64,000 nt of DNA from Mesorhizobium hawassense. GTDB lineage: Bacteria > Pseudomonadota > Alphaproteobacteria > Rhizobiales > Rhizobiaceae. Below the pieces are notes generated by a model. The model was not told the DNA's origin. It did not search any database and saw only the letters and a program-made list of their open reading frames with translations. The stretch lies in NCBI RefSeq assembly GCF_003289945.1, contig NZ_QMBP01000006.1, positions 186,001 to 250,000 of the forward strand, written 5' to 3'. This document shows positions 1-64,000 of this stretch, one piece after another (within the stretch, counting starts at the first letter, position 1; each line of letters opens with the position of its first letter). A program made the position numbers and the translations under genes.

Positions 1-1
1 C

Positions 2-49
2 AGGCGGTTGGCGCTCAAGAAAGAGGGCGGCACCGATGCAGATGGTTGA
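2..49 (+). CDS. C-terminal end of an upstream gene (partial)
   Basis: A frame open from the window edge ends at the TGA at 47-49 and encodes RRLALKKEGGTDADG. The next start codon (36) lies inside it, the same overlapping arrangement as the following phage genes. It is probably the last residues of another phage structural gene. Fifteen residues are too few to identify it, so this is inference from position only. Confidence 0.3.
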   Translation, partial: RRLALKKEGGTDADG

Positions 50-245
50 GGTATGGCTCCCCGCCGGCGATGTCGACGAGATCGAGCGCGAAACACAGCG
101 GCAGATGCGGCACTTCTTGCCCAAGCTGACGCTTGCGCTTGGTCGCGAGCCGAAAGAGCGCGAGGTCGACATGCTGCATGCATGCCTCTTCAAGCACTTC
201 TCAGAGGCTCGGCAGGTTGCGCCGGCCGATGCGCTTCTGAATTGA
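36..245 (+). CDS. small phage-region protein of unknown function
   Basis: 69 residues, charged, with no signal peptide or membrane segment. The start at 36 is preceded by AGAGGG about 8 bases upstream, which favours it over the in-frame ATG at 42. The short helical sequence (VDEIERETQRQMRHFL) matches no family I know. It opens the same-strand run of phage genes and overlaps the end of the preceding reading frame. About 200 bases without a convincing gene follow, including a run of eight G at about 331-338. Function unknown. Confidence 0.55.
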   Translation: MQMVEVWLPAGDVDEIERETQRQMRHFLPKLTLALGREPKEREVDMLHACLFKHFSEARQVAPADALLN

Positions 246-448
246 GGTCACGATGACCGTGGATCCCCGCGACCTCATAGGCGACGGCTGCTCTGTTCAA
301 CGCTCGGTGGCCGTCGCCGATACAACCAGGGGGGGGTACTTTGATTAAATTTCCGGTTGCATTGGGCAGTAACCGCTCCGGGGTCACGGACAGTTTGCAC
401 GCGCGCGCCGATGAACATCTAGAAAATCAGAATTGAGGATCAAAACAG

Positions 449-700
449 GTGGCAAAGCGAGGCAGACCAACGAGGGCAGCGGCAACGGCGAAAGCGCTGA
501 AGGGCGTCGACGTCGGTCAGATCGACCCGATGCAGGTGCTTCGCGAAATTGCGGCTGATAGGTCGGCGCCGGCGGCTGCACGTCTGGCCGCGGCCAAAGC
601 CCTGATGACCGGTGGCCACAAGAAGGCCGACTGTGACGGTTCCGAGCATGACCGGATTTCCGCTCGAGCTCTCACCCTGTTGAAGGGTGGCCGGGGATGA
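449..700 (+). CDS. small phage protein with basic N-terminus
   Basis: 83 residues from a GTG start at 449, with TTGAGGA about 9 bases upstream. The N-terminus MAKRGRPTRAAATAKALK is of the basic AT-hook-like kind seen at the start of many phage small terminase or DNA-binding proteins. The middle (VLREIAADRSAPAAARLAAAKAL) is helical. Its stop overlaps the next start as ATGA, so the two are probably translationally coupled. A DNA-packaging or DNA-binding role is only a guess. The middle segment resembles part of the next gene. Confidence 0.6.
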   Translation: MAKRGRPTRAAATAKALKGVDVGQIDPMQVLREIAADRSAPAAARLAAAKALMTGGHKKADCDGSEHDRISARALTLLKGGRG

Positions 701-1098
701 GAAACCGAGATCGTATTCCGACGATCGGCGAGCATCGCGGCGTTGGCTTGCACGACCATCAGGACGAGGAACGACTTGCCACCGTGCGGCGTGAGATCGA
801 TGCCGTGCTGGATCTGACCGACCCCACGCTTCTCGTCGAGACTTGTGCCGACGTCACCTGGAGCCCAGAGGCCAGGCTAACAGCCGCTGCGAAGCTCAAG
901 GCCATGCACCAGATCGCGGCCGAGGACAGGAAGGTCCGACCGACCTTCGACCTTGCCTATGTCGCCGCCTGCACAGCCGGCCTCGATAGCGTCTATTGGC
1001 GCAGCCCTTGGCACTACGGCAGCCTGCTCGACCCTGGTCGTGCGCCTGGCGAGGCCGGCCCTGTGCCGCGCGACGTGCCGCTGGAGGATTGCCGCTAA
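697..1098 (+). CDS. phage protein of unknown function
   Basis: 133 residues. It overlaps the previous gene by 4 bases (ATGA) and ends one base before the tail gene at 1100. The N-terminal half is charged and helical. Residues around 45-72 (DPTLLVETCADVTWSPEARL, then TAAAKLKAM) resemble the DPMQVLREIAADRSAPAARLAAAKAL-type segment of the preceding gene, so the two may share a helical domain. The C-terminus is Pro/Trp-rich. I do not recognise the family; position suggests a small tail or connector accessory protein. Confidence 0.55.
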   Translation: MRNRDRIPTIGEHRGVGLHDHQDEERLATVRREIDAVLDLTDPTLLVETCADVTWSPEARLTAAAKLKAMHQIAAEDRKVRPTFDLAYVAACTAGLDSVYWRSPWHYGSLLDPGRAPGEAGPVPRDVPLEDCR

Positions 1099-1099
1099 A

Positions 1100-2830
1100 A
1101 TGGCATTCATCGCTCCCCTTGCTGGCGCTGCCGTCGGTGGAGGCCTTCTAGGCTCCATCGTGACCACTGCCGTGGGAGTGGGCATCAACCTGGCGATTGC
1201 GTATTTCTTCCCGCAGAAGATCAAGGGTCCGCGCGCCGATAGCCTCAAGGCACAGACGTCTCGCTATGGCGAGCAGCTCACCCGCTGGCATGGTTCGATC
1301 CGCACCGCAGGTGCCGCGATCTGGCTCAAGGGCAACCACGTCGATGAGCATGTGAAGACCGAGAGGCAGGGCAAGGCGCTCGGCCCGGAGGTGACGACTT
1401 ACAGCTACACCGCGACCTTCGCCATCGCCTTGGCCTGGAACGGACCAGCCAGCGGCGTCACGCGCATCTGGGCCGACGACAAGCTGATCTATGACGTCTC
1501 GGCCGAAGCTCTTCAGGATGCCATCGATCACGGCACCAAGGGCATCGGCATCGCCAAGGGCGCGACGATCCGGGTCTATCTCGGAACCGATACGCAAAAG
1601 CCCGATCCCGACATCGAGGCCGACAAGGGTGCCGGCCAAGTCCCGGCTTGGCCCGGCATCGTCTACATCGTCATCAAGAACCTTCCGCTTGATGAGTTCG
1701 GTATCCGCATTCCGAACATCGAGGCTGAGATCACGCAATCCTCGATCGCGAGCTACATCAGCAATGCGCTTTCTCCTGCGGTGCAGATCGGTGGACAATG
1801 CCCGATCGATACGCGCGGCAATTATGCCGTAGCCCGCAATAGCATCTGGGATATCCCCGGCGGAACACACCGCACTTTCAACTGGACGGACGTCGATACC
1901 TTCCGCTCGGTGCTGCTCGACGAGCGCAACAACATCGTCAAGTCTGACCTCTCGAAGTTCCAGATATTCGATGCCGCCACCGGTGCCTTTCTGCAGGAGA
2001 TCGCGCGCCCGGTTGATTACTCGTCATCGGCCTATTTCGGCAGCCCGGCCGACGACATCACCGTCAACGGCATCACCTACATCCTGGAATGCGCCCAGAT
2101 GGGCCTGACGTTCGTTTTCACCATGCTGAACGCTGGCACGGCCGGAAACTCGTACTCTGTGGCATGGGCCGGGGAATCGTCCTTCACATACGATCTCACC
2201 TGCGGCATCACGGTCGGTCCGGAATTCGGCTACATGGTACGCGGCAGCCGGACGGCCGTTGTCCTCGTCGACATGGGCGCGGTCACGCTGGTCGAAAATT
2301 CGGTGACCCCGCCCGGCCTCACCGCGCTGATCTCGGCCTGTTTCTATGATGACGACTCCGACTGTGTCGTCATCGTCACCGCGAACGGCGACGTCTTCGT
2401 CTACACGCCCGATCTTTCCACCCTGCTGCGGTCCAGCACCGGCCACGCGCTCACGGTCAACCGCGATAGCTCGCTTTCGCGACGCATGAAGAACACGACC
2501 GACCAGATCATGGTTGAGAGTGGCGCGACGAGCACCGGCGGTGGCGCAACGTGGTGGTTCTATCGGCTCTCCGATCTTCAGTTGCTCGATTCCTTCAAGC
2601 CGCAGGACGTCGGCTATGTGAACAGCGGGCTTTATTCGAACCTCGCCCTGAACCCCGGCATCGACATGGCGTTCGGGATCAATAGCGTGATCTCGGGTTC
2701 GTTCTGGTTCCTGCCACGTGCCGGCCGCCAGCCGGTCAACCTCTCCGATGTCATCGAGAAGGAGTGCCGGCTCGCGGGTCTCCCTTGCGATGCTTCGCTG
2801 ATCACAACTGAAATGATGGAGGCTGCGTAA
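1100..2830 (+). CDS. phage tail-tip / host-specificity type protein, apparently C-terminally truncated
   Basis: 576 residues. The start at 1100 (MAFIAPLAG) is chosen because the frame upstream overlaps the previous gene. A hydrophobic N-terminus (about 5-38) is followed by SRYGEQLTRWHGSIRTAGAA, then SYTATFAIALAWNGPASGVT, RIWADDKLIYD and a segment ending PNIEAEIT. This is the start typical of large tail-tip/J-like and gene-transfer-agent hub proteins. The middle looks like a beta-rich propeller. The end (LSDVIEKECRLAGL) corresponds to the point where such proteins normally enter the hub domain, but here the frame stops. The missing C-terminal half suggests a decayed or split tail gene. Confidence 0.75.
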   Translation: MAFIAPLAGAAVGGGLLGSIVTTAVGVGINLAIAYFFPQKIKGPRADSLKAQTSRYGEQLTRWHGSIRTAGAAIWLKGNHVDEHVKTERQGKALGPEVTTYSYTATFAIALAWNGPASGVTRIWADDKLIYDVSAEALQDAIDHGTKGIGIAKGATIRVYLGTDTQKPDPDIEADKGAGQVPAWPGIVYIVIKNLPLDEFGIRIPNIEAEITQSSIASYISNALSPAVQIGGQCPIDTRGNYAVARNSIWDIPGGTHRTFNWTDVDTFRSVLLDERNNIVKSDLSKFQIFDAATGAFLQEIARPVDYSSSAYFGSPADDITVNGITYILECAQMGLTFVFTMLNAGTAGNSYSVAWAGESSFTYDLTCGITVGPEFGYMVRGSRTAVVLVDMGAVTLVENSVTPPGLTALISACFYDDDSDCVVIVTANGDVFVYTPDLSTLLRSSTGHALTVNRDSSLSRRMKNTTDQIMVESGATSTGGGATWWFYRLSDLQLLDSFKPQDVGYVNSGLYSNLALNPGIDMAFGINSVISGSFWFLPRAGRQPVNLSDVIEKECRLAGLPCDASLITTEMMEAA

Positions 2831-3541
2831 ATGTCGGGCATTCTCTCTGCTCTTTCGCCGGATTCTTGCATCGTGCTGACGGACGGCTCGATCTATGACC
2901 GCGACGGCAAGCTACTGGCGATCAAGCGAAAGGTCGCGGCCTCAAATCGCGTGCCGTTGGCCGTTGCAGCCCGCGGTAACTTCGTCCTCGGCGAATTCGT
3001 CTCCGCGATGATCATAGAGGCCGCCGAGGATGTCGGCTTCGACCGGATGCTCGCCGACCTCGAGTCGGAGTTGCTGCCCCATCTCCCTACCGATCGCGAC
3101 CTGGAAATCTTGGTCGCCGGCGTCTCGGAGGCGGCAGGGCCGATGCATCGGGTCTTCGGCAAAAAACGGACGGACCGCGAGCCGCTGGCTCTGGTCGATC
3201 CTGGCCCCATGCATTGGGGTTTTGGAAGCGATGGCCGTGCCGTCAGCCTGGATGACTTTGGCGTTCCGCCACCAAACGGCGAACCGCTGGAGGTATGGTT
3301 TGCTCGATATGGTTTGCCCATTTTCGAATTCTTCCGGCGCATCCCGGTGCCGATCGATCCAGAGGACCCGAACACTGATCGCCAACACCTGATCGGCGGT
3401 GTCCTCGACATGACAATCGTTGGCAGGGAGGGCGCATCAATCACCCGCCTGCATCGCTGGCCCGACCAGGTGGGCGAGAGGATCACAATCCCTGATATTG
3501 GCCGCCACGAGCGCCGCGTTCCGGTCCGGCAGGCAGCATGA
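2831..3541 (+). CDS. phage tail-region protein of unknown function
   Basis: 236 residues. It starts on the base directly after the tail-protein stop, so it is almost certainly cotranslated. The N-terminus (SALSPDSCIVLTDGSIYDRD) and the segment RGNFVLGEFVSAMI recall proteasome-like N-terminal-nucleophile folds that occur in phage tail modules, but no catalytic set can be confirmed by eye. The C-terminal third (GGVLDMTIVGREGASITRL) is beta-rich and ends in a basic tail. It may replace the missing hub domain of the upstream gene. Function unassigned. Confidence 0.65.
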   Translation: MSGILSALSPDSCIVLTDGSIYDRDGKLLAIKRKVAASNRVPLAVAARGNFVLGEFVSAMIIEAAEDVGFDRMLADLESELLPHLPTDRDLEILVAGVSEAAGPMHRVFGKKRTDREPLALVDPGPMHWGFGSDGRAVSLDDFGVPPPNGEPLEVWFARYGLPIFEFFRRIPVPIDPEDPNTDRQHLIGGVLDMTIVGREGASITRLHRWPDQVGERITIPDIGRHERRVPVRQAA

Positions 3542-3717
3542 TGTCGACGAACCAAAAACCCGACCTGCCAATGGTCGACGGGAAAATTCTCGTCGAGCTT
3601 TTCGACCTTCGGAAGCGCTGCCTCGCGATGGGTTTCACCGACGCAGATATCGCCGCCTCGATGCGAGAGGCTCCGTGGTGGTTCCCATCTCTGGCTGAAC
3701 GGGAGAACGCCGCATGA
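3538..3717 (+). CDS. 59-residue phage protein
   Basis: Reading from ATG 3538 (or 3541) gives MMSTNQKPDLPMVDGKILVE and, after two dozen residues, FTDADIAASMREAPWWFPSL. It overlaps both neighbours by 4 bases (ATGA at 3538-3541 and at 3714-3717), which is the main reason to believe it is translated. It is helical and acidic with no membrane segment. No family is recognised; it is probably a small tail accessory protein. Confidence 0.65.
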   Translation: MMSTNQKPDLPMVDGKILVELFDLRKRCLAMGFTDADIAASMREAPWWFPSLAERENAA

Positions 3718-4532
3718 CGCTCTCGAATCGGATGGCCATCACGGAGATGGCGGAGTCGCAGAACAACCGCGAAGTCACGGTCAACGAGGCTTTTGCGAAA
3801 CTCGAGTCCGGCTCGGCGATGTTCGGTTGCGTCTCAATCGGCGATACCAGCCCGCCAGGTTCGCCGGCGGAGGGTGACCAGTATGTTGTTGGCGCGTCGC
3901 CGACGGGCGCCTGGACGGGCAAGGCAAAGTACGTCGCCAATTTCTTCAACGGCGCGTGGATCTTCATCCCTCCACTTCCAGGCGCTCAAGCGTATGCCGC
4001 TGACGAGGACGCCTATTATTATTACTCCGCTGCAGGCAGTTGGGGCATTGTAACCAGCGGCGGCACCGGCGACGTCGTCGGTCCTGGCAGCGCCGTTGAT
4101 AGCAACGTCGCCGCCTTCAACACGACCACCGGTAAGCTGATCAAAGATGGTGGCGTCTCCGTCGCCGGGCTTCAAACGCGAGAATTGTTCTTTCTCATCG
4201 ACGGCGGCGGGGCCGCAATCACGACAGGCATCAAGGGCGATCTGCCACCAATGCCTTTCGCCTGCACCATCCTTGACGTGACGCTGCTGGCCGATCAAAG
4301 CGGCAGCATCGTCATCGACATCTGGAAGGATACCTACGCCAATTTCCCGCCCACCATCGCCGACACGATCGTAGCTTCCGCCAAGCCGACGCTCTCTTCG
4401 GCTACCAAGTCGCAGGACAGCACACTTACGGGCTGGACGACCGCCGTGGCGGCCGGCGACATCCTCCGCTTCAACGTCGACAGTGCCGCCACGCTCACGC
4501 GCGTGACGCTGGGCCTGAAAGTAAGGATCTGA
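3714..4532 (+). CDS. DUF2793-domain phage tail protein
   Basis: 272 residues. The first about 100 residues match the DUF2793 pattern: an opening VTVNEAFAKLESG, then SPPGSPAEGDQYVVGASPTG, then AWTGKAKYVANFFNGAWIFI and PPLPGAQAYAADEDAYYY. The family occurs in prophages and gene-transfer-agent-like tails of alphaproteobacteria, probably as a distal fibre or tail component. The C-terminal half is a separate beta-rich region with AGDILRFNVDSAATLTRVTL near its end. It overlaps the 59-residue gene before it and is separated by 4 bases from the gene after it. The domain call is secure; the molecular role is inferred. Confidence 0.8.
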   Translation: MTLSNRMAITEMAESQNNREVTVNEAFAKLESGSAMFGCVSIGDTSPPGSPAEGDQYVVGASPTGAWTGKAKYVANFFNGAWIFIPPLPGAQAYAADEDAYYYYSAAGSWGIVTSGGTGDVVGPGSAVDSNVAAFNTTTGKLIKDGGVSVAGLQTRELFFLIDGGGAAITTGIKGDLPPMPFACTILDVTLLADQSGSIVIDIWKDTYANFPPTIADTIVASAKPTLSSATKSQDSTLTGWTTAVAAGDILRFNVDSAATLTRVTLGLKVRI

Positions 4533-4536
4533 TCGA

Positions 4537-5568
4537 ATGGCGCTTCTGGACTTCAATGGCTTCGATCATTGGGAAACATCGCCCAACCCACAACTTATGC
4601 CGAACTTCGCGACGTCGACCTCGGCAGGGTTCCAATTGGGGACCGGCCTACTTGGCGGCAAGAGCCTTCAGTCAGGGGCGAGCACGAGAACGGTCCGCTG
4701 GAACAACGGGTCGACGTTCTCGACGCTCATCGTCGGCTTTCGCTTCAAGACCGGCACGGGCACGGCGACGACGTCCGACCTGTTGTGGTTTGTCGACGCC
4801 GCCACGACGCAATGCGGCCTCTCGATCAACACGGCCAACAAGCTGATTTTCTGGCGCGGAACGAACGCCACGGTGCTCGCCACCGGCTCGACCGTGCTAT
4901 CGGCAAATTCGTGGTACTTCATCGAGGCGAAAATCACCTTCCACAACTCGACGGGCGCCTACACGATCAAGCTCGGTGGCGCGACGGAACTGTCGGGATC
5001 GGGCGTCGACAACTGCGCCACGGCCAACAATCAGGCCGACACGATCAACATCCCGCTGATCAATGGTGGCGTGTCCTCGCAGATGACGGACCTGGACGAC
5101 CTCTATGTATCGGACACGACGGGCAGTTCACCTTATAACGACCTGCTCGGCGTCATCCGCGTCGAGACTGCCTTCGTCACATCGAACGACAGTGTTCAGT
5201 GGACGGCAAGCGCTTCCACCAACGCGAGCTGCGTCGATGAGACATCCGTCAACGATGACACGGATTACAACTCCGATGCCACCGCGGGGCACATCGACCT
5301 CTTCAACCATGGCTCGCTGTCCTCGACGCCGGTCACGATCTTCTCCGTCGCGATCAAGAGCCGCGCGCGCAAGGATGACGTCACCGCCCGCACTTACCGC
5401 AACAAGTTGAAATCGAGCTCGACGACCAGCGACGGCGGCACGGTCTCGCTCGACACGACCTACAAATGGATCGCCGACAAATTCGACAATGATCCGGCCA
5501 CCGGCTCGGCCTGGGCAAATGCGGCCGCGGTCAACGCGACCAAGATCGGCTATGAGGTTGTGTCGTAA
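4537..5568 (+). CDS. phage tail fibre-like protein with lectin-type beta fold
   Basis: 343 residues rich in Ser, Thr and Asn, with no signal peptide. The pattern GFRFKTGT, then SANSWYFIEAKITFH, then GAYTIKLGG and YVSDTTGSSPYNDLLG is typical of LamG/concanavalin-like carbohydrate-binding folds in phage fibres. It ends in a beta-rich region. The stop overlaps the next start (TAATG). A receptor-binding or virion-surface role is inferred from fold impression and position. Confidence 0.65.
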   Translation: MALLDFNGFDHWETSPNPQLMPNFATSTSAGFQLGTGLLGGKSLQSGASTRTVRWNNGSTFSTLIVGFRFKTGTGTATTSDLLWFVDAATTQCGLSINTANKLIFWRGTNATVLATGSTVLSANSWYFIEAKITFHNSTGAYTIKLGGATELSGSGVDNCATANNQADTINIPLINGGVSSQMTDLDDLYVSDTTGSSPYNDLLGVIRVETAFVTSNDSVQWTASASTNASCVDETSVNDDTDYNSDATAGHIDLFNHGSLSSTPVTIFSVAIKSRARKDDVTARTYRNKLKSSSTTSDGGTVSLDTTYKWIADKFDNDPATGSAWANAAAVNATKIGYEVVS

Positions 5569-5774
5569 TGGCCACGCAGCGATCAACCCAAGTCGTCCAG
5601 GAAACGCTGCTTTCCTACTCGAGCCCTACGAGCGCGCGCAGCACTCAGGTCGTCCAGGAAACGCTCCTATCCTATAGCAACCAGACGTCGATCCGCGCCA
5701 CGCAAGTCGTTATCGAGGTGCTGCGGACCGTCTCCAGCCAGAGCAATGCGCGAAGCTTCGGCGGGATGATGTAG
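5568..5774 (+). CDS. 68-residue phage protein of three 19-residue repeats
   Basis: After MATQ the protein is three tandem 19-residue units: RSTQVVQETLLSYSSPTSA, RSTQVVQETLLSYSNQTSI and RATQVVIEVLRTVSSQSNA, then RSFGGMM. The first two are nearly identical and the third is diverged. Short proteins with TQxVVEVL-type repeats are common next to phage tail genes. The start overlaps the stop of the fibre-like gene by one base. It is the last gene of the tail-tip run. Confidence 0.7.
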   Translation: MATQRSTQVVQETLLSYSSPTSARSTQVVQETLLSYSNQTSIRATQVVIEVLRTVSSQSNARSFGGMM

Positions 5775-5785
5775 GGCCAGCACGA

Positions 5786-5968
5786 CTACGGCGGCGCTTT
5801 CCCGATCGTCTGTGTAGTTTGCGCAGCCCGGTTCTGGATGCGCTTTTCGAGATATGGCGAGATCAGCAACCCGATCGCCATCAAAACCCAAACTGTCAGC
5901 TTGATCCAATCGCGTAAAAGCCACCGCGCACGATAGCGTCTCGCCTTCGTGCGCTTGCGCTCACTCAC
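5786..5968 (-). CDS. small single-span membrane protein
   Basis: 60 residues from GTG at 5968. A basic N-terminus (MSERKRTKARRYRARWLLRD) is followed by one membrane span (WIKLTVWVLMAIGLLISPYL) and a short tail. The GTG overlaps the stop of an upstream minus-strand frame (GTGA), suggesting coupling to a second membrane peptide. Position beside a tail module would fit a holin-like or lysis-accessory protein, but the opposite orientation argues against simple co-expression with the tail genes. Confidence 0.5.
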   Translation of the reverse strand: MSERKRTKARRYRARWLLRDWIKLTVWVLMAIGLLISPYLEKRIQNRAAQTTQTIGKAPP

Positions 5969-6072
5969 AAGCCGGCGACGGCGTGGACGATCGCAAAGCC
6001 TACGCCTATTGCGAGGCCCGTGGCGAGGCTTTCAGCCAGGCGCAGCGCCAAGGCGCCATAGCGAGCCCGCAA
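5965..6072 (-). CDS. possible short membrane peptide
   Basis: The frame ends in LALRLAESLATGLAIGVGFA plus about ten further residues, a plausible membrane span, and its TGA overlaps the GTG of the next minus-strand gene. No ATG exists in a sensible place. TTG at 6072 would give 35 residues. A longer frame upstream would collide with the opposite-strand gene at 6205, so I prefer the short form. The hydrophobic segment and coupling are seen; a lysis role is conjecture. Confidence 0.35.
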   Translation of the reverse strand: MRARYGALALRLAESLATGLAIGVGFAIVHAVAGL

Positions 6073-6204
6073 ACGTGCTGGCGGGGCTCTCAGAGCCCGC
6101 TGCTGTCCCGCTCGCTGTTGCTGCCGTCGGCTCCGGTCGGCGGGCTTTTCTTGCCTAGGATTTCGAATAGTATTTAGCTCGGTAACGTCGAGGGAGGGAC
6201 CCTC

Positions 6205-6414
6205 ATGCCGATACACCAAAGAGCCAGAGAAGCTGGGATCTTCAACCCTTCGGAAGTTGCGCTGCTCGGTCGCGTGTTCGACAAATTGAAGGACGAACAC
6301 CAATCCCCGGAGCGACGTGAAGCCCTGGCATCTCGTCTGCTAGCAAATTATCTGGCAGGGATCAGGGATGAGGCTGAACTGTTATCAGTGTCTAAGCTGC
6401 CGCTCGGGCGCTAG
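6205..6414 (+). CDS. small conserved-looking hypothetical protein
   Basis: 69 residues preceded by a strong GAGGGAGGG ribosome site. It is helical: FNPSEVALLGRVFDKLK, then ERREALASRLLANYLAG. Proteins of this kind with a central basic helix are frequent small unknowns in mesorhizobia. No membrane segment or signal. It sits between the phage tail run and the DUF4440-like gene, on the opposite strand to the latter. Function unknown. Confidence 0.6.
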   Translation: MPIHQRAREAGIFNPSEVALLGRVFDKLKDEHQSPERREALASRLLANYLAGIRDEAELLSVSKLPLGR

Positions 6415-6435
6415 GTTCACCAGTCTGTCAGTTCC

Positions 6436-6858
6436 TCACCTCGAGGAGGGAGCAATCGCGCCTGGAACAATGTCGGTGTTCTGAGCCACCTTGATCAGCC
6501 AGCCGGACTGTTGCTCCTTTACAATCAGAAGCAGGATACCTTTCCGCGGTCCGGCTGATGAGCCGTCCGGAGCGGATGCGCCGGTCAGAGTCCAGACATA
6601 GTGCACCGATGCAACGCCCGGAGATAGTTCGACAACTGACGAGACGACACCCTCTAATTGGCTGTCACGGAACATGGTTTCATGAGTTGCGCGGTGGGCC
6701 GCTTCGATCTCGCTGCGATTTTTCCACCACATGCCCACGACGTTGACGAAATTGGCGTTCTCGCAGAACAACGACGCGAAGTCATCCATATCGTGCCTAT
6801 TCCAGGCATCGGCAAAGGCACGTCCGGCATCTGCGGGTCTGCTGATCACCAGCCCCAT
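6436..6858 (-). CDS. SnoaL/DUF4440-like NTF2-fold protein (SgcJ/EcaC type)
   Basis: 140 residues. The start region DAGRAFADAWNRHDMDDFAS, followed by LFCENANFVNVVGMWWKN, is the signature N-terminus of NTF2-like SgcJ/EcaC proteins. The following helix (RATHETMFRD) and beta strands up to GILLLIVKEQQSGWLIKVAQ complete the cone-shaped fold. Members are small pocket proteins, some enzymatic; the substrate cannot be predicted. It is monocistronic, convergent with the 6205 gene. Family confident, function not. Confidence 0.75.
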   Translation of the reverse strand: MGLVISRPADAGRAFADAWNRHDMDDFASLFCENANFVNVVGMWWKNRSEIEAAHRATHETMFRDSQLEGVVSSVVELSPGVASVHYVWTLTGASAPDGSSAGPRKGILLLIVKEQQSGWLIKVAQNTDIVPGAIAPSSR

Positions 6859-6974
6859 GACATGATCTCCGTCACTTCGCTAATAACGGATTGGACGGTA
6901 GCGGCATCATAGGGTGTTGTCACGGCGAATGGCGTCACCACGCGGAGAGTGCGGTCATTGGGGACGGTCTTTTT

Positions 6975-7271
6975 TCAATGTGACGTCTTCCGCTTCGGCG
7001 CCACATGGCTTGTGACGAGACGCACGGCATAGAGCTTGACCGTAATCCCGAGGTCCTTGCCGCCGACCGTCACACTGTCACCGTCTACTCTGGTGACTTC
7101 CCCGATAAGCTCGATCTTCTGTCCGCTACTGATGTTCGGTGTGGTGTCCACGATTGAGTGCGGTTGGCTGTAGGAAGGGATCAGCACGGCTACCCTGTCC
7201 TCAGTGACGCGCTTGCGGATCGTTGCGGTGATCGCAACCGTATCGCCGATTTTGATGCTGCCCTTCGCCAT
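6975..7271 (-). CDS. small beta-rich hypothetical protein
   Basis: 98 residues with alternating strands: IKIGDTVAITATIRKRVTED, then VAVLIPSYSQPHSIV, then KIELIGEVTRVDGDSVTVGG, ending with a basic tail. The pattern resembles an OB or SH3-like barrel, but there is no family motif I can name. It is divergent from the gene at 7328; the shared intergenic region carries the promoter-like element at 7299. Could bind nucleic acid or ligand; unproven. Confidence 0.5.
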   Translation of the reverse strand: MAKGSIKIGDTVAITATIRKRVTEDRVAVLIPSYSQPHSIVDTTPNISSGQKIELIGEVTRVDGDSVTVGGKDLGITVKLYAVRLVTSHVAPKRKTSH

Positions 7272-7298
7272 GAGAATGACTCTGGAGCCACATGGAGC

Positions 7299-7322
7299 TT
7301 AGTCAAGAGTCTGCTAATATAT
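7299..7322 (+). promoter_or_regulatory. promoter-like element, copy 1
   Basis: TTAGTCAAG, six variable bases, then CTAATATAT. The same 24-base layout occurs at 7946 with 20 of 24 positions identical. TAATAT would serve as a -10 box. It ends 5 bases before the ATG at 7328, so a transcript from it would be leaderless or nearly so. Confidence 0.5.
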
Positions 7323-7327
7323 GCCAA

Positions 7328-7534
7328 ATGTCCCGGCATGAAACCGAATTGGAAATAGCAGAGAGCCTGGTCCGCGAAGGCGAGTTGCGCATTGCTCGCC
7401 AGAAGGTGACCATCAAAAAGCTCGAAGACAGTGGTGGCGCTTTTGTCTACGACGCTCAATTGATGCTGCAGGCCTTGGAGCATATCCAGCAAAAGCACGT
7501 CGCTGATCTGGAACGGCTAATGGCCAGTAAATAG
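7328..7534 (+). CDS. small coiled hypothetical protein
   Basis: 68 residues from ATG 7328 (MSRHETELEIAESLVREGEL). The sequence is mostly helical and charged, with heptad-like spacing through QKVTIKKLED and a second helix ending QQKHVADLERLMASK. An upstream in-frame ATG at 7292 with GGAG would add 12 residues. I prefer 7328 because the promoter-like element at 7299-7322 would otherwise lie inside the gene. No family recognised. Confidence 0.55.
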   Translation: MSRHETELEIAESLVREGELRIARQKVTIKKLEDSGGAFVYDAQLMLQALEHIQQKHVADLERLMASK

Positions 7535-7718
7535 ACCATTGCAGGGAGCGCAATCGGACCTCAGTCCTCATTGCAGGAATGGAGGTTATCGAACACCATT
7601 TGAGTGCTCGCCGACGGTTGAAAACCACTTCCCTCCGGATGGAATGTCGACGGCTAGGCCCGGCTCGCAAATCCTGTGTCACCTCGATCGGCGAGCCGGG
7701 TTATATGGGGGCTGGGGC

Positions 7719-7925
7719 ATGCCGCGATTTTTCTTCGACCTCGCCTATGGCGGGGATACTTACCAGGATGCGCAGGGGACCAGTCTGCATGACCTCAAGC
7801 TGGCCAGGCAAAGAGCCGTCGCGTTAGCCTACAGGACGGCGGCTGAGGCCAAGAGCCACGATATCGTCTGCACCGTCCGCGACGTCACTGGCAGGCAGGT
7901 TCTCCAGATCACGAAGAACGCATAA
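7719..7925 (+). CDS. DUF6894-like protein
   Basis: 68 residues from ATG 7719. MPRFFFDLAYGGDTYQDAQG, the central LKLARQRAVALAYRTAAE and the end CTVRDVTGRQVLQITKNA match the small DUF6894 family common in Rhizobiales (MPRFxFD...D..G). The longer upstream frame has no such pattern, so the internal ATG is chosen. The family usually occurs as single small genes and has no known function. Likely cytoplasmic. Confidence 0.75.
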   Translation: MPRFFFDLAYGGDTYQDAQGTSLHDLKLARQRAVALAYRTAAEAKSHDIVCTVRDVTGRQVLQITKNA

Positions 7926-7945
7926 AGCTCCGTGTGCAGTCCGAT

Positions 7946-8092
7946 TTAGTCAAGCTTGTTCTAATATATCTAAAACCGTTCGCAACCCGAGCCACGCTCA
8001 TGAGTTGTAGCCTGATGGTCGATCCTTCCGGGGTGTAGCCAGTTCAGCAAAGCCCGTCGCTTACGCTCATTAGCTGCGACGGGCTTTTCCTT
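7946..8092 (+). ncRNA. candidate small RNA with its own promoter-like element and terminator
   Basis: The second copy of the TTAGTCAAG / CTAATATAT element is at 7946-7969. About 80 bases later there is a strong hairpin followed by TTTT (8050-8090). Between them is only a 12-codon frame (ATG at 8000). A transcript of roughly 115 bases is predicted. There is no homology evidence; the call rests on promoter-like element plus terminator spacing. Confidence 0.35.
8050..8090 (+). terminator. rho-independent terminator
   Basis: AGCCCGTCGC pairs with GCGACGGGCT around a 15-base loop, followed by TTTTCC. It lies just downstream of the minus-strand tadG-like gene (stop at 8103) and of the candidate small RNA. 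The T-run is better on the plus strand. Confidence 0.75.
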
Positions 8093-8102
8093 GGGGCCAT
8101 GG

Positions 8103-9626
8103 TCAGCGATAGAGCTGAGCCTCGTCGCGCAGGAAGCTATCCAGCGTTCCGGCCCCGCCGCGCCCCGCGATGTCGACGAGTTCGACAAACACGGATCCGC
8201 CATTGTTCGCGCCTGAAACAGGCTCGGTCATGAAGAAGCTGGCAAAAGCCTCGACAGGAAGATTGGTACTGTTGCCGTTGAGGTCATCTCCGGCTGCCTC
8301 CAGCGCGCTGCAGTTCAGGATCGCGCCATAGAGCAATCTGCGATCGACAGAAGTCACGGGCGGCTGGCATGCATTTGGCGGTGTCCCTTTCTCGCCTCCG
8401 TTGGACGCATGGCCGACGAGATTATTGGCGATCTCGTATTTGTAGACTTGATAGCGCGTCGGCTTCGTCGTGTTCCATGACGACGGGTAGCTCGCAGACT
8501 GGAAGTTTGTGCTCCAATAGCCGGACAGGTTCCAGTTTCCGTCCCCCATGCGTCCGCCCATATACGGCGTAGTGCCGTCCCGCGGCAGGCCCATGTTGCC
8601 CGTCGCGTTGAAAGTCAGCTGATTGTAGGACGGGCATTGGTTGCTGTTGCCATTGCCGCCAGTGGACCCGCCCTTTCGAACGTTCGCGGCCGGACCATAT
8701 TCGGCGCTGTTGAATGCATTGCCGCTCGGGTTAATGCCAAAGCGCACATTGAACGCGTCCTGAACAGGGCCGTTGTTCTGGCCGGTCTTGGTGCTGACGC
8801 CTTCCGCCGAGTAGCATCCTAGCGGCCTCGACGTTGCGATCGTCTGGGCGAGCCCCTGGGCACCATTGCCGACGCTGTCAGGCGGCGCCAGAAAGCCGAA
8901 ATTGCCGGGGCCATAGGCGGCATTGTTTCCCACCAGCCGTAGTTCGATGAGGCGTCGATGCGCCGCCGGATCCGTGACTGCCTGTTCGAGGGTTACACCG
9001 CCCGCGCTGTTGGTGCCGTTCACCATCTCATACGGGTTGCACATGAACACAGGCGTGTAGTTGCAGACCCCGGACGTGAAGCCGGCCACCGAAACAGCAC
9101 CGAAACGGATGCGGTCGTCAGTCGTATTTCCTGAAAGGAAGGACACAGGGAAGATTGCCGAGAATGTCTCCGGATGAGCCTCAACCATGATGAACCGTGT
9201 GGCCGAAGCAGAGGCCGCGTAGTTGGCCGATGTGATCAAGTCGGAGTCGTTGGCAGGAATGCTGGAAAGGAAACACCAGGAAATCTGGCCCATCGATCGG
9301 CAAGCTGTGTAAGTCGCATCGACCGTCGTCGCTCCGCTGCCGGGGAGGCTGACAATGCCGGCGTCCGAGAAGGTGGTATCATTCGAAACCAGATTTGCTA
9401 GCGCGTTCTGGGCACGGGTCCAGGCATCCGACCTGCCGTTCAATTCGGCCGCTGCAGCAAGCGCCAAGGCATCGGTAGCCTTCTGCATGTCGTTGTGCAG
9501 ATTGGTCACTCGGCTCATGTCGATGGTGAGCGCGGAAAACCCGATAATGGCCGGCAACATGATGCTGAGCAGGATGAGGGCCACGCCTCGCTGATCGTGC
9601 CAGAAATTACGCAAAACCCGAAACAT
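8103..9626 (-). CDS. TadG-like pilus assembly / secreted surface protein
   Basis: 507 residues. The N-terminus is a pseudopilin-like TadE/TadG segment: FWHDQRGVALILLSIMLPAI, then IGFSALTIDMSRV, in which the charged start and hydrophobic helix anchor the protein in the inner membrane. The remainder (LHNDMQKATDALALAAAAEL and a long Gly/Asn-rich region) is predicted to be periplasmic. Members sit in Flp/Tad pilus loci and may bridge the periplasm. No other tad genes are visible here, so this is an isolated copy. Family confident; a role in an actual pilus is uncertain. Confidence 0.8.
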   Translation of the reverse strand: MFRVLRNFWHDQRGVALILLSIMLPAIIGFSALTIDMSRVTNLHNDMQKATDALALAAAAELNGRSDAWTRAQNALANLVSNDTTFSDAGIVSLPGSGATTVDATYTACRSMGQISWCFLSSIPANDSDLITSANYAASASATRFIMVEAHPETFSAIFPVSFLSGNTTDDRIRFGAVSVAGFTSGVCNYTPVFMCNPYEMVNGTNSAGGVTLEQAVTDPAAHRRLIELRLVGNNAAYGPGNFGFLAPPDSVGNGAQGLAQTIATSRPLGCYSAEGVSTKTGQNNGPVQDAFNVRFGINPSGNAFNSAEYGPAANVRKGGSTGGNGNSNQCPSYNQLTFNATGNMGLPRDGTTPYMGGRMGDGNWNLSGYWSTNFQSASYPSSWNTTKPTRYQVYKYEIANNLVGHASNGGEKGTPPNACQPPVTSVDRRLLYGAILNCSALEAAGDDLNGNSTNLPVEAFASFFMTEPVSGANNGGSVFVELVDIAGRGGAGTLDSFLRDEAQLYR

Positions 9627-9873
9627 TTCCGCGCCCCAACGCAGCAGTTCTTGTTCCCCCCGGAGTACGAAAAAGATGCTCCCGTCCCGTAGAAGCCCGC
9701 AAGCTGGACCCTAGGCCTGCAGGGCAACTATTAGGGCTCAAAAGCAGTCGGACTTTTTAGAGTTAACGCTCCACCTTCGGTCGCCTGTTGCGCGGGAACC
9801 GCGGACTGTGACCCAAGCATCGTGGGCCGATCTTCTGTTCGCGGCTTAACTCCCGTGATCCGGGTTCAACGGC

Positions 9874-10188
9874 TCATAGGAGACTTGGAAGGGCATGTGG
9901 TTCAACTCCACTCTGCCGCTCGCCGAGCTTAGACAAGGCCTGATCAGCCGGATGGACAGTCACTTGATGGTCGTACTTGCGGCCAACCAACATGAAGACG
10001 ATTCCACACTGGCAGGCAAACGCGCCAAGCCATACTGTGAGCCAATAACCCGTCAGGGAGCCATTGGTAACTCCCGTCATCTCGCCCCATGCGATCGCGC
10101 TTAGAACCGGACCTGCCAGGAACATAAGCACTCCAGCGGTGCCGGGTCCGGTAAATTCTTGCTGGCTCGTTATGTCGATCTTAGTCAC
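9874..10188 (-). CDS. two-span membrane protein of unknown function
   Basis: 104 residues. GTG at 10188 is chosen over ATG 10206 because a perfect GGAGGT lies 9 bases before the GTG, inside what would otherwise be coding sequence. Two hydrophobic segments are visible: GTAGVLMFLAGPVLSAIAWG and YWLTVWLGAFACQCGIVFML. The C-terminus is polar (about 35 residues). It lies 46 bases downstream of the DnaJ-domain gene on the same strand and may be co-transcribed. No family recognised. Confidence 0.6.
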   Translation of the reverse strand: MTKIDITSQQEFTGPGTAGVLMFLAGPVLSAIAWGEMTGVTNGSLTGYWLTVWLGAFACQCGIVFMLVGRKYDHQVTVHPADQALSKLGERQSGVEPHALPSLL

Positions 10189-10234
10189 GATTTCCCCACC
10201 TCCCATTGTGCCCGCTACGCCTTGCCCGTTAATG

Positions 10235-10783
10235 TTAGCGGGTCGCGTTCTCCAGCAGACGTGTAGCGACCGGCCGACCATCCGGCTGTTCCGAAAAGGC
10301 CCGATCAATTCCTTGCACGGTGATGGCGAACGTCCCGTTCTCGGTCCTCCCGATGAAACCCTTCGCCTTGAGATACCAGAGGTGAAATTCCAGGTGCTCG
10401 CGAGGGCAGCCCGACAGGCGTTCGAGCTCTTCGTCGCCGATGCCCGGATTGTTGACGTCCTGCCGGCGCCTGGCAGAAAGCAGTGCGAGCACTCTGGCCT
10501 GGACGATCGTGTCCTTTTCGACGACCCGTGGGTCGCTGGCTTCCTGCGCCGTCTCACGTTGATGGCCCAAGTACTCTCCGTAATGGATGTCGTACTGCGC
10601 ACGGGCGGCAGGATCTCTGAGCGTATTGTGGGCCTCTACGAGGTCGCTAAAGCGCCGTTCGTCGCCAGTCTCCCGATTGTCCGGGTGGTAGCGTTTTGCG
10701 AAGTAGCGGAATATTCGCTCTATGGTTTCTGGTGTCGCCCTCGGGCTGATTTCTAGCAGATCGTAGTAATCAATAAATGTCAT
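10235..10783 (-). CDS. J-domain protein with a C-terminal winged-helix-like region
   Basis: 182 residues from ATG 10783 (MTFIDYYDLLEISPRATPET). Residues 1-65 are a J domain with the essential HPD (YHPDN), the part that stimulates Hsp70 ATPase. There is no Gly/Phe linker or zinc finger. Residues about 85-165 (ARVLALLSARRRQDVNNPGI, then LWYLKAKGFIGRTENGTFAI) look like a winged helix, as in DnaJ-like regulators of alphaproteobacteria. It probably recruits DnaK to a specific client or DNA-bound complex. Unrelated to the dnaJ gene at 30.9 kb. Confidence 0.75.
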   Translation of the reverse strand: MTFIDYYDLLEISPRATPETIERIFRYFAKRYHPDNRETGDERRFSDLVEAHNTLRDPAARAQYDIHYGEYLGHQRETAQEASDPRVVEKDTIVQARVLALLSARRRQDVNNPGIGDEELERLSGCPREHLEFHLWYLKAKGFIGRTENGTFAITVQGIDRAFSEQPDGRPVATRLLENATR

Positions 10784-11533
10784 CGTGGTGCTTCCCCAAG
10801 CTACCAATCGCCCCAAGTCATAAAATCGCGTAGCGTCGCGACGCTGGCAACCAATCTGGCGGTGAATTCCACCGAACAGTTAATTCAAAGCTGGCTGCGG
10901 GCCGAGACGTGGGTTGTGGTGTCCTATCTCGGCCCTGACCACGATCGGCCGGGGTAGGGTCGAGTCGGTGGCTGGTCGAAATCTAGACGCGCCTCGGCAA
11001 CCTCTCAATTTAGACTGAGTGCCCACAATTGTTGGGCCTTCCGAGCGCCGTCGTTGTTCCGTTGGTAGGGGAGCATGCATTCTGGCTCGGGCTTGCCGAT
11101 AGCCGCGACTGCGAATGCCGAGCCGCTACCGCGATGACCGCAACCTCCAATCACCAATCACGGACTGGCGCCCGACCAGCGCAAGCAGTGGACGCCATGC
11201 CCTTAGCGGCCCGACAGTTCCGCGTTGGGGTGCGTTTGGTTGAACCGCCGGGCCTAACCGACTCAGGGGTGAGCAGAGTCGGCTGGGGCGGAGGTTACAT
11301 TAGCGAGGCTGCATGTATATCACGGTTGGTTACCTTCCACCGGTTTCCATAAACTCGCCGGGCGAGGCCCCCAACAAACCTCCAGCCCGACGAGCCTACA
11401 ACCCGACCAGAGTTACGCGATCGGGACCGGGGCTAACCGGCAGCAGAATCCACTGCAAGATGGGTGCCAGCTCGAAGACGTTTCGAAACGATACAGCTTG
11501 CGAATAAGCCGCCGCTTATGCATCATCCGCGGC
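10784..11533. other. 750 bases without a convincing gene
   Basis: Frames on both strands here are short, lack ribosome sites and have unnatural composition. I see no tRNA, strong repeat or terminator. It may hold the promoter of the J-domain gene (minus strand) near 10.8 kb and decayed sequence beyond. Confidence 0.5.
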
Positions 11534-11905
11534 ATGCTCGACCATGAATTGACCCAGCGGCCCGGCAAGGGCTGGACACCTTGGCGCGACGGCACCGGCG
11601 AGGTCGACATCGACAAGGTTTGGTGGGCCGCCCGGTGTCTCCACTTTCCCAAGCTGAACTCAAGCGCCTGGTTCGACGGTTCGGAGCTCGTCGGGATCGC
11701 ATTTTGGGGCTACCGCGGCGAAAAATGGTGCATGCGGCTCAAACCGGCCGATTGGCAACCGCTGCCCGACAAGTTCAAGCGCGAGCGAGAGCGCGAGCAG
11801 CAGGAAGCGCTTGACGGAATCCGCATTGCCGCCGAGCAGCGAATGCTGGCCATCATTGCCCTCACAGGGAAGCGCCAGAGCGCGCCGGACGCCAGCGCGG
11901 TGTAG
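11534..11905 (+). CDS. hypothetical protein with Trp-rich domain and charged helix
   Basis: 123 residues from ATG 11534 (MLDHELTQRPGKGWTPWRDG). A Trp-rich segment (KVWWAARCLHFPKLNSSAWF) and GYRGEKWCMRLKPADWQPLP are followed by a strongly charged helix (KFKREREREQQEALDG). It resembles hypothetical genes of rhizobial mobile regions, but no named domain is recognised. The ribosome site is weak and an earlier start at 11498 is possible. Confidence 0.55.
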   Translation: MLDHELTQRPGKGWTPWRDGTGEVDIDKVWWAARCLHFPKLNSSAWFDGSELVGIAFWGYRGEKWCMRLKPADWQPLPDKFKREREREQQEALDGIRIAAEQRMLAIIALTGKRQSAPDASAV

Positions 11906-12044
11906 GACTGCGGAAAGGCAGGACATGCGCTCTAGCGGGCTTCTCCAAGGACCGGTTTGCCCAAGATCGCGACCGCCCTATGCTGGCGTTGTCGAAGGGG
12001 CCGAATGAATAGGCCCTGCCGGCTGCGAGAAAGGCGTGCGCGCA

Positions 12045-12230
12045 ATGCCCTACACCGTGATTTGGTATGATCGAAAAGGCATCGTCGAGAAGGTGATCTT
12101 TGATGCCGAAAAAACGGCCAAGGATCACGCAATCGCCATGTTCCAAACGCGGAAGGGTGACGACGGGGTCATCTGCGTTGAGGTCCGCAAAGACAGCGGC
12201 AGCGTCGTCTTCAGCCATGCGGAGAATTAG
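12045..12230 (+). CDS. small conserved-type hypothetical protein
   Basis: 61 residues (MPYTVIWYDRKGIVEKVIFD, then HAIAMFQTRKGDDGVICVEV). The alternating strand-helix pattern is that of small rhizobial unknowns with a ferredoxin-like fold. ATG 12045 is preferred to 12036 because the conserved-looking part begins there. Cytoplasmic; function unknown. Confidence 0.6.
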   Translation: MPYTVIWYDRKGIVEKVIFDAEKTAKDHAIAMFQTRKGDDGVICVEVRKDSGSVVFSHAEN

Positions 12231-12310
12231 AGTGGCGTTGGACAGCGGCGAAGAACGCGCGCTGGCGGGGCTCTGTGGAACCTAATGCCTGCCTTCGACC
12301 TTTGTCGGAC

Positions 12311-12532
12311 ATGAGCACCCGCGGTACTGACTTTTTGTACAAGTGGATAGGCGCCAACGTTCCCGAGACGGTGGGTGCCGACATCATCTCGGTTGCCGAG
12401 TTGACGCAAAAGCTGTTCGCCGACGCAAAGGCGATAGGCATCAGCAGCACCGATATTGAGGAAGACACCGGCAGCGTCTATGAGGTCATCCTCGACGCAA
12501 TCGTCCATCAGGACGCCGGTATTACAGATTGA
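12311..12532 (+). CDS. DUF768 family protein
   Basis: 73 residues from ATG 12311. MSTRGTDFLYKWIGANVPET, DIISVAELTQKLFADAKAIG and the end DTGSVYEVILDAIVH fit DUF768, a small family largely confined to mesorhizobia and often multi-copy. This is one of the better taxonomic clues in the window. An upstream in-frame ATG at 12275 has no support. It overlaps or abuts the ribbon-helix-helix gene that follows, so the two may be expressed together. Function unknown. Confidence 0.8.
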   Translation: MSTRGTDFLYKWIGANVPETVGADIISVAELTQKLFADAKAIGISSTDIEEDTGSVYEVILDAIVHQDAGITD

Positions 12533-12539
12533 TGAGATA

Positions 12540-12779
12540 GTGGACGTGCCGCCCAAGCGAACCTACCGTCTACAGTTCATGCTGAATGCCAAGGAACTGG
12601 CGGCGCTGGATGCTTGGCGGTTTGAGAAGAGAATGTCGACTCGATCTGAGGCCGCTCGGGAGTTGTTTCGTCATGGCATCACCGTGACGGGAGACGATGC
12701 AGACAGGGCGGGTGGCGAGCGTTCGGCAGACTTTATGGTACTGCCCACTCGGAACGCGCCGAAGCCGAAGGGGCGTTAG
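12540..12779 (+). CDS. ribbon-helix-helix-like DNA-binding protein
   Basis: 79 residues from GTG 12540 (or GTG 12546). The segment RTYRLQFMLNAKELAALDAW, followed by RFEKRMSTRSEAARELFRHG, matches the strand-helix-helix layout of small RHH regulators (R.Q.ML..EL.ALD.WRF...SR..A.REL). The C-terminus is disordered and basic. It lies 7 bases after the DUF768 stop. RHH proteins of this size are commonly antitoxins or autorepressors; no partner toxin is evident unless the DUF768 protein is one. Confidence 0.65.
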   Translation: MDVPPKRTYRLQFMLNAKELAALDAWRFEKRMSTRSEAARELFRHGITVTGDDADRAGGERSADFMVLPTRNAPKPKGR

Positions 12780-12828
12780 AACGTTTTTGGCTTTAGACGG
12801 CGCTATCGAAGTGCTAGTTTGTTAGCCC

Positions 12829-13026
12829 ATGGACCAGAAGACCATCGATCAGGCGCTTGCCCTACTCGAGCAATACCGGGCCATCCTTGTGGCGAGCCAC
12901 GCCCCGATAGGCCCTGATGGCGTGCCAGAGCTACGCACCGCAGCGCAGACCGCCGATCCCCTCGAAATAGCGGCGCTGGAGGATATCACGCAGCTTGATG
13001 CCGTGATCGAAAAGATGTCTGCATAG
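12829..13026 (+). CDS. small helical hypothetical protein
   Basis: 65 residues: MDQKTIDQALALLEQYRAIL, then TADPLEIAALEDITQLDAVI. Two or three amphipathic helices, no membrane segment. No strong ribosome site lies immediately upstream. It is followed by the convergent XRE gene. No family recognised. Confidence 0.5.
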   Translation: MDQKTIDQALALLEQYRAILVASHAPIGPDGVPELRTAAQTADPLEIAALEDITQLDAVIEKMSA

Positions 13027-13062
13027 GCTTTCGGGAGTGGTTGATGATTTCGTGTATCAGCC

Positions 13063-13287
13063 TCACGCCTTCCTCAGCCTCACACCGGCGCCGCCGCCGT
13101 TCTCGGGGATGAACTCGACGCCGGCCGCTTCGAGGGCTGTGCGCAACGCGGCGACAGTGGATTGCTTCGCGTCTGATCCGTTTTCGATGCGCGTTACCGT
13201 GTTCGCGGTCACTCCAGCCTTTTCGGCAAGATCCCTTACTCCCCAGCCTAGAGCTGCCCTAGCCATCCGCATTTGAACCGGCGTCAT
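13063..13287 (-). CDS. XRE-family repressor
   Basis: 74 residues from ATG 13287. The helix-turn-helix is complete: RMARAALGWGVRDLAEKAGV followed by TANTVTRIENGSDAKQSTVA. A short C-terminus (ALEAAGVEFIPENGGG) is typical of this small regulator subfamily. An operator-like palindrome begins 2 bases upstream of its start codon and a second sits across the divergent cassette, so it probably represses itself and the genes at 13378-14416. A start 7 codons earlier is possible but would place the first palindrome inside the gene. Confidence 0.85.
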   Translation of the reverse strand: MTPVQMRMARAALGWGVRDLAEKAGVTANTVTRIENGSDAKQSTVAALRTALEAAGVEFIPENGGGAGVRLRKA

Positions 13288-13288
13288 T

Positions 13289-13353
13289 TGTACATTGTAC
13301 CTATGCAAGTTGACGGAAAGTCGTTTCGTCGCTATCTGTTGGTACGTTGTACA
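13289..13353. promoter_or_regulatory. divergent promoter region with two inverted operator copies
   Basis: TGTACATTGTACC at 13289-13301 and GGTACGTTGTACA at 13341-13353 are inverted copies differing at 2 of 13 bases. The first contains a near-perfect palindrome (GTACA-T-TGTAC). Between them lie TTGACG (13310-13315) and TATCTG (13333-13338), 17 bases apart, a fair sigma-70 promoter toward 13378. The second copy would cover the transcription start. The likely ligand is the XRE protein encoded at 13063-13287. Confidence 0.65.
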
Positions 13354-13377
13354 CTTAGATAGCTACAGGAGCAACCA

Positions 13378-13971
13378 ATGCCGAACACCCCTGTTCCGGC
13401 CGCCGGCGAAGCTTTGCCTGCGGTCATCACTGGACGCTTTTCCCGCCGCGCCATGCTCGTCGGCGCAATAGCCTCGCTACCGGCCGTAGCAGGCGCAGAA
13501 AGGGCTCTTGCGACCACAGCCGCCGAGACGTCCGACGAACGCGCCGTTCGCCTCGCAAACGAACTGTCGGAAGCGATGAACGGCTTCATGACGCCGGCCG
13601 GCGGCACACCCCATTGGGTTGCTCACATCGGGCCATCAATGCACCCCGATCCAGTCTGGTTCTCACAGGATGCAGGCTCGGCTACCGACCCGCTCGCCGA
13701 CACCATCGCCGAATACAACGCCAAGCTTGCCGAGTTCTCGGCCATCCCTGTTGAGCAGTTCGTATCGAGCGAGGTCGAGGAAGACATCGTGATGGCGACC
13801 TATGGGCCTGCCTCTGACAGGCTATGCTATGCGACGCCGCCGGCAACCAGCCTCCGGGGCGTAGCAGAGGCAATCCGCTACGCCATCGATCAGCGGGCCT
13901 TTATCGACATTGCGGCCGAGCGCGTCGTGAAGTCGGCGTTGGCCTATCTTGAGCGGCGGTACCGGGTATGA
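13378..13971 (+). CDS. Tat-type exported protein of unknown function
   Basis: 197 residues with AGGAG upstream. The N-terminus has a twin-arginine signal-like segment (GRFSRRAMLVGAIASLPAVA, then GAERALAT), predicting export in folded form or at least membrane targeting. The mature part (NELSEAMNGFMTPAGG, DPLADTIAEYNAKLAEFSAI) is acidic and helical and ends DIAAERVVKSALAYLERRYR. First gene of a three-gene cassette coupled by ATGA overlaps and apparently under the XRE operators. No enzyme family recognised. Confidence 0.65.
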   Translation: MPNTPVPAAGEALPAVITGRFSRRAMLVGAIASLPAVAGAERALATTAAETSDERAVRLANELSEAMNGFMTPAGGTPHWVAHIGPSMHPDPVWFSQDAGSATDPLADTIAEYNAKLAEFSAIPVEQFVSSEVEEDIVMATYGPASDRLCYATPPATSLRGVAEAIRYAIDQRAFIDIAAERVVKSALAYLERRYRV

Positions 13972-14345
13972 ACGCGCCCGTGGGAAGCCTCAAGCCCTTC
14001 GGCATCCCGGCTGGCGTAGATCCCCGCACATGGCGGCAGGCGATCGAGAAGCGCGTCAATGACCTGCTTGACCAGTCGTTGGCCCTGATCACCGCGCTCG
14101 ACCTCATGGAAGCCGATTGCGACCTCGAGGACGGCGCCGACGCCGAGCCCTGGCTTGGCTGGGGAGAGCGCGGGCCAGTAAGCACCGTGCCATGGCAGGA
14201 CGGGCGCGGCAGCCCTCATGACGATCGCGAGGAAGAAAACGAACACGGCGGCGACATCAACGACGAGCCGCAAGACGATGACGAGCGGGAGGCCGATGAC
14301 GCTGAACATGATCAGCCCGGCCATATCGAGGGCGGGCAATCATGA
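13968..14345 (+). CDS. acidic hypothetical protein
   Basis: 125 residues overlapping the Tat-type gene by 4 bases. The N-terminal part (LKPFGIPAGVDPRTWRQAIE, then ALITALDLMEADCDLEDG) looks folded. From about residue 85 the sequence is extremely acidic and probably disordered (HDDREEENEHGGDINDEPQD). Similar small acidic proteins accompany phage-like modules in rhizobia. Function unknown. Confidence 0.6.
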   Translation: MNAPVGSLKPFGIPAGVDPRTWRQAIEKRVNDLLDQSLALITALDLMEADCDLEDGADAEPWLGWGERGPVSTVPWQDGRGSPHDDREEENEHGGDINDEPQDDDEREADDAEHDQPGHIEGGQS

Positions 14346-14416
14346 GCGTGCTCGACGTCATGTTCATCGGGACGATCCTCGCCGGCATCATTGCACAGCG
14401 GCTGATCGCTGGCTGA
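14342..14416 (+). CDS. 24-residue membrane peptide
   Basis: MSVLDVMFIGTILAGIIAQR followed by LIAG. It overlaps the previous stop as ATGA and is followed directly by terminator hairpins, so it would be the last product of the XRE-controlled cassette. The central stretch is hydrophobic enough to span the membrane. Such peptides can be small membrane regulators or type I toxin-like; that is speculation. Confidence 0.45.
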   Translation: MSVLDVMFIGTILAGIIAQRLIAG

Positions 14417-14421
14417 AAGTT

Positions 14422-14474
14422 TTGTCCTTGCGCAAGGACAATTGGCCCGGCTGCTCAGGTGGCCGGGCCTCAAT
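14422..14474 (+). terminator. double hairpin, probable terminator
   Basis: A perfect 20-base palindrome (TTGTCCTTGCGCAAGGACAA, 14422-14441) is followed by GGCCCGGC pairing with GCCGGGCC (14444-14469) and then TCAATTTT. It ends the XRE-controlled cassette. Confidence 0.6.
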
Positions 14475-14561
14475 TTTAACCAAATGGTCACCTTTAGGGT
14501 TGCAACTTCTGCCAAATGGCAGCATTTCTAAGTGAGTCGCACTAGGGACAGGGAGGTCGCA

Positions 14562-14999
14562 GTGCACATTGCCACACCAACGCCGGCTCCATCAGCGAGC
14601 CCCCGGCACATTCCCGACTTGAGCCTGGAGGCCACCCGAGCCGGACTTACCGAGGCGGCGCTTGAGGCTTTTGTCCGTCTCTCTGATATTTGGCGGATCA
14701 CAAGTCGCCAAGCGAGCTCCCTCCTCGGAGAACCCGACCGCACATGGTTCCGGATCAAGGCCAGGGAATGGAAGGGCACCCTGTCGCAAGATGCATTGAC
14801 CCGGGTTAGCGCACTTGTCGGCGTGTACAAGGGTTTGCACTTACTCTTCTCGGATCCTCTTGCTGATGAGTGGGTCCGGCGCCCTAATGCGGACCCATTG
14901 TTCAATGGCCTCACGCCAATCGATTTCATGATCAAGGGCGGGATCCCGGCTATGCTCGAGACGAGAGGTTACGTCGACGCACTTCGGGGTGGTCTTTGA
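14562..14999 (+). CDS. MbcA/ParS/Xre-type antitoxin of a RES module
   Basis: 145 residues from GTG 14562, chosen because GGGAGG lies 6 bases before it; a GTG at 14532 lacks a site. The N-terminal Xre-like helices (ALEAFVRLSDIWRITSRQAS) and the C-terminal DUF2384 domain (LADEWVRRPNADPLFNGLTP, then IDFMIKGGIPAMLETRGYV) are the antitoxin signature. It should bind and block the RES toxin and repress the operon. Its stop overlaps the toxin start by 4 bases, which is standard for these pairs. Confidence 0.88.
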   Translation: MHIATPTPAPSASPRHIPDLSLEATRAGLTEAALEAFVRLSDIWRITSRQASSLLGEPDRTWFRIKAREWKGTLSQDALTRVSALVGVYKGLHLLFSDPLADEWVRRPNADPLFNGLTPIDFMIKGGIPAMLETRGYVDALRGGL

Positions 15000-15676
15000 G
15001 CCCAAAATTGACCACCCTAAGCCAGCGTACAGTTCGGCTCATTTCATCTGCACACCACAAGCCGCCTGTCTTAGAACCGCTCGCCGCTTCATTCGGAGCG
15101 AGAACGCTTCTGGAGGATCTTGAGAGCGTGACAAGCGGGCGGCAGGTTGCGCAGCAGGTCGGGATTCCTGGGGTGAGTGCGGCTGGGTTGGCGCAAGGGT
15201 ACGGATACACCTACATCAACGCCGCTTTTGCCTACACGCGGCCGCAGGGCAACCGCTTCAACCCGAAGGAGTGGGGAGCTTGGTATTCAGCCTTTGCCGC
15301 TGAAACAGCGCTTCATGAGGTCGCTTTCCACCTCACCCGCGCGCTCGAAAACGCCGGCGCAGACTACGACAACACCACTCACTATGTGGAGCTTCTTGCT
15401 ACTTTCAATGCCGAGTTCTTTGATCTCCGAGAGGTTGATCCTCGGCCGGAATGCCTACATCCGAACACCGAATTGGCCTATCCGAAGGGGCAGTCCCTCG
15501 CTAACGACCTTCGCGCCAAGGGCATGAACGGGATTATTTATCCGTCTTGCAGGTGCGAAAACGGAACGAACGTCGTGGCGTTTTGGCCCGCCCTCGTCCA
15601 AGACTTTCAGAAAGGCGCAACCTGGCAATTGACTTGGGCCGGCTCCCCAACGCCCGAGATTACGAAGACCGGGTGA
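14996..15676 (+). CDS. RES-domain toxin (NAD-degrading family)
   Basis: 226 residues from TTG 14996 (TTGA overlap with the antitoxin stop). The RES core is visible: GYTYINAAFAYTRPQGNRFN, then GAWYSAFAAETALHEVAFHL, with conserved Arg, Tyr, Glu and His positions, and the later AYPKGQSLANDLRAKGMNGI, then IYPSCR. Known RES toxins deplete NAD+ by phosphorolysis or hydrolysis. The length is near the family norm and the frame is intact, so the toxin is probably functional. A TTG start would keep toxin output below antitoxin. Confidence 0.88.
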   Translation: MSPKLTTLSQRTVRLISSAHHKPPVLEPLAASFGARTLLEDLESVTSGRQVAQQVGIPGVSAAGLAQGYGYTYINAAFAYTRPQGNRFNPKEWGAWYSAFAAETALHEVAFHLTRALENAGADYDNTTHYVELLATFNAEFFDLREVDPRPECLHPNTELAYPKGQSLANDLRAKGMNGIIYPSCRCENGTNVVAFWPALVQDFQKGATWQLTWAGSPTPEITKTG

Positions 15677-15743
15677 TCTGGGTCACCGAGACTGGTGAGC
15701 ATCAGGTGAGTGGCGTGAGGTGCAGCGGCATACCGCGCTGATT

Positions 15744-16001
15744 TCACGATGCAATCTGCGCCGAATGGCTGCCTTCCTTGGGGAGGTCGGCCGGCGCGAG
15801 GTTCACCGTCACCTTCTTCGACGGCATCGACAGGCCCGACGCGTGCAGCGCCGCCTGCACGCGCTCGCGGCTTTCGGCCACCGCCTTGTCCGGCAGGCCG
15901 ACGATCTGCATGCCGACCTTGCCCGGCCCGACCATCACCTGGACATCGACCGGCAAGGCCTCGATGCCTTGGAAAGCCACCGTGCGAACCCGCGCCACCA
16001 T
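15744..16001 (-). pseudogene. yifB: 5' fragment of yifB/comM (Mg-chelatase-like AAA ATPase)
   Basis: From ATG 16001 the frame reads MVARVRTVAFQGIEALPVDV, then VQVMVGPGKVGMQIVGLPDK, then AVAESRERVQAALHASGL up to VNLAPADLPKEGSH. This is the highly conserved N-terminus of YifB/ComM, which normally continues for about 500 residues with a Lon-like domain and an AAA ATPase. Here identity stops abruptly after GSH (near 15768) and the frame terminates within 6 residues. The Walker motifs are absent, so it is non-functional. The breakpoint probably marks an insertion or recombination junction of the element to the left. Confidence 0.85.
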
Positions 16002-16271
16002 TTGTCCAGAACCCCCGGCGTCAGCGCGCTCGTCATCCACCATCGGGCCGCGAGCGCATACAATCCAGACAACCATAGATTTTCGAGACGCGCAAGAACA
16101 TTACAGGAACATCTATCGGCGAAGACGATGGATCTCGGCTAAAGCTTCTTCTGGAGGCCGATGTGCCGCCCTTGGCGGCGTGCTCTTGAATACGGTTTTC
16201 CGGTTGGCAGCCATTCGGCTAAGGTGCGGCGGACGCAAAATCGAACCTTAAGAGGCCACGGGGAAATTCGC

Positions 16272-16706
16272 ATGCGGACCGGCTGCGCAATCTTGATCGG
16301 GTTTGCACTTGTCACGCCATCTGCCGCCGAGGATGCCCGATGCACGAAAGGACCCGCGCCCATACAATTGGAGGACATCGAGGCCGCGCCCGGTTGCCTG
16401 GCGGCGCACAAGCTGCATCAGGCCTGCGCCTGGGGATCGAGTGGCGACGAATTGATGTCGGAGGCGGTCATCGACAAATGCAAGGCGGGATTTTTCGACC
16501 AACTGACCCGCAAGCAACGACGCCTGTACGAAAAGCGCCTCGGAGCATGCAGCGAGCGCTATCCTGTCACCGAGCTGGGCGGGTCGATCCAGATATACCT
16601 GTCGTCGATGTGTGACGAGGATCTCGCCGCGACCTATTTCGAGGTCGCAAAGCATGGGCGAATTTCGGGGACGCCGCGTTGGAAGGTACCCGATGTACCC
16701 GAGTGA
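16272..16706 (+). CDS. secreted Cys-containing hypothetical protein
   Basis: 144 residues from ATG 16272. A short signal peptide (MRTGCAILIGFALVTPSAAE) predicts Sec export. The mature part has spaced cysteines (DARC, APGC, HQACAW, IDKCKAG, LGACSE, SSMCDED) compatible with disulfides in the periplasm. No domain recognised. An earlier in-frame start at 16161 would bury the signal peptide and is rejected. It sits between the yifB fragment and the gene remnants. Confidence 0.65.
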   Translation: MRTGCAILIGFALVTPSAAEDARCTKGPAPIQLEDIEAAPGCLAAHKLHQACAWGSSGDELMSEAVIDKCKAGFFDQLTRKQRRLYEKRLGACSERYPVTELGGSIQIYLSSMCDEDLAATYFEVAKHGRISGTPRWKVPDVPE

Positions 16707-16799
16707 ACGGATGATCCGTGTCGGGTGAGCTGGCGCATCCGGGAACCGGTGCGCCGTAGGCTCTCCTGCCTATCGGTGCAGCCACACATTCTCGAAATT

Positions 16800-16890
16800 C
16801 TACTCGAAGTTGGGATGGGCCGGGTTGTCCTTCACCGCCGCCACCGAATGGGTCAACAGCGAGCGCCCGTAAGGCTGGATAAGGATGCCT
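16800..16890 (-). pseudogene. gene remnant (C-terminal end only)
   Basis: The minus strand encodes GILIQPYGRSLLTHSVAAVK followed by DNPAHPNFE and a stop (16802-16800). The sequence has protein-like composition but no start or upstream domain. The reading frame becomes unconvincing past about 16890, where an opposite-strand remnant begins. I do not recognise the parent gene. Confidence 0.4.
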
Positions 16891-17044
16891 GTTCCTGGAG
16901 CGGCCGTTGTCGACGGTCGACCGCCGCATCCTCGAATCCGGCAAGATCGCCATCGACGCGCCGATCGACTTCCTCGAAAGCCTGGACCGCCGCCGCGCGG
17001 CGATCGTGATGAAGCCCAGCGTGGTTGAGCGTAAGACGGCTTAG
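16886..17044 (+). pseudogene. gene remnant (C-terminal end only)
   Basis: The frame is open from 16883 with no start codon and encodes LFLERPLSTVDRRILESGKI, then AIDAPIDFLESLDRRRAAIV, ending MKPSVVERKTA. Composition and codon use are gene-like, so it is probably the tail of a deleted gene. Together with the opposite-strand remnant it shows that this interval has been scrambled. Confidence 0.4.
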
Positions 17045-17161
17045 CGGCGGGATATATCGCTGGCGAAAGCAGCTAGAACCGCATTCCTACCGCGAACTGC
17101 CAAGCGCTTGCGTGGCGTGATTGGTAAATGTCCAGTCCGCGTCAGACCGGCTGTCTCTGGC

Positions 17162-17719
17162 CTAGTGGACATCGCGAGGGAGCGATTTGCTTATGAATTG
17201 GTCGCCACAAAGTTCCTCGATGACCCGCGGCCGGTCCATGCGTGGCGCGTCTTCGGGTTTGTAACCGAATGGGACAATCGGCAGGTCGACCCTGCAATAG
17301 GGCATTGTCAGCTTACGCCCCGACCCCGTCGTCCATTGTTCATCGCGGCAGGTCGTATGAGACTTGATCGTCTCTGGCCAGACAATGCCGACATAGACGT
17401 CGCGTCCGTAGCGAGCGACGAAATCTTCTATCGAAACGCGGTATTTGCCTGTGTTGGAGAAGCCATAGACCTGGACGATGCCTTCTATCGCCCTTCCGCG
17501 AACCGTTCGTTGGATATTGAAAGTAATGGTAGCCGATCGATCAGCGACCTTGCTGTTCGTCCCTTCTATCGGTGCATATTGAATGCGGACAACTCGTCCA
17601 AAGAAGATGCTGTCAGCACGGTTGCGTTGATCGGCGCTCAACGAGTGTTGCATTACGCACGCACCGACAATCTGGCACTGCAAGATAACCAGAACGATAG
17701 CAAGGAAGGCTGCTCTCAT
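17162..17719 (-). CDS. exported protein, possible lipoprotein
   Basis: 185 residues from ATG 17719 (MRAAFLAIVLVILQCQIVGA, then C). The signal sequence ends VGA-C, an acceptable lipobox, so it may be a lipoprotein. The mature part is beta-rich (DSIFFGRVVRIQYAP, then ATITFNIQRTVRG, then GIVQVYGF), with an arrangement reminiscent of small OB/NTR-like folds, and contains several cysteines. Four codons of an earlier start are possible. It lies 50 bases downstream of gshB on the same strand. Function unknown. Confidence 0.6.
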   Translation of the reverse strand: MRAAFLAIVLVILQCQIVGACVMQHSLSADQRNRADSIFFGRVVRIQYAPIEGTNSKVADRSATITFNIQRTVRGRAIEGIVQVYGFSNTGKYRVSIEDFVARYGRDVYVGIVWPETIKSHTTCRDEQWTTGSGRKLTMPYCRVDLPIVPFGYKPEDAPRMDRPRVIEELCGDQFISKSLPRDVH

Positions 17720-17769
17720 TTGGTAACCCACCGCTCGCGCTCATCAACACGCCAATTGTCGTGTGGTGC

Positions 17770-18711
17770 CTATTTCCTCTTCCCTTCCACGCAATCCCAG
17801 AACAGGCTCGCAATATCCGCGCCGCCGAAACGCCGCACTTCGCGCACGCCGGTCGGCGAGGTGACGTTGATCTCGGTCATGTAGTCGCCGATCACGTCGA
17901 TGCCGACCAGGATGAAGCCGCGTTCTCTCAGTGCCGGTCCGATGCGGGCGCAGATCTCGCGCTCGCGCTCGGTCAGTTCGGTCTTTTCGGCGCGGCCGCC
18001 GACATGCATGTTGGAGCGGGAATCGTGCTCGGCCGGCACGCGGTTGATGGCGCCCACCGGTTCGCCGTCGATCAGGATGATGCGCTTGTCGCCCTTGCGC
18101 ACGTCCTTGAGATAACGCTGCACGATATACGGCTCGCGGAACAGCTGGCCGAACATTTCGAGCAGCGAGGCGAGGTTGCGGTCCGCCTCGTGCAGATGGA
18201 AAATGCCGGCGCCGCCATTGCCGTAGAGCGGCTTGACGATGATGTCGCCGAACTCCTTGCGGAAGGCCGCGACTTCCAGCGGGTCCTTGGTGATCAGCGT
18301 CTCCGGCATCAGGTCCGGAAATTCGGTGACGAAGATCTTTTCCGGGCTGTTGCGCACCCAGGCCGGGTCGTTGACCACCAGCGTCTTCGGATGGATGCGC
18401 TCGAGGATGTGCGTGGTGGTGATGTAGTTCATGTCGAAGGGCGGGTCCTGCCTGAGCAGCACCACATCCATCTCGGAGAGGTCGGTGCGCACCTTCTCGC
18501 CAAGCGAGTAATGGTTGCCCTTCTCGTCGCGGACCTGCATCTCCTCGAGGCGCGCGAACACCTTGCCGTCGCGCATCGACAGCCGGTCGGGCGTGTAGTG
18601 GAAAAGCTTGTGGCCGCGCCGCTGCGCCTCCAGCGACAGCGCGAAGCTGGTGTCGCCGGCGATCGACACGGAGGAGACATGGTCCATCTGGACGGCGATT
18701 TTCAGCGGCAT
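17770..18711 (-). CDS. gshB: glutathione synthetase
   Basis: 313 residues, the usual length. Catalyses ATP-dependent ligation of glycine to gamma-glutamylcysteine, the last step of glutathione synthesis, in the cytoplasm. Signature segments are [20 protein letters not shown], the [20 protein letters not shown] region, the ATP-grasp core [18 protein letters not shown], and the metal/ADP site around [20 protein letters not shown] ending in NVTSPTG. The start at 18711 is the family start. In many rhizobia gshB lies next to yifB; here the yifB fragment is 1.8 kb downstream on the same strand, consistent with an insertion between them. Confidence 0.95.
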
Positions 18712-18791
18712 CTCGGGTCTCCAGGGCGGTCGAGCATTTCCAGGAAGCGCCGATATACGGAACTCGGCGGCTTCTGCCAATCGGCCAGAGC

Positions 18792-19166
18792 TTACCGGTC
18801 GAAGACCAGGCGCGAATACCCGAGGAAGGAGAGCGCCATGGCGACGATCGAGGCCGCGGCAAGCGCCAGGAGCGGCGGCAGGGCCGGCAGCGCGAACAGC
18901 AGCGCGCAATAGACCAGGTAGTTGACGATGCTGGTGGCGATGCCGACGCCACCATAGCGCGCGCCTTCCCGCGCCATGCCCCGGCTCGACGGCGCGAAGG
19001 TCAGATTGCGGTTGATCTGCCAGGTGACGCAGAGCGCGAAGCCGATCGACAGCACCCGCGCCGAGAGCGCACCGAGCGGCGTGGTGGAAATGAGCAGCCA
19101 CAGTGCCGCCGCGTCGGCGACGAAGCCGACGCCGCCGGTAAGGGCGAAGCGCACGAGCCGGTTCAC
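18792..19166 (-). CDS. GtrA-family membrane protein
   Basis: 124 residues from GTG 19166, preceded by AGGGGA. Four hydrophobic helices begin [20 protein letters not shown] and include [20 protein letters not shown], the GtrA signature (..F...W..NR..TF). GtrA proteins are thought to move lipid-linked sugars across the inner membrane. It lies 11 bases downstream of the glycosyltransferase gene, so the two form an operon: GT2 makes an undecaprenyl-linked sugar and GtrA flips it. Confidence 0.88.
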
Positions 19167-19177
19167 TATGCGGTCCC

Positions 19178-20182
19178 CTATGCCGCCCTTGGGGCCTTGC
19201 CAGGCTCGCTCTTCGGCTGGGCCTGCCCGGACGCGACGCGCTCTGCCCGGCCGGACGAGATCGACAGGTAGAAGATGCGCTTCTGCTCGGCCCGGCCGCG
19301 CGACACCGAATCGAGGATGAACCCGGTCATCATGGCGAGCATGGACAGAAGCAGCATGCCGATCGACAGCACCCAGGTCGGCATGCGCGGCACCAGTCCC
19401 GTCTCGGCGAATTCCACCAGCACCGGGATCATCAGGCCGATGCTCGCCGCCAGGAAGAACAGCGCGAACGTGCCGAAGAAGCGCAGCGGCTGCGTCTCCT
19501 TCACCAGCATGGCGAACATCCACAGAATCCTGGCGCCGTCGCGGAAGGTCGACAGCTTCGACGACGAGCCCTCCGGTCGGCGGCCGTAATCGAGCGCCAT
19601 CTCGCTCACCGGAAGCTTGAGCTGCGAGGCATGCACCGACATCTCGGTCTCGATCTCGAAGCCGCCGGACACGGCCGGGAAGCTCTTGACGAAGCGGCGG
19701 GAAAAGACCCGATAGCCGGAGAAAATATCGGTGAAATCGGTCCCGAACAGGCCTTTGTAGAGCCGGTTGAAGACGCGGTTGCCGAAGGCGTGGCCGTTGC
19801 GGCCGGCATCGTCGGTGACGCCGCGCCTGGTGCCGACCACCATGTCCGAGCGTTCGGTCTGCAGGATGTTGATCAGCAGCGGTGCATCCTCCGGCGCATA
19901 GGTGCCGTCGCCGTCGGCCATCACATAGATGTCGGCGTCGATGTCGGCGAACATGCGCCGCACCACGTTGCCCTTGCCCTGGCGCGGCTCGCGCACGACG
20001 ATGGCGCCGCCGGCGCGGGCTTTCAGCGCCGTGAGGTCCTTGGAATTGTTGTCGTAGACATAGATCGCGGCCGACGGCAGCGTCTCGCGGAAGCGCCGCA
20101 CGACCTCGCCGATCGTCAGTTCTTCATTGTAGCAAGGCAGGAGCACGGCGATGACCGGCTCGTGGCGGACTGCATGCGGCAT
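19178..20182 (-). CDS. family 2 glycosyltransferase (polyprenyl-phosphate sugar type)
   Basis: 334 residues. The GT-A fold begins [20 protein letters not shown], and [13 protein letters not shown] carries the metal-binding acidic motif. [20 protein letters not shown] and [20 protein letters not shown] are typical of dolichol/polyprenyl-phosphate hexose synthases. Two C-terminal spans ([20 protein letters not shown] and [20 protein letters not shown]) anchor it. Likely makes a lipid-linked sugar donor in the cytoplasmic leaflet for the GtrA protein and the GT-C protein encoded divergently. Sugar unknown. Confidence 0.9.
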
Positions 20183-20308
20183 GTGTGTCTCCGGACGCCC
20201 GACCAGCCTCCGGCCGTTCTTATGCCGGCCCCGTCGAGCCGTTTTACTATTTATTGAAGCCGTTAAGGCTAGGTTTAAGCCGATCCTCTCCCTTCGAAGG
20301 CTACGGCA

Positions 20309-22108
20309 ATGGGCACAGCTGAGAACGGCGTCGCCACCTGGAAGTCCGATCTCATGCTGGCGCTGCTGGCCGCCTTGCTGGCGCTCGCCTTCGACGCGTG
20401 GACCGGTTTTGGCCAACTGACCGATCCCGGCGGCGACAACGACAATATGCTGCGCCTCGTCCAGGTCCGCGACCTGCTTGCCGGCCAGGGCTGGTTCGAC
20501 CTGCACCAGTACCGCATGGGGCTGGAAGGCGGCTTCGTCATACATTGGTCGAGGCTGGTCGACGCGCCGATCGCCGCGATCGTGCTTGTCGCCTCGGCGC
20601 TCACTGGCAGCAGGCCGCTTGGCGAGGACGTGGCGCAGGTGCTTTGGCCGGCGCTGCTGCTTTGGTCGACCCTGTTCTTCACCGCCCGTGCCGCGCGCAG
20701 CTTCGGCGGCGGCGGCGCTGTGCTGCCCGCCATTCTGATCGGGGGCGCCGGCTATTATTTCATCGGCATCTACGATCCCGGCGCGCTCGATCACCACAAT
20801 GTCCAGCTGATGCTCACCATGGCGAGCCTCGCCTTGCTGCTCGAGGCGCCCGCACGGCGCTGGGCCGCGCTGTTTTCCGGCCTCTGCGCCGCGCTGACGC
20901 TCGCCGTCGGCATGGAAACCGTTCCTTATGTCGCCACCATCGGCGTTTGCGTGGCGCTGCTGTTCGTTGCCGATGCGAAGGGCGAGCGGGCGATCGCCCG
21001 CGATTTCGGCCTCGGCTTCGCCGGGGTCTCGGCACTTGTCTTCGTCGCCACCATTCCGCCTTCCGCATGGGGCGCCGCGCAATGCGATGCCTTCTCGGTC
21101 GCGCAGTTCGCCGTCGCCGCCATTGCCGGCGTCGGGCTGGCGGCGATCGCTTCGATCGAGCCTGCCGCTGGCAGCTGGCAGCGCAGGTTGGCGGCGTTGG
21201 CCGTGCTGGGCGCCGTCCTCGGCGTCGTTGTGGTGGCACTGTTCCCGCAATGCCTCGCCGCGCCCTATGCCGATCTCGACCCGCGCCTCAAGGAATTGTG
21301 GCTCGATCATATCGACGAGGCCCAGTCGCTGTTCACGCTGCTGGTGCGCGATCCGGCGCGCGTGGCGGCGCGATACGCGACGCCACTGGTGGCGATGATC
21401 CTGATGGCGCTGCGTTTCCGCCGCGGCGGCTGGCGGCGGCAGGACGGCCTCGTCGCGGCGTTGCTTGCCGTTGCCTTCGTGGTCGGCGCCTGGCAGGTGC
21501 GCGGCACCACCTTCTCGATCGCCTTCGCGGTCATCCCGCTCGCGGCGTGGATCGCGAAATGGCGCGCCCGCGCCCAGACCAGCTCGTCGCTCGGCGTGGC
21601 GCTGCGCCTGGCGGCCGTCTGGCTGGTCTCGATCAACCCGGTCTGGACAGGCGTCGCCGCGGCCGCCTCGGTGGCCTTCGAAAAGGGCGCGCCTGTCGCC
21701 GACGGCGGCACGGCGGATAAGACTTGCGAGAAGGCGGCAACCTTTGCGCCGCTCGGCGCCATGGCCGACACCACCGTGCTGACGATCTCCAATCTCGGCC
21801 CGCCGGTCCTCGTCTATAGCGGCCATCGCGTCTTTGCCGGGCCCTATCACCGCAACGTCGACGGCAATCTCCTGGCGCTCGACGCCTTTCTCGGCTCGGC
21901 CGATGACGCCCACGCAATCGTCGCGGCGCATCGCGTCGGCCTCGTCGCCATCTGCCCCGGCAATGTCGAGAGCCAAATCCTGACCCGGAAGGCGCCGCAG
22001 GGCTTCCTTGCCGGCCTGTTGCGCGGCAGTGTGCCGGATTGGCTCGAGCCGGTCAGCGAGACCAAGGGCAGCCCGATCGAGCTCTACCGCGTCAGGCAAG
22101 CCGGCTAA
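20309..22108 (+). CDS. polytopic GT-C-type membrane protein
   Basis: 599 residues with about eleven hydrophobic segments, starting SDLMLALLAALLALAFDAWT. An acidic loop (DPGGDNDNMLRLVQVRDLLA) after the first span and an HWSRLVDAP segment in the same loop resemble oligosaccharyltransferase-like GT-C enzymes, which use polyprenyl-linked sugars on the periplasmic face. A soluble C-terminal domain (about residues 475-599) follows. Divergent from the GT2/GtrA operon, it is probably the enzyme that consumes its lipid-linked sugar. Acceptor unknown. Confidence 0.75.
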   Translation: MGTAENGVATWKSDLMLALLAALLALAFDAWTGFGQLTDPGGDNDNMLRLVQVRDLLAGQGWFDLHQYRMGLEGGFVIHWSRLVDAPIAAIVLVASALTGSRPLGEDVAQVLWPALLLWSTLFFTARAARSFGGGGAVLPAILIGGAGYYFIGIYDPGALDHHNVQLMLTMASLALLLEAPARRWAALFSGLCAALTLAVGMETVPYVATIGVCVALLFVADAKGERAIARDFGLGFAGVSALVFVATIPPSAWGAAQCDAFSVAQFAVAAIAGVGLAAIASIEPAAGSWQRRLAALAVLGAVLGVVVVALFPQCLAAPYADLDPRLKELWLDHIDEAQSLFTLLVRDPARVAARYATPLVAMILMALRFRRGGWRRQDGLVAALLAVAFVVGAWQVRGTTFSIAFAVIPLAAWIAKWRARAQTSSSLGVALRLAAVWLVSINPVWTGVAAAASVAFEKGAPVADGGTADKTCEKAATFAPLGAMADTTVLTISNLGPPVLVYSGHRVFAGPYHRNVDGNLLALDAFLGSADDAHAIVAAHRVGLVAICPGNVESQILTRKAPQGFLAGLLRGSVPDWLEPVSETKGSPIELYRVRQAG

Positions 22109-22140
22109 AAGCAGTGCGAAGAAGAGCGCGACGCGGCTTT

Positions 22141-22158
22141 CTTGCGCAATTGCGCAAG
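22141..22158. repeat. perfect 18-base palindrome
   Basis: CTTGCGCAATTGCGCAAG, extended imperfectly to GGCTT...AAGCC. It lies in the 262-base gap after the GT-C gene and before the GGDEF-EAL gene. It could be a terminator stem without a T-run or a dyad operator. CTTGCGCAA is shared with the palindrome at 14422. Confidence 0.5.
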
Positions 22159-22370
22159 AGAGAAGCCAAACTCAGGAAAAGTCGTCCGATATTTCCATTA
22201 GAGCTTACGCATAAACGAATATTTGGAGTAGATCTGAGATATCAATCGAAGCTGAACCGGCGCCGGTGATGCAAGCGGCGGTTCCGGCCGTGGGAAAATC
22301 GTTTTCCCGATACTTTTCCTAAACGCTTTGCTGCCAGTCTGGCCGAAAATACCGACATAAGAACAGAGGC

Positions 22371-23723
22371 ATGATGCAAACGACGTTTGGCACCGGTCAG
22401 CCAGGCAAGGAAAACACGGATCTGGCTCTCACGGATTCGTTGACCGGGCTCGGCAACCATCGTCGCTTCTTCGACAAGGTCGATCGCCTGATCAGCGACC
22501 GCGCCGACGATCCCGCGCCCTTCACCGTCGGCATCCTCGACCTCGACGGCTTCAAGCCGATCAACGACCTGTTCGGCCACAAGGCCGGCGACGATATCCT
22601 GATCCAGGTGGCGATGCGGCTGCGCGCCTCGATGGACGGCTATTCCACCGTCTGCCGCATCGGCGCCGACGAATTCGCCTATCTCTACCCGATGGTATTC
22701 TCGGAGGAGCAGGCGGCCGAGAAGTCGCGCATGCTGATCGAGATCCTGTCGGCGCCCTATGATGTCGGCGAGCGCACCGCGCGATTGTCGGCCTCGGTCG
22801 GCTGCTCGCTGTTCTATTCCGGCGACGAGACCACCGAGATCCTCGTCAACAAGGCAGAGACCGCGCTCTACCACGCCAAGCGTTCCGGCCGCGGCCGCGT
22901 CGTCGTCTACACCCGCGAGATGGAAGAGGCGGCCAAGCGGGTCACCCGCATCGAGCAGGCGCTGCGCCGCGCCGTCTCGGCCGGTGAGGTCGAGCCGCAT
23001 TTCCAGCCCATCGTCGACTTGAACAGCCGCCGCACCATCGGCTTCGAGACGCTGGCGCGCTGGACCGACCGCGACCTCGGCGTCGTGCCCCCATCCGTCT
23101 TCATTCCGATCGCCGAGGAGCGCGGCATCATCGGCCCGCTGTCGCAGCTGGTGCTGCGCAAGGCGGCCGAGGCGGCGCGCAGCTGGCCGAAGGAGCTGTT
23201 CCTGTCCTTCAACCTGTCGCCGTCGCAGCTCGTCGACCAGAACACCGGCCTGCACATCCTGGCCATCCTCGACCGCACCGGCTTCGATCCGCGCCGGCTG
23301 GAGATCGAGATCACCGAGACCGGCCTGATGAACGATCCGGCCTCGGCCGAGAAGATCGTCGAGGATCTGCGCCGCGTCGGCATCCGCGTCTCGCTCGACG
23401 ATTTCGGCACCGGCCAGTCGTCGCTCGGCCGCCTGCGCGAATTCCATTTCGACAAGCTCAAGATCGACCGCGCCTTCGTCTCCTCCATCCTCGACGACCG
23501 GCCGTCGGAACACATCATCCGCGCCATCCTCGCCATGTGCGAAGGGCTCGGCATGGATGTCGTCGCCGAAGGCATCGAGGACGAGGCGCAGGCCGACCGC
23601 CTCGTTCAGTTCGGTTGCGCCGGCGGGCAGGGCTACCTGTTCGGCAGGCCGGCCGACGCCGACGCCACGCTCGGCTATCTGCGCGATTCCTATCGCGGCG
23701 CGCTGCACGCCAAGGCGATCTGA
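22371..23723 (+). CDS. GGDEF-EAL cyclic-di-GMP protein
   Basis: 450 residues, no membrane span or sensor domain. GGDEF domain at about 20-180: LTDSLTGLGNHRRFFDKV, LDLDGFKPINDLFGHKAGDD, and the signature altered to GADEF (CRIGADEFAYL), so cyclase activity is doubtful. EAL domain at about 195-440: FETLARW replaces EAL but keeps the Glu; FNLSPSQL, EIEITETG, DDFGTGQSSL, KIDRAFV and VAEGIED are all present, so phosphodiesterase activity is likely. Probably lowers cyclic-di-GMP in the cytoplasm. Single gene. Confidence 0.92.
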   Translation: MMQTTFGTGQPGKENTDLALTDSLTGLGNHRRFFDKVDRLISDRADDPAPFTVGILDLDGFKPINDLFGHKAGDDILIQVAMRLRASMDGYSTVCRIGADEFAYLYPMVFSEEQAAEKSRMLIEILSAPYDVGERTARLSASVGCSLFYSGDETTEILVNKAETALYHAKRSGRGRVVVYTREMEEAAKRVTRIEQALRRAVSAGEVEPHFQPIVDLNSRRTIGFETLARWTDRDLGVVPPSVFIPIAEERGIIGPLSQLVLRKAAEAARSWPKELFLSFNLSPSQLVDQNTGLHILAILDRTGFDPRRLEIEITETGLMNDPASAEKIVEDLRRVGIRVSLDDFGTGQSSLGRLREFHFDKLKIDRAFVSSILDDRPSEHIIRAILAMCEGLGMDVVAEGIEDEAQADRLVQFGCAGGQGYLFGRPADADATLGYLRDSYRGALHAKAI

Positions 23724-23876
23724 CCAGGCTTTTCCACCTGTTCTGAAGACCGGCGGCAGCCCCGTGGGCGATGCGTCCGTCATTTGTCTGACATTTGGCC
23801 GGAAATCCGACGTTTCTCCCTTGCCCCCGCGCTTTGTCTGGCTAGGATGCGCGCCGTCCAAAGGGAGAAGGAAATC

Positions 23877-24644
23877 ATGATGCCATCGGCGCGGTTCGCC
23901 GACCTCGACGGCGCCTCGGTGCTGATCACCGGCGGCGGTTCCGGCATCGGCGCGGCGCTGACCGAAGGCTTTATGCGCCAGGGCGCCAGGGTCGCTTTCA
24001 TCGACATCGCCGAGAAGGTGAGCACGGCCTTGGCCGACCGGCTGGAAAAGGAGCTTGGCCATCGCCCGCTCTATCTCGAGGCCGACCTGCGCGACATCGA
24101 GGCGCTGCGCGACGCCGTGGCAAAGGCGGCGGAAGAGCATGGCGATGTCACCACGCTGGTCAACAACGCCGCGCTCGACGACCGCCACGCGGTCGAAGAA
24201 GTGACGGTTGAATTCTGGGACAACAACCTCGCCATCAACCTGCGGCCGCATTTCTTCACCGCGCAGGCGGTGGCGCCCGGCATGAAGCGCGCCGGCGGCG
24301 GCTCGATCATCAATTTCACCTCGACCTCCTACCTGATCAACCACCCCGACATGCCGGCCTACACCGCGGCCAAGGCGGGCATATTCGGCCTGACCAAGGG
24401 CCTTGCCGGCAAGCTCGGCGCCGACCGCATCCGCGTCAACGCGGTGGCGCCCGGCTGGGTCATCACCGAACGGCAGCGCGAGCTCTGGGTCACCGATGCC
24501 GGCCTCGCCGCCCATGTCGCCAAGCAGTGCATCAAGGACGTCATGCAGCCCGACGACATGGTCGGCACGGTGCTGTTCCTGGCATCGGATGCCTCGCGCA
24601 TGCTCACCGCCCAGATGCTGATCGTCGACGGAGGTTTCCTGTGA
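23877..24644 (+). CDS. short-chain dehydrogenase, probable sugar 1-dehydrogenase
   Basis: 255 residues from ATG 23877 after AGGGAGAAGG. Classical SDR: cofactor motif VLITGGGSGIGAAL, NNAA, catalytic Ser and TyrXXXLys in STSYLINHPDMPAYTAAKAG, and the C-terminal LFLASDASRMLTAQMLIVDG. First gene of a tightly coupled four-gene operon with dgoK, dgoA and a lactonase. It therefore probably oxidises galactose (or a related aldose) to the lactone, as in the De Ley-Doudoroff pathway. Substrate inferred from context only. Its stop overlaps the dgoK start (GTGA). Confidence 0.85.
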   Translation: MMPSARFADLDGASVLITGGGSGIGAALTEGFMRQGARVAFIDIAEKVSTALADRLEKELGHRPLYLEADLRDIEALRDAVAKAAEEHGDVTTLVNNAALDDRHAVEEVTVEFWDNNLAINLRPHFFTAQAVAPGMKRAGGGSIINFTSTSYLINHPDMPAYTAAKAGIFGLTKGLAGKLGADRIRVNAVAPGWVITERQRELWVTDAGLAAHVAKQCIKDVMQPDDMVGTVLFLASDASRMLTAQMLIVDGGFL

Positions 24645-25576
24645 GCGCGGCACCCGCGGTTGCCGCGCTCGACTGGGGCACGACGCGGCTCCGGGCCTGG
24701 CTGCTCGACGGAGCGGGCAAGGTGCTCGCCGAGCGGCGCGGCGACGACGGGCTGATCACCGCCCGCGAAATAGGTTTTGCCAAGGTGCTGGAAGGCCATC
24801 TTGCCGCCATGGGCGCGCCGGAAACGCTGCCGGTGATCATCTGCGGCATGGCCGGCTCCCGGCAAGGCTGGATCGAGGCGCCTTATGTCACCGTGCCGGC
24901 GCCGATCGGCGCCATTTTGCGCGGCGCCGCCCGCATCGAGCACTCGAGCCGCGACATCCGCATCGTGCCTGGTCTCGCCCAGCGCCTGGCCGATGCGCCC
25001 GATGTGATGCGCGGCGAGGAAACCCAACTTGCCGGCGCCGGTTTGCCGGCAAAGGGGCGCCACCTCGTCTGCATGCCCGGCACGCATTCGAAATGGGTCG
25101 CGGTCGAGGACGGCGCGGTCGCGGGCTTCGGCACCTGGCCGACCGGCGAGCTGTTTTCGGTGCTCGCCGCGCATTCGATCCTAAAACATTCGCTGGGCGA
25201 GCATCCGGCGCCGGTCGCCGCCGACAGCCCGTTTTTCCGCCAATGGTGCGGCCAAGCTCTGCGCGAGGGCGGCGACGTCACCTCGAAACTGTTCGCCATC
25301 CGCGCGGCCGGGCTCCTGCAGGATTTGAAGCCGGATGAAGCGGCGGCCTGCCTGTCCGGACTTTTGCTCGGCGGCGAGATCGCCTCGGCAAGGCGTCGCT
25401 ATGGCGCCGGCGAAACGCCGATGGTGCTGGTCGCCTCCGGCGCGCTGGCGACGCTTTACGGCGCGGCGCTCGACCTCGCCGGCCTTGCCTTCCGCACCGT
25501 CGACGCCGATGAAGCGGTGCGCGCCGGCCTTGTCGAGGCCGCTCGCGAGAACGGCATGATTGGAGACGCCCAGTGA
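24641..25576 (+). CDS. dgoK: 2-dehydro-3-deoxygalactonokinase
   Basis: 311 residues from GTG 24641, preceded by GGAGGT. Phosphorylates 2-keto-3-deoxygalactonate for the aldolase encoded next. Family marks: VAALDWGTTRLRAWLLDGAG (ATPase-fold phosphate loop), ICGMAGSRQGWIEAPYV, VCMPGTHSKWVAVEDG, TGELFSVLAAHSIL, and the C-terminal LVASGALATLYGAAL. Overlaps the genes on both sides by 4 bases, so expression is coupled. Length normal. Confidence 0.92.
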   Translation: MSAAPAVAALDWGTTRLRAWLLDGAGKVLAERRGDDGLITAREIGFAKVLEGHLAAMGAPETLPVIICGMAGSRQGWIEAPYVTVPAPIGAILRGAARIEHSSRDIRIVPGLAQRLADAPDVMRGEETQLAGAGLPAKGRHLVCMPGTHSKWVAVEDGAVAGFGTWPTGELFSVLAAHSILKHSLGEHPAPVAADSPFFRQWCGQALREGGDVTSKLFAIRAAGLLQDLKPDEAAACLSGLLLGGEIASARRRYGAGETPMVLVASGALATLYGAALDLAGLAFRTVDADEAVRAGLVEAARENGMIGDAQ

Positions 25577-26208
25577 CACAGACCGCAGTCTTCCCGAAAC
25601 TCAAGCGTGGCCTCGTCGCCATCCTGCGCGGTTTGAAACCCTCCGAGGCCGTGGCGATCGGCCGAGCAATCCATGATGCCGGCATAGAGGCAATAGAGGT
25701 GCCGCTCAATTCGCCGGAGCCGTTCGTCTCCATCGCCGATCTGGTCAAGACGCTGCCGCAAACGGCGCTCATCGGCGCCGGCACGGTGCTGACCGCCGCT
25801 GATGTCGATGCCTTGCACAAGGCCGGCGGGCGCCTGCTGGTCAGCCCCAACATCGATGCCGGGGTCATGGGCCGCGCCATGCATCACGGCATGGTGACCA
25901 TGCCCGGCGTGTTCACGCCGACCGAGGCTTTTCAGGCCATAAAACTCGGCGCCTCGGCGCTGAAATTCTTCCCTGCAAGTGTGCTGGGCGCGAGCGGCAT
26001 TGCCGCAATCCGCGCGGTGCTGCCGGCAACCACCCTGATCGGCGCCGTCGGCGGCGTTTCCGACAAGGATTTTGCCGGCTACAAGGCGGTCGGCGTCACT
26101 GTTTTCGGCCTGGGATCCAGCCTGTTCAAGCCTGGGATGAGCGTCGACGACGTGGCGTGCCGCGCCCGCGCAGCGGTCGCCGCCTGGGATGAAGCCTTCG
26201 GAGGATAG
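25573..26208 (+). CDS. dgoA: 2-dehydro-3-deoxy-6-phosphogalactonate aldolase
   Basis: 211 residues from GTG 25573. Class I KDPG/KDPGal aldolase: VAILRGLKPSEAVAIGRAIH, EVPLNSPEPFVSI (Glu catalytic region), LIGAGTVLTAADVD, LLVSPNIDAGVM, MPGVFTPTEAFQAIKLGASA, and Schiff-base lysine region LKFFPASVLGASG. Cleaves the phosphorylated keto-deoxy acid to pyruvate and glyceraldehyde 3-phosphate. GTGA overlap with dgoK supports the assignment as the galactonate rather than gluconate enzyme. Confidence 0.92.
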   Translation: MTQTAVFPKLKRGLVAILRGLKPSEAVAIGRAIHDAGIEAIEVPLNSPEPFVSIADLVKTLPQTALIGAGTVLTAADVDALHKAGGRLLVSPNIDAGVMGRAMHHGMVTMPGVFTPTEAFQAIKLGASALKFFPASVLGASGIAAIRAVLPATTLIGAVGGVSDKDFAGYKAVGVTVFGLGSSLFKPGMSVDDVACRARAAVAAWDEAFGG

Positions 26209-26210
26209 CA

Positions 26211-27083
26211 ATGAACGGCGTTTCGGTTTTTTCCGACCATATCTGCGAGCTCGGCGAAGGCCCGAGCTACGATCCCGCCACCGACACGCTGTTCTGGTTC
26301 GACATCGTCAACGGCAAGCTCTTGGAAAAGCCGCTCGCCGGGGCGTTGAAGGTGCATGATCTCGGCGTCATGGCCAGCGCCATCGCCGTCATCGATGACG
26401 ACCGCCAGCTCATCGCCACCGAGATAGGCCTGCAGGTCCGGGACGTGAAAACCGGCAAGCTGACGCTGCACACGCCGATCGAGGCCGACAATCCGCTCAC
26501 CCGCTCCAACGATTCCCGCGTCCATCCCTGCGGCGCCTTCTGGACCGGCACGATGGGCAAAGGCGAGGAAAAGGGTGCCGGCTCGATCTACTGGTTCTTC
26601 AAGGGCGAATTGCGCCGGCTGTTTTCCGACATCACCGTCTCGAACTCGATCTGTTTTTCGCAAGACGGCGCGACCGCCTATTACACCGACACCGCGACCG
26701 GCTTTCTGATGCGCGTCGCCTGCGATCCGGCTACTGGCCTGCCGACAGGCGAGCCGAAAGTCTTCGTCGACCATCGTTCTTCGAAAGGCTATGTCGACGG
26801 CTCGGTCGTCGACCGCGACGGTGTGCTGTGGAACGCCGTCTGGGGCGGCAGCGCGGTGAAGGCTTATGCTCCGGACGGCAAGCTGCTGCGCGAGATTGCG
26901 ATGCCGGCAACGCAAGCGTCCTGTCCGGCCTTCATCGGCCAAAAGGCCGACCGCATGGCGGTGACCTCTGCCTGGAAAGGCAAGGATGAGATGCAGCGCA
27001 AGCTCGACCCGCAGGCCGGCATGACCTTCCTGCTCGATATCCCGGTCAACGGCCGCTTCGATCCGCGCGTGCTAATCGCCTGA
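26211..27083 (+). CDS. SMP-30/gluconolactonase-family sugar lactonase
   Basis: 290 residues, 2 bases after dgoA. Six-bladed propeller of the SMP-30/LRE family: LGEGPSYDPATDTLFWFDIV (first metal Glu), NDSRVHPCGAFWTGTMG, SNSICFSQDGATAYYTDTAT (metal Asn), and DGSVVDRDGVLWNAVWGGSA (metal Asp). Hydrolyses aldonolactones with a divalent metal. In this operon it should open the lactone made by the SDR. No galactonate dehydratase is in the window, so the pathway must be completed elsewhere. Confidence 0.9.
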   Translation: MNGVSVFSDHICELGEGPSYDPATDTLFWFDIVNGKLLEKPLAGALKVHDLGVMASAIAVIDDDRQLIATEIGLQVRDVKTGKLTLHTPIEADNPLTRSNDSRVHPCGAFWTGTMGKGEEKGAGSIYWFFKGELRRLFSDITVSNSICFSQDGATAYYTDTATGFLMRVACDPATGLPTGEPKVFVDHRSSKGYVDGSVVDRDGVLWNAVWGGSAVKAYAPDGKLLREIAMPATQASCPAFIGQKADRMAVTSAWKGKDEMQRKLDPQAGMTFLLDIPVNGRFDPRVLIA

Positions 27084-27145
27084 TCGTTGTCACGCAACCG
27101 CCCGCGCCGGTCGGTTTCCCGCAAGCCGATTGCAACGGTCATGCG

Positions 27146-28237
27146 ATGGTAGCGCCTGATTTTGATCCCGGGCCATCCATGCCGCGCCGCTATCCGAAGC
27201 TGATCCTCGTCTACGAGCCCGAAAAAGCCTGCTTCGACCGGCTGGTCGCCAGCGGCCATGCGCCGGAGCGTGCTTTGGAAATCTCGTCTTATCTGGCGCA
27301 GTCGACCGACCTGGCCCCAGAATTCGACGCGTTGGCAGCCGCCTGCGACAAACGCGGCGTCGCCTTCGCGCCGGTCCAATTGGATGATGCTGCAAGCGCC
27401 TTCGCTGAGACCAACCCGAACGTCTCCCTGGTCTGGACGCTGACCGACGGCATTGCCTATTTCCGCGGTGGCGCGGCACCGGCAATGGCGCGGCTGAATG
27501 GCCTGCGCACCATCGGCGCCGACGATTCGCTGTTCGCGCTCTGCCAGGACAAGCTTCGCTCCGGCGCGGTGCTCGGCGCGCTCGGCCTGCCGGCGCCGCA
27601 GGCGGGCCGAGCGCGCAACGGCGAATGGCTGGTCGAGCCGCCCGCCTCGTCCGCCGGCTGGTTCGTCAAGCCGAACCGGCTCGGCGCCAAGATCGGCATC
27701 TGGCCGGATTCGCGCATCGCCGATCTCGGCCATGCGCTGGAGCTTAGCCGGCGTGTCTTTGCCCACTATCGCGACGACGTCGTCGTGCAGCCCTATGTTG
27801 CCGGCCGCAACGTGCGCGCGAGCTTCCTGGGAGTGAGGCCCGAAACCGGCGTCGAGGCGCTCGGTATCTTCTTTGTCGATTCCGGCGGCGATTTCCAGAC
27901 CATGGCCGACTCGATGGCGCTGTACGGCGAGACCGGTCAGGCCGCCAAGGATGCCGGAACCTATGCCGAGCCGGAGCTCGAGCCGGTCGGCGCAAGCCAG
28001 CCGGCCGCCGACCGGAAAATCCGCGCCATCGCGCAAAGGCTGATCGACGGCCTCGGCCTGCGGGACGTCTTTTCCGTCGATTTCCGGGTCGAGCCCGACG
28101 ATACCGTCCACCTCATCGAGTTCGAAGTCTGTCCTGGTCTGCCCTGCTTCGATTTCCGCGACTATTGCCGCAGGCAATGGGGCATGAGCCTTGCCGACGC
28201 GATGGCCGAGACGGCCGCCAACAGGTTGCTCCGTTAG
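27146..28237 (+). CDS. ATP-grasp protein of unknown substrate
   Basis: 363 residues (start at 27146, or 27179, neither with a clear ribosome site). D-Ala-D-Ala-ligase-like layout: N-terminal domain PKLILVYEPEKACFDRLVAS, central ALCQDKLRSGAVLGALGLPA, ATP-binding WFVKPNRLGAKIGIWPDSRI and VVVQPYVAGRNVRASFLGVR, and metal-binding end VHLIEFEVCPGLPCFDFRDY. The family ligates carboxyl to amino groups, but nothing nearby identifies the substrate. The intergenic repeat at 28236 contributes the last base of its stop context. Confidence 0.75.
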   Translation: MVAPDFDPGPSMPRRYPKLILVYEPEKACFDRLVASGHAPERALEISSYLAQSTDLAPEFDALAAACDKRGVAFAPVQLDDAASAFAETNPNVSLVWTLTDGIAYFRGGAAPAMARLNGLRTIGADDSLFALCQDKLRSGAVLGALGLPAPQAGRARNGEWLVEPPASSAGWFVKPNRLGAKIGIWPDSRIADLGHALELSRRVFAHYRDDVVVQPYVAGRNVRASFLGVRPETGVEALGIFFVDSGGDFQTMADSMALYGETGQAAKDAGTYAEPELEPVGASQPAADRKIRAIAQRLIDGLGLRDVFSVDFRVEPDDTVHLIEFEVCPGLPCFDFRDYCRRQWGMSLADAMAETAANRLLR

Positions 28238-28340
28238 AGCAATTCCAGGAAAAGTGTGAGCGGTTTTCCGTCCGGAATTGCGTCAAAACAAAGAGATAGA
28301 GCGGTTCGCCGTTTCCGTGAAACGGTGAAACGCTTTAGAG
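28236..28340. repeat. dispersed intergenic repeat family A, copy 1
   Basis: Starts AGAGCAATTCCAGG, contains GGAATTGCGTCAAAACAAAG (inverted arms GCAATTCC/GGAATTGC), and ends in a second hairpin (CGTTTCCGTGAAACG) and GCTTTAGAG. Further copies are at 38494, 40447, 56491 and 62377. It fills the space between two convergent genes and overlaps both stop codons. Confidence 0.85.
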
Positions 28341-28622
28341 TCCTTCTACCAGCACGATCTCGCCATCGGCCACTTTCTGGCGGATGGCGACGGCCCGCTG
28401 GTATTCCGGCGAGTGGTAGCAGTCATGCGCCGCCGCAAGCGACTCGAACTCGATGATGACGTTGCGGGCGCGCCCAGGCCCTTCGACCTTCTCGTGCTCG
28501 CCGCCGCGCGCTAGAAACTTCACGCCGAAGCGGTCGAAGGCGAGCTTGGCGGCCGCGACATAGTCCTTGTAGCCCTCCGGATCACGCACATCGACCCGGG
28601 CGATCCAATATCCCTTTGGCAT
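28335..28622 (-). CDS. DUF1330 family protein
   Basis: 95 residues from ATG 28622 after AGGAG. MPKGYWIARVDVRDPEGYKD, FGVKFLARGGEHEKVEG, IIEFESLAAAHDCYHSPEYQ and RAVAIRQKVADGEIVLVEG are the conserved DUF1330 pattern (ferredoxin-like fold, dimeric alpha/beta barrel relatives). Function unknown; cytoplasmic. It lies 40 bases downstream of pyrF on the same strand. Confidence 0.9.
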   Translation of the reverse strand: MPKGYWIARVDVRDPEGYKDYVAAAKLAFDRFGVKFLARGGEHEKVEGPGRARNVIIEFESLAAAHDCYHSPEYQRAVAIRQKVADGEIVLVEGL

Positions 28623-28662
28623 TCTTTTTCTCCTGGTTGTGTTGTCCGAATGAGGGCCGGCG

Positions 28663-29346
28663 CTACGCGGATTGCATTTCGGCGAGGATCGCCTCGGCCG
28701 CCGCCCGCCTGTCCGGCGCGGAGACGATGGGCCGGCCGACGACGAGGTGGCTGGAGCCGTTGCGGATCGCCTGCGCCGGCGACACCACGCGTTTCTGGTC
28801 GCCATGGTCGCTGCCCGACGGCCGGATGCCCGGCGTCACCACCGCCATGTCGGGGCCGACGATCCGGCGCACCGCTTCCGCCTCCTCCGCCGAGCAGACG
28901 ATGCCGCCCATGCCGGCATGCAGCGCCTGCTCGGAGCGCCTGAGCACCAGCGTGTGTGGGTCGTATTCATAGCCGGCGTCGATCATGTCCTGCTCGTCCA
29001 TCGAGGTCAGCACCGTCACCCCGAGCAGGCACAGATCGCTGCCCTTGGCCGCCGCGACCGCTGCCTTCATGGCTTTGGGGTAGGCATGGAGCGTCAGCAT
29101 CGAGACACCCATCTTGACGATGTTTTCGACACCCTTGGCCACCGTGTTGTCGATGTCGAGCAGCTTCATGTCGAGGAACACTTTCGTGCCGCCGCTCGCC
29201 AATTCCCGGGCGAAGTCCAGTCCGCCGGCGAAGGCGAGCTGGTAGCCGATCTTGTAGAAGGAAATGCTGCCTTCGAGCTCGCGCACCGCTCTCTCGGCGT
29301 CCTTCAGCGTCGGCAGGTCGAGCCCGACGATCAGCCTGTCCCGCAT
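28663..29346 (-). CDS. pyrF: orotidine 5'-phosphate decarboxylase
   Basis: 227 residues. ATG 29346 is chosen because GGAGG lies 8 bases before it inside the longer frame. Converts OMP to UMP, the last step of de novo pyrimidine synthesis. Motifs: [15 protein letters not shown], the catalytic Asp-Lys-Asp set in [28 protein letters not shown], and phosphate loop [16 protein letters not shown]. It follows a flavin reductase gene by 23 bases, probably one transcript. Confidence 0.95.
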
Positions 29347-29369
29347 CGTGTCGGCCTCCGCGAAATGCA

Positions 29370-29966
29370 TCACGCCTCGATCCGGGTCGACAGCATGCGC
29401 GAGGTTTCGATCAGTGTACGGCATACGCGCTCCATCGATTGGTGTAGTCTGTCGTCCCTGAATTGTCCGTCCTCGGCGAAAGCTTCACGGGCCTCGGAGA
29501 CCGAGCATTCCGGCGTGATCACCTCCATCTGGCAGCGCACCAGCACCGCGCGCAGATGGTTGATGCAGCGTATGCCGGCAAACTTGCCTTCCGAGGATGA
29601 GCAGAGCCCCGCCGGCTTGCCGGCGAGCGGCCGGAACGTATGGCTGCCGTCGCGCCGTATCCGGCTCACCCAGTCGATCGAGTTCTTCAGCAGCGGCGGG
29701 ATCGAGCCGTTATATTCGGGCGTCGCGATCAGCAGCCCGTCATGCGCGGCGATCTGGCGGCCGAGCTTGGCGGCATTCTCGGGGATGCCTTCTTCCTTTT
29801 CGAGGTCCTCGTCCATGATCGGCAGCGGATAGTCGCCGAGCGAGATGCGGGTCACCTCCGCGCCCTGCATGGCGAGCTCCTTTTGCGCCACATCGGCGGT
29901 CCGGCCGCTAAAAGCGCCGGTCCGGACCGAGCCGGCGAAGACGAGGATTCTTGGGATTACTGCCAT
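29370..29966 (-). CDS. NADPH-dependent FMN reductase-like flavoprotein
   Basis: 198 residues from ATG 29966 after AAGGGTGG. Flavodoxin-like fold: [20 protein letters not shown] (FMN phosphate loop), [36 protein letters not shown] (the conserved PEYN motif), and [19 protein letters not shown]. Members reduce FMN, quinones or azo compounds with NADPH. Substrate undefined. First gene of the pyrF transcript. Confidence 0.9.
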
Positions 29967-30074
29967 CGGCCACCCTTGTTCCAGGACAGGTATCGCCAAG
30001 AGGCATTCAAATCAACGAGCGGGTGGCAGAAATCAAAGCCGATTTTGGCGACATGCGCCTGCAGGGTGCGTCGA

Positions 30075-30195
30075 GATTCAGGTCAGGCCGAGCCGAAAAT
30101 GGTGGGTCCGAGAACCGGAGCGGAGCGTACTTTTTGTACGTGAGCACCGGAAGCGCAGGAATCCGCCATTTGCAGGCCGGCCTCACCTGAATATC
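30075..30195. repeat. large palindromic intergenic element
   Basis: A 121-base imperfect inverted repeat. The arms begin GATTCAGGT and end ACCTGAATATC, with several matching blocks inward (CAGGCCG / CGGCCT; AATGGTGGGTCC / GGAATCCGCCATT), closing on CGTACTTTTTGTACG at 30125-30139. It would form one long hairpin or cruciform. It lies between the flavin reductase and pmtA; the layout matches rhizobial palindromic repeats. Confidence 0.75.
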
Positions 30196-30203
30196 GGCGC
30201 GCC

Positions 30204-30809
30204 CTAATGCGACGGGCGCCGGTAGATCCAAAGCTGCGTCGGCGGAATGTTGCGGAAGATGAAATCGAAATGCTCGACCGTGTAGTCGCCGCGCCCGGCC
30301 GGGATCGGCGACAGCGGACCGTAGGTCAGCTGCACGATCGGCCTTCCATGCGGAATGCGGTCGAGCAGGCTTTCGATATAGGCAATGCGCTGGGCGACCG
30401 GGAAATTGAGCAATGGCACGCCGGAGACGACCGAATCGAACACCGTGTCGCGCTTGTCGCCGAGCGTGGCGTCGAGGTTGAAGGCGTCGCCCTCGATGAC
30501 GTTGACGCCCGGATAGAGCCCGCGCAGATGGCGCACGAAGTCGGTCGAGTATTCGACCGCGTAGAGGTTTTCGGGCTTCACGCCCAGGGCGAGGATGGCG
30601 CGGGTGATGACGCCGGTGCCGGGCCCGACCTCCAGGACCGGCAGGCCCGATCTCGGATTGACGATCGAGGCCATCTTGCGGGCGGTGATTGAACTCGTGG
30701 GGACGATCGAGCCGACCGTTTTCGGTTTGTCGATCCAGCCTTTGAAGAACTTCAGCTCGTCGTCGAATTTTTCCGCCAGCGCTTTGCGCAATCCGGGACT
30801 ACGTGCCAT
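30204..30809 (-). CDS. pmtA: phospholipid N-methyltransferase (PmtA type)
   Basis: 201 residues from ATG 30809 with GAGGAGA 7 bases upstream. SAM-dependent methyltransferase: motif I VLEVGPGTGVITRAILALGV, acidic YAVEYSTDFVRHL, and VNVIEGDAFNLDATLG. Length and sequence correspond to the Sinorhizobium PmtA type, which methylates phosphatidylethanolamine to phosphatidylcholine at the inner membrane, a lipid needed for symbiosis. The position directly downstream of dnaJ is also the rhizobial arrangement. Confidence 0.85.
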   Translation of the reverse strand: MARSPGLRKALAEKFDDELKFFKGWIDKPKTVGSIVPTSSITARKMASIVNPRSGLPVLEVGPGTGVITRAILALGVKPENLYAVEYSTDFVRHLRGLYPGVNVIEGDAFNLDATLGDKRDTVFDSVVSGVPLLNFPVAQRIAYIESLLDRIPHGRPIVQLTYGPLSPIPAGRGDYTVEHFDFIFRNIPPTQLWIYRRPSH

Positions 30810-30954
30810 GCGAGCTCTCCTCAATGCTCAGCCCCCGATCCGCTACTTAGCAGTTGGGTGGGACAAGGCAAGGCATCGTTCTGGCATAAGGTGTTGATGA
30901 CGCTTGGGAAGCGCCCGCATCTCCCGATGCCGGTGCCAAATACGGACACGATCA

Positions 30955-32085
30955 TCAGCCTTCGCCGAACGACTCGAAGAAGTCCTTCATGCGGGCGAAA
31001 AAGCCGCTCGACTGGGGCGAGTTGTCCTTCGAGGACAGCTGCTCGAACTCTTCCAGCAGCTCGCGCTGGCGACGCGAAAGGTTCTGCGGCGTCTCGACCG
31101 CGGTCTGGATGTAGAGGTCCCCGACATTGGGCTGGCGCAGCACCGGCATGCCCTTGCCCTTCAGCCGGAACTGGCGGCCGTTCTGCGTTCCTTCGGTGAC
31201 CTTCACCTTGGTCTGGGTGCCGTCGAGCGTGGTGACCTCGAACGAGCCGCCAAGGGCGGCCGTCGTCATCGAGATCGGCACCTTGCAATAGAGATCGGCG
31301 CCGTCGCGCTGGAAGAATTCATGCGGCTTCACCGCCAGGAAGATGTAGAGGTCGCCGGAAGGCCCGCCGCGCAGGCCGGCCTCGCCCTCATTGGCCAGCC
31401 GGATGCGGGTACCGTCCTCGATGCCGGCCGGAATGTTGACCGACAGCGAGCGCTCCTCGGTGACGCGGCCCTGGCCGGCGCATTTCGGGCAAGGGTCCTT
31501 GATCGTCTGGCCACGGCCCTGGCATTGCGGGCAGGTGCGCTCGATGGAGAAGAAGCCTTGCGTGGCGCGCACTTTGCCGTGGCCATGGCACATCGAGCAG
31601 GTCACCGGCTGCGTGCCGGGCTTGGCGCCGCTGCCGGAACATTCCGAGCAGGAGATCGAGGCCGGCACGCGGATCTGCGCCGTCTTGCCGGAGAAGGCTT
31701 CTTCCAGCGTGATTTCCATGTTGTATCGCAGATCGGCGCCGCGCTCGCGGCCGCCGGAGGAACGGCGCTGCCGGCCGCCCATCATGTCGCCGAAGATATC
31801 CTCGAAGATGTCGGCGAAGCCGCCGGCGCCAAAGCCGTGCGCGGCGCCGTTCATGCCGCCCTGCTCGAAGGCAGCGTGGCCGAAACGGTCATAGGCGGCG
31901 CGCTTCTGCGGGTCCTTCAGCGTCTCGTAGGCTTCGTTGATTTCCTTGAACTTGTGCTCGCAGGCATGGTCGCCGGGATTGCGGTCGGGATGGAACTGCA
32001 TGGCGAGCTTACGGAAAGCGCTCTTGAGTTCCTTTTCGTCGGCGCCTTTTTGCACGCCCAGCGTTTCGTAGAAATCAGCTTTCAT
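30955..32085 (-). CDS. dnaJ: chaperone DnaJ
   Basis: 376 residues, full length. J domain 1-70 with FHPDRNPGD (HPD), Gly-rich linker with [20 protein letters not shown], then four zinc repeats ([32 protein letters not shown]), two substrate-binding beta domains and a C-terminal dimerisation helix. Delivers unfolded proteins to DnaK and stimulates its ATPase. It is 222 bases downstream of dnaK with a terminator between them, so it may have its own promoter. Confidence 0.97.
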
Positions 32086-32253
32086 TTTTTCCCGCTGTCC
32101 GGATGCTCAATGTCTTCAAGCATTGTTGGCGACGTTTGCCGGCACGTTCTTGGATTTAGGAGCGATGTTTCCCGGATGCTAGTACTAAGCGGGGCTCGCT
32201 CCGGGTTTTTCCGTCACTTTTTCGAACGGGCCCGTACTTTTTCAACGAAGGTT

Positions 32254-32286
32254 GCAAAAAAGCCCGGCTTTGCGCCGGGCTTTTGC
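32254..32286 (-). terminator. rho-independent terminator after dnaK
   Basis: On the minus strand AAAGCCCGGC pairs with GCCGGGCTTT around a short loop, followed by TTTTTGC. It lies 22 bases beyond the dnaK stop and separates dnaK from dnaJ. Confidence 0.8.
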
Positions 32287-32307
32287 ACCTATCCGCCGTC
32301 AGCCGGC

Positions 32308-34224
<1,917 letters not shown>

Positions 34225-34343
34225 TGTTCTAGTCTCTCCTCTAAGCAGGCTCTCAGGACCCTTCAAAAGGCGTTCCGACGAAAGCCCCTGTTCACAAGAA
34301 ATCCCGTCCCGGTTCCCGCTTTTAGGGGCCGGACGGCTTGGCG

Positions 34344-34375
34344 CGTATATAAGAACAGCCGACACGGGGCGCAAG
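34344..34375 (-). promoter_or_regulatory. probable RpoH-type promoter of dnaK
   Basis: Minus strand CTTGCG (34375-34370) and, after a 16-base spacer, CTTATATACG (34353-34344). The -10 part fits the alphaproteobacterial heat-shock pattern CYTATnTnnG and the -35 keeps CTTG. It predicts a roughly 110-base leader for dnaK. Confidence 0.55.
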
Positions 34376-34512
34376 CATTCTGCGCAAGCTGTCTGCGATC
34401 CGTGTACACAGTGGGGAAAAGGCCTAAATCGCGCATATCGCAGCGGATTTGCCGTCACGAGCGGCCGGGATCGCCGAATCCGGCGCCGGCAAAAACGTCG
34501 CAGCCATCGGGA

Positions 34513-35307
34513 TCAGTCCCGAAAAGCCTGCCGGCAAAGCGTCTGGAGGCTTGGAAACACGTTCCTTCCGCCGGTGATCACCCGGGTCCCTTTGCCGATC
34601 ACGGTCATGGGGTCCGCCTTGAGCACCGTGCCGCCGGCCTCCTCGACCAGCAGCATGCCGGCGAGACAGTCCCAGGCGTTCATGTGCTCTTCGACATAAC
34701 CGAGCAGCCGGCCGGAAGCCGCATAGGCAAGCATCAGCGCCCCTGAGGCATTGCGGTAGAAGACGCCGCCCTCCGCCAATATCAGGGTGAGGAGCACGAC
34801 GACATTCTTGGTCGAGCCGCGGTTGGAGAGCCCGGTCCCGACCGAGCCCTCGGAAAGCGATGCCGCATCGCTGGCCTTGATCGGCTTGCCGTTGAGAAAA
34901 GCGCCGCCGCCAAGGCGGCCGTGGAACGTCTCGTCGGTCGAGGGTTCATGGATGACGCCGACAACCGTCTCGCCATCCCGCGCGCAGGCGATCACCACGC
35001 ACCAGGCGGGAATGCCGCGCACGAAATTGGCGGTGCCGTCGATCGGGTCGATCACCCAGACATGACCCGTCGTTCCGGTGACAGCTGCGTGCTCCTCGCC
35101 GACGATGCCGTCGTTCGGATAGGTCGCGGCGACCGCCGCGCGAATGAACAGCTCGACCTCGCGATCGCCTTCGGAGACCAGGTCCTGATGACCCTTGCTC
35201 TCGACGGTCAGATTGTCGAGGTCGCGAAAATATTTGAGCCCCAGCTCGCCGGCGCGCCGCGCCAGGTCGATGGCAAAATGCATGCGATCGTCGAGATCAT
35301 GGGTCAC
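34513..35307 (-). CDS. inositol monophosphatase-family phosphatase
   Basis: 264 residues. Metal-binding motif 1 GIVGEEH, motif 2 VWVIDPIDGTANFVRGIPAW and motif 3 HMNAWDCLAGMLLVEEAGGT are all intact, so it is a Mg-dependent, Li-sensitive type phosphatase. Family substrates include inositol monophosphates, fructose 1,6-bisphosphate, histidinol phosphate and 3'(2'),5'-bisphosphate nucleosides; which applies cannot be told. It is monocistronic, just upstream of the dnaK promoter region on the same strand. Confidence 0.9.
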   Translation of the reverse strand: MTHDLDDRMHFAIDLARRAGELGLKYFRDLDNLTVESKGHQDLVSEGDREVELFIRAAVAATYPNDGIVGEEHAAVTGTTGHVWVIDPIDGTANFVRGIPAWCVVIACARDGETVVGVIHEPSTDETFHGRLGGGAFLNGKPIKASDAASLSEGSVGTGLSNRGSTKNVVVLLTLILAEGGVFYRNASGALMLAYAASGRLLGYVEEHMNAWDCLAGMLLVEEAGGTVLKADPMTVIGKGTRVITGGRNVFPSLQTLCRQAFRD

Positions 35308-35380
35308 GGAAAAGCTCTCTGTGAGGGAGGGGCACTCCGCCCTTAGCAGAGCAATATGTCAGGCAAAAGCGGCGCTGCGA

Positions 35381-36379
35381 TCAGGCCGCCTTCGACATCG
35401 ATTTGTGCACGTCGGCGAGGATCTCGAAGGAACGCACGCGCGCCGCGTGATCGAAGCACTGCGCGGTCACCATGAGTTCGTCGGCGCCGGTGCGGCTTAT
35501 GAAGGCGTCGATGCCCTGGCGCACGGTTTCCGGCGAGCCGACGACGGCGCAGGACAGCGCCTGGGCAAGCATGGTTTTCGCCATTGGGTCGAGATCGCGG
35601 TCGTAATTCTCGACCGGTGGCGGCAGTTGCCCGGGCCTGCCGCTGCGCAAATTGACGAAGGCCTGCTGCAGCGAGGTGAACAAAAGCTTCGCCTCGGCGT
35701 CGGTCGGCGCGGCAAAGACATTGAGGCCGAGCATCACATAGGGCTTGTCGAGTTGCGCCGACGGCTGGAAGCGCGTGCGGTAGACCTCCAGCGCATGGTC
35801 GAGCTCGGCCGGCGCGAAATGCGAGGCGAAAGCGTAGGGCAGGCCAAGAAGCGCCGCGAGCTGCGCGCCGTAGAGGCTGGAGCCGAGGATCCAGACCGGC
35901 ACGGTCTGGCCTTCGCCGGGTACGGCGCGGATACGCTGGCCTTCCTCGGCCGGCTGGAAATAGCCCATCAGCTCGACCACGTCCTGCGGGAAATTGTCGG
36001 TGCTTTCGAGATTGCGGCGCAAGGCCCGCGCCGTCAGCATGTCGGTGCCTGGCGCACGGCCCAGCCCGAGGTCGATGCGTCCTGGAAAAAGCGCCGCCAG
36101 CGTGCCGAACTGCTCGGCGATCACCAGCGGCGCATGGTTGGGCAGCATGATGCCGCCGGCGCCGACACGGATCGTCTTGGTGCCGCCGGCGACATGCGCG
36201 ATCACGACGGATGTTGCGGCGCTGGCGATGCCCGGCATGTTGTGATGCTCGGCCAGCCAGTAGCGCCTGTAGCCCAGACGCTCGGCATGGCGGGCAAGGT
36301 CGAGCGAGTTGGCCAGCGACTGCGTGGCGGTGCTGCCTTGCGTGATCGGCGACAGGTCGAGAACCGAAAGGTCCGTCAT
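35381..36379 (-). CDS. luciferase-like flavin monooxygenase (LLM), copy 1
   Basis: 332 residues. LLM (bacterial luciferase-like) TIM barrel: [74 protein letters not shown] and GTPD-like [16 protein letters not shown]. Belongs to the MsnO8-like group; would use FMNH2 from a reductase. It lies 2 bases after the NAT gene, which it follows in the same transcript. Substrate unknown. Confidence 0.88.
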
Positions 36380-36381
36380 GG

Positions 36382-37218
36382 TCAGGTCTCCACGATGCGT
36401 TTTTCCCGCAGCCTTGCCTCGAAGGCGGCGCGGTCGGGAATGACGATGGCGAGCTGGTTCTCCAGCACGTCGGCGAGTTCGGGAGCTGTCCCGATCTCGC
36501 GCTGCTCGCTGCGGCCCCCGGCATGATGCGTCGACAGCCTGTTGTTACGCAGCGCGTAGCGCCGGTCGGGCAAAGCGAGCGCGGCCACCAGTGTAGACAG
36601 GAAATGCGAGCTCGGATGCGTCGACAGGAAATGGCTGGCGACCCGATAGTCGACCTCATAGGCTTGGCTCATGTCGAAGCGGTAAAGCGTGCGCCAATCA
36701 CCGCCGACATCGGCGCCGCCGATATTGGCCTGCAGGCGAAAATGGTCACCGGTCTCGACGACGCGGAAGGTCTCGTGCGGTGTCTGCTGCTCCAGACCGG
36801 ATTCCAGCAGCAGCGGCGCCGTCAGCGTCAGGCCGCCGAAGCCGACATCGGCGATGTAGGTGCGGCCGCCGAGTTCGATGCGAAGCAGCATATGGCTGCG
36901 CGCGGTGATGGCGTCCTCGGGCTGGCCCCACAGCCCGCGCGCCGCCAGCCCGCCGACCGTGAGGCCCAGCGCCGTCAGCGCATGCATGAAGACCAGATTG
37001 TGCTCGAAGCAATAGCCGCCGCGGCCTTGGCGAAAGATCTTGTCCTGCAGCGAGGCGACGTCGAGCCCGACCGAAACGCCCATCAAGGCGTCGACGTTCT
37101 CGAACGGGATCGTCTGGGGGTGGGCGGCGTGCAGCGCCTGTAGCGTGGCGAGCGAAGGCCCGCTCGGTCCGCCATGACCGATGCGGGCGAAATAACCATC
37201 GAGATCGAAGTCGCTCAT
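36382..37218 (-). CDS. nat: arylamine N-acetyltransferase
   Basis: 278 residues, normal length. Cys-His-Asp triad visible: Cys in [20 protein letters not shown], His in [20 protein letters not shown], and Asp immediately after in the ADVGFGG segment. Transfers acetyl from acetyl-CoA to arylamines or hydrazines through a Cys-acetyl intermediate. The start region [20 protein letters not shown] is typical. Co-transcribed with the LLM gene behind it, suggesting a shared xenobiotic or aromatic-amine role (inference). Confidence 0.93.
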
Positions 37219-37310
37219 TCAGGGGACGGGTCCGGCTTGACCGGTCCGATATAGGCACTGGTCGCCGATGCCGCAAACGATCGGCCAGGACATGGCATTG
37301 GGCCAGCGTA

Positions 37311-38483
37311 TCACGCGGCGGACTTGTGATCCTGGTCCGCCGTCTCTTCCTCCAAGGCTGCCATGGACTGCTGCGCCGCGAGGAAGTTCCCGACGGGGCT
37401 CAAGCTTTCGAAATGGTCGCAGAACACCTTGATGACGACCAGCAACGGCACCGCCATCAGCGCGCCGACGAAGCCCCATAGCCATGACCAGAAGGCAATG
37501 GCGATGAAGATCGCCACCGCGTTGATCTCAAGGCGCCGGCCAACCACCATCGGCGTCACGAACTGCCCTTCGACGATGTCGCACAACACCACGAAGGCCG
37601 GCGCCAGCAGCGCATAAGCGATCGTGTCGAAGCTGATCAGCGCGATGACGGCGACGAGAAGCACGGTCATCAGCGCGCCGACATAAGGCAGGAAATTGAG
37701 CAGCGCCGCCGCTGCGCCCCAGACCAGCGGATTGGGCATGCCTAGCCCCCACAGACAGAGACCGATCACCGTGCCGAGACCGGCATTGATGAGGGCGACC
37801 GTGAGCAGATAGTGCGAGATTTCGCGCTCGACGTCATAGACGACGCGCAACGCTCGCTTCTTCTGGGTCATGCTGGTGAAGGACTGGACGATCTTCTCGT
37901 AGAACAGCGTGCCCGAGGCGAGCAGGAACAGCGACAGCACGAAGACGATGGTAATCGAGGTGCCTGCTTCGAGGATGTTGCTGGCGGCCGTGGACAGCAT
38001 GCCGGATGGCGCCACCGCGACCCGCTGGACGCCTGGCTCCTGCGAGGTCTCGGTCAGCGCTTCCAACTGATGCGCGAGATCCATCACCCGCTCGAGCGGC
38101 CGCTTGAAGGGCGCCAGCCGCTCGGTGAGCTGGTGGCCGATCGAATAGCTGTTGTTGATCAGCTCGATGATCGGTCCGCTGAGCAAATAGCCCGCGGCGA
38201 CGAAGACGAAGATGGAAAGCAACACCAGCAGCGTCGCCGAAAGGACCTCCGGAATGCCGCGTTTGCGCAGGACACGCACGATCGGCGTCAGCGTCAGCGC
38301 CAGCAGGAAGGCAAGCATCACCGGCATGAAGAAAGCGCGGGCGAAGTAAAGCGCGGCAGCCGTCATCAGAATGAATATCCCGATCACCAGCGACCGCATC
38401 AGGCGCATGTCCGCCCAGGCATCGGCACGCGGATCGGGGCTTTCGGCAACGCTCGCGCCCGAAGCGATCGGTTCGGCCTTCAT
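37311..38483 (-). CDS. AI-2E family transporter
   Basis: 390 residues with seven to eight membrane spans, e.g. VIGIFILMTAAALYFARAFF and MPVMLAFLLALTLTPIVRVL, plus the family motif in ALLNFLPYVGALMTVLLVAV. The C-terminus is soluble and acidic. Members range from autoinducer-2 exporters to Na+/H+ exchangers; no neighbour narrows the role. A repeat of family A lies 10 bases upstream of its start. Confidence 0.9.
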   Translation of the reverse strand: MKAEPIASGASVAESPDPRADAWADMRLMRSLVIGIFILMTAAALYFARAFFMPVMLAFLLALTLTPIVRVLRKRGIPEVLSATLLVLLSIFVFVAAGYLLSGPIIELINNSYSIGHQLTERLAPFKRPLERVMDLAHQLEALTETSQEPGVQRVAVAPSGMLSTAASNILEAGTSITIVFVLSLFLLASGTLFYEKIVQSFTSMTQKKRALRVVYDVEREISHYLLTVALINAGLGTVIGLCLWGLGMPNPLVWGAAAALLNFLPYVGALMTVLLVAVIALISFDTIAYALLAPAFVVLCDIVEGQFVTPMVVGRRLEINAVAIFIAIAFWSWLWGFVGALMAVPLLVVIKVFCDHFESLSPVGNFLAAQQSMAALEEETADQDHKSAA

Positions 38484-38493
38484 CGGTTCCCCT

Positions 38494-38574
38494 AGAGCAA
38501 TTCCAGGAAGAATGTGAGCGGTTAGGCTCGGCGACCTCGCCGTACCCTTCCGCCCGGAATTGCGTCAAAACAAG
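38494..38574. repeat. intergenic repeat family A, copy 2 (loop variant)
   Basis: AGAGCAATTCCAGGAAGAAT and the closing CGGAATTGCGTCAAAACAAG are kept, but the loop carries a different insert (AGGCTCGGCGACCTCGCC region). The second hairpin of copies 1 and 3 is missing. It sits upstream of the AI-2E family gene. Confidence 0.8.
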
Positions 38575-38666
38575 GCACCGCAACCGGTGCAATCGACGGG
38601 AAAACGTGCCTGCCGCGCCAAGGTTCCGTTAGCCGGCGATCATGGAAGGCCCTCGGCGGCCGCCGC

Positions 38667-39728
38667 TCAGGCGACCGGCACCGGCGCGGCGGATGCCGCC
38701 TTTGCCGTCTCCTTGCGCACGATCGGCGCCACCTTGGTACCGTATAGCTCGATCGCCTTCATGATCTTGGCGTGCGGCATGGTGCCGATGGCCATCTGCA
38801 GGAGAAAGCGGTCGTTGTTGAAGATCTCGTGCTGGGCGACGATCTTTTCCGCCACCTGTTCGGGATTGCCGACGAAGAGGGCTCCGCCGGGGCCCCGCGC
38901 GTGGTCGAAATGGGCGCGCGAGGTCGGGCCCCAGCCGCGCTCGCGGCCGATCCGGTTCATCACCTCGGCCTGCGGTCCGTAGAAATCGTCGGCCGCCTGC
39001 TCGGTCGTCTCGGCAATGAAGCCATGCACGTTGATGCTGGTGGCAAGCGAGGCCGGATCGGTGTCGGCGCGCCGTGCCGCCTCGCGATAGATGTCGAACA
39101 GCGGCGAAAAACGTGCCGGCTCACCGCCGATGATGGCCAAGGCCAGCGGCAGGCCGAGCACGCCGGCGCGGGCGGCGGACTGCGGCGTGCCGCCGATGGC
39201 GATCCAGACCGGCAGTTTCTCCTGCAACGGACGCGGATAGACGCCGCGGCCGTTGATCGGCGCGCGCAGCTTGCCCTGCCACGTCACCTTCACCTGATCG
39301 CGGATGGCGAGCAACAGGTCGAGCTTCTCGGCGAAGAGTTCGTCATAGTCTTCGAGATTGTAGCCGAACAGCGGGAAGGATTCGATGAAGGAGCCGCGCC
39401 CGGCCATGATCTCGGCGCGGCCGTTGGACAAAAGGTCGAGCGTCGCGAACTGCTGGAAGACCCGCACCGGATCGTCGGAGGAAAGCACGGTGACCGCGCT
39501 GGTGAGGCGGATGCGCTTGGTGCGCTCGGCCGCCGCGGCCAGCGCCACGACCGGCGCCGAGGCGGCATAATCGGGGCGGTGATGTTCGCCGAGGCCGAAC
39601 ACGTCGAGCCCGACCTGGTCGGCCAGCTCGATTTCCTCGATGAGGTTGCGCAGCCGCTCATGCGGGCCGATGGCGCCGGGCCCCGGCTCCGGGCTGACAT
39701 CGGCGAAAGTGTAGAGACCGAGTTCCAT
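38667..39728 (-). CDS. luciferase-like flavin monooxygenase (LLM), copy 2
   Basis: 353 residues from ATG 39728 with AGGG upstream; a longer frame to 39857 is rejected. [76 protein letters not shown] and [20 protein letters not shown] mark the LLM group with the SFPLFGY pattern. It differs from copy 1 in subfamily. Reduced-flavin dependent; substrate unknown. Confidence 0.9.
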
Positions 39729-39954
39729 TGGGTTATACCCTGAGATGTTCGCGTGGCGTTGGTTGTCGGCCCTAGAGGTAGCCATCTGCCACTCGGCCCG
39801 CCAGAGGCTCGATCTGTGAACAGTGCATCGCGATGCCGAGCCGTATCCTTGCGGCAACAGCGCAGATTTTCATGGCTGGCATACCGTTTTGGCGCTTGAA
39901 CTCGGCGCTTTCGCGCGTATGTAAGCGTCGCGAATAGACTGCAGGGAAGTGCAC

Positions 39955-40383
39955 TTGGCTATCTACAGGGAAAAAGACATTTTCGAGCGGCGCAATGCCG
40001 CGAACGAGGCAAAGAAGGCGCTGCTCGAGCGCTTCAAGGCAAAGCCGGCGGCGGATGATCCCGTTGTGCTGGCGCGCCAGGCCGAACGTAAGGCAATCCT
40101 CGAGGCCCGCGCAATCCGCGAAGCGGAAAAGGCCAGGCTGAAGCAGGAAAAGATGGCGCGCGAAGCGGCGGAGAAAGCCGAACGCGAAGCCGCGGCCGAG
40201 GCGGCGCGTATCGCCGCCGAAGAGGCCGCTGCTGCCGAAGCCAAAATCCGCGAGGCCGAGGAAGCCGAGCGTATCGCGTTCGACCTTGCCGATGAGGCCG
40301 CGCGCAAGGCCAAGCGTGACGCACGCTACGCCGCCCGCAAGGCGCGTGTCGGCCGGACGCCTCCGGGCTTCTCCGCCCGCTAA
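39955..40383 (+). CDS. DUF6481-like coiled protein
   Basis: 142 residues from TTG 39955, which has CAGGGA at good spacing; GTG 39949 is too close. MAIYREKDIFERRNAANEAK and the following KALLERFKAKPAADDPVVLA are the recurrent rhizobial DUF6481 start. The centre is a long Ala/Glu/Lys/Arg coiled coil (REAAEKAEREAAAEAARIAA). No membrane segment. Function unknown. Confidence 0.7.
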   Translation: MAIYREKDIFERRNAANEAKKALLERFKAKPAADDPVVLARQAERKAILEARAIREAEKARLKQEKMAREAAEKAEREAAAEAARIAAEEAAAAEAKIREAEEAERIAFDLADEAARKAKRDARYAARKARVGRTPPGFSAR

Positions 40384-40446
40384 GTTCGGGTTTGCTGGAC
40401 AAGCAAATCAGGGTCGCCCAAAGCGGCCCTGAACGCGTTTGTGCCC

Positions 40447-40549
40447 AGAGCAATTCCAGGAAAAGTGTGAGCGGTTTTCCGTCCGGAATTGCGTCAAAAC
40501 AAAGAGATGGAGCGGTTCGCCGTTTCCGCGAAACGGTGAAATGCTCTAG
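40447..40549. repeat. intergenic repeat family A, copy 3
   Basis: Nearly identical to copy 1 over its whole length, including the second hairpin (GTTTCCGCGAAACGG). Its right end contains the stop codon of sugE (40546-40548). Confidence 0.85.
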
Positions 40550-40860
40550 GCGACCAGCTTCAGGCCGACGATGCCGCACACGATCAGGCCGATGCAGGCG
40601 AGCCGGACGACGGTCGCCGGTTCGCCGAGCAGCCAGATGCCGAGCAGCGCCGTGCCGACGGTGCCGATGCCGGTCCACACCGCGTAGGCCGTGCCGACAG
40701 GCAACGCTTTCAGCGCCAGGCCGAGCAGACCGAGGCTGACGACCATCGAGGCGATGGTCAGAAGGGTCGGCAGCGGCTTGGAGAAGCCATCGGTATATTT
40801 GAGGCCGATCGCCCAGCCGATCTCGAACAGGCCGGCGAAGAAAAGAAAAATCCAGGACAT
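40546..40860 (-). CDS. sugE: SugE/Gdx-type guanidinium exporter (SMR family)
   Basis: 104 residues from ATG 40860 ([20 protein letters not shown]). Four spans; the essential Glu13 in the first ([12 protein letters not shown]), [20 protein letters not shown] and [20 protein letters not shown] are the SugE/Gdx subtype marks rather than EmrE. These proteins export guanidinium in exchange for protons as antiparallel dimers. The guanidine-II riboswitch-like element upstream strongly supports that substrate. Confidence 0.92.
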
Positions 40861-40902
40861 CGAGAACACTCCGTCATTCCGGCATCGGTTGAGATGCGCG
40901 GT

Positions 40903-40953
40903 GTGGCGGGTCGTCTCGGCCGGTTCTTCGAGGAAGCGAGGTCGTCCTCGCTC
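40903..40953 (-). promoter_or_regulatory. guanidine-II (mini-ykkC) riboswitch upstream of sugE
   Basis: On the minus strand, AGCGAGG-ACGA-CCTCGCT (40952-40935) is a perfect hairpin with an ACGA loop. About 13 bases later, GGCCGAG-ACGA-CCCGCC (40921-40905) forms a second, less perfect hairpin with the same loop. Two tandem ACGR-loop hairpins are the defining architecture of the class. It ends about 45 bases before the sugE start, suited to ribosome-site control. Confidence 0.8.
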
Positions 40954-41057
40954 CTTTTACATAGGGTGCCCTGTTCCCCGATCAACAAAACACCGGCAGC
41001 ATTTGTCATGCCGCCGGTTCGAAGTTGCGTTGAGCCGAGTCGACCGAATTCGGCTGC

Positions 41058-41183
41058 TTACTTTTCCTTGATGCGCATCGCCTTGACCGGCGGCGCCTTC
41101 GGAGCCGGAGCCGCTGCGGGCTTCTTGGCGTCCTTCTTCGGCTTGCGGGCTTCCTTGCCCGCCTTCATCGCACCTTTAGCCAT
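41058..41183 (-). CDS. 41-residue basic protein
   Basis: MAKGAMKAGKEARKPKKDAK then PAAAPAPKAPPVKAMRIKEK, starting at ATG 41183 with GGAGGAG upstream. Lys/Ala/Pro-rich and without membrane character, like small rhizobial basic proteins that may bind nucleic acid. A longer frame upstream is rejected because the strong ribosome site precedes this ATG. Function unknown. Confidence 0.65.
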   Translation of the reverse strand: MAKGAMKAGKEARKPKKDAKKPAAAPAPKAPPVKAMRIKEK

Positions 41184-41388
41184 GATTCGCTCCTCCGATT
41201 GTGGACGCGCAAGTGAAACAAGAGAAACGGCGGACCGCAAGAGGCAGCGTCCTGGCTGCGAAGCCGTCCGGCCGGATGTCAACCGATTTCCCGACGCCAC
41301 GCCCATTCAAGCACGTTGCGGTGGCTTGAACTTCCGATTGCCTGGCGCATTGTCTGTGAAACATCGCCCGAGTGGGCCTCCAAGCTAC

Positions 41389-41490
41389 GCATGTCGCCCA
41401 GAAGTGTGCAGCGGTTCTGGGACAACGACATGCATCAAGACAAAGACCTAAAGCGTGTCGACTGAATCGGTTTCAGCGCGACGCGCTTTA
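41389..41490. repeat. repeat family B copy 1, followed by an AAAGCG...CGCTTT hairpin
   Basis: 41389-41434 is a hairpin with arms GCATGTCG/CGACATGC and inner CAGAA/TTCTG; a second copy is at 48989. Directly after it, 41449-41490, TAAAGCGTGTCG pairs with CGACGCGCTTTA, another palindromic repeat type. Both lie in the otherwise gene-free 41184-41509 interval, upstream of the CDF transporter. Confidence 0.75.
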
Positions 41491-41509
41491 GGGCGCATCG
41501 GGAGATCGG

Positions 41510-42469
41510 ATGGCAGGACACAGCGGCTCAAAACGGGTGATCTACGCCGCGCTCGCCGGCAATCTGGCGATCGCGCTCACCAAATTCGCGGCGGCGGCCT
41601 TTACCGGTTCGTCCGCCATGCTGTCGGAAGGCGTGCATTCGCTGGTCGACACCGGCAATGGCGGGCTCCTGCTCTACGGCATGCGTCGCGCCGCGCGGCC
41701 GCCCGACAGCAGGCATCCGCTCGGCCACGGGCGGGAGATCTATTTCTGGAGCTTCATCGTCGCGCTGCTGGTGTTCGCGCTCGGCGCCGGCGTTTCCTTC
41801 TATGAAGGCGTCATCCACATCATGGCGCCCGAACCTGTCGTCAACGCCAAGGTCAACTACATCGTGCTCGGTCTGTCCTTCCTGTTCGAGGGCAGCTCAT
41901 GGCTGGTGGCGCTCAAGGAGTTTCGCCAGCAGAAGGGCAAGCAAGGCTGGCTGCAGGCCGTGCAATCGAGCAAGGATCCGAGCGTCTACACGGTGCTGTT
42001 CGAGGACAGCGCCGCGCTGCTCGGCCTCATCGTCGCCTTCGCCGGTATCTTCTCGGCGCAACTTCTGGAAATGCCGGAACTCGATGGCGTCGGCTCGATC
42101 GGCATTGCCGTCATCCTCGGCGCAACCGCAGTCTTCCTGGCGCGCGAGAGCAAGGGCTTGCTGCTGGGCGAGCCCGCCTCGCCCGAAGTGCAAAAGAAAG
42201 TGCTGACGATCGCCCAGGAGGATCCGGCCGTCCAGCGGGCGAACGGCATCCTCAGCGTCCATATCGGGCCCGAGGAGATCGTGGCGGGCCTGAGCATCGA
42301 ATTCGAGGATCATCTCACCGCGCCCGAGATCGAAGCCTGCGTCGAGCGCCTGGAGGCAAGGCTGAAGAAAGAGATGCCGCAAATCTCCAGACTCTTCGTC
42401 AAACCGCAAAAGGCTGGCACATGGGAGCAGCGGCGCAAGGCTATCGCCGAGGCTTCGGAGCAGAGCTAA
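41510..42469 (+). CDS. cation diffusion facilitator (CDF) transporter
   Basis: 319 residues with GGGAGA upstream. Five to six spans. The metal site on helix 2 reads SEGVHSLVDTGNGGLLLYG (HxxxD), and the helix 5 partner appears as VLFEDSAALLGLIVAFAGIF (E/D rather than H/D). The C-terminal cytoplasmic domain (PEVQKKVLTIAQEDPAVQRA) is of the dimerising ferredoxin-like type. Exports a divalent metal using the proton gradient; the altered site leaves Zn versus Mn or Fe open. Confidence 0.88.
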   Translation: MAGHSGSKRVIYAALAGNLAIALTKFAAAAFTGSSAMLSEGVHSLVDTGNGGLLLYGMRRAARPPDSRHPLGHGREIYFWSFIVALLVFALGAGVSFYEGVIHIMAPEPVVNAKVNYIVLGLSFLFEGSSWLVALKEFRQQKGKQGWLQAVQSSKDPSVYTVLFEDSAALLGLIVAFAGIFSAQLLEMPELDGVGSIGIAVILGATAVFLARESKGLLLGEPASPEVQKKVLTIAQEDPAVQRANGILSVHIGPEEIVAGLSIEFEDHLTAPEIEACVERLEARLKKEMPQISRLFVKPQKAGTWEQRRKAIAEASEQS

Positions 42470-42504
42470 GCTCGACACAACGAACTTTGTGAAGAGGACG
42501 ACCG

Positions 42505-42909
42505 ATGAAGATCAACGGCGGCTGCCATTGCGGCGCGATCACCTACGAGGCGGAGGTCGATCCGGAAAAGACCTCGATCTGCCACTGCACCGATTGCCAA
42601 CAACTGACAGGCACCGCGTTCCGCGTCACGGTTCCGGCGCCGGAAGGCGATTACCGGATTACCAGCGGCACGCCCAAGGTCTATATCAAGACCGGGTCGA
42701 GCGGCGCCAAACGCGCGCAGGGTTTTTGTGGCGAATGCGGATCGCATCTTTTTGCCACCTCGGTCGGCGACGGGCCGAAGATCTACGGCATCAGGGTAGG
42801 CACAGCGAGCCAGCGCGAGGATCTCGTCCCGAGAAAGCAGGTCTGGCACCGCTCGGCGTTGCACTGGTTGCCGGAATTCGAAGGCATGACGACCGTCGAA
42901 GGGCAGTAG
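42505..42909 (+). CDS. GFA/CENP-V-fold zinc protein
   Basis: 134 residues after GAGGA. Zinc ligands: GGCHCGAITYEAEV, ICHCTDCQQLTGTAFR and GFCGECGSHLFAT. The family takes its name from glutathione-dependent formaldehyde-activating enzyme; most members have unknown activity. It is 35 bases downstream of the CDF gene and could be co-transcribed. Convergent with rmuC, stops 1 base apart. Confidence 0.92.
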   Translation: MKINGGCHCGAITYEAEVDPEKTSICHCTDCQQLTGTAFRVTVPAPEGDYRITSGTPKVYIKTGSSGAKRAQGFCGECGSHLFATSVGDGPKIYGIRVGTASQREDLVPRKQVWHRSALHWLPEFEGMTTVEGQ

Positions 42910-42910
42910 C

Positions 42911-44164
42911 CTATTCGCCGTCTTCGACGACCCGGAGCCGCAATTGGCCGGTTTTGGAGTCGGCGACACGCGCGCCGGCTTCCGCCTTGGCGGTGCCGTC
43001 GCGCGGCGCCTCGGTCTCACCCTCGGCGAATTCCAGCGCTTCGATCTTCTGGCCGCGCTTGGTGACCTTCGACGTCGACACCAGGATGTCGTCGATGTCC
43101 CGCGCGGCCTGGCCGAAATGCGTCTGTAGCCGCCGCACCCGCTCGTCGACCCGGCCCACGTCCTCCATCAGCCGGATGACCTCGCCCTGGATCAGATGCG
43201 CCTGCTCGCGCATGCGGGCGTCCTTCAGAATCGCCTGGATGACCTGGATCGACAGCATCAGCAGTGAGGGTGAGACGATGACGACGCGGGCGCGATGCGC
43301 TTTCTGCACCACGGCTTCGAAATTCTCATGGATCTCGGCGAACACCGATTCCGACGGCACGAACATGAAGGCTGTGTCCTGCGTCTCGCCCTGCAGCAGG
43401 TATTTTTCGGCGATATCGCGGATATGCACCTCGATGTCCCGCCGGAACGCCTGCGCCGCCGCCTTCTGCATGTCGGCGCCCTCGGCGGCACGGATGGCGT
43501 TCCAGGCCTCCAGCGGGAACTTGGCGTCGATGGCCAGCATCGGCGCGCCGTTCGGCATCCGCACCAGGCAGTCGGGCCGGCTGCCATTGGAAAGGCTGGC
43601 CTGGAAGTCGTAGGCGCCGTGCGGCAGGCCGTCGGCGATGATCGCTTCCATGCGCGACTGGCCGAAGGCGCCGCGCGTCTGTTTGTTGGAGAGGATCGCC
43701 TGCAATTGCACGACCTGGCCGGCCAAGGACTGGATGTTGCCTTGCGCGGTGTCGATCACCGCCAGCCGCTCCTGCAGCTTGGCCAGGCTTTCATGCGTCG
43801 ACTTGGTCTGCTCGGCCATCGTCTGGCCGAGGCGACCGGTCATGGCATCGAGCCGCTGCCCCAGCGACTGGGTAAGCTCGGCCTGCCTTGCGCCGAACAC
43901 GTCGGCGATCGCACCCATGCGCCCATGCATCTCGGCCTGCGCCTGCAGGACGTCGGCAATGCGCGCCTCGGTGTCGCGGGCATGATCCGCGGCTTCGGCC
44001 GCGGCCACCGCCCGCGCCTTGCCCGCGCGCCACAAGGCGACGGCCAGCGCCAGAAACAGCGCCACCAGCAGCATTGCGCCGAAACCCAGCGCCTGGCCGA
44101 GCGTGATCGTGGTGGCGCCTAGCCGCGCGATCGGTTGCGAAAGGATGGAGGTCATGTCGTTCAT
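42911..44164 (-). CDS. rmuC: DNA recombination protein RmuC
   Basis: 417 residues from ATG 44164 (44176 and 44155 are alternatives; none has a clear ribosome site). An N-terminal membrane anchor (LGFGAMLLVALFLALAVALW) is followed by a long coiled coil and the RmuC nuclease-like core: GAFGQSRMEAIIADGLP, CLVRMPNGAPMLAIDAKFPL, AFMFVPSESVFAEIHEN and VIVSPSLLMLSIQVIQAILK. It limits inversions at short inverted repeats in Escherichia coli. Confidence 0.93.
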   Translation of the reverse strand: MNDMTSILSQPIARLGATTITLGQALGFGAMLLVALFLALAVALWRAGKARAVAAAEAADHARDTEARIADVLQAQAEMHGRMGAIADVFGARQAELTQSLGQRLDAMTGRLGQTMAEQTKSTHESLAKLQERLAVIDTAQGNIQSLAGQVVQLQAILSNKQTRGAFGQSRMEAIIADGLPHGAYDFQASLSNGSRPDCLVRMPNGAPMLAIDAKFPLEAWNAIRAAEGADMQKAAAQAFRRDIEVHIRDIAEKYLLQGETQDTAFMFVPSESVFAEIHENFEAVVQKAHRARVVIVSPSLLMLSIQVIQAILKDARMREQAHLIQGEVIRLMEDVGRVDERVRRLQTHFGQAARDIDDILVSTSKVTKRGQKIEALEFAEGETEAPRDGTAKAEAGARVADSKTGQLRLRVVEDGE

Positions 44165-44268
44165 GGCGGGCAGCATAACCGATTCGGTCGCGTGGCACAG
44201 ATCAAAACGTGAACAGGTCAATTGCGCACCGGTTGACGCTTCTCAAGCGAGGTCTTAGGTGAGACGCC

Positions 44269-44799
44269 ATGTCGATCAAGCCGCTCATCATCCTTCCCGA
44301 TCCCATCCTGCGCCAGGTTTCTAAGCCGGTGGAGCGCGTCGACGCCGACCTGCGCAAGCTCGCCGACGACATGCTGGAGACCATGTATGACGCGCCGGGC
44401 ATCGGCCTTGCGGCGATCCAGGTCGGTGAGCCGCGGCGGCTTCTGGTCATCGACCTCGCCAAGGAAGGCGAGCCGCCTGAGCCGCATATCTTCATCAATC
44501 CGGAAATCCTCGAAAGCGCCGACCAGCGTTCGGTCTATGAGGAAGGCTGCCTGTCGATCCCCGACTACTACGCCGAGGTCGAGCGTCCGGCTTCCGTGCG
44601 GGTGAAATATCTCGACCGTGACGGCAAATTGCAGGAGATGCAGGCGGAGGGCCTGATGGCCACCTGCCTGCAGCACGAGATCGACCATCTCAATGGCGTG
44701 CTGTTCATCGACCACATCTCGAAGCTGAAGCGCGACATGGTGGTGCGGAAGTTCAAGAAGCTCGCCAAGGACAAGGCGCCGGGCAAGATGGTGGGCTAA
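44269..44799 (+). CDS. def: peptide deformylase
   Basis: 176 residues after AGGTGAG. Metal enzyme that removes formyl from nascent N-terminal Met. All three motifs are present: [15 protein letters not shown] (motif 1), [17 protein letters not shown] (motif 2, Cys ligand) and [19 protein letters not shown] (motif 3, HExxH). First gene of def-fmt-(GNAT)-truA. Confidence 0.97.
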
Positions 44800-44859
44800 G
44801 GGGCCGTTTCGGCCGCGCGAGCACCTGAGCCTACCGCAAGACAGGGATCGCAGGACCTC

Positions 44860-45795
44860 ATGCCGCTTCGCGTCATCTTCATGGGCACGCCGGATTTTTC
44901 CGCGCCGACCTTGCGCGCCGTCGCCGAGGCCGGCCACGAGATCGTGGCCGTCTACACGCAGCCGCCGCGAGCCGCCGGCCGGCGCGGGCTGGAATTGACG
45001 CCCTCGCCGGTGCAGCGTGAGGCCGAGCGGCTGGGCCTGGAGGTGCGGACGCCGGTGTCGCTGAAAAGCGAGGCCGAGCAGCAGGCTTTTGCCGCCTTGC
45101 AGGCCGATGTCGCCGTGGTCGTCGCCTATGGCCTGCTGCTGCCGAAAGCAGTCCTGGAGGCGACAAGGCTCGGCTGTCTCAACGGCCATGCCTCGCTTTT
45201 GCCACGCTGGCGTGGTGCTGCTCCGATCCAGCGCGCCATCATGGCCGGCGATGCCGAAACAGGCATGATGGTCATGAAGATGGAAGAGGGTTTGGACACC
45301 GGTCCGGTGGCAGTGGTTGAAAATTGCGCCATCGCACCCGATATGACGGCCGGCGAATTGCACGACCGATTGATGAATATAGGCGCGTCCCTGATGGTGG
45401 AAGCGCTCGCACAGTTGGGGATAAATTGTCTGACATTTACCCGGCAGGCGACGGAAGGGGTGACCTACGCCCGAAAGATCGATAAATCGGAGACACGCGT
45501 AGACTGGACGCGGCCTTCTGGCGAAGTCCACAATCACATTCGCGGCCTCTCGCCCTTTCCGGGCGCGTGGTGCGAGGTCGAAATTGGCGGCCGCATGGAG
45601 CGGCTGAAACTGCTTCGCTCGACGCTCTCTGATGGCGTCGGCGAGTCGGGAGGAATTCTCGATGACCGGCTGACGGTCGCCTGCGGGGCAGGCGCGGTCC
45701 GGCTGGTCGAAGTTCAACGGGCGGGCGGAAAGCCCGCCGCCGCGCGGGAGTTCTTGCGCGGGGCCAAGATCGAAAAAGGAATGAAACTGACATGA
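44860..45795 (+). CDS. fmt: methionyl-tRNA formyltransferase
   Basis: 311 residues. Formylates initiator Met-tRNA with 10-formyl-tetrahydrofolate. Motifs: [39 protein letters not shown], the catalytic [20 protein letters not shown] and [17 protein letters not shown]. The C-terminal OB domain binds tRNA. Stop overlaps the next start (ATGA). Confidence 0.97.
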
Positions 45796-46298
45796 GCATG
45801 ATGTCGATACGCACGGCGACGCCGCGGGATCGCGAGGCGATCCGCCTCGTCGAAGAGCATGCCTTTGGCCAGCAGGCGGAAGCCGGCCTGGTCGACGCCC
45901 TGGTCACCGGCGGCGATGCCGTCGTCGAACTGGTGGCGGAAGAAGACGGCCAGGTCGTCGGCCACATCCTGTTTTCCAGGCTTTACGTGCAGAATGGCGG
46001 CAAGCGTTCCGCGGCCGTCGCCCTGGCGCCGCTGGCGGTCGAACCTTCCTTCCACGGCACCGGCATTGGCGGCGCGCTGATCCGCGAGGCGCATGTCCGC
46101 CTCAAGGAAGCCGGCGAGACGCTTGCCGTGGTGCTGGGCGATCCGGTCTATTACGGTCGTTTCGGTTACACCCATGCCCGCGCCGCAAGGTTCGAAAGCG
46201 AATATCAGGGCGAGGCGCTGCAGGCTCTGGCCTGGGGCGACGCGCCGGAGACTGGCAAGCTGGTCTATGCCACCGCCTTCACCGCGTTGGCCGCCTAG
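45792..46298 (+). CDS. GNAT N-acetyltransferase (YhbS-like)
   Basis: 168 residues coupled to fmt by ATGA. GNAT fold: [32 protein letters not shown], and acetyl-CoA loop [20 protein letters not shown], followed by [20 protein letters not shown], a pattern of the YhbS subgroup. Acceptor unknown. Location between fmt and truA suggests only co-expression with translation genes. Confidence 0.88.
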
Positions 46299-46322
46299 GC
46301 GAGCGTGAACTGACCGCAGAAC

Positions 46323-47078
46323 ATGCCGCGTTTTCGGCTCGATATCGAATATGACGGCAGCCAGTTCGCCGGCTGGCAGCATCAGGCCGACCAGCCTTCG
46401 GTGCAGCAGGCGATCGAGCAGGCGATCGGGAAGTTCTGCGGCGAAGAGGTAAGGTTGCGCGCCGCCGGCCGCACCGATGCCGGCGTGCACGCCACCGCTC
46501 AGGTCGCCCATGTCGACCTGGCCAGGGACTGGCCGGGCGACAAGGTGCGTGACGCCGTGAACGCCCATCTGCAGTCGGCCGGCGCGCGCGTCGCCATCCT
46601 CAAGGCGGGCGTCGTCGCCGATGGCTTCGACGCCCGCTTTTCCGCCACCGGCCGTCACTATCTCTATCGCATCCTCAATCGCCGCGCCCCTTCGGCACTG
46701 GAAAAGGGCAAGGTCTGGTGGGTGCCGAAGCACCTCGACACCGAGGCCATGCATGAGGCGGCCAAGGTGCTGCTCGGCCGGCACGACTTCACCACCTTCC
46801 GCTCCACCCAGTGCCAGGCCGAGAGCCCGGTCCGCACGCTTGCGCAGCTGGATGTCAGCCGCGTTGGCGACCTGATCGAGGTTCGCACCTCTGCGCGCTC
46901 CTTCCTGCACAACCAGGTGCGCTCGATGGTCGGCTCCTTGCGACGCGTCGGCGACGGCTCCTGGGGCGCCGACGATCTCAAGGCGGCACTGGAAGCGCGA
47001 GACCGCGCCGCCTGCGGCCAGGTTGCGCCACCGGATGGGTTGTTTCTCATCGGCGTCGATTATCCAGAAGACTTCTGA
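46323..47078 (+). CDS. truA: tRNA pseudouridine synthase A
   Basis: 251 residues. Modifies U38-40 of the anticodon arm. [20 protein letters not shown] start, catalytic Asp in [39 protein letters not shown], and [20 protein letters not shown] are the family marks. Last gene of the def operon; it converges on the membrane gene downstream of dapE. Confidence 0.97.
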
Positions 47079-47087
47079 AGGGCGGCG

Positions 47088-47699
47088 TCAGCTCGTCGTG
47101 CCGTCCGGGAAGTCGAGGCCGAGCAAGGCCTTCAGTCCGAAGAAGACGATCAATGAAGCGATGAACATGCCGGCGAAAACGGCTGCGCCGACTGCGGCGC
47201 CCTTGCCGATCGACGTGTTGGTCATGCGCCACGTCAGCACCAGGGACAGCCCAAAAAACAGATAGGAAATCAGAACGACGACGTCATTCGTCGGCGGCAC
47301 GAAGAGCCCGACCAGTGCCAATGGGAGCATCAGCCAGGCAATGATCGCTTGCGTCCAGTTGGATGCGACGACGTAGTGGACGAAGCGATCGCCGATGCCG
47401 GCGCGCGGGGCAACCAGCGCCAGCGCCAGCAGCGGCAGCACCCAGGAGCCGATGTCGACGGTGGCCAGCCGGATCAACAGGCCGAGCCGTCCGGCGAATG
47501 CATTCGGGTCGCCGATTTCATTGGCCAGGCCTACCCAGCCGACGATCAGCGCCGGCGCGGCGACGACGATGGCGAAGAAGGAATTCCAGAAACCGTCGGC
47601 CGAAAGGTCGAGCAGGCGCAGCCCGTCGGCCTTGCCGAACATCAGTCGCCAGGCGCCGGCCAGCGAAGCATAGGTTTCGTCCGCCGAGAGCATGGTCAC
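47088..47699 (-). CDS. polytopic membrane protein of unknown function
   Basis: 203 residues with about five spans ([78 protein letters not shown], then [20 protein letters not shown]). Probably starts at GTG 47699, overlapping the dapE stop (GTGA), with ATG 47693 as alternative. Resembles Yip1-type integral proteins in layout. Coupled to dapE; role unknown. Confidence 0.75.
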
Positions 47700-48895
47700 G
47701 AAAGGCCTTGTCCGAACCAGTCATCGATGAAGCGTTCGTAGATTTGCGTCAGCGTCTCTAGGTCGGCAAGTGCGACGCGCTCGTCCACCATGTGCATGGT
47801 CTTGCCGACCAGCCCGAACTCGACCACCGGGCAATAATCCTTGATGAAGCGGGCGTCCGACGTGCCGCCGGAGGTGGAGAGCGCCGGCGTCTTGCCGACC
47901 ACCGCCTTGACCGAGCTGCTCAGCGTGTCGATCAGCTTGTCGTCGCGGGTGAGGAAGACATGGCTCGGCCGGTCGCGCCAGACGAGCTCATAGTCGACCG
48001 GCGTCTTCTTGCCCGGCCGGTATTTCTTGCGCCCGGCGGCCTGGTCGAGTCGATTGTGGATCTCGGCCTGGACCGATTCCGCGTCCCAGGTGTCGTTGAA
48101 GCGGATGTTGAACGTCGCCGTCGCCTTGGCCGGGATGACATTGGTCGCCGGATTGCCGACATCGATCGACGTCACTTCCAGATTGGTCGGCTGGAAATCC
48201 TTCGTTCCCTTGTCGAACACCGGATGCAGCAGCGCATCGACCAGGCTGATGAGCCCGCGCACCGGGTTGTCGGCAAGCTGCGGATAGGCGGCATGGCCCT
48301 GGCGTCCGTTGACGATCACGCTGCCCGACAGCGAGCCGCGCCGGCCGGTCTTGATCATGTCGCCAAGCGTATCCGGATTGGTCGGTTCGCCGACGATCGA
48401 GGCGTCCCACTTCTCGCCCTTGGCCGCCGCCCAGTCGAGCAGCTTGGTGGTGCCATTGATGGCCGGCCCTTCCTCGTCGCCGGTGATCAGCAGCGAAACC
48501 GAGCCTTTCGGACCGCCATTCTTCGCGACATGGCGCGCTACGGCAGCGACGAAGCAGGCAATGCCGCCCTTCATGTCGACGGCGCCGCGGCCATACATCT
48601 GGCCATCGGCGATTTCGGCGGCGAAAGGCGGATGCGTCCACGCCGCCTCGTCACCCACCGGCACGACGTCGGTGTGGCCGGCAAACATCAGATGCGGGCC
48701 ATTGCCCGATCGTCGCGCATAGAGGTTTTCGATGTCCGGCGTGCCACCTTCCGAGAAGACTGGACGTTGGACCGAGAAGCCGAGCGGCTTCAGCATACCC
48801 TCCAGAGCTCCAAGCGCGCCGCCTTCGGCGGGTGTCACGGAAGGGCAGCGGATCAGGGCGGCGAGGTTCTGGGCGGGGTCGGTCGGCAATGTCAT
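47696..48895 (-). CDS. dapE: succinyl-diaminopimelate desuccinylase
   Basis: 399 residues from ATG 48895; an upstream extension is rejected as composition is non-coding. Zn-dependent M20 hydrolase giving LL-diaminopimelate for lysine and peptidoglycan. Metal and catalytic motifs: [56 protein letters not shown] (catalytic Glu), [20 protein letters not shown] and [20 protein letters not shown]. Same pathway as dapD 2.3 kb away. Confidence 0.97.
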
Positions 48896-48988
48896 GGGCA
48901 AAGCGATAGTCGAAAGCGTTTGTCGTGTCACGGTGGCAGATGATCGCCGGTCATGCCGCCGACAATATGGTTTTCGTGGGGTATAGTT

Positions 48989-49036
48989 GCATGTCGCCCA
49001 GAAGTGTACGGCGGTTCTGGACAACGACATGCATCA
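48989..49036. repeat. repeat family B, copy 2
   Basis: GCATGTCGCCCAGAAGTGT, a few variable bases, GCGGTTCTGG, ACAACGACATGCATCA. It matches the copy at 41389 with only a few substitutions and one missing G, and forms the same hairpin. It lies between dapE and the ketopantoate reductase-like gene. Confidence 0.8.
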
Positions 49037-49066
49037 TGGTTGACCACGCCAGGCTAGGACGAATGC

Positions 49067-50080
49067 ATGGCCGGTGAAGCAGGGACCATCGCGATTGCCG
49101 GCGCCGGCAGCATCGGCTGCTATGTCGGCGGTTGCCTGGCGCTCGCCGGTCGCAAGGTTGTCTTCCTCGGCCGCGGCCGGATCGTCGAGGCCATGCGCCA
49201 AGGCGGACTCCGCGTCAGCGATCTCGACGGCCACGACCGCCGCATCGATGCGCAAGCGATTTCGGCCACCGACGATCCGGCGACCGCATTGCGCGCGGCG
49301 GACGTCGTCCTGGTGACTGTGAAGAGCGGCGCGACGGAGGAAATGGCCAGGCTGATCGCCGCCCACGGGCGCCCGGATGCGGTGGTGGTCAGCCTGCAGA
49401 ATGGCGTCGACAATGCGGACAGGCTGCGTGCCGCGCTCCCCGGCCGGCGAGTGCTGACCGGCATGGTGATGTTCAACGTCGTCCAGTCGCCGGACGGCGA
49501 GCTGCCGTTTCGCGTGCACCGCGCCAGCCAGGGCGAGGTGATGATCGACGGCGGCGTCGATGGCCTTGCCGGTCTGCTCGATGTCGACGGGCTTGCCGTC
49601 GAGGCGCGCGCCGACATGAAGGCGGTGCAGTGGAGCAAGCTGCTGATGAACCTCAACAACGCGCTGGTGGCGCTCTCCGACCTGCCGCTGGCGAGGCAAC
49701 TCGCCGATCGCCGTTGGCGCGTCATCCTCGCCGCCGAGATCGACGAGGCGCTCACCGCGATGCGGGCGGCTGGAATAGCGCCGGCGCGCATCGCCAGCCT
49801 GCCGCCGCCGCTGCTGCCGAAAGTGCTGCGGCTGCCCGACTGGCTGTTCGGCCTTCTGGCGCGCCGCATGCTGGCGATCGACCCCGAAGCGCGCTCGTCG
49901 ATGTGGGACGACCTGCAGCGCGGCCGTCCGACCGAGATCGACGAATTGCAAGGCGCCGTCATTCGCCTGGCCAGGCAAAGCGGCATCCCGACGCCGGTCA
50001 ACGAACGCGTCACTGCCCTGGTGCGTCAGGCGGAAGCGGATAAGTGTGGTCCGCCAGGATTAACGCCGGAAGCGGTTTAG
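49067..50080 (+). CDS. 2-dehydropantoate 2-reductase family protein
   Basis: 337 residues. NADP fold at the N-terminus (IAIAGAGSIGCYVGGCLALA), KSGATEE in the VLVTVKSGATEEMARLI segment, VVVSLQNGVDNADRLRAALP with the conserved QNG, and WSKLLMNLNNALVALSDLPL (catalytic Lys region). The C-terminal part TEIDELQGAVIRLARQSGIP carries the usual substrate-domain signature. It may make pantoate or a related hydroxy acid; genomes often hold several paralogues, so panE is not assigned. Confidence 0.88.
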   Translation: MAGEAGTIAIAGAGSIGCYVGGCLALAGRKVVFLGRGRIVEAMRQGGLRVSDLDGHDRRIDAQAISATDDPATALRAADVVLVTVKSGATEEMARLIAAHGRPDAVVVSLQNGVDNADRLRAALPGRRVLTGMVMFNVVQSPDGELPFRVHRASQGEVMIDGGVDGLAGLLDVDGLAVEARADMKAVQWSKLLMNLNNALVALSDLPLARQLADRRWRVILAAEIDEALTAMRAAGIAPARIASLPPPLLPKVLRLPDWLFGLLARRMLAIDPEARSSMWDDLQRGRPTEIDELQGAVIRLARQSGIPTPVNERVTALVRQAEADKCGPPGLTPEAV

Positions 50081-50778
50081 CGACGGTCCTCGATCAGCGT
50101 GATCTTCTGCCAGATCTTGCGCGACAGGTTAGAGCTCAGATTCTCGATGTCGTTGACCCCGTCGATGACGACGTCGTCATTGACCGACTGCGCGAACAGC
50201 GCCGCGATCTTGCCGGCGATCGACAGCATCTCCGAGCAATAGTCGAGGTAGCGCGCAAGATCGGCTGCGTTGGTGATTCGTTGCGGCGAATGCGCGGTCG
50301 GCTTGAAGTCGGCAGACAGCGCCGCCGGGTCCTTGGTCAACTGGTGCATGTCGATGACATGGATCAGCGAGCGCAGCCCGTGCAATTGCCGGAACACCTT
50401 CTTGCGCTTGATTCGCTCCTCGGTGCGGACCAGCGCCAGCAACCCGAGCACGGCCAGGATGACGGTGTTGATCGTCGCTTCGATGCCTTGCATCGACTGC
50501 ACGGCGTCGTCGGCGCCGGAGATGCGGTCGAGCGGCAGGATCGTGCCAACGAACAGGAACACCGCCACGCCGGCGGCGAAGGCGGCGATGATGACGCCGC
50601 GCAACCACCAGATCGGTGACTCCAGCGCCTTGGCGGCCTTCGCGAGGTCCCGCGACAGCGACACCAGTTCAGCGGCGACGCCGCGCAGGCCGGCTTCCGG
50701 AAAACGCTCGCCGATCCGCACTTCCAGCCTCTCGGCCGTCTCGATGATCAATTGCGGATCGAGCGTGCGGTAGCGCAT
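50077..50778 (-). CDS. membrane protein of unknown function
   Basis: 233 residues. Helical N-terminus (LIIETAERLEVRIGERFPEA), two spans (WLRGVIIAAFAAGVAVFLFV and STINTVILAVLGLLALV-like TINTVILAVLGLLALVRTEE), then a basic cytoplasmic C-terminal half with coiled character. It overlaps the convergent reductase gene by 4 bases. Probably in one transcript with dapD and the DUF805 gene. No family recognised. Confidence 0.7.
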   Translation of the reverse strand: MRYRTLDPQLIIETAERLEVRIGERFPEAGLRGVAAELVSLSRDLAKAAKALESPIWWLRGVIIAAFAAGVAVFLFVGTILPLDRISGADDAVQSMQGIEATINTVILAVLGLLALVRTEERIKRKKVFRQLHGLRSLIHVIDMHQLTKDPAALSADFKPTAHSPQRITNAADLARYLDYCSEMLSIAGKIAALFAQSVNDDVVIDGVNDIENLSSNLSRKIWQKITLIEDRR

Positions 50779-50785
50779 GGCGGTT

Positions 50786-51157
50786 TCAGGAATCGCCCGG
50801 CGCGTTGGTGCGCCTGCCGTAACGGTTCGGTCCCGGATCGCTGCGGAAACAGGCGAGGACGACGAGCAGGATAGGGCCGATGATGAGCGAGATCAGCGCA
50901 AAATAGGTCGGCTTGCCGAAATCATGAAAGCGCTTCGCCGTCACCGCGAAGGTCGCCCAGGCCGAGATCAGCAGCACGCCCCAGCATATCATCGCCCAGT
51001 TCTGGCTGGCGGTGGTGTTCAGCTCCACCCGCGCGAACTGGTAGAACGGAAAGAACTGGACAAGCACCAGCAAAACCCCGGCCAGCGCGTAGGCGACCGG
51101 GCTCAGCCGCCCCGAAAGGCTGAAGAACAGCCAGAGGAATTGCGATCTTTCAGACAA
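50786..51157 (-). CDS. DUF805 membrane protein
   Basis: 123 residues. FSLSGRLSPVAYALAGVLLV start, three to four spans, and the DUF805 hallmark AKRFHDFGKPTYFALISLII, with a C-terminal RSDPGPNRYG. Function unknown; the family is widespread and often linked to envelope genes. It lies 24 bases after dapD and 7 bases before the 233-residue gene. Confidence 0.88.
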   Translation of the reverse strand: MSERSQFLWLFFSLSGRLSPVAYALAGVLLVLVQFFPFYQFARVELNTTASQNWAMICWGVLLISAWATFAVTAKRFHDFGKPTYFALISLIIGPILLVVLACFRSDPGPNRYGRRTNAPGDS

Positions 51158-51181
51158 TCGCGTCCGCTCCGTCGTGGAGGA

Positions 51182-52036
51182 TCAATCGCGCAGCAATTCG
51201 TTGATCGACGTCTTGGACCGGGTCTTGGCGTCGACGCGCTTGACGATGACGGCGCAGTAGAGGCTCGGGCCCGGTTCGCCATTGGGCAGCGGCTTGCCTG
51301 GCAGCGACCCGGCGACGACCACCGAGTTCGGCGGCACCTCGCCGTAAAAAACCTCGCCGGTGGCGCGGTCGACGATCTTGGTCGACTGGCCGATGAACAC
51401 GCCCATGCCGAGCACCGAGCCCTCGCGCACGACGCAGCCTTCGACCACTTCGGAGCGCGCGCCGATGAAGCAATTGTCCTCGATGATGGTCGGGCCGGCC
51501 TGCATCGGCTCCAGCACGCCGCCGATGCCGACGCCGCCGGAGAGATGCACGTTCTTGCCGATCTGGGCGCAGGAGCCGACCGAGGCCCAGGTGTCGACCA
51601 TGGTGCCCGAATCGACATAGGCGCCGACATTGACGAAGGACGGCATCAGCACGGCGCCCGGCGCGACATAGGCGGAACGCCGCACGATGGAGGACGGAAC
51701 GGCGCGGAAGCCGGCCTTCTCGAAGTCGACCGCGCTCCAGCCGTCGAACTTCGACGGCACCTTGTCCCACCATACCGCGTGCCCTGGACCGCCCTTGATG
51801 ATCTCCATGGGGTTCAGCCGGAAGGAGAGCAGAACCGCCTTCTTCAGCCACTGGTTGACGTGCCACTTGCCGTCTTCCTGCCGTTCGGCGACGCGAGCGA
51901 CGCCGCGATCGAGCAGCTCGAGCGCCGACTGGATGGCCTCGCGCGTCTCGCCGCGCGTCGCGGTCGAAATCGTGTCGCGCTCCTCGAAGGCCTTTTCGAT
52001 GGTCTTTTCGAGGCTCGCCAGATCGGACTTCGACAT
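51182..52036 (-). CDS. dapD: tetrahydrodipicolinate N-succinyltransferase
   Basis: 284 residues. Trimeric left-handed beta-helix enzyme using succinyl-CoA in the lysine/diaminopimelate pathway. Hexapeptide region: [60 protein letters not shown] and [21 protein letters not shown]-terminal helices and the end [11 protein letters not shown] are typical. Its upstream gap to 52172 should hold divergent promoters. Confidence 0.97.
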
Positions 52037-52171
52037 GATTTCGCTCCATTACCAAGCTGTTAAGGGGCTGCGCCTTAACCTGTTTAAAAGTCGCGCGGAC
52101 CCTATGTTAAGGCTCAATGAGGGTCAATCGCGCCTGCGTCACGGGACGGCGCAAGTAAGGGAATTGGACGG

Positions 52172-53020
52172 GTGGATTCGATGACTCCCATGGAAAAGGC
52201 AGGCTGGACGCCGCTGCCGCATTCGGACGAGGACCTGGAACGCTCGAAGAGCGTGCCGGATACCCCGCAGACACGCGCCGAAACCTATCGGCTGGCCTGG
52301 AACGACCCCGACTTCATGACGCGGCGCGAATTGCGCGCCGTGCGACTGCAGCTCGAGCTCTTGAAACCGGAAATGATCCTGGCCGAACGCGGCATCCGCT
52401 CGACCGTGATCCTGTTCGGCGGTGCCCGCCTGCCGGAACCCGGCGGAGAGGCCTGGGCGGCCAAGAACGAGACGCAGAGGAAGAACCTCGAGGCAAACAG
52501 CAAATATTACGAGGAAGCGCGCAAATTCGCCCGCCTGTGCTCGCAGCAGTCGGCCACCTCCTATTACCGCGAGTACGTCGTCGCCACCGGCGGCGGGCCC
52601 GGCGTCATGGAGGCAGGCAACCGCGGCGCCGACGATGTCGGCGCGCCGTCGATCGGCTTGAACATCGTGCTGCCGCACGAGCAGGCGCCCAACGCCTATG
52701 TCACGCCGGAGCTCTGTTTCAACTTCCACTATTTCGCCATCCGCAAGATGCATTTCGTCATGCGCGCCAAGGCGGTCGCGGTGTTTCCGGGCGGCTTCGG
52801 CACGATGGACGAGTTCTTCGAGGCCCTGACGCTGATCCAGACCGGCCGCATGGAGCGCGTGCCGGTGATCCTGTTCGGCAAGGCGTTCTGGCAAAGGGCG
52901 ATCGATCTCGATTTCCTCGCCGAGCAAGGCACGATCTCGCCCGGCGATCAGGACATCATCGATTTCGTCGACACCGCCGAGGAAGCCTGGGACATCATCC
53001 GCCGCTTCTACACGCTCTGA
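52172..53020 (+). CDS. LOG-family nucleotide phosphoribohydrolase
   Basis: 282 residues from GTG 52172 (ATG 52181 possible). STVILFGGARLPEPGGEAWA, VVATGGGPGVMEAGNRGADD, and the LOG signature AVAVFPGGFGTMDEFFEALT (PGGxGTxxE) are intact. LOG proteins cleave nucleoside monophosphates, e.g. cytokinin riboside 5'-monophosphate or AMP; many were misnamed lysine decarboxylases. It has an extra N-terminal 90 residues compared with the short LOG forms, as in the long subgroup. Divergent from dapD. Confidence 0.88.
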   Translation: MDSMTPMEKAGWTPLPHSDEDLERSKSVPDTPQTRAETYRLAWNDPDFMTRRELRAVRLQLELLKPEMILAERGIRSTVILFGGARLPEPGGEAWAAKNETQRKNLEANSKYYEEARKFARLCSQQSATSYYREYVVATGGGPGVMEAGNRGADDVGAPSIGLNIVLPHEQAPNAYVTPELCFNFHYFAIRKMHFVMRAKAVAVFPGGFGTMDEFFEALTLIQTGRMERVPVILFGKAFWQRAIDLDFLAEQGTISPGDQDIIDFVDTAEEAWDIIRRFYTL

Positions 53021-53052
53021 GAGCGCGGCGAAACGAACCCTGCCCGATCTGC

Positions 53053-53697
53053 CTACACCGGCAGTTCGGCCAGCCAGCCATTCGAGTGCGCGAAGCGCAC
53101 GATGGCCGCCCGCGAGCGGAGCTCGAGCTTCTCGGTCGCCCTGGTGCGATATGTTTCGATCGTCTTTATGCTGAGGTTGAGCCGGGACGAGATTTCCTTG
53201 TTGCTGTAGCCGAGCGCCACCAGCTGGATGACCGACCGCTCCCTCTCGCTGAGATTGCCGGGATCGCCCTGCGGGGCGCTGCGCGGGCTGAGCAGCCGCG
53301 CCGCGAGCGCCGGATCGACATAGTTGTCGCCGGCCAGCACGCATCGTATGGCCTGCAGCAGATCGGTCGCGGTCGACCGCTTGACCACGAAACCGCGTCC
53401 GCCGGCCGCAAGCACCTGACGCAGGCAGCCCGGATCCTCATGCGCCGTCAGCGCTATGCAGCTGACCTCGGGAAAGCGTTCGCCGAGCCGTTCGATCAGC
53501 GTGACCCCGTTGACGCCCGGGAGCGATATGTCGACCACGGCGACATCGGGCAGCGCCTTGCCGATCCCTTCGAGGGCGTCGTCGGCATTCCCGGCCAGCC
53601 CGACGATCGTCAGATCGTCCTGGCTGTTGATCATCGCGCCGACCCCGGACAAGATGATCGGGTGGTCATCGACCACGAATATTCGCCTGCAGCACAC
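53053..53697 (-). CDS. NarL/LuxR-type response regulator
   Basis: 214 residues from GTG 53697, chosen because GGAGG lies 9 bases before it; ATG 53712 would add five residues. Receiver: IFVVDDHPIILSG, phospho-Asp in VAVVDISLPGVNGVTL, IALTAHED, and Lys in GFVVKRSTA. LuxR helix-turn-helix: NLSERERSVIQLVALGYSNK, EISSRLNLSIKTIETYRTRA. Partner of the kinase at 53977, 280 bases upstream on the same strand. A plausible target is the repeat-protein promoter at 54.7-54.9 kb. Confidence 0.92.
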   Translation of the reverse strand: MCCRRIFVVDDHPIILSGVGAMINSQDDLTIVGLAGNADDALEGIGKALPDVAVVDISLPGVNGVTLIERLGERFPEVSCIALTAHEDPGCLRQVLAAGGRGFVVKRSTATDLLQAIRCVLAGDNYVDPALAARLLSPRSAPQGDPGNLSERERSVIQLVALGYSNKEISSRLNLSIKTIETYRTRATEKLELRSRAAIVRFAHSNGWLAELPV

Positions 53698-53976
53698 CTT
53701 TAGAACCTCCATCAGTCGATGAAAGGGCTCCTCACCTTGAAGAGGCCCTCTTGTTCTTGATGGTCTAGGCAACTGCCCCGCTTCATGCGGGACGCCCGTC
53801 TGTCTCGGCAAGCCGCGAGGCGGCCGCTGCGGGTAAAGCCATCCCCCGCCTAACCCATGATGCCCGGACTATAAGCTGGGACTAAAGTCCGGGATGTGCG
53901 GCGCTTCACGTAATCCTTACGTTTACGGAAGAAGCAATTTCCGGACTAATCACATTAATCGTCCGAAAATTGTCCA

Positions 53977-54639
53977 TCAGCCGGCGAGCGGCGCATCGGC
54001 ATAGAGGGTGGTCCCCTTGCCGTTGGCGGTTTCGACCGACAATTTGCCGCCCACCAGCGCAAGGCGCTCTCTCATTCCGGCAAGCCCCAGATGGCCTGGG
54101 CCGGGCTCGGCGCCGCCATCGAAACCGCGGCCATCATCCTCGATCGTCAGGCGCATCCGATCGTCCTGGATATGCGCCGTCACGCTTACGCGGCTCGGCG
54201 CGGCATGCTTGCCGATATTGGTGAGTGCCTCCTGCGCGATCCGGTAAAGCGTGAGCGCGACTTCGGTGGGCAGCGGGCTTGAAAGGGCTTCGAGGTCCAT
54301 CTCGCATTGAATGCCGAGCTGGCCGCAAAGCACGCTGGCCAGGTCCTCGACCGAGGCTCGCAGGCCGAGACGATCGAGATCCGCGGGTCTGAGGCTCCAG
54401 GCGGCATCGTGCACCCGGGCGCTGAGCCGGTCGACAAGCATCGCTGCGCGCGCGAGTCGCGGGTCCATCTCATGCGAGTCGGCGCGAACGATGTGCAATT
54501 CGAGCGCGATGCTGGCCAGCATCTGGCCCAGATCGTCATGCAGCTCGCGCGACAGGCGCAGGCGCTGTTCTTCCTGCACGGCAATCAAACGCCGCGCCAG
54601 GCGACGGCGGAGAGCCTTGTCGTCTTTGCCCGTAGTCAT
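53977..54639 (-). CDS. soluble HisKA_3 histidine kinase without a sensor domain
   Basis: 220 residues from ATG 54639 (54651 possible). The phospho-acceptor helix LIAVQEEQRLRLSRELHDDL (His in ELHDDLGQ) begins almost at the N-terminus. HATPase follows: YRIAQEALTNIGKHAAPSR (N box), LTIEDDGRGFDGG (G1) and HLGLAGMRERLALVGG. No membrane span or recognisable input domain, so the signal must come from another protein or cytoplasmic cue. It pairs with the NarL-type regulator and is divergent from the Asn-Gly repeat genes. Confidence 0.9.
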   Translation of the reverse strand: MTTGKDDKALRRRLARRLIAVQEEQRLRLSRELHDDLGQMLASIALELHIVRADSHEMDPRLARAAMLVDRLSARVHDAAWSLRPADLDRLGLRASVEDLASVLCGQLGIQCEMDLEALSSPLPTEVALTLYRIAQEALTNIGKHAAPSRVSVTAHIQDDRMRLTIEDDGRGFDGGAEPGPGHLGLAGMRERLALVGGKLSVETANGKGTTLYADAPLAG

Positions 54640-54757
54640 ACCCACCCACATCAACCCTTCTCTTCCCATTGCCGTCGCGGGGCTCGCAAGTCACCTGCGG
54701 GTCGGCGAGAAAAGGCATGAATGTCCGCGCAATATACACCCGCCGGACGCGATTGTG

Positions 54758-54799
54758 CCTGTCAGATTTTTCCCGATCTCTTCGAATTTTCCTGACAGG
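54758..54799. promoter_or_regulatory. inverted repeat in the kinase/repeat-gene intergenic region
   Basis: CCTGTCAG (54758-54765) and CTGACAGG (54792-54799) are perfect inverted 8-mers, 34 bases centre to centre (about three helical turns), with an AT-rich interval. They lie between the divergent kinase gene and the first repeat gene. A candidate regulator site; unproven. Confidence 0.45.
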
Positions 54800-54934
54800 G
54801 CTATCAGCAGAAAAACCGGCAGAGCCTGCCGATCAGCCCGAATGTCTCAGCGTCGTTTCTCGGCGCATCCTTTTTGCGTCGTCCCGGTCATCTGGAACTG
54901 GCCGGGAAGCTCAACGCAAACCAAGGAGAACGTC

Positions 54935-55351
54935 ATGAGAAAGATCATCCTGGCCGCGGCCGTCCTGTCGGCTCTGACTGGAACGGCATCCGCGGTGTCC
55001 ATCGGTAGCGGCAACGGGAACGGCAACGGCAACGTCGGCGTCGGCAACGGCAACGGCAACGGCAATGCCAATACCGGCGCCTTCAACGGCAACTTCAACG
55101 GCAACGGCAATTTCGGCATCGGCAACGGCAACGGGAACGGCAATGCCAACATGGGCGCCTTCAACGGCAACTACAACGGAAACCTCAATGCCGGCATCGC
55201 CAACGGCAACGGCAACGGCAATGGCAACTTCGGCCTCGCCAACGGCAACCTGAACGGCAACGCCAACTTCGGCCTCGGGAACGGCAATGCCAACGGCAAC
55301 GGCAACTGGGGCGCCGGCAACGGCAACGGAAACGGCAACGCCAACCAGTAA
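54935..55351 (+). CDS. exported Asn-Gly repeat protein A (13-residue repeats)
   Basis: 138 residues after AAGGAGAACGTC. Signal peptide MRKIILAAAVLSALTGTASA. From about residue 33 it is eight consecutive 13-residue units of form N-x-G-x-x-NGN-x-NGN-x, e.g. NTGAFNGNFNGNG, NMGAFNGNYNGNL and NFGLGNGNANGNG. Hydrophobic residues recur at fixed positions 2 and 4. Composition is over half Asn and Gly with almost no charge. The regularity suggests a stacked beta-solenoid or amyloid-prone fold with Asn ladders, in the periplasm or outside. The DNA repeats in a 39-base period. No known family assigned with confidence; pentapeptide_2/PPE-MPTR repeats are the nearest in look. Confidence 0.8.
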   Translation: MRKIILAAAVLSALTGTASAVSIGSGNGNGNGNVGVGNGNGNGNANTGAFNGNFNGNGNFGIGNGNGNGNANMGAFNGNYNGNLNAGIANGNGNGNGNFGLANGNLNGNANFGLGNGNANGNGNWGAGNGNGNGNANQ

Positions 55352-55385
55352 CGCCGTCCAAACCGCTAGCGTCGCCAGTCTTTGG

Positions 55386-55563
55386 CTTGGCCAAGCTTCG
55401 ACTTGGCCAAGCTCCGAGTTGGAAAGACGCTGACGCCTCTGGGACCGCCGAGCCACGCGCCCGTCCCCCGCGCAAGGCTATCGCGACATGTCGCCGACGG
55501 TCCCAGTCCTTTTCAAGCAGAGAGGGTCCCTTTCCGAGCAGAAGTCCCTTCTCGAGCAAATGT
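55386..55563. repeat. tandem direct repeats upstream of repeat gene B
   Basis: CTTGGCCAAGCTTCGA (55386) is followed immediately by CTTGGCCAAGCTCCGA (55402). At 55508-55563 three units of about 18-20 bases follow one another (CCTTTTCAAGCAGAGAGG, CCCTTTCCGAGCAGAAGT, CCCTTCTCGAGCAAATGT). The region has no gene and precedes the ribosome site of gene B; it could bind a regulator. Confidence 0.5.
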
Positions 55564-55581
55564 CATGGAAGGAGTTCGCAC

Positions 55582-56034
55582 ATGAAACGGCGTGTCATAG
55601 TGGCACTGAGCCTGGCGCTGCTGAGCGCAACCGCGGCGAGGGCCGACACCACGACGGGCAGCCAGGCCTTCGGCATGTCCCGCGTCCAACAAACCGCCGG
55701 CCAGTACGGCCAGTATATCGGTTCGGATGTCAGGAGCATGAACCCGCTCGGCAGCTTGGGCGGCAATGTCGGTTACAAGAACAGCGGCAGCGGCAATGTC
55801 GGCGCCTTCAACAGCGGAACCGGCAATGTCGGGGCCTTCAACGGCAACGACAACACGTCCTCGACCAGCGGCAACGGCAATATCGGCTCGTTCAACGGCA
55901 ACGGCAACACCGGCGAATATGACGGCAACGGCAACATCGGTGCCGGCAACGGCAATTTCAACGGCGGCTCGTACAACGGCAACGGCAATGTCGGCGCCTT
56001 CAACGGCAACTTCAACGGCCGGGGGAACCGATGA
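55582..56034 (+). CDS. exported Asn-Gly repeat protein B (9-10-residue repeats)
   Basis: 150 residues after AAGGAG. Signal peptide MKRRVIVALSLALLSATAAR (cleavage near ARA-D), a 45-residue non-repetitive segment (TTTGSQAFGMSRVQQTAGQY, then IGSDVRSMNPLGSLGG), then repeats: GNVGYKNSGS, GNVGAFNSGT, GNVGAFNGND, GNIGSFNGN, GNTGEYDGN, GNIGAGNGNFNGGSYNGN, GNVGAFNGNFNGRGNR. The G-N-x-G-x-F-N core matches alternating units of gene A, so the two are paralogous in design though the period differs. Stop overlaps gene C (ATGA). Confidence 0.8.
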   Translation: MKRRVIVALSLALLSATAARADTTTGSQAFGMSRVQQTAGQYGQYIGSDVRSMNPLGSLGGNVGYKNSGSGNVGAFNSGTGNVGAFNGNDNTSSTSGNGNIGSFNGNGNTGEYDGNGNIGAGNGNFNGGSYNGNGNVGAFNGNFNGRGNR

Positions 56035-56492
56035 TCGGCCTGAAACCACCCATGTCCGCTCCGCCTTGCAAGAGCAAGGTGGCGGCGAGGCTGCTTGATG
56101 GAAACGGCTTTGCGCTCGGCACTTTGCTTGCCGCGATGCTGGTCGCCGACGCCTCGACCCTGGTCAGGTTCGCCGACCTTCCGATCGGTGTCGCCAATGG
56201 CCTTGGCAACACCGGCAATTTCAACGGCAACGGGAATTCCGGCAATTTCAACGGCAATGGCAATAGTGGCAATTTCAACGGCAACGGCAATGCCGGGAGC
56301 TTCAGCGGCAACTTCAATGGCGGCAACTTCAACGGCAACGCCAATTGCGGCAGCGGCTTCGGCAACGGCCATTCGTCCGACGGCAACGGCAACGGCAAGG
56401 GAGCCGCCGGCGCCCCGGATTGGTGCCGGTTCCTGAAGGGCCTGAATGGCCAGCTGGGACTGCCGCCCGGCACGATTCCGGATTTCGATTAG
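56031..56492 (+). CDS. Asn-Gly repeat protein C with Cys-containing C-terminal segment
   Basis: 153 residues, coupled to gene B by ATGA (ATG 56052 possible). An N-terminal basic stretch and hydrophobic segment (FALGTLLAAMLVADAS) could be an atypical signal or anchor. Then about six 9-residue units: NTGNFNGNG, NSGNFNGNG (twice), NAGSFSGNF, NGGNFNGNA, NCGSGFGNG. The last 30 residues (APDWCRFLKGLNGQLGLPPG, then TIPDFD) are non-repetitive with one Cys, and another Cys lies in the final repeat, so a disulfide is possible. It may cap or anchor an assembly of A and B (inference). Confidence 0.75.
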   Translation: MIGLKPPMSAPPCKSKVAARLLDGNGFALGTLLAAMLVADASTLVRFADLPIGVANGLGNTGNFNGNGNSGNFNGNGNSGNFNGNGNAGSFSGNFNGGNFNGNANCGSGFGNGHSSDGNGNGKGAAGAPDWCRFLKGLNGQLGLPPGTIPDFD

Positions 56493-56552
56493 AGCAATTC
56501 CAGGAAAGTGCTCGACGGTTGTCCGGAATTGCGTGAAACAAGGAGTTGGAGC
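56491..56552. repeat. intergenic repeat family A, copy 4 (short)
   Basis: AGAGCAATTCCAGGAAAGTG and TCCGGAATTGCGTGAAACAA with a shortened loop; the second hairpin is absent. Its first base is in the stop codon region of repeat gene C. Confidence 0.75.
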
Positions 56553-56628
56553 AGGCAGCGATTCGGCGCCTTTTGCGCCGACTGAACTAGTTGCGTGCGG
56601 ACGGCGCGCCGAGCAATCCGGCGTTTAT

Positions 56629-57336
56629 TCAGGCCACGACTTCGACGATTGCCGTCAGGAAGCCGGCGAGATCGTCGGTGACGAAATCGACGTCGTCCTC
56701 GTTTGCCGGGTCGCGTTCCCAAATCTCCGAAAAGGTCGGTTCGAAATTGCGCGGCACCACCAGCACCGTCGTCATGCCGAGCTTCTTCGGCACGGCCAGA
56801 TTGCGCGCCAGATCCTCGAACATGACGGCGTTGTGCCCGGTCACGGAGTGCAATTCGGCAAAGCGCTCATAGGTCTGGCGCTCCGGCTTGGGATTGAGCC
56901 CCGCCGCGACGATGTCGAAGATGGCGTCGAAATGCTCCAATATGCCGAGCTGGCGCGCGGTGCGTTCGGCATGCCTGCGGTCGCCATTGGTGAAGATGAA
57001 TTTGCGTCCGGGAAGCTGGCGGATCGCCGCACCCAGCACCGGATCCGGCACCAGCCTCGAATAGTCGATGTCGTGCACCTTCTCGAGAAAATCGTCGGGA
57101 TCGATGCCGTGCCGCTTCATCAGCCCGTTCAGCGTCGTGCCGTATTCCAGGTACAGCTCCTTCTGCAGCTTGCGCGCCTCGTCGCGCGAAAGCGTCAGCA
57201 GCTCGCCGACATAGGCGGTCATCTTGACGTCGATCTGCGCAAACAGATTCGAGTGATGCGGATAGAGCGTGTTGTCGAGGTCGAACACCCAGTCCGTGAC
57301 ATGGGCAAAGCGGGCGGGATCGGGCGTCGTTGTCAT
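56629..57336 (-). CDS. HAD-family pyrimidine 5'-nucleotidase-like phosphatase
   Basis: 235 residues from ATG 57336. HAD motifs: WVFDLDNTLYPHHSNLFAQI (motif I, DxDxT), FIFTNGDRRHAERTARQLGI (motif II), KPERQTYERFAEL (Lys, motif III) and NAVMFEDLARNL (motif IV). This layout (DLDNTLYP) is the SDT1/pyrimidine 5'-nucleotidase subgroup, dephosphorylating UMP or CMP-like substrates. In several rhizobia the orthologue neighbours dapD; here 4.6 kb separates them, holding the LOG gene, the kinase pair and the repeat genes. Confidence 0.88.
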   Translation of the reverse strand: MTTTPDPARFAHVTDWVFDLDNTLYPHHSNLFAQIDVKMTAYVGELLTLSRDEARKLQKELYLEYGTTLNGLMKRHGIDPDDFLEKVHDIDYSRLVPDPVLGAAIRQLPGRKFIFTNGDRRHAERTARQLGILEHFDAIFDIVAAGLNPKPERQTYERFAELHSVTGHNAVMFEDLARNLAVPKKLGMTTVLVVPRNFEPTFSEIWERDPANEDDVDFVTDDLAGFLTAIVEVVA

Positions 57337-57486
57337 GGCCTTCTTATGGCATGCCGACGTCGGAGTTATCCACAACTTATACGGGTCACGAAGTGTGAAA
57401 ATGGCGTCTCCCTTCAAATTTTAAAAGTCTGGGAAAGGTCACCTTTAACGCTTGCTGGCACACAAGCTCTCCGTTGGGAGCAAGTG

Positions 57487-58248
57487 ATGAGTCGCATATT
57501 TCTGAGGGCCGCTGCCGTGGCGTTCGCTTCGGTCGCTGCCTCGCTTTTGTTGACACTGATTGTCGTTCCGGCAATGGGCTTTCCGATGAGCCGCAGCGTC
57601 TGGCTGGCGTCGACGGTTTGCCCGCTCGTGCTCGCCTGGGCCGCCAGCGCCAGCAGCTTCTGGCAGAGCGACCGGTTGCAGAACGCGCATCGCGAACTTG
57701 CCCGCGCCCACGCGCAACTCGCCGCCGCGCACAGGCGCCTGTCGGAAAAGGCAAGCCGCGACGACATGACCGGCATGCTCAACCGCGAAACCTTCTTTGC
57801 CGCGCTCGACGGTTCGCGGCGCAAGAGCGATCGCGGTGCGCTGCTGATCATCGATGCCGACCACTTCAAGCGGATCAACGACAGCTACGGTCATCTGACG
57901 GGAGACGAAGCGCTGCTTCTGATTGCAGGCGCTATCGGGCGCGGCATTCGCAGCGGTGACGTGCTGGGCCGCATCGGCGGCGAGGAGTTCGCGGCTTTCC
58001 TGCTTGGCGCCACCGAAGTTGAAGCAAAGCATGTCGCCGAACGCATTCGCCGCGAGGTCGAGTTGATCCGCTTCCGCCCCGTCGACGAGCGCACCGTGCC
58101 GCTCACCGTCTCGATCGGCGGCATAACCTGCGGCGAGAGCGCAACCGTTTCCGATTTGATGCGCGCCGCCGATCGCAGGCTGTACGAGGCGAAGAACCGC
58201 GGCCGCAACCTTTCGATCCTCGACCGCGAGCTGCCGGAAGCGGCATGA
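57487..58248 (+). CDS. membrane diguanylate cyclase
   Basis: 253 residues from ATG 57487 after GGGAG. Two spans (FLRAAAVAFASVAASLLLTL and VWLASTVCPLVLAWAASASS) with a tiny periplasmic loop, a coiled linker (HRELARAHAQLAAAHRRLSE), then a GGDEF domain: DDMTGMLNRETFFAALDG, IIDADHFKRINDSYGHLTGD and the active-site RIGGEEF. GGEEF is catalytically competent, so it should make cyclic-di-GMP. No I-site is evident. It starts 150 bases from the divergent HAD gene. Confidence 0.93.
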   Translation: MSRIFLRAAAVAFASVAASLLLTLIVVPAMGFPMSRSVWLASTVCPLVLAWAASASSFWQSDRLQNAHRELARAHAQLAAAHRRLSEKASRDDMTGMLNRETFFAALDGSRRKSDRGALLIIDADHFKRINDSYGHLTGDEALLLIAGAIGRGIRSGDVLGRIGGEEFAAFLLGATEVEAKHVAERIRREVELIRFRPVDERTVPLTVSIGGITCGESATVSDLMRAADRRLYEAKNRGRNLSILDRELPEAA

Positions 58249-58422
58249 AGCTTCGCCGCCGGCGTTAGGAAGGCCCTAACCATGTCCATATTCAACCGCG
58301 CTAAACTTCCAGATGTAACGCGGTCTTCACCTGGGTTTGGCACGGAATTGGCCTTTCCCGACGGCATGTGTGCCGTTCAGGAACGGCATGCGTGGATCGA
58401 GGCCCCTATCGAAAGACGTGTC

Positions 58423-58581
58423 ATGAGCAACTTCATGAAAAGAATGTCGCGCCGCGTCATCGTGCAGGCGCTGATCGCGCTGCCCGCGCTGTCGCTGTTC
58501 CGCAACCAGCCGGTCGTGGCCGAGCCCGACGAAATCGTCGAGATCAATGGCTGGATCCTGCGGCGGAGCGACCTTGCATGA
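58423..58581 (+). CDS. 52-residue Tat-signal partner of the GMC oxidoreductase
   Basis: From ATG 58423, MSNFMKRMSRRVIVQALIAL then PALSLFRNQPVVAEPDEIVE and INGWILRRSDLA. The SRRVIVQALIALPAL stretch resembles a twin-arginine signal, leaving only about 25 mature residues. Its stop overlaps the GMC start (ATGA). In other membrane GMC dehydrogenases a small Tat-bearing subunit carries the signal-less flavoprotein across; this looks like a minimal form of that arrangement. The longer frame from 58282 is not needed. Confidence 0.6.
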   Translation: MSNFMKRMSRRVIVQALIALPALSLFRNQPVVAEPDEIVEINGWILRRSDLA

Positions 58582-60017
58582 TCTTCGACAGCTACGAAGC
58601 CTATAAGCGGGCCGGCTTCAAACCCAAGGCATGTATTCTCGGCTCCGGTCCAGCCGGCACGACGGTTGCCAGGAAGCTTGGCGCCGCCGGCATTCCGGTC
58701 GTCGTCTTGGAGGCGGGTTCGCGCGAATTCAGCGACGAGTCGCAGGACTTCTACCGCGGCAAGACGGTCGGCGATTTCTATTTCGACCTCGACATCACCA
58801 GGCTGCGCTTCATGGGCGGCTCGTCCAATCACTGGGCCGGCTGGTGCCGCGTGCTCGACAAGCAGGATTTCGAGCCCAAGGCCTGGGCGCCGGACACCGG
58901 CTGGCCGATCAGCCGCGCCGACATCGAGCCTCATCTGGCGGAAGTCCACGACATTCTCGAGCTTCCCGACTTCCGCCCCGACGTCCCGGTCTCGGACGAC
59001 ATCCGCTGGGTGCAGTTGATCAAGAGCCCGGCGGTGCGCTTCGGCGAGAAATTCGCCGACGAGCTCGACCAGAGCAGGAACATCGCCGTCGTGCTCAACA
59101 CGTACGCAACCGAGCTTGCCGGAGACGGCAAGCGGGTCACCGGCGCGAAGCTGTGGTCGAACGGGCAGGAGGCCGGCACCTTCACCGCGGACTATTTCGT
59201 CACCTGCACCGGCGGGCTGGAGAATTCGCGTCTGCTGTTATGGTCGAACCAGCGTTCGAATGGCGGCGTGGTGCCGAACGCGACCGCGCTCGGTCGCTAC
59301 TGGATGGAGCATCCGACCTTCGAGGGCGGCAACGCCATCCTCGCCAACTACTCGGAGTTCGAGGTCGATAACTCGAACGAAGCCTTCTTCTCACCGACGC
59401 TGGCGGCGATGGAACGGCTTCAAATCATGAATTTCGGCATCCGCCTGATCGAGTCGCCCTATCCTAATGTCAAAAAGCTGATCGCCGACCTCGCCTGCAC
59501 CGCTCCCAACATGGCGGAGTGGATGTCGTCCCAGCTTGACCAGAAGCTGCGCTGCGCCGCCCAGCTTTATGTCGCCTGGGAACAGGCGCCGCTGGCCTCG
59601 AACCAGATCGAGTTGTCGAAGGCCGATGTCGACCACGCCGGCGTGCCGCGCATCGAATTGCACTGGAAGAAGTCGCCGCTCGAGCGCCGCACGCTGCTCG
59701 AGGGTCTGAGGCTCTTCGGCACGACGATGGCGCAGAAGAACCTCGGCCGTGTCCGCATCGACGACTGGATCAGCAATGGCGGCGACTACCCGACCAATGA
59801 GGAAACGGCCGGCCACCATCATATGGGCGGCACCCGCATGGGAACCGACGTCTTGAAGAGCGTCGTCGACGCCAATTGCAAGGTGCATGGCATGGACAAT
59901 CTCTATGTCGGCGGTTCCTCGGTGTTTTGCACGTCGGGCCAGTGCAACCCCACCACTACCATCACCGCGCTCGCCTGCCGGCTGGGCGAGCATCTCGGCA
60001 AGGTGATCACGGTCTGA
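58578..60017 (+). CDS. GMC-family FAD oxidoreductase
   Basis: 479 residues without its own signal peptide. FAD fold KACILGSGPAGTTVARKLGA and VVVLEAGSREFSDESQDFYR, the GMC signature region RLRFMGGSSNHWAGWCRV, second motif YFVTCTGGLENSRLLLWSNQ, and C-terminal active-site segment TAGHHHMGGTRMGTDVLKSV followed by LYVGGSSVFCTSGQCNPTTT. Belongs with the glucose/gluconate/sugar dehydrogenase large subunits. Substrate and electron acceptor unknown; no cytochrome gene follows. Export probably depends on the 52-residue partner. Confidence 0.88.
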   Translation: MIFDSYEAYKRAGFKPKACILGSGPAGTTVARKLGAAGIPVVVLEAGSREFSDESQDFYRGKTVGDFYFDLDITRLRFMGGSSNHWAGWCRVLDKQDFEPKAWAPDTGWPISRADIEPHLAEVHDILELPDFRPDVPVSDDIRWVQLIKSPAVRFGEKFADELDQSRNIAVVLNTYATELAGDGKRVTGAKLWSNGQEAGTFTADYFVTCTGGLENSRLLLWSNQRSNGGVVPNATALGRYWMEHPTFEGGNAILANYSEFEVDNSNEAFFSPTLAAMERLQIMNFGIRLIESPYPNVKKLIADLACTAPNMAEWMSSQLDQKLRCAAQLYVAWEQAPLASNQIELSKADVDHAGVPRIELHWKKSPLERRTLLEGLRLFGTTMAQKNLGRVRIDDWISNGGDYPTNEETAGHHHMGGTRMGTDVLKSVVDANCKVHGMDNLYVGGSSVFCTSGQCNPTTTITALACRLGEHLGKVITV

Positions 60018-60098
60018 ACGCACGAAGAGCAGGCGGCGCCGGCGCCTGGAATGGCAACCGGCACCGCCTTGGCGCGCCTTTGGGTGAAATTGCGGGCG

Positions 60099-60266
60099 CT
60101 ACAGCCCGTAGACGGCGATGCGAGCCAGGACCGCCGCCGCGGCCAGCGCCACCAGCAGGATGCCGAGGCCGATGGGCGAACCCCAGCCATACCATTCCAT
60201 CGCCAGCTTGGCGTATTTGTATTCCTCGGCCGGGGTCATGGGCGCGCGGGTAGAGGTCTCGAACAT
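60099..60266 (-). CDS. 55-residue single-span membrane protein
   Basis: From ATG 60266: MFETSTRAPMTPAEEYKYAK, LAMEWYGWGSPIGLGILLVA and LAAAAVLARIAVYGL. One C-terminal span with a short acidic/aromatic cytoplasmic head, resembling in layout small cytochrome-oxidase accessory subunits, but the diagnostic motif is not clear. Divergent from the MarR gene, which may regulate it. Confidence 0.6.
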   Translation of the reverse strand: MFETSTRAPMTPAEEYKYAKLAMEWYGWGSPIGLGILLVALAAAAVLARIAVYGL

Positions 60267-60367
60267 TGCATGTCTCCGTGTTGGCGGCCGCTTCTGGCTC
60301 TTGCCTTGTGGGAGTCGCGGTCGCATATTGCTATTCTCGTCTTAATGTTAGACAGATTGATAGTTAG

Positions 60368-60856
60368 ATGATCGAAATAAATTCGTCAAGCACCAAACGC
60401 GATGAAATGACGAAGGCCGTTGGCCTCGCCGTCATGCGCTGGCAAGACGCGACACAGGCCTATGACGAAGCGGTGGGGGCGCGGCTCGGGCTGATCGCGG
60501 CCGAACGGCATTGCCTGGGCCTGCTCTATTCCGGGCCGCAGTCGGCGGGCGCCGTGGCGGCGGCGACCGGGCTGACGCCGGCTGCCGTCACCGCACTGAT
60601 CGACCGCCTCGAGGCGCGCGGCTACGTCACCCGCACCCGCAGCCTGGAGGACAGGCGCAGGGTGGTGATCGAGGCGACGGAGCAGACCAGGGATTTGTCG
60701 GAGCGCTATTACGGCACGATCGCGCGGGAGGGCGAAAAGGTGGTTGCGAGCTTCAGCGATGCGGAGCTCGCGACCGTGCTGCGCTTCATCAATGCGGCGC
60801 TCGAGCTGCAGAGCGAGCAACTGGCCAGGATCAAGGCCGAGCCAGACAAACATTAG
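60368..60856 (+). CDS. MarR-family transcriptional regulator
   Basis: 162 residues. Winged helix: AAERHCLGLLYSGPQSAGAV, AAATGLTPAAVTALIDRLEA (recognition helix) and wing RGYVTRTRSLEDRRRVVIEA with the typical DRR. C-terminal dimer helices end in QSEQLARIKAEPDKH. Two GTTAGA half-sites 15 bases apart (near 60346 and 60361) lie just upstream of its start and could be its own operator. Ligand unknown. Confidence 0.9.
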   Translation: MIEINSSSTKRDEMTKAVGLAVMRWQDATQAYDEAVGARLGLIAAERHCLGLLYSGPQSAGAVAAATGLTPAAVTALIDRLEARGYVTRTRSLEDRRRVVIEATEQTRDLSERYYGTIAREGEKVVASFSDAELATVLRFINAALELQSEQLARIKAEPDKH

Positions 60857-60927
60857 AACGCGCAAAGCGGCTCAGCGGCCTGTCGGCAACTGAACCGCCC
60901 TGAATGTCGGTTGGGCGAAAACCGACC

Positions 60928-61761
60928 TCAGACCGTCGCCGGGTCGAGCGCCGGCTGACCCTTGAAGCGTGAGACGATGCCGGCGAGATCGCCGCCGGCG
61001 AAAGCATCGCGCAGCGCATCGAAGGACGGCAGCACGAAATAGGCGCGCTGGAACTTGTCGATCTCGTAGCCGGTGCGCATCACCGTCTCGAGCTTGAACG
61101 GCACATGGTGAGCGTCCTTGCTCTCGACCGCGAACTGCAGCTCGGTGAAGGACGACATCAGCCCGGCGCCGAAGGCTTTCAGCGGCTGGCCGGGCTCCTG
61201 GATCAGACCGTATTCGGCGCTGTACCAGTAGAGCCGGGTGATCATCTCGTCGCCGCCCAGCGCAATCACGTCCTCGGCCTTCTCGCCATACATCTGCATG
61301 AAATCGGCGAACACCGGCTGGGTCAGGATCGGCACATGGCCGAAGAAATCGTGAAACATGTCCGGCTCGACGATGTAGTCGAGCTCTTTTCTGGTCCGCA
61401 GCCAGTTGGTCACCGGGAAGCGGCGGTTGGCGAGATGATCGAAGAACGGGCCGGCCGGGATGAGGCCGGGCACGGCGACGATCTCCCAGCCGGTCAGCCT
61501 GGCGAGCTTTTCGCTCACTTCATCGAAATCCGGAATCCTGTCGAGCAACCCAAGCGCCGCGACGCCATCCAGATACGAATGGTGCGCGAGCTTCCTGGTC
61601 AGCTTCGTCTGGCGGTCGCACAGCGTGCGCCACACCGCCTGCTCCTCGGCGGAATAGCCGTAGCCCTGAGCCACGGTGAAATCGCCGCGGCACACCGAAT
61701 AGTCGCCGCGAAGGCCCTGAGCCGCGCATTCGGCTGCATAATCGGCAACGCTGATCGTCAT
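60928..61761 (-). CDS. phhA: phenylalanine-4-hydroxylase
   Basis: 277 residues, the bacterial length. Pterin- and iron-dependent conversion of Phe to Tyr. Iron ligands His-His in FHDFFGHVPILTQPVFADFM and Glu in RLYWYSAEYGLIQEPG. LIPAGPFFDHLANRRFPVTN and the N-terminal VWRTLCDRQTKLTRKLAHHS are family marks. Divergent from the Lrp-type gene 140 bases away, which probably controls it. No pterin carbinolamine dehydratase is adjacent. Confidence 0.95.
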   Translation of the reverse strand: MTISVADYAAECAAQGLRGDYSVCRGDFTVAQGYGYSAEEQAVWRTLCDRQTKLTRKLAHHSYLDGVAALGLLDRIPDFDEVSEKLARLTGWEIVAVPGLIPAGPFFDHLANRRFPVTNWLRTRKELDYIVEPDMFHDFFGHVPILTQPVFADFMQMYGEKAEDVIALGGDEMITRLYWYSAEYGLIQEPGQPLKAFGAGLMSSFTELQFAVESKDAHHVPFKLETVMRTGYEIDKFQRAYFVLPSFDALRDAFAGGDLAGIVSRFKGQPALDPATV

Positions 61762-61900
61762 TATGTCCTCCTCGAAGATCGTGATCCGTGGATCGTGAAG
61801 CGAAGTTTACGGGCAGCCGATGAGGCAAATCAGCCTTGTTTGTAGATAGTCAGCCAATTTTGAGGTAAAACCACTCCGATCAACGCGGGATCGAGAAGAC

Positions 61901-62377
61901 ATGCCTCAGTTCGACGAGTTCGAGATAAAGATGCTCGAAATCCTGCAGCGCGACGGTCGCAAGCCCGTCTCCGAGTTGGCGCAGGAGATCGGCCTGTCGA
62001 CCACGCCTTGCGCGCGCCGCTTCGAGGCGTTGCAGGAAACCGGCATCATCAAGGGCTTTGCCGCGGTGCTCAGTCGCCGCGCCGTCGGCCTGACCGTCGA
62101 GGTGTTCGTCCAGGTGCGGCTGGTCAGCCACAGCGACGGCTCGCCCGAAAGCTTCATCGCCGCCGTGCAGCGCATGGACGAGGTCTCGTCCTGCTGGACG
62201 ATGACCGGCGACCACGATTTCCTGCTGCATGTCATGGTGCCGTCGGTCGACGACTTGAACGCCTTCGTCATGCACCGGCTGATGCGCCTGCCCGGCGTGC
62301 GCGACGTCCACACGCAACTGGTGCTGCAGAACATCAAGGGCCCCGGCCACGTGCCGCTCAGCCACCTGCGGCGCTAA
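61901..62377 (+). CDS. Lrp/AsnC-family regulator, likely controlling phhA
   Basis: 158 residues. Helix-turn-helix: DEFEIKMLEILQRDGRKPVS, ELAQEIGLSTTPCARRFEAL, then QETGIIKGFAAVLSRRAVGL. C-terminal RAM ligand domain: VEVFVQVRLVSHSDGSPESF, CWTMTGDHDFLLHVMVPSVD, MRLPGVRDVHTQLVLQNIKG. Divergent arrangement with phhA suggests response to phenylalanine or tyrosine (inference). Confidence 0.93.
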   Translation: MPQFDEFEIKMLEILQRDGRKPVSELAQEIGLSTTPCARRFEALQETGIIKGFAAVLSRRAVGLTVEVFVQVRLVSHSDGSPESFIAAVQRMDEVSSCWTMTGDHDFLLHVMVPSVDDLNAFVMHRLMRLPGVRDVHTQLVLQNIKGPGHVPLSHLRR

Positions 62378-62424
62378 AGCAATTCCAGGAAAAGTGTGAA
62401 GCGGTTTTCCGTCCGGAATTGCGC
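62377..62424. repeat. intergenic repeat family A, copy 5 (short)
   Basis: AAGCAATTCCAGGAAAAGTG through CCGTCCGGAATTGCG, abutting the stop codon of the Lrp-type gene; the second hairpin is missing. About 120 bases of unassigned sequence follow before the next gene. Confidence 0.75.
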
Positions 62425-62551
62425 CGAGCAAACGAGCCGCGAATCCTATCGGGCGATTTCTCCGGAAAAGCTGCGGCGAAACTGCTGAACCGCGCCAAGG
62501 CGATCTCGACATCGGCAATTAGCACAAGCGGACCAATCATGGAGGTCCGCC

Positions 62552-64000
62552 TTGAACATCGTGCTGATCAATCCGCCGCACACGGCCATCGGCAGCCGCG
62601 TGCCCGACGACCATTTGCCGCCGCTCGGCCTCTTGGCCATCGGCGGGCCGCTGATCGATTCCGGCCACCAGGTTCGCCTGGTCGATGCCGAGTTCGGGCC
62701 GATGCCGCTTTCGGTGCTGGTCGACGATGCTCTCGGCGGCGATCCGGATTTCATCCTGATCGGTCATTCCGGCTCGACCTCGGCGCATCCAACGGCCTTG
62801 AAGATCGCCGACATGCTCAAAGCCCGCGCGCCGGGCGTCATCATCATCTATGGCGGCGTCTTTCCGACCTATCACTGGCGCGACATCCTGGCCGCGACGG
62901 ACGTCTTCGACTTCATCGTGCGCGGCGAGGGCGAGGCGACCGCGACGGCGCTGGTGGAGGCTATCGAAATGCGCCAGCCGGTGGGAAGCGTCGCAGGCAT
63001 CGCCTATCGCGACGACCTCGGCCGTGCCGTTGCCACGCAGCCGGCCATGACCATTGCCGATCTCGATGCCTATCGCGTCGGCTGGGAGCTGATCGATCAT
63101 CGCCGCTACTCCTATTGGGGCGGCAAGCGGGCGGTGGTCATGCAATTCTCGCGCGGCTGCCCGCATCTGTGCAACTATTGCGGCCAGCGCGGTTTCTGGA
63201 CGCGCTGGCGGCATCGCGACCCGGTGAAATTCGCAAAGGAAATCGCCTGGCTGCATCGCGAGCACGGCGTCGAGCTGATCAACCTGGCCGACGAGAACCC
63301 GACCTCCTCGAAGAAAGCCTGGCGCGCTTTTCTCGACGCCATGATCGCCGAGAACGTGCCGGTGCTGATCGTTGGCTCGACCCGTGCGGACGACATCGTG
63401 CGCGACACCGACAGCCTGCATCTCTACCGCAAGGCCGGCGTCATCCGCTGGTTGCTCGGCATGGAAAACACCGACGAGGCAACGCTGTCGCTGATCCGCA
63501 AGGGCGGCAGCACCAAGTCCGACCGCGAGGCGATCCGGCTGCTGCGCCGGCACGGCATCCTGTCGATGGCGACTTGGGTCGCCGGCTTCGAGGACGAAAC
63601 TTTGCGCGATCTCTGGCGCGGCTTTCGCCAGCTCATCGCCTATGACCCGGACCAGATCCAGGCGCTCTATGTCACGCCGCATCGCTGGACACCGTTCTTC
63701 CGCATCGCCAGCGACCGTAAGGTAATCCAGAAAGACGTGCGGCTCTGGGACTACAAGCACCAGGTTCTGCACATGACACGGCTGAAGCCGTGGATGCTGT
63801 TCTTCGCCGTCAAGCTGATCGAGGTCGCCGTGCAGTCGCGGCCGAAGGCGCTGGCGCGCATCCTCTTCCACCCCGACCCCGAGCAGCGCCATTCGATGCG
63901 CTGGTACACCAGGATGGGCCGCCGCGTCTGGTTGCGCGAGATCTGGGGCTTTCTCGCCCGCGACAACCGCGTGACGGACGGCCCGACACTCGCCGAATTC
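62552..64000 (+). CDS. BchE-like B12-binding radical SAM protein (3' end beyond the window)
   Basis: 483 residues visible, still open at the edge. TTG 62552 with GGAGGT 5 bases upstream. N-terminal cobalamin-binding-type domain: MNIVLINPPHTAIGSRVPDD, LLAIGGPLIDSGHQVRLVDA, IIIYGGVFPTYHWRDILAAT and GEGEATATALVEAI. Radical SAM core with Cys motif FSRGCPHLCNYCGQRGFWTR (CxxxCxxC), then LINLADENPTSSKKAWRAFL and VIRWLLGMENTDEATLSLIR. Similar to anaerobic Mg-protoporphyrin ester cyclase BchE. In a non-phototroph the substrate is likely different; no bch genes are visible. Confidence 0.85.
   Translation, partial: MNIVLINPPHTAIGSRVPDDHLPPLGLLAIGGPLIDSGHQVRLVDAEFGPMPLSVLVDDALGGDPDFILIGHSGSTSAHPTALKIADMLKARAPGVIIIYGGVFPTYHWRDILAATDVFDFIVRGEGEATATALVEAIEMRQPVGSVAGIAYRDDLGRAVATQPAMTIADLDAYRVGWELIDHRRYSYWGGKRAVVMQFSRGCPHLCNYCGQRGFWTRWRHRDPVKFAKEIAWLHREHGVELINLADENPTSSKKAWRAFLDAMIAENVPVLIVGSTRADDIVRDTDSLHLYRKAGVIRWLLGMENTDEATLSLIRKGGSTKSDREAIRLLRRHGILSMATWVAGFEDETLRDLWRGFRQLIAYDPDQIQALYVTPHRWTPFFRIASDRKVIQKDVRLWDYKHQVLHMTRLKPWMLFFAVKLIEVAVQSRPKALARILFHPDPEQRHSMRWYTRMGRRVWLREIWGFLARDNRVTDGPTLAEF

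Follow-up and report, generated by a model that had tools for sequence, protein, structure and literature searches.

What is made by three putatively secreted Asn/Gly-repeat proteins encoded opposite a two-component pair, and do the two parts of such a set belong together? The question is raised by five genes of Mesorhizobium hawassense in the 64-kb stretch of DNA analysed here (the window), where re-checking of the open reading frames placed all five at the positions given in a preliminary description. The repeat genes, spanning 54935-56492 on the + strand, are named ngnA, ngnB, and ngnC in the present study. The five-gene unit is best explained, with modest confidence, as a fibre or matrix system under regulation, exported by Sec, that is analogous to curli without being a member of that family.

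Genomic site and joint presence of the gene set

The locus is bordered by dapD (51182-52036, - strand) and a LOG-type gene (52172-53020, + strand), the orthologues of which are adjacent in relatives, and on the other side by a gene for a HAD-type hydrolase (56629-57342, - strand), which was present in 60 of 61 Mesorhizobium genomes and adjoins the LOG-type gene where the ngn system is missing. The hydrolase gene had been named as the usual rhizobial neighbour of dapD, and it indeed stood beside dapD/LOG in all 12 sites lacking an ngn block there.

Homologues of ngnB and of the kinase were detected in the identical 18 of 61 Mesorhizobium genomes. In 11 inspected genomes (of the 43 without both), the LOG and HAD genes lay side by side with neither kinase nor repeat genes between them; the dapD site of G036 was likewise devoid of them, its copy being located elsewhere in the genome and its ngnB-like gene carrying an apparent frameshift. 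At the 12 sites retrieved, 24-877 bp separated the LOG and HAD genes, and in G046 a regulator remnant was left between the two. Within Mesorhizobium, the repeat genes and the kinase-regulator pair thus travel together, as had been supposed; their linkage is strong, and the gene set looks to have been kept or lost as one block, the 18/18 co-occurrence possibly reflecting few events because the genomes are related. The ngnB gene had no match in the phage collection or the plasmid collection, and a phage or plasmid origin of the locus was rejected on this basis.

Repeat proteins and their predicted structure

NgnA (54935-55351, + strand; 138 aa) consists of a Sec signal peptide and 13-residue repeats with the consensus N-x-G-x-x-N-G-N-x-N-G-N-x, and is the most regular of the three, with eight units in which Asn and Gly are near-invariant (at the DNA level, 8.8 copies of a 39-bp unit). 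NgnB (55582-56034, + strand; 150 aa) has a signal peptide and about 40 non-repeat residues before its GNxGAFN-type repeats, and its stop codon is overlapped by the ngnC start (ATGA). NgnC (56031-56492, + strand; 153 aa) combines a hydrophobic N-terminal segment and GNFNGNGN repeats with a non-repeat end of about 45 aa, and its alignment revealed two conserved cysteines and the conserved tail LPPGTIPDFD. The view that the mature parts are almost entirely repeats therefore holds for NgnA but fits NgnB, because of its first ~60 aa, and NgnC less well; similarly, of the three supposedly exported proteins, NgnA and NgnB showed ordinary Sec signal peptides by eye, while the N-terminus of NgnC is long and not of the textbook type.

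DNA-level repeats are present in all three genes and repeat number differs between genera, as would fit slippage-driven arrays of little protein function beside a kinase pair with other targets; an additional related sensor-bearing kinase-regulator pair in G042, on an 11.7-kb contig that carries no repeat gene, points the same way. This explanation is largely refuted and has a very small probability, given the dN/dS of ngnA (0.146 for 15 sequences of identical length; ngnB, 0.284), its near-constant length among 18 Mesorhizobium genomes (138 aa in 16, 137 aa in one, and 136 aa in one), and the fact that it and the kinase are either both present or both missing. Judged by this ratio, ngnA is under purifying selection, which together with the shared distribution of the ngnB and kinase homologues (18 of the 61 Mesorhizobium genomes, identical for both) suggests more than chance.

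AF2 modelling placed strands in every unit of NgnA (pLDDT 64.6, pTM 0.46), and the predicted solenoid is of low confidence, whereas the NgnB model (pLDDT 43) was useless; AF2 is reported to invent solenoids for repeat sequences (PMC11795689). A Foldseek search with the NgnA model returned nothing at E<=0.001. Re-scoring of the Foldseek matches by VIA gave at best Z 6.7 (rmsd 3.5, 137 aligned) for 7osf_A (NosD), which was not accepted as a structural relative at a Z level that VIA calls common. Searched by sequence with NgnA and NgnB, the solved structures yielded no match at E<=1.

The low AF2 confidence and the very high Asn/Gly content are also what a disordered coat would show, soluble or surface-bound, that binds water, ions, mineral, or polysaccharide (for example, against desiccation) and forms no ordered polymer. 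A parallel is offered by the nacre proteins pearlin/N14/N16, small secreted matrix proteins with an NG repeat domain that is hypothesised for pearl-oyster pearlin/N16 to act on crystal growth (PMC7677314); however, these are animal proteins with a short NG stretch and acidic regions, and their likeness to the Ngn proteins is one of composition only. The strict 13-residue register, the near-invariant Asn and Gly, and the constant length suggest instead that geometry matters, and the joining of similar repeats to a YadA-type head in related loci suggests a folded surface part, making the coat an unlikely explanation. No pointers to an ice-binding function were found.

Two-component pair and upstream elements

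The regulator gene (53053-53697, - strand) encodes a receiver domain (PF00072, 5.9e-23) and a GerE domain (PF00196, 1.6e-17), which confirms the NarL-type regulator described as divergent, with the kinase, from the ngn genes. Its most likely start is GTG 53697, behind GGAGG, rather than TTG 53811, and its product shares 87-99.5% identity with dapD-site relatives. The kinase (53977-54651, - strand) contained only HisKA_3 (PF07730) and HATPase_c (PF02518) and no TM-like stretch, in agreement with the earlier remark that it has no visible input domain. A longer start at 54669 is possible, and 54651 is the most likely one because several aligned relatives begin at the second Met. Residues H44, N151, D178, G180, G195, and G198 were invariant in the kinase alignment. 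The pair thus has the composition of a NarL/FixJ-type two-component system apart from the usual, though not strictly defining, sensor/input domain of the kinase. Related kinases at non-dapD sites are longer and carry one to three membrane-like stretches, with a PAS match in five of six tested (L121, L124, L127, L131, and L132, all with TM-like stretches), so the sensor-less form looks like a derived state.

In the divergent regulatory region between the kinase gene and ngnA (54652-54934), alignment of 16 loci revealed a conserved segment at 54760-54797, TGTC(A/G)G(A/T)TTTTTCC ... TTT(T/C)CC(T/C)GAC. The motif CCYGACA, picked after part of the same sequences had been viewed, was present ahead of ngnA in each of the 13 kinase-linked loci examined (18 sites, 1.13 expected) and in none of the 12 loci without a seen kinase (0 sites). 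One locus (L123) with a related regulator (E 2e-46) and no kinase seen had no CCYGACA. A search of Aureimonas, the genus of L131, yielded no independent positive set for this motif, the matches in 3 of 21 genomes all lying in genomes that were already represented. Between 53000 and 56700, no sigma-70-type promoter or textbook terminator consensus rose above shuffled sequences.

Between ngnA and ngnB, a conserved structured element (55439-55513, + strand) is formed by a long GC stem followed by CCTTTT, with a fold z-score of -4.2 for 55346-55600 and a mean column identity of 90% over 23 Mesorhizobium-type sequences; it is possibly an attenuator or mRNA stabiliser. No known RNA family reached its gathering score in the window.

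For the fibre or matrix system preferred here, the kinase would phosphorylate the regulator, which would then bind the CCYGACA/TGTCRGG elements between the kinase gene and ngnA and switch on ngnABC. NgnA and NgnB would leave by Sec, with NgnA, the most regular of the three and favoured by the structured element behind its gene, as the putative main subunit. NgnC would stay in or be processed at the membrane, and its pair of cysteines and invariable tail may make it an anchor or starter. Extracellular stacking of the repeats, comparable to that of curlins, would then yield a fibre or matrix as an extracellular or surface assembly of repeat proteins.

Related loci and comparison with known systems

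Aureimonas, Methylobacterium, Bradyrhizobium, and Kaistia were among the genera with related sets, which lie at sites that lack dapD, LOG, and HAD. Away from the dapD site of Mesorhizobium, 23 related loci were compared: nine had a related kinase (weakly related in L129, a fragment in L134), and in the other 14 its place was taken by a LuxR-type regulator, a MacAB-like piece, or both. The kinase pair is thus not a universal partner, and by the criterion set in the preliminary description an obligatory link to this kinase is weakened across the order but not within Mesorhizobium.

MacAB-like genes adjoined the ngn-type genes in all 14 Methylobacterium, Bradyrhizobium, and Beijerinckiaceae loci (as one piece at a contig edge in L138 and L140). 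The set comprises a MacA-like adaptor, a MacB-type ATPase, and a MacB_PCD/FtsX permease; unlike in MacAB-TolC, separate genes encode the ATPase and the permease, the scores of the proteins examined (L139 and L141) fell below the MacA/MacB equivalog cut-offs, and the window held no MacA/MacB homologue at E<=1e-5. In these lineages, the adjoining pump may carry the Sec-exported subunits across the outer membrane. Small exported proteins beside such exporters, the substrates of which can include peptides and a protein toxin (PMC5985334), could alternatively be microcin-like antimicrobial or signal peptides that have a pump of their own and are governed by the two-component pair. This is highly unlikely, as the subset of neighbours scanned contained no recognisable immunity gene, peptidase-type ABC exporter, or peptide-modifying enzyme, at least two repeat proteins are kept together, and YadA-linked copies exist. 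Resembling trimeric autotransporters, the neighbour gene in Aureimonas Leaf324 (L133) encodes a YadA-head protein with Pentapeptide_2 repeats, and that in Pararhizobium mangrovi (L130) joins a YadA head to similar NxGxxN-type repeats; no YadA head or anchor was found in the window proteins at E<=1.

CsgD is of the LuxR type and curlins are about 150 aa long. Like curli, which have exported repeat subunits with more than one paralogue, the genes of which face the operon for the transcriptional activator that controls them (PMC3521004), the ngn locus holds several exported repeat proteins opposite the kinase and regulator genes. The ngn repeat, however, has 13 residues, and a two-component pair stands instead of CsgD. 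Curlin repeats (PF07012) had no match at E<=1 in the three Ngn proteins (best E 2.7 and 3.0 elsewhere in the same genome, below cut-off), and CsgG (PF03783) was absent from all 18 ngn-bearing genomes, its single occurrence among the 61 being in G034, without ngn genes; membership in curli was rejected accordingly.

NgnB also resembles mycobacterial PE/PPE-MPTR proteins, its repeats scoring just below the Pentapeptide_2 cut-off (PF01469; 24.5 versus 26.4 bits; NgnA and NgnC, no match at E<=1), and the matches of the ngnB-alignment search included a PE + Pentapeptide_2 protein of a mycobacterial MAG (L145). The Ngn proteins, by contrast, are short, Gram-negative, and without a PE or PPE domain at E<=1, and the likeness may be convergent. 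No other known repeat domain exceeded its cut-off in Pfam or NCBIfam for NgnA, NgnB, or NgnC.

The fibre or matrix system is favoured by the ngnB/kinase co-occurrence, the joint absence, the dN/dS values, the recurrence at other sites, the related sensor-bearing kinases, the CCYGACA sites, the MacAB-like genes, and the YadA-head neighbours. Against it count the low AF2 confidence, the lack of a convincing structural neighbour, the G042 pair, the L123 regulator, the G036 frameshift, the post hoc choice of motif, the kinship of the genomes, and the absence of an outer-membrane exit route in the Mesorhizobium locus, the genome-level search having covered CsgG only. More tentatively, the loci may represent an undescribed class of secreted, self-assembling repeat fibres in Hyphomicrobiales, unrelated to curli, with 13-residue Asn-ladder units, three dedicated subunits, a CCYGACA operator, two-component control, and lineage-specific variants with a MacAB-like pump or YadA-type anchor. 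The earlier statement that no described rhizobial system of this composition is known finds weak agreement in a search of mostly open papers, which returned no description of such genes.

If true, plant-associated alphaproteobacteria would own a fibre or matrix of repeat proteins that is under regulation and does not depend on curli. According to a curli survey, the only Csg homologues identifiable in many Alphaproteobacteria were curlin subunits, which does not account for their export and assembly (PMC3521004); here the subunits are found together with the regulator, a likely operator, and in some lineages a candidate exporter, which makes export and assembly accessible to straightforward gene deletion. 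As a minimal repeat, the 13-residue Asn/Gly unit could also be of use in material design, and structure predictors that over-call solenoids could be tried on it.

In surveys with overlapping samples and limited sensitivity to short repeats, positives numbered 8 of 297 genomes order-wide (ngnA), 7 of 397 with the ngnB profile (at most nine candidates scored per genome), and 4 of 398 phylum-wide with the ngnA alignment (at most six), all within one order. In Methylobacterium, 9 of 99 genomes were positive.

Composition and conservation of the ngn unit

The three Asn/Gly-repeat genes provisionally named ngnA, ngnB, and ngnC, together with the divergent HisKA_3 kinase and NarL-type regulator, are judged from sequence to be a real, conserved gene unit of an undescribed kind, regulated according to its layout. 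On the plus strand lie ngnA (54935-55351, 138 aa), ngnB (55582-56034, 150 aa), and ngnC (56031-56492, 153 aa), and on the minus strand the kinase (53977 to 54651 or 54669) and the regulator (53053-53697). Ordinary Sec signal peptides were recognised by eye on NgnA and NgnB, and alignment of NgnC revealed an extended N-terminus that includes a hydrophobic segment, as well as a conserved pair of cysteines and a tail that is likewise conserved. Behind its signal peptide, NgnA is an array of eight 13-residue units (N-x-G-x-x-N-G-N-x-N-G-N-x), whose Asn and Gly are invariant among 15 Mesorhizobium sequences of identical length, except for one Asn replaced by Ser in some. Nei-Gojobori dN/dS (own script) was 0.146 over 15 ngnA sequences (18 were found, of which three are distant or different in length) and 0.284 over 11 ngnB sequences of 150 aa; these low values indicate that the arrays are not drifting slippage tracts.

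The intergenic regions are also conserved, strongly so between the kinase and ngnA (16 Mesorhizobium-type loci). Between ngnA and ngnB, alignment of 23 Mesorhizobium-type sequences uncovered a conserved GC-rich structured element of ~75 nt (55439-55513) followed by a short T run (CCTTTT), of which only the inner hairpin is missing in L012. Folding of the wider interval scores better than that of shuffled sequences (z -4.2), with sequence changes too few for covariation, and the element was not called by a simple terminator scan. An inverted repeat, CCCGGACT...AGTCCGGG, was seen in the kinase-regulator interval (53863-53893) inside a 13-bp tandem-like array.

Joint presence and absence in Mesorhizobium

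Among 61 Mesorhizobium genomes, ngnB and the kinase (E<=1e-30) were each found in 18, and these are the identical 18, which may stand for few events because the genomes are related. The unit adjoins LOG in 17 of the 18 carriers; it is divided between two contigs in G007, and the HAD gene is more distant in G058 (L057, L117). G036 holds a divergent copy at another site, with kinase and regulator again opposite the repeat genes; its ngnB-like gene (L062 4526-5059) is apparently frameshifted, the second half being another frame of an NG array. G042 is an exception: in addition to the unit it has a second, related kinase-regulator pair (L064, contig 495, 7781-9114; kinase open frame long) on an 11.7-kb contig that has no repeat gene.

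Twelve unit-less HAD sites (11 of the 43 genomes without the unit, plus G036) showed LOG-HAD gaps of 24-877 bp and no kinase or repeat-gene match. At this site G046 still has ~46 residues from the end of the regulator (82.6% identity), and this remnant is, to all appearances, the scar of the unit's loss in one block.

Relatives at other sites

A scan of named genomes with the ngnB alignment returned 50 loci, which overlap with the 61 genomes: 25 with the Mesorhizobium dapD-HAD arrangement (only partly visible on some contigs), 23 elsewhere, and two actinobacterial Pentapeptide_2 proteins not counted as members. The 23 belong to Aureimonas, Methylobacterium, Bradyrhizobium, Kaistia, Pararhizobium, uncultured Rhizobium, Beijerinckiaceae, and other Hyphomicrobiales MAGs, and include L123 (a MAG named only Proteobacteria) and L124 (a Mesorhizobium MAG copy away from dapD). 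Most contain two to four repeat genes with recognisable A, B, and C types. A further exported family occurs near repeat sets (L091 9917-10507, L120 10322-10993, L146 479-1003), with a short NGN stretch and then a conserved PGLAAAGIE(A/S)CLGS-like domain with Cys; no Pfam family was above cut-off for L091 and L146, and no NCBIfam match was found for L120.

The association of repeat genes with a kinase pair, as proposed in the preliminary description, held in Mesorhizobium, but a related kinase was present in only 9 of the 23 loci elsewhere (L121, L124, L126, L127, L129, L131-L134; L129 weakly, E 1e-12). Clustering placed a GerE/LuxR-type regulator near 20 of the 23, with L135 and L143 represented by the overlapping copies L095 and L094; Pfam was applied to 10 of these 20. 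The exceptions are L134 (a kinase fragment at the contig edge), L140, and L146. GerE without a receiver was found in seven regulators (L091, L094, L095, L128, L130, L137, L141). Except for the L134 fragment, the related kinases are longer than the Mesorhizobium kinase; one to three TM-like stretches occur in each of eight examined, and five of six tested matched PAS, one match being just under cut-off. The short Mesorhizobium kinase therefore looks like a derived form from which the input part has been lost.

Inspection of the upstream sequences in 19 loci drew attention to CCYGAC(A) and its reverse. Within 300 bp upstream of ngnA, CCYGACA has 18 sites in 13 kinase-linked loci (four picked from the dapD site and nine others), at least one in each, versus 1.13 expected (at most 6 in 500 Markov-resampled sets), figures that describe rather than test the motif because part of these data had already served to find it. 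It was absent from 12 loci without a seen kinase (0.59 expected), including L123, which has a related regulator, and from the nine stretches readable by pattern among ten further Methylobacterium stretches (five already counted, four new). L092, L093, L095, L096, L129, L130, L137, and the other dapD-site loci lay outside this test; 22 loci (L098-L119) also carry the motif but are not independent.

Candidate exporter genes adjoin the repeat genes in 14 of 14 distinct loci of Methylobacterium (11), Bradyrhizobium (2), and Beijerinckiaceae (1), with sets incomplete in L142 (cut by the contig end), L138 (contig-edge adaptor only), and L140 (permease piece only, likewise at the contig edge). They are named MacAB-like because the tested proteins fall short of the equivalog cut-offs for MacA and MacB, the L139 adaptor passing the broader RND_mfp cut-off. 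No such genes occur within the 64-kb window. In E. coli, MacAB-TolC is reported to carry a toxin that has reached the periplasm through Sec on to the outside (PMC5985334), a route that would fit repeat proteins with Sec signals. In L133 (Aureimonas Leaf324), an adaptor, FtsX, and ABC set lies nearby, its permease and ATPase closer to the Lol type. A glycosyltransferase gene (Glyco_tranf_2_4; L139 4996-6150) lies upstream of the Methylobacterium repeat set in that locus.

Large genes beside the sets in L133 (4083-5387) and L130 (Pararhizobium mangrovi, 7887-9404) join YadA-head repeats to NxGxxN-type repeats, which links repeats of this kind with the cell surface.

Likely role and known systems

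Like curli, the ngn system combines exported repeat subunits with its own regulator encoded opposite, but it has neither curlin repeats nor CsgG, both of which were tested for. Short NxGxx repeats are also found in mycobacterial MPTR proteins, whose family cut-off ngnB narrowly misses, and nacre pearlins share an NG repeat stretch. We would not file the ngn system in any of these families, and no account of the ngn genes was found in open papers.

A secreted fibre or matrix is, with moderate confidence, the likeliest role of the unit; the main rival is an unordered coat. For ngnA (27 sequences), AF2 predicted short strands recurring with each 13-residue unit (pLDDT 64.6), a hint only, since AF2 is reported to favour solenoids for repeats (PMC11795689). 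For ngnB (15 sequences), the prediction fails (pLDDT 43), and fold searches gave no convincing structural neighbour.

Elsewhere in the window, a tRNA-Leu (cag) lies at 50751-50845, and an open frame at 30904-34746 (+), overlapped by a large minus-strand frame, matches Pfam NAD-GH (PF10712), an entry that we take to be a likely antisense artefact.
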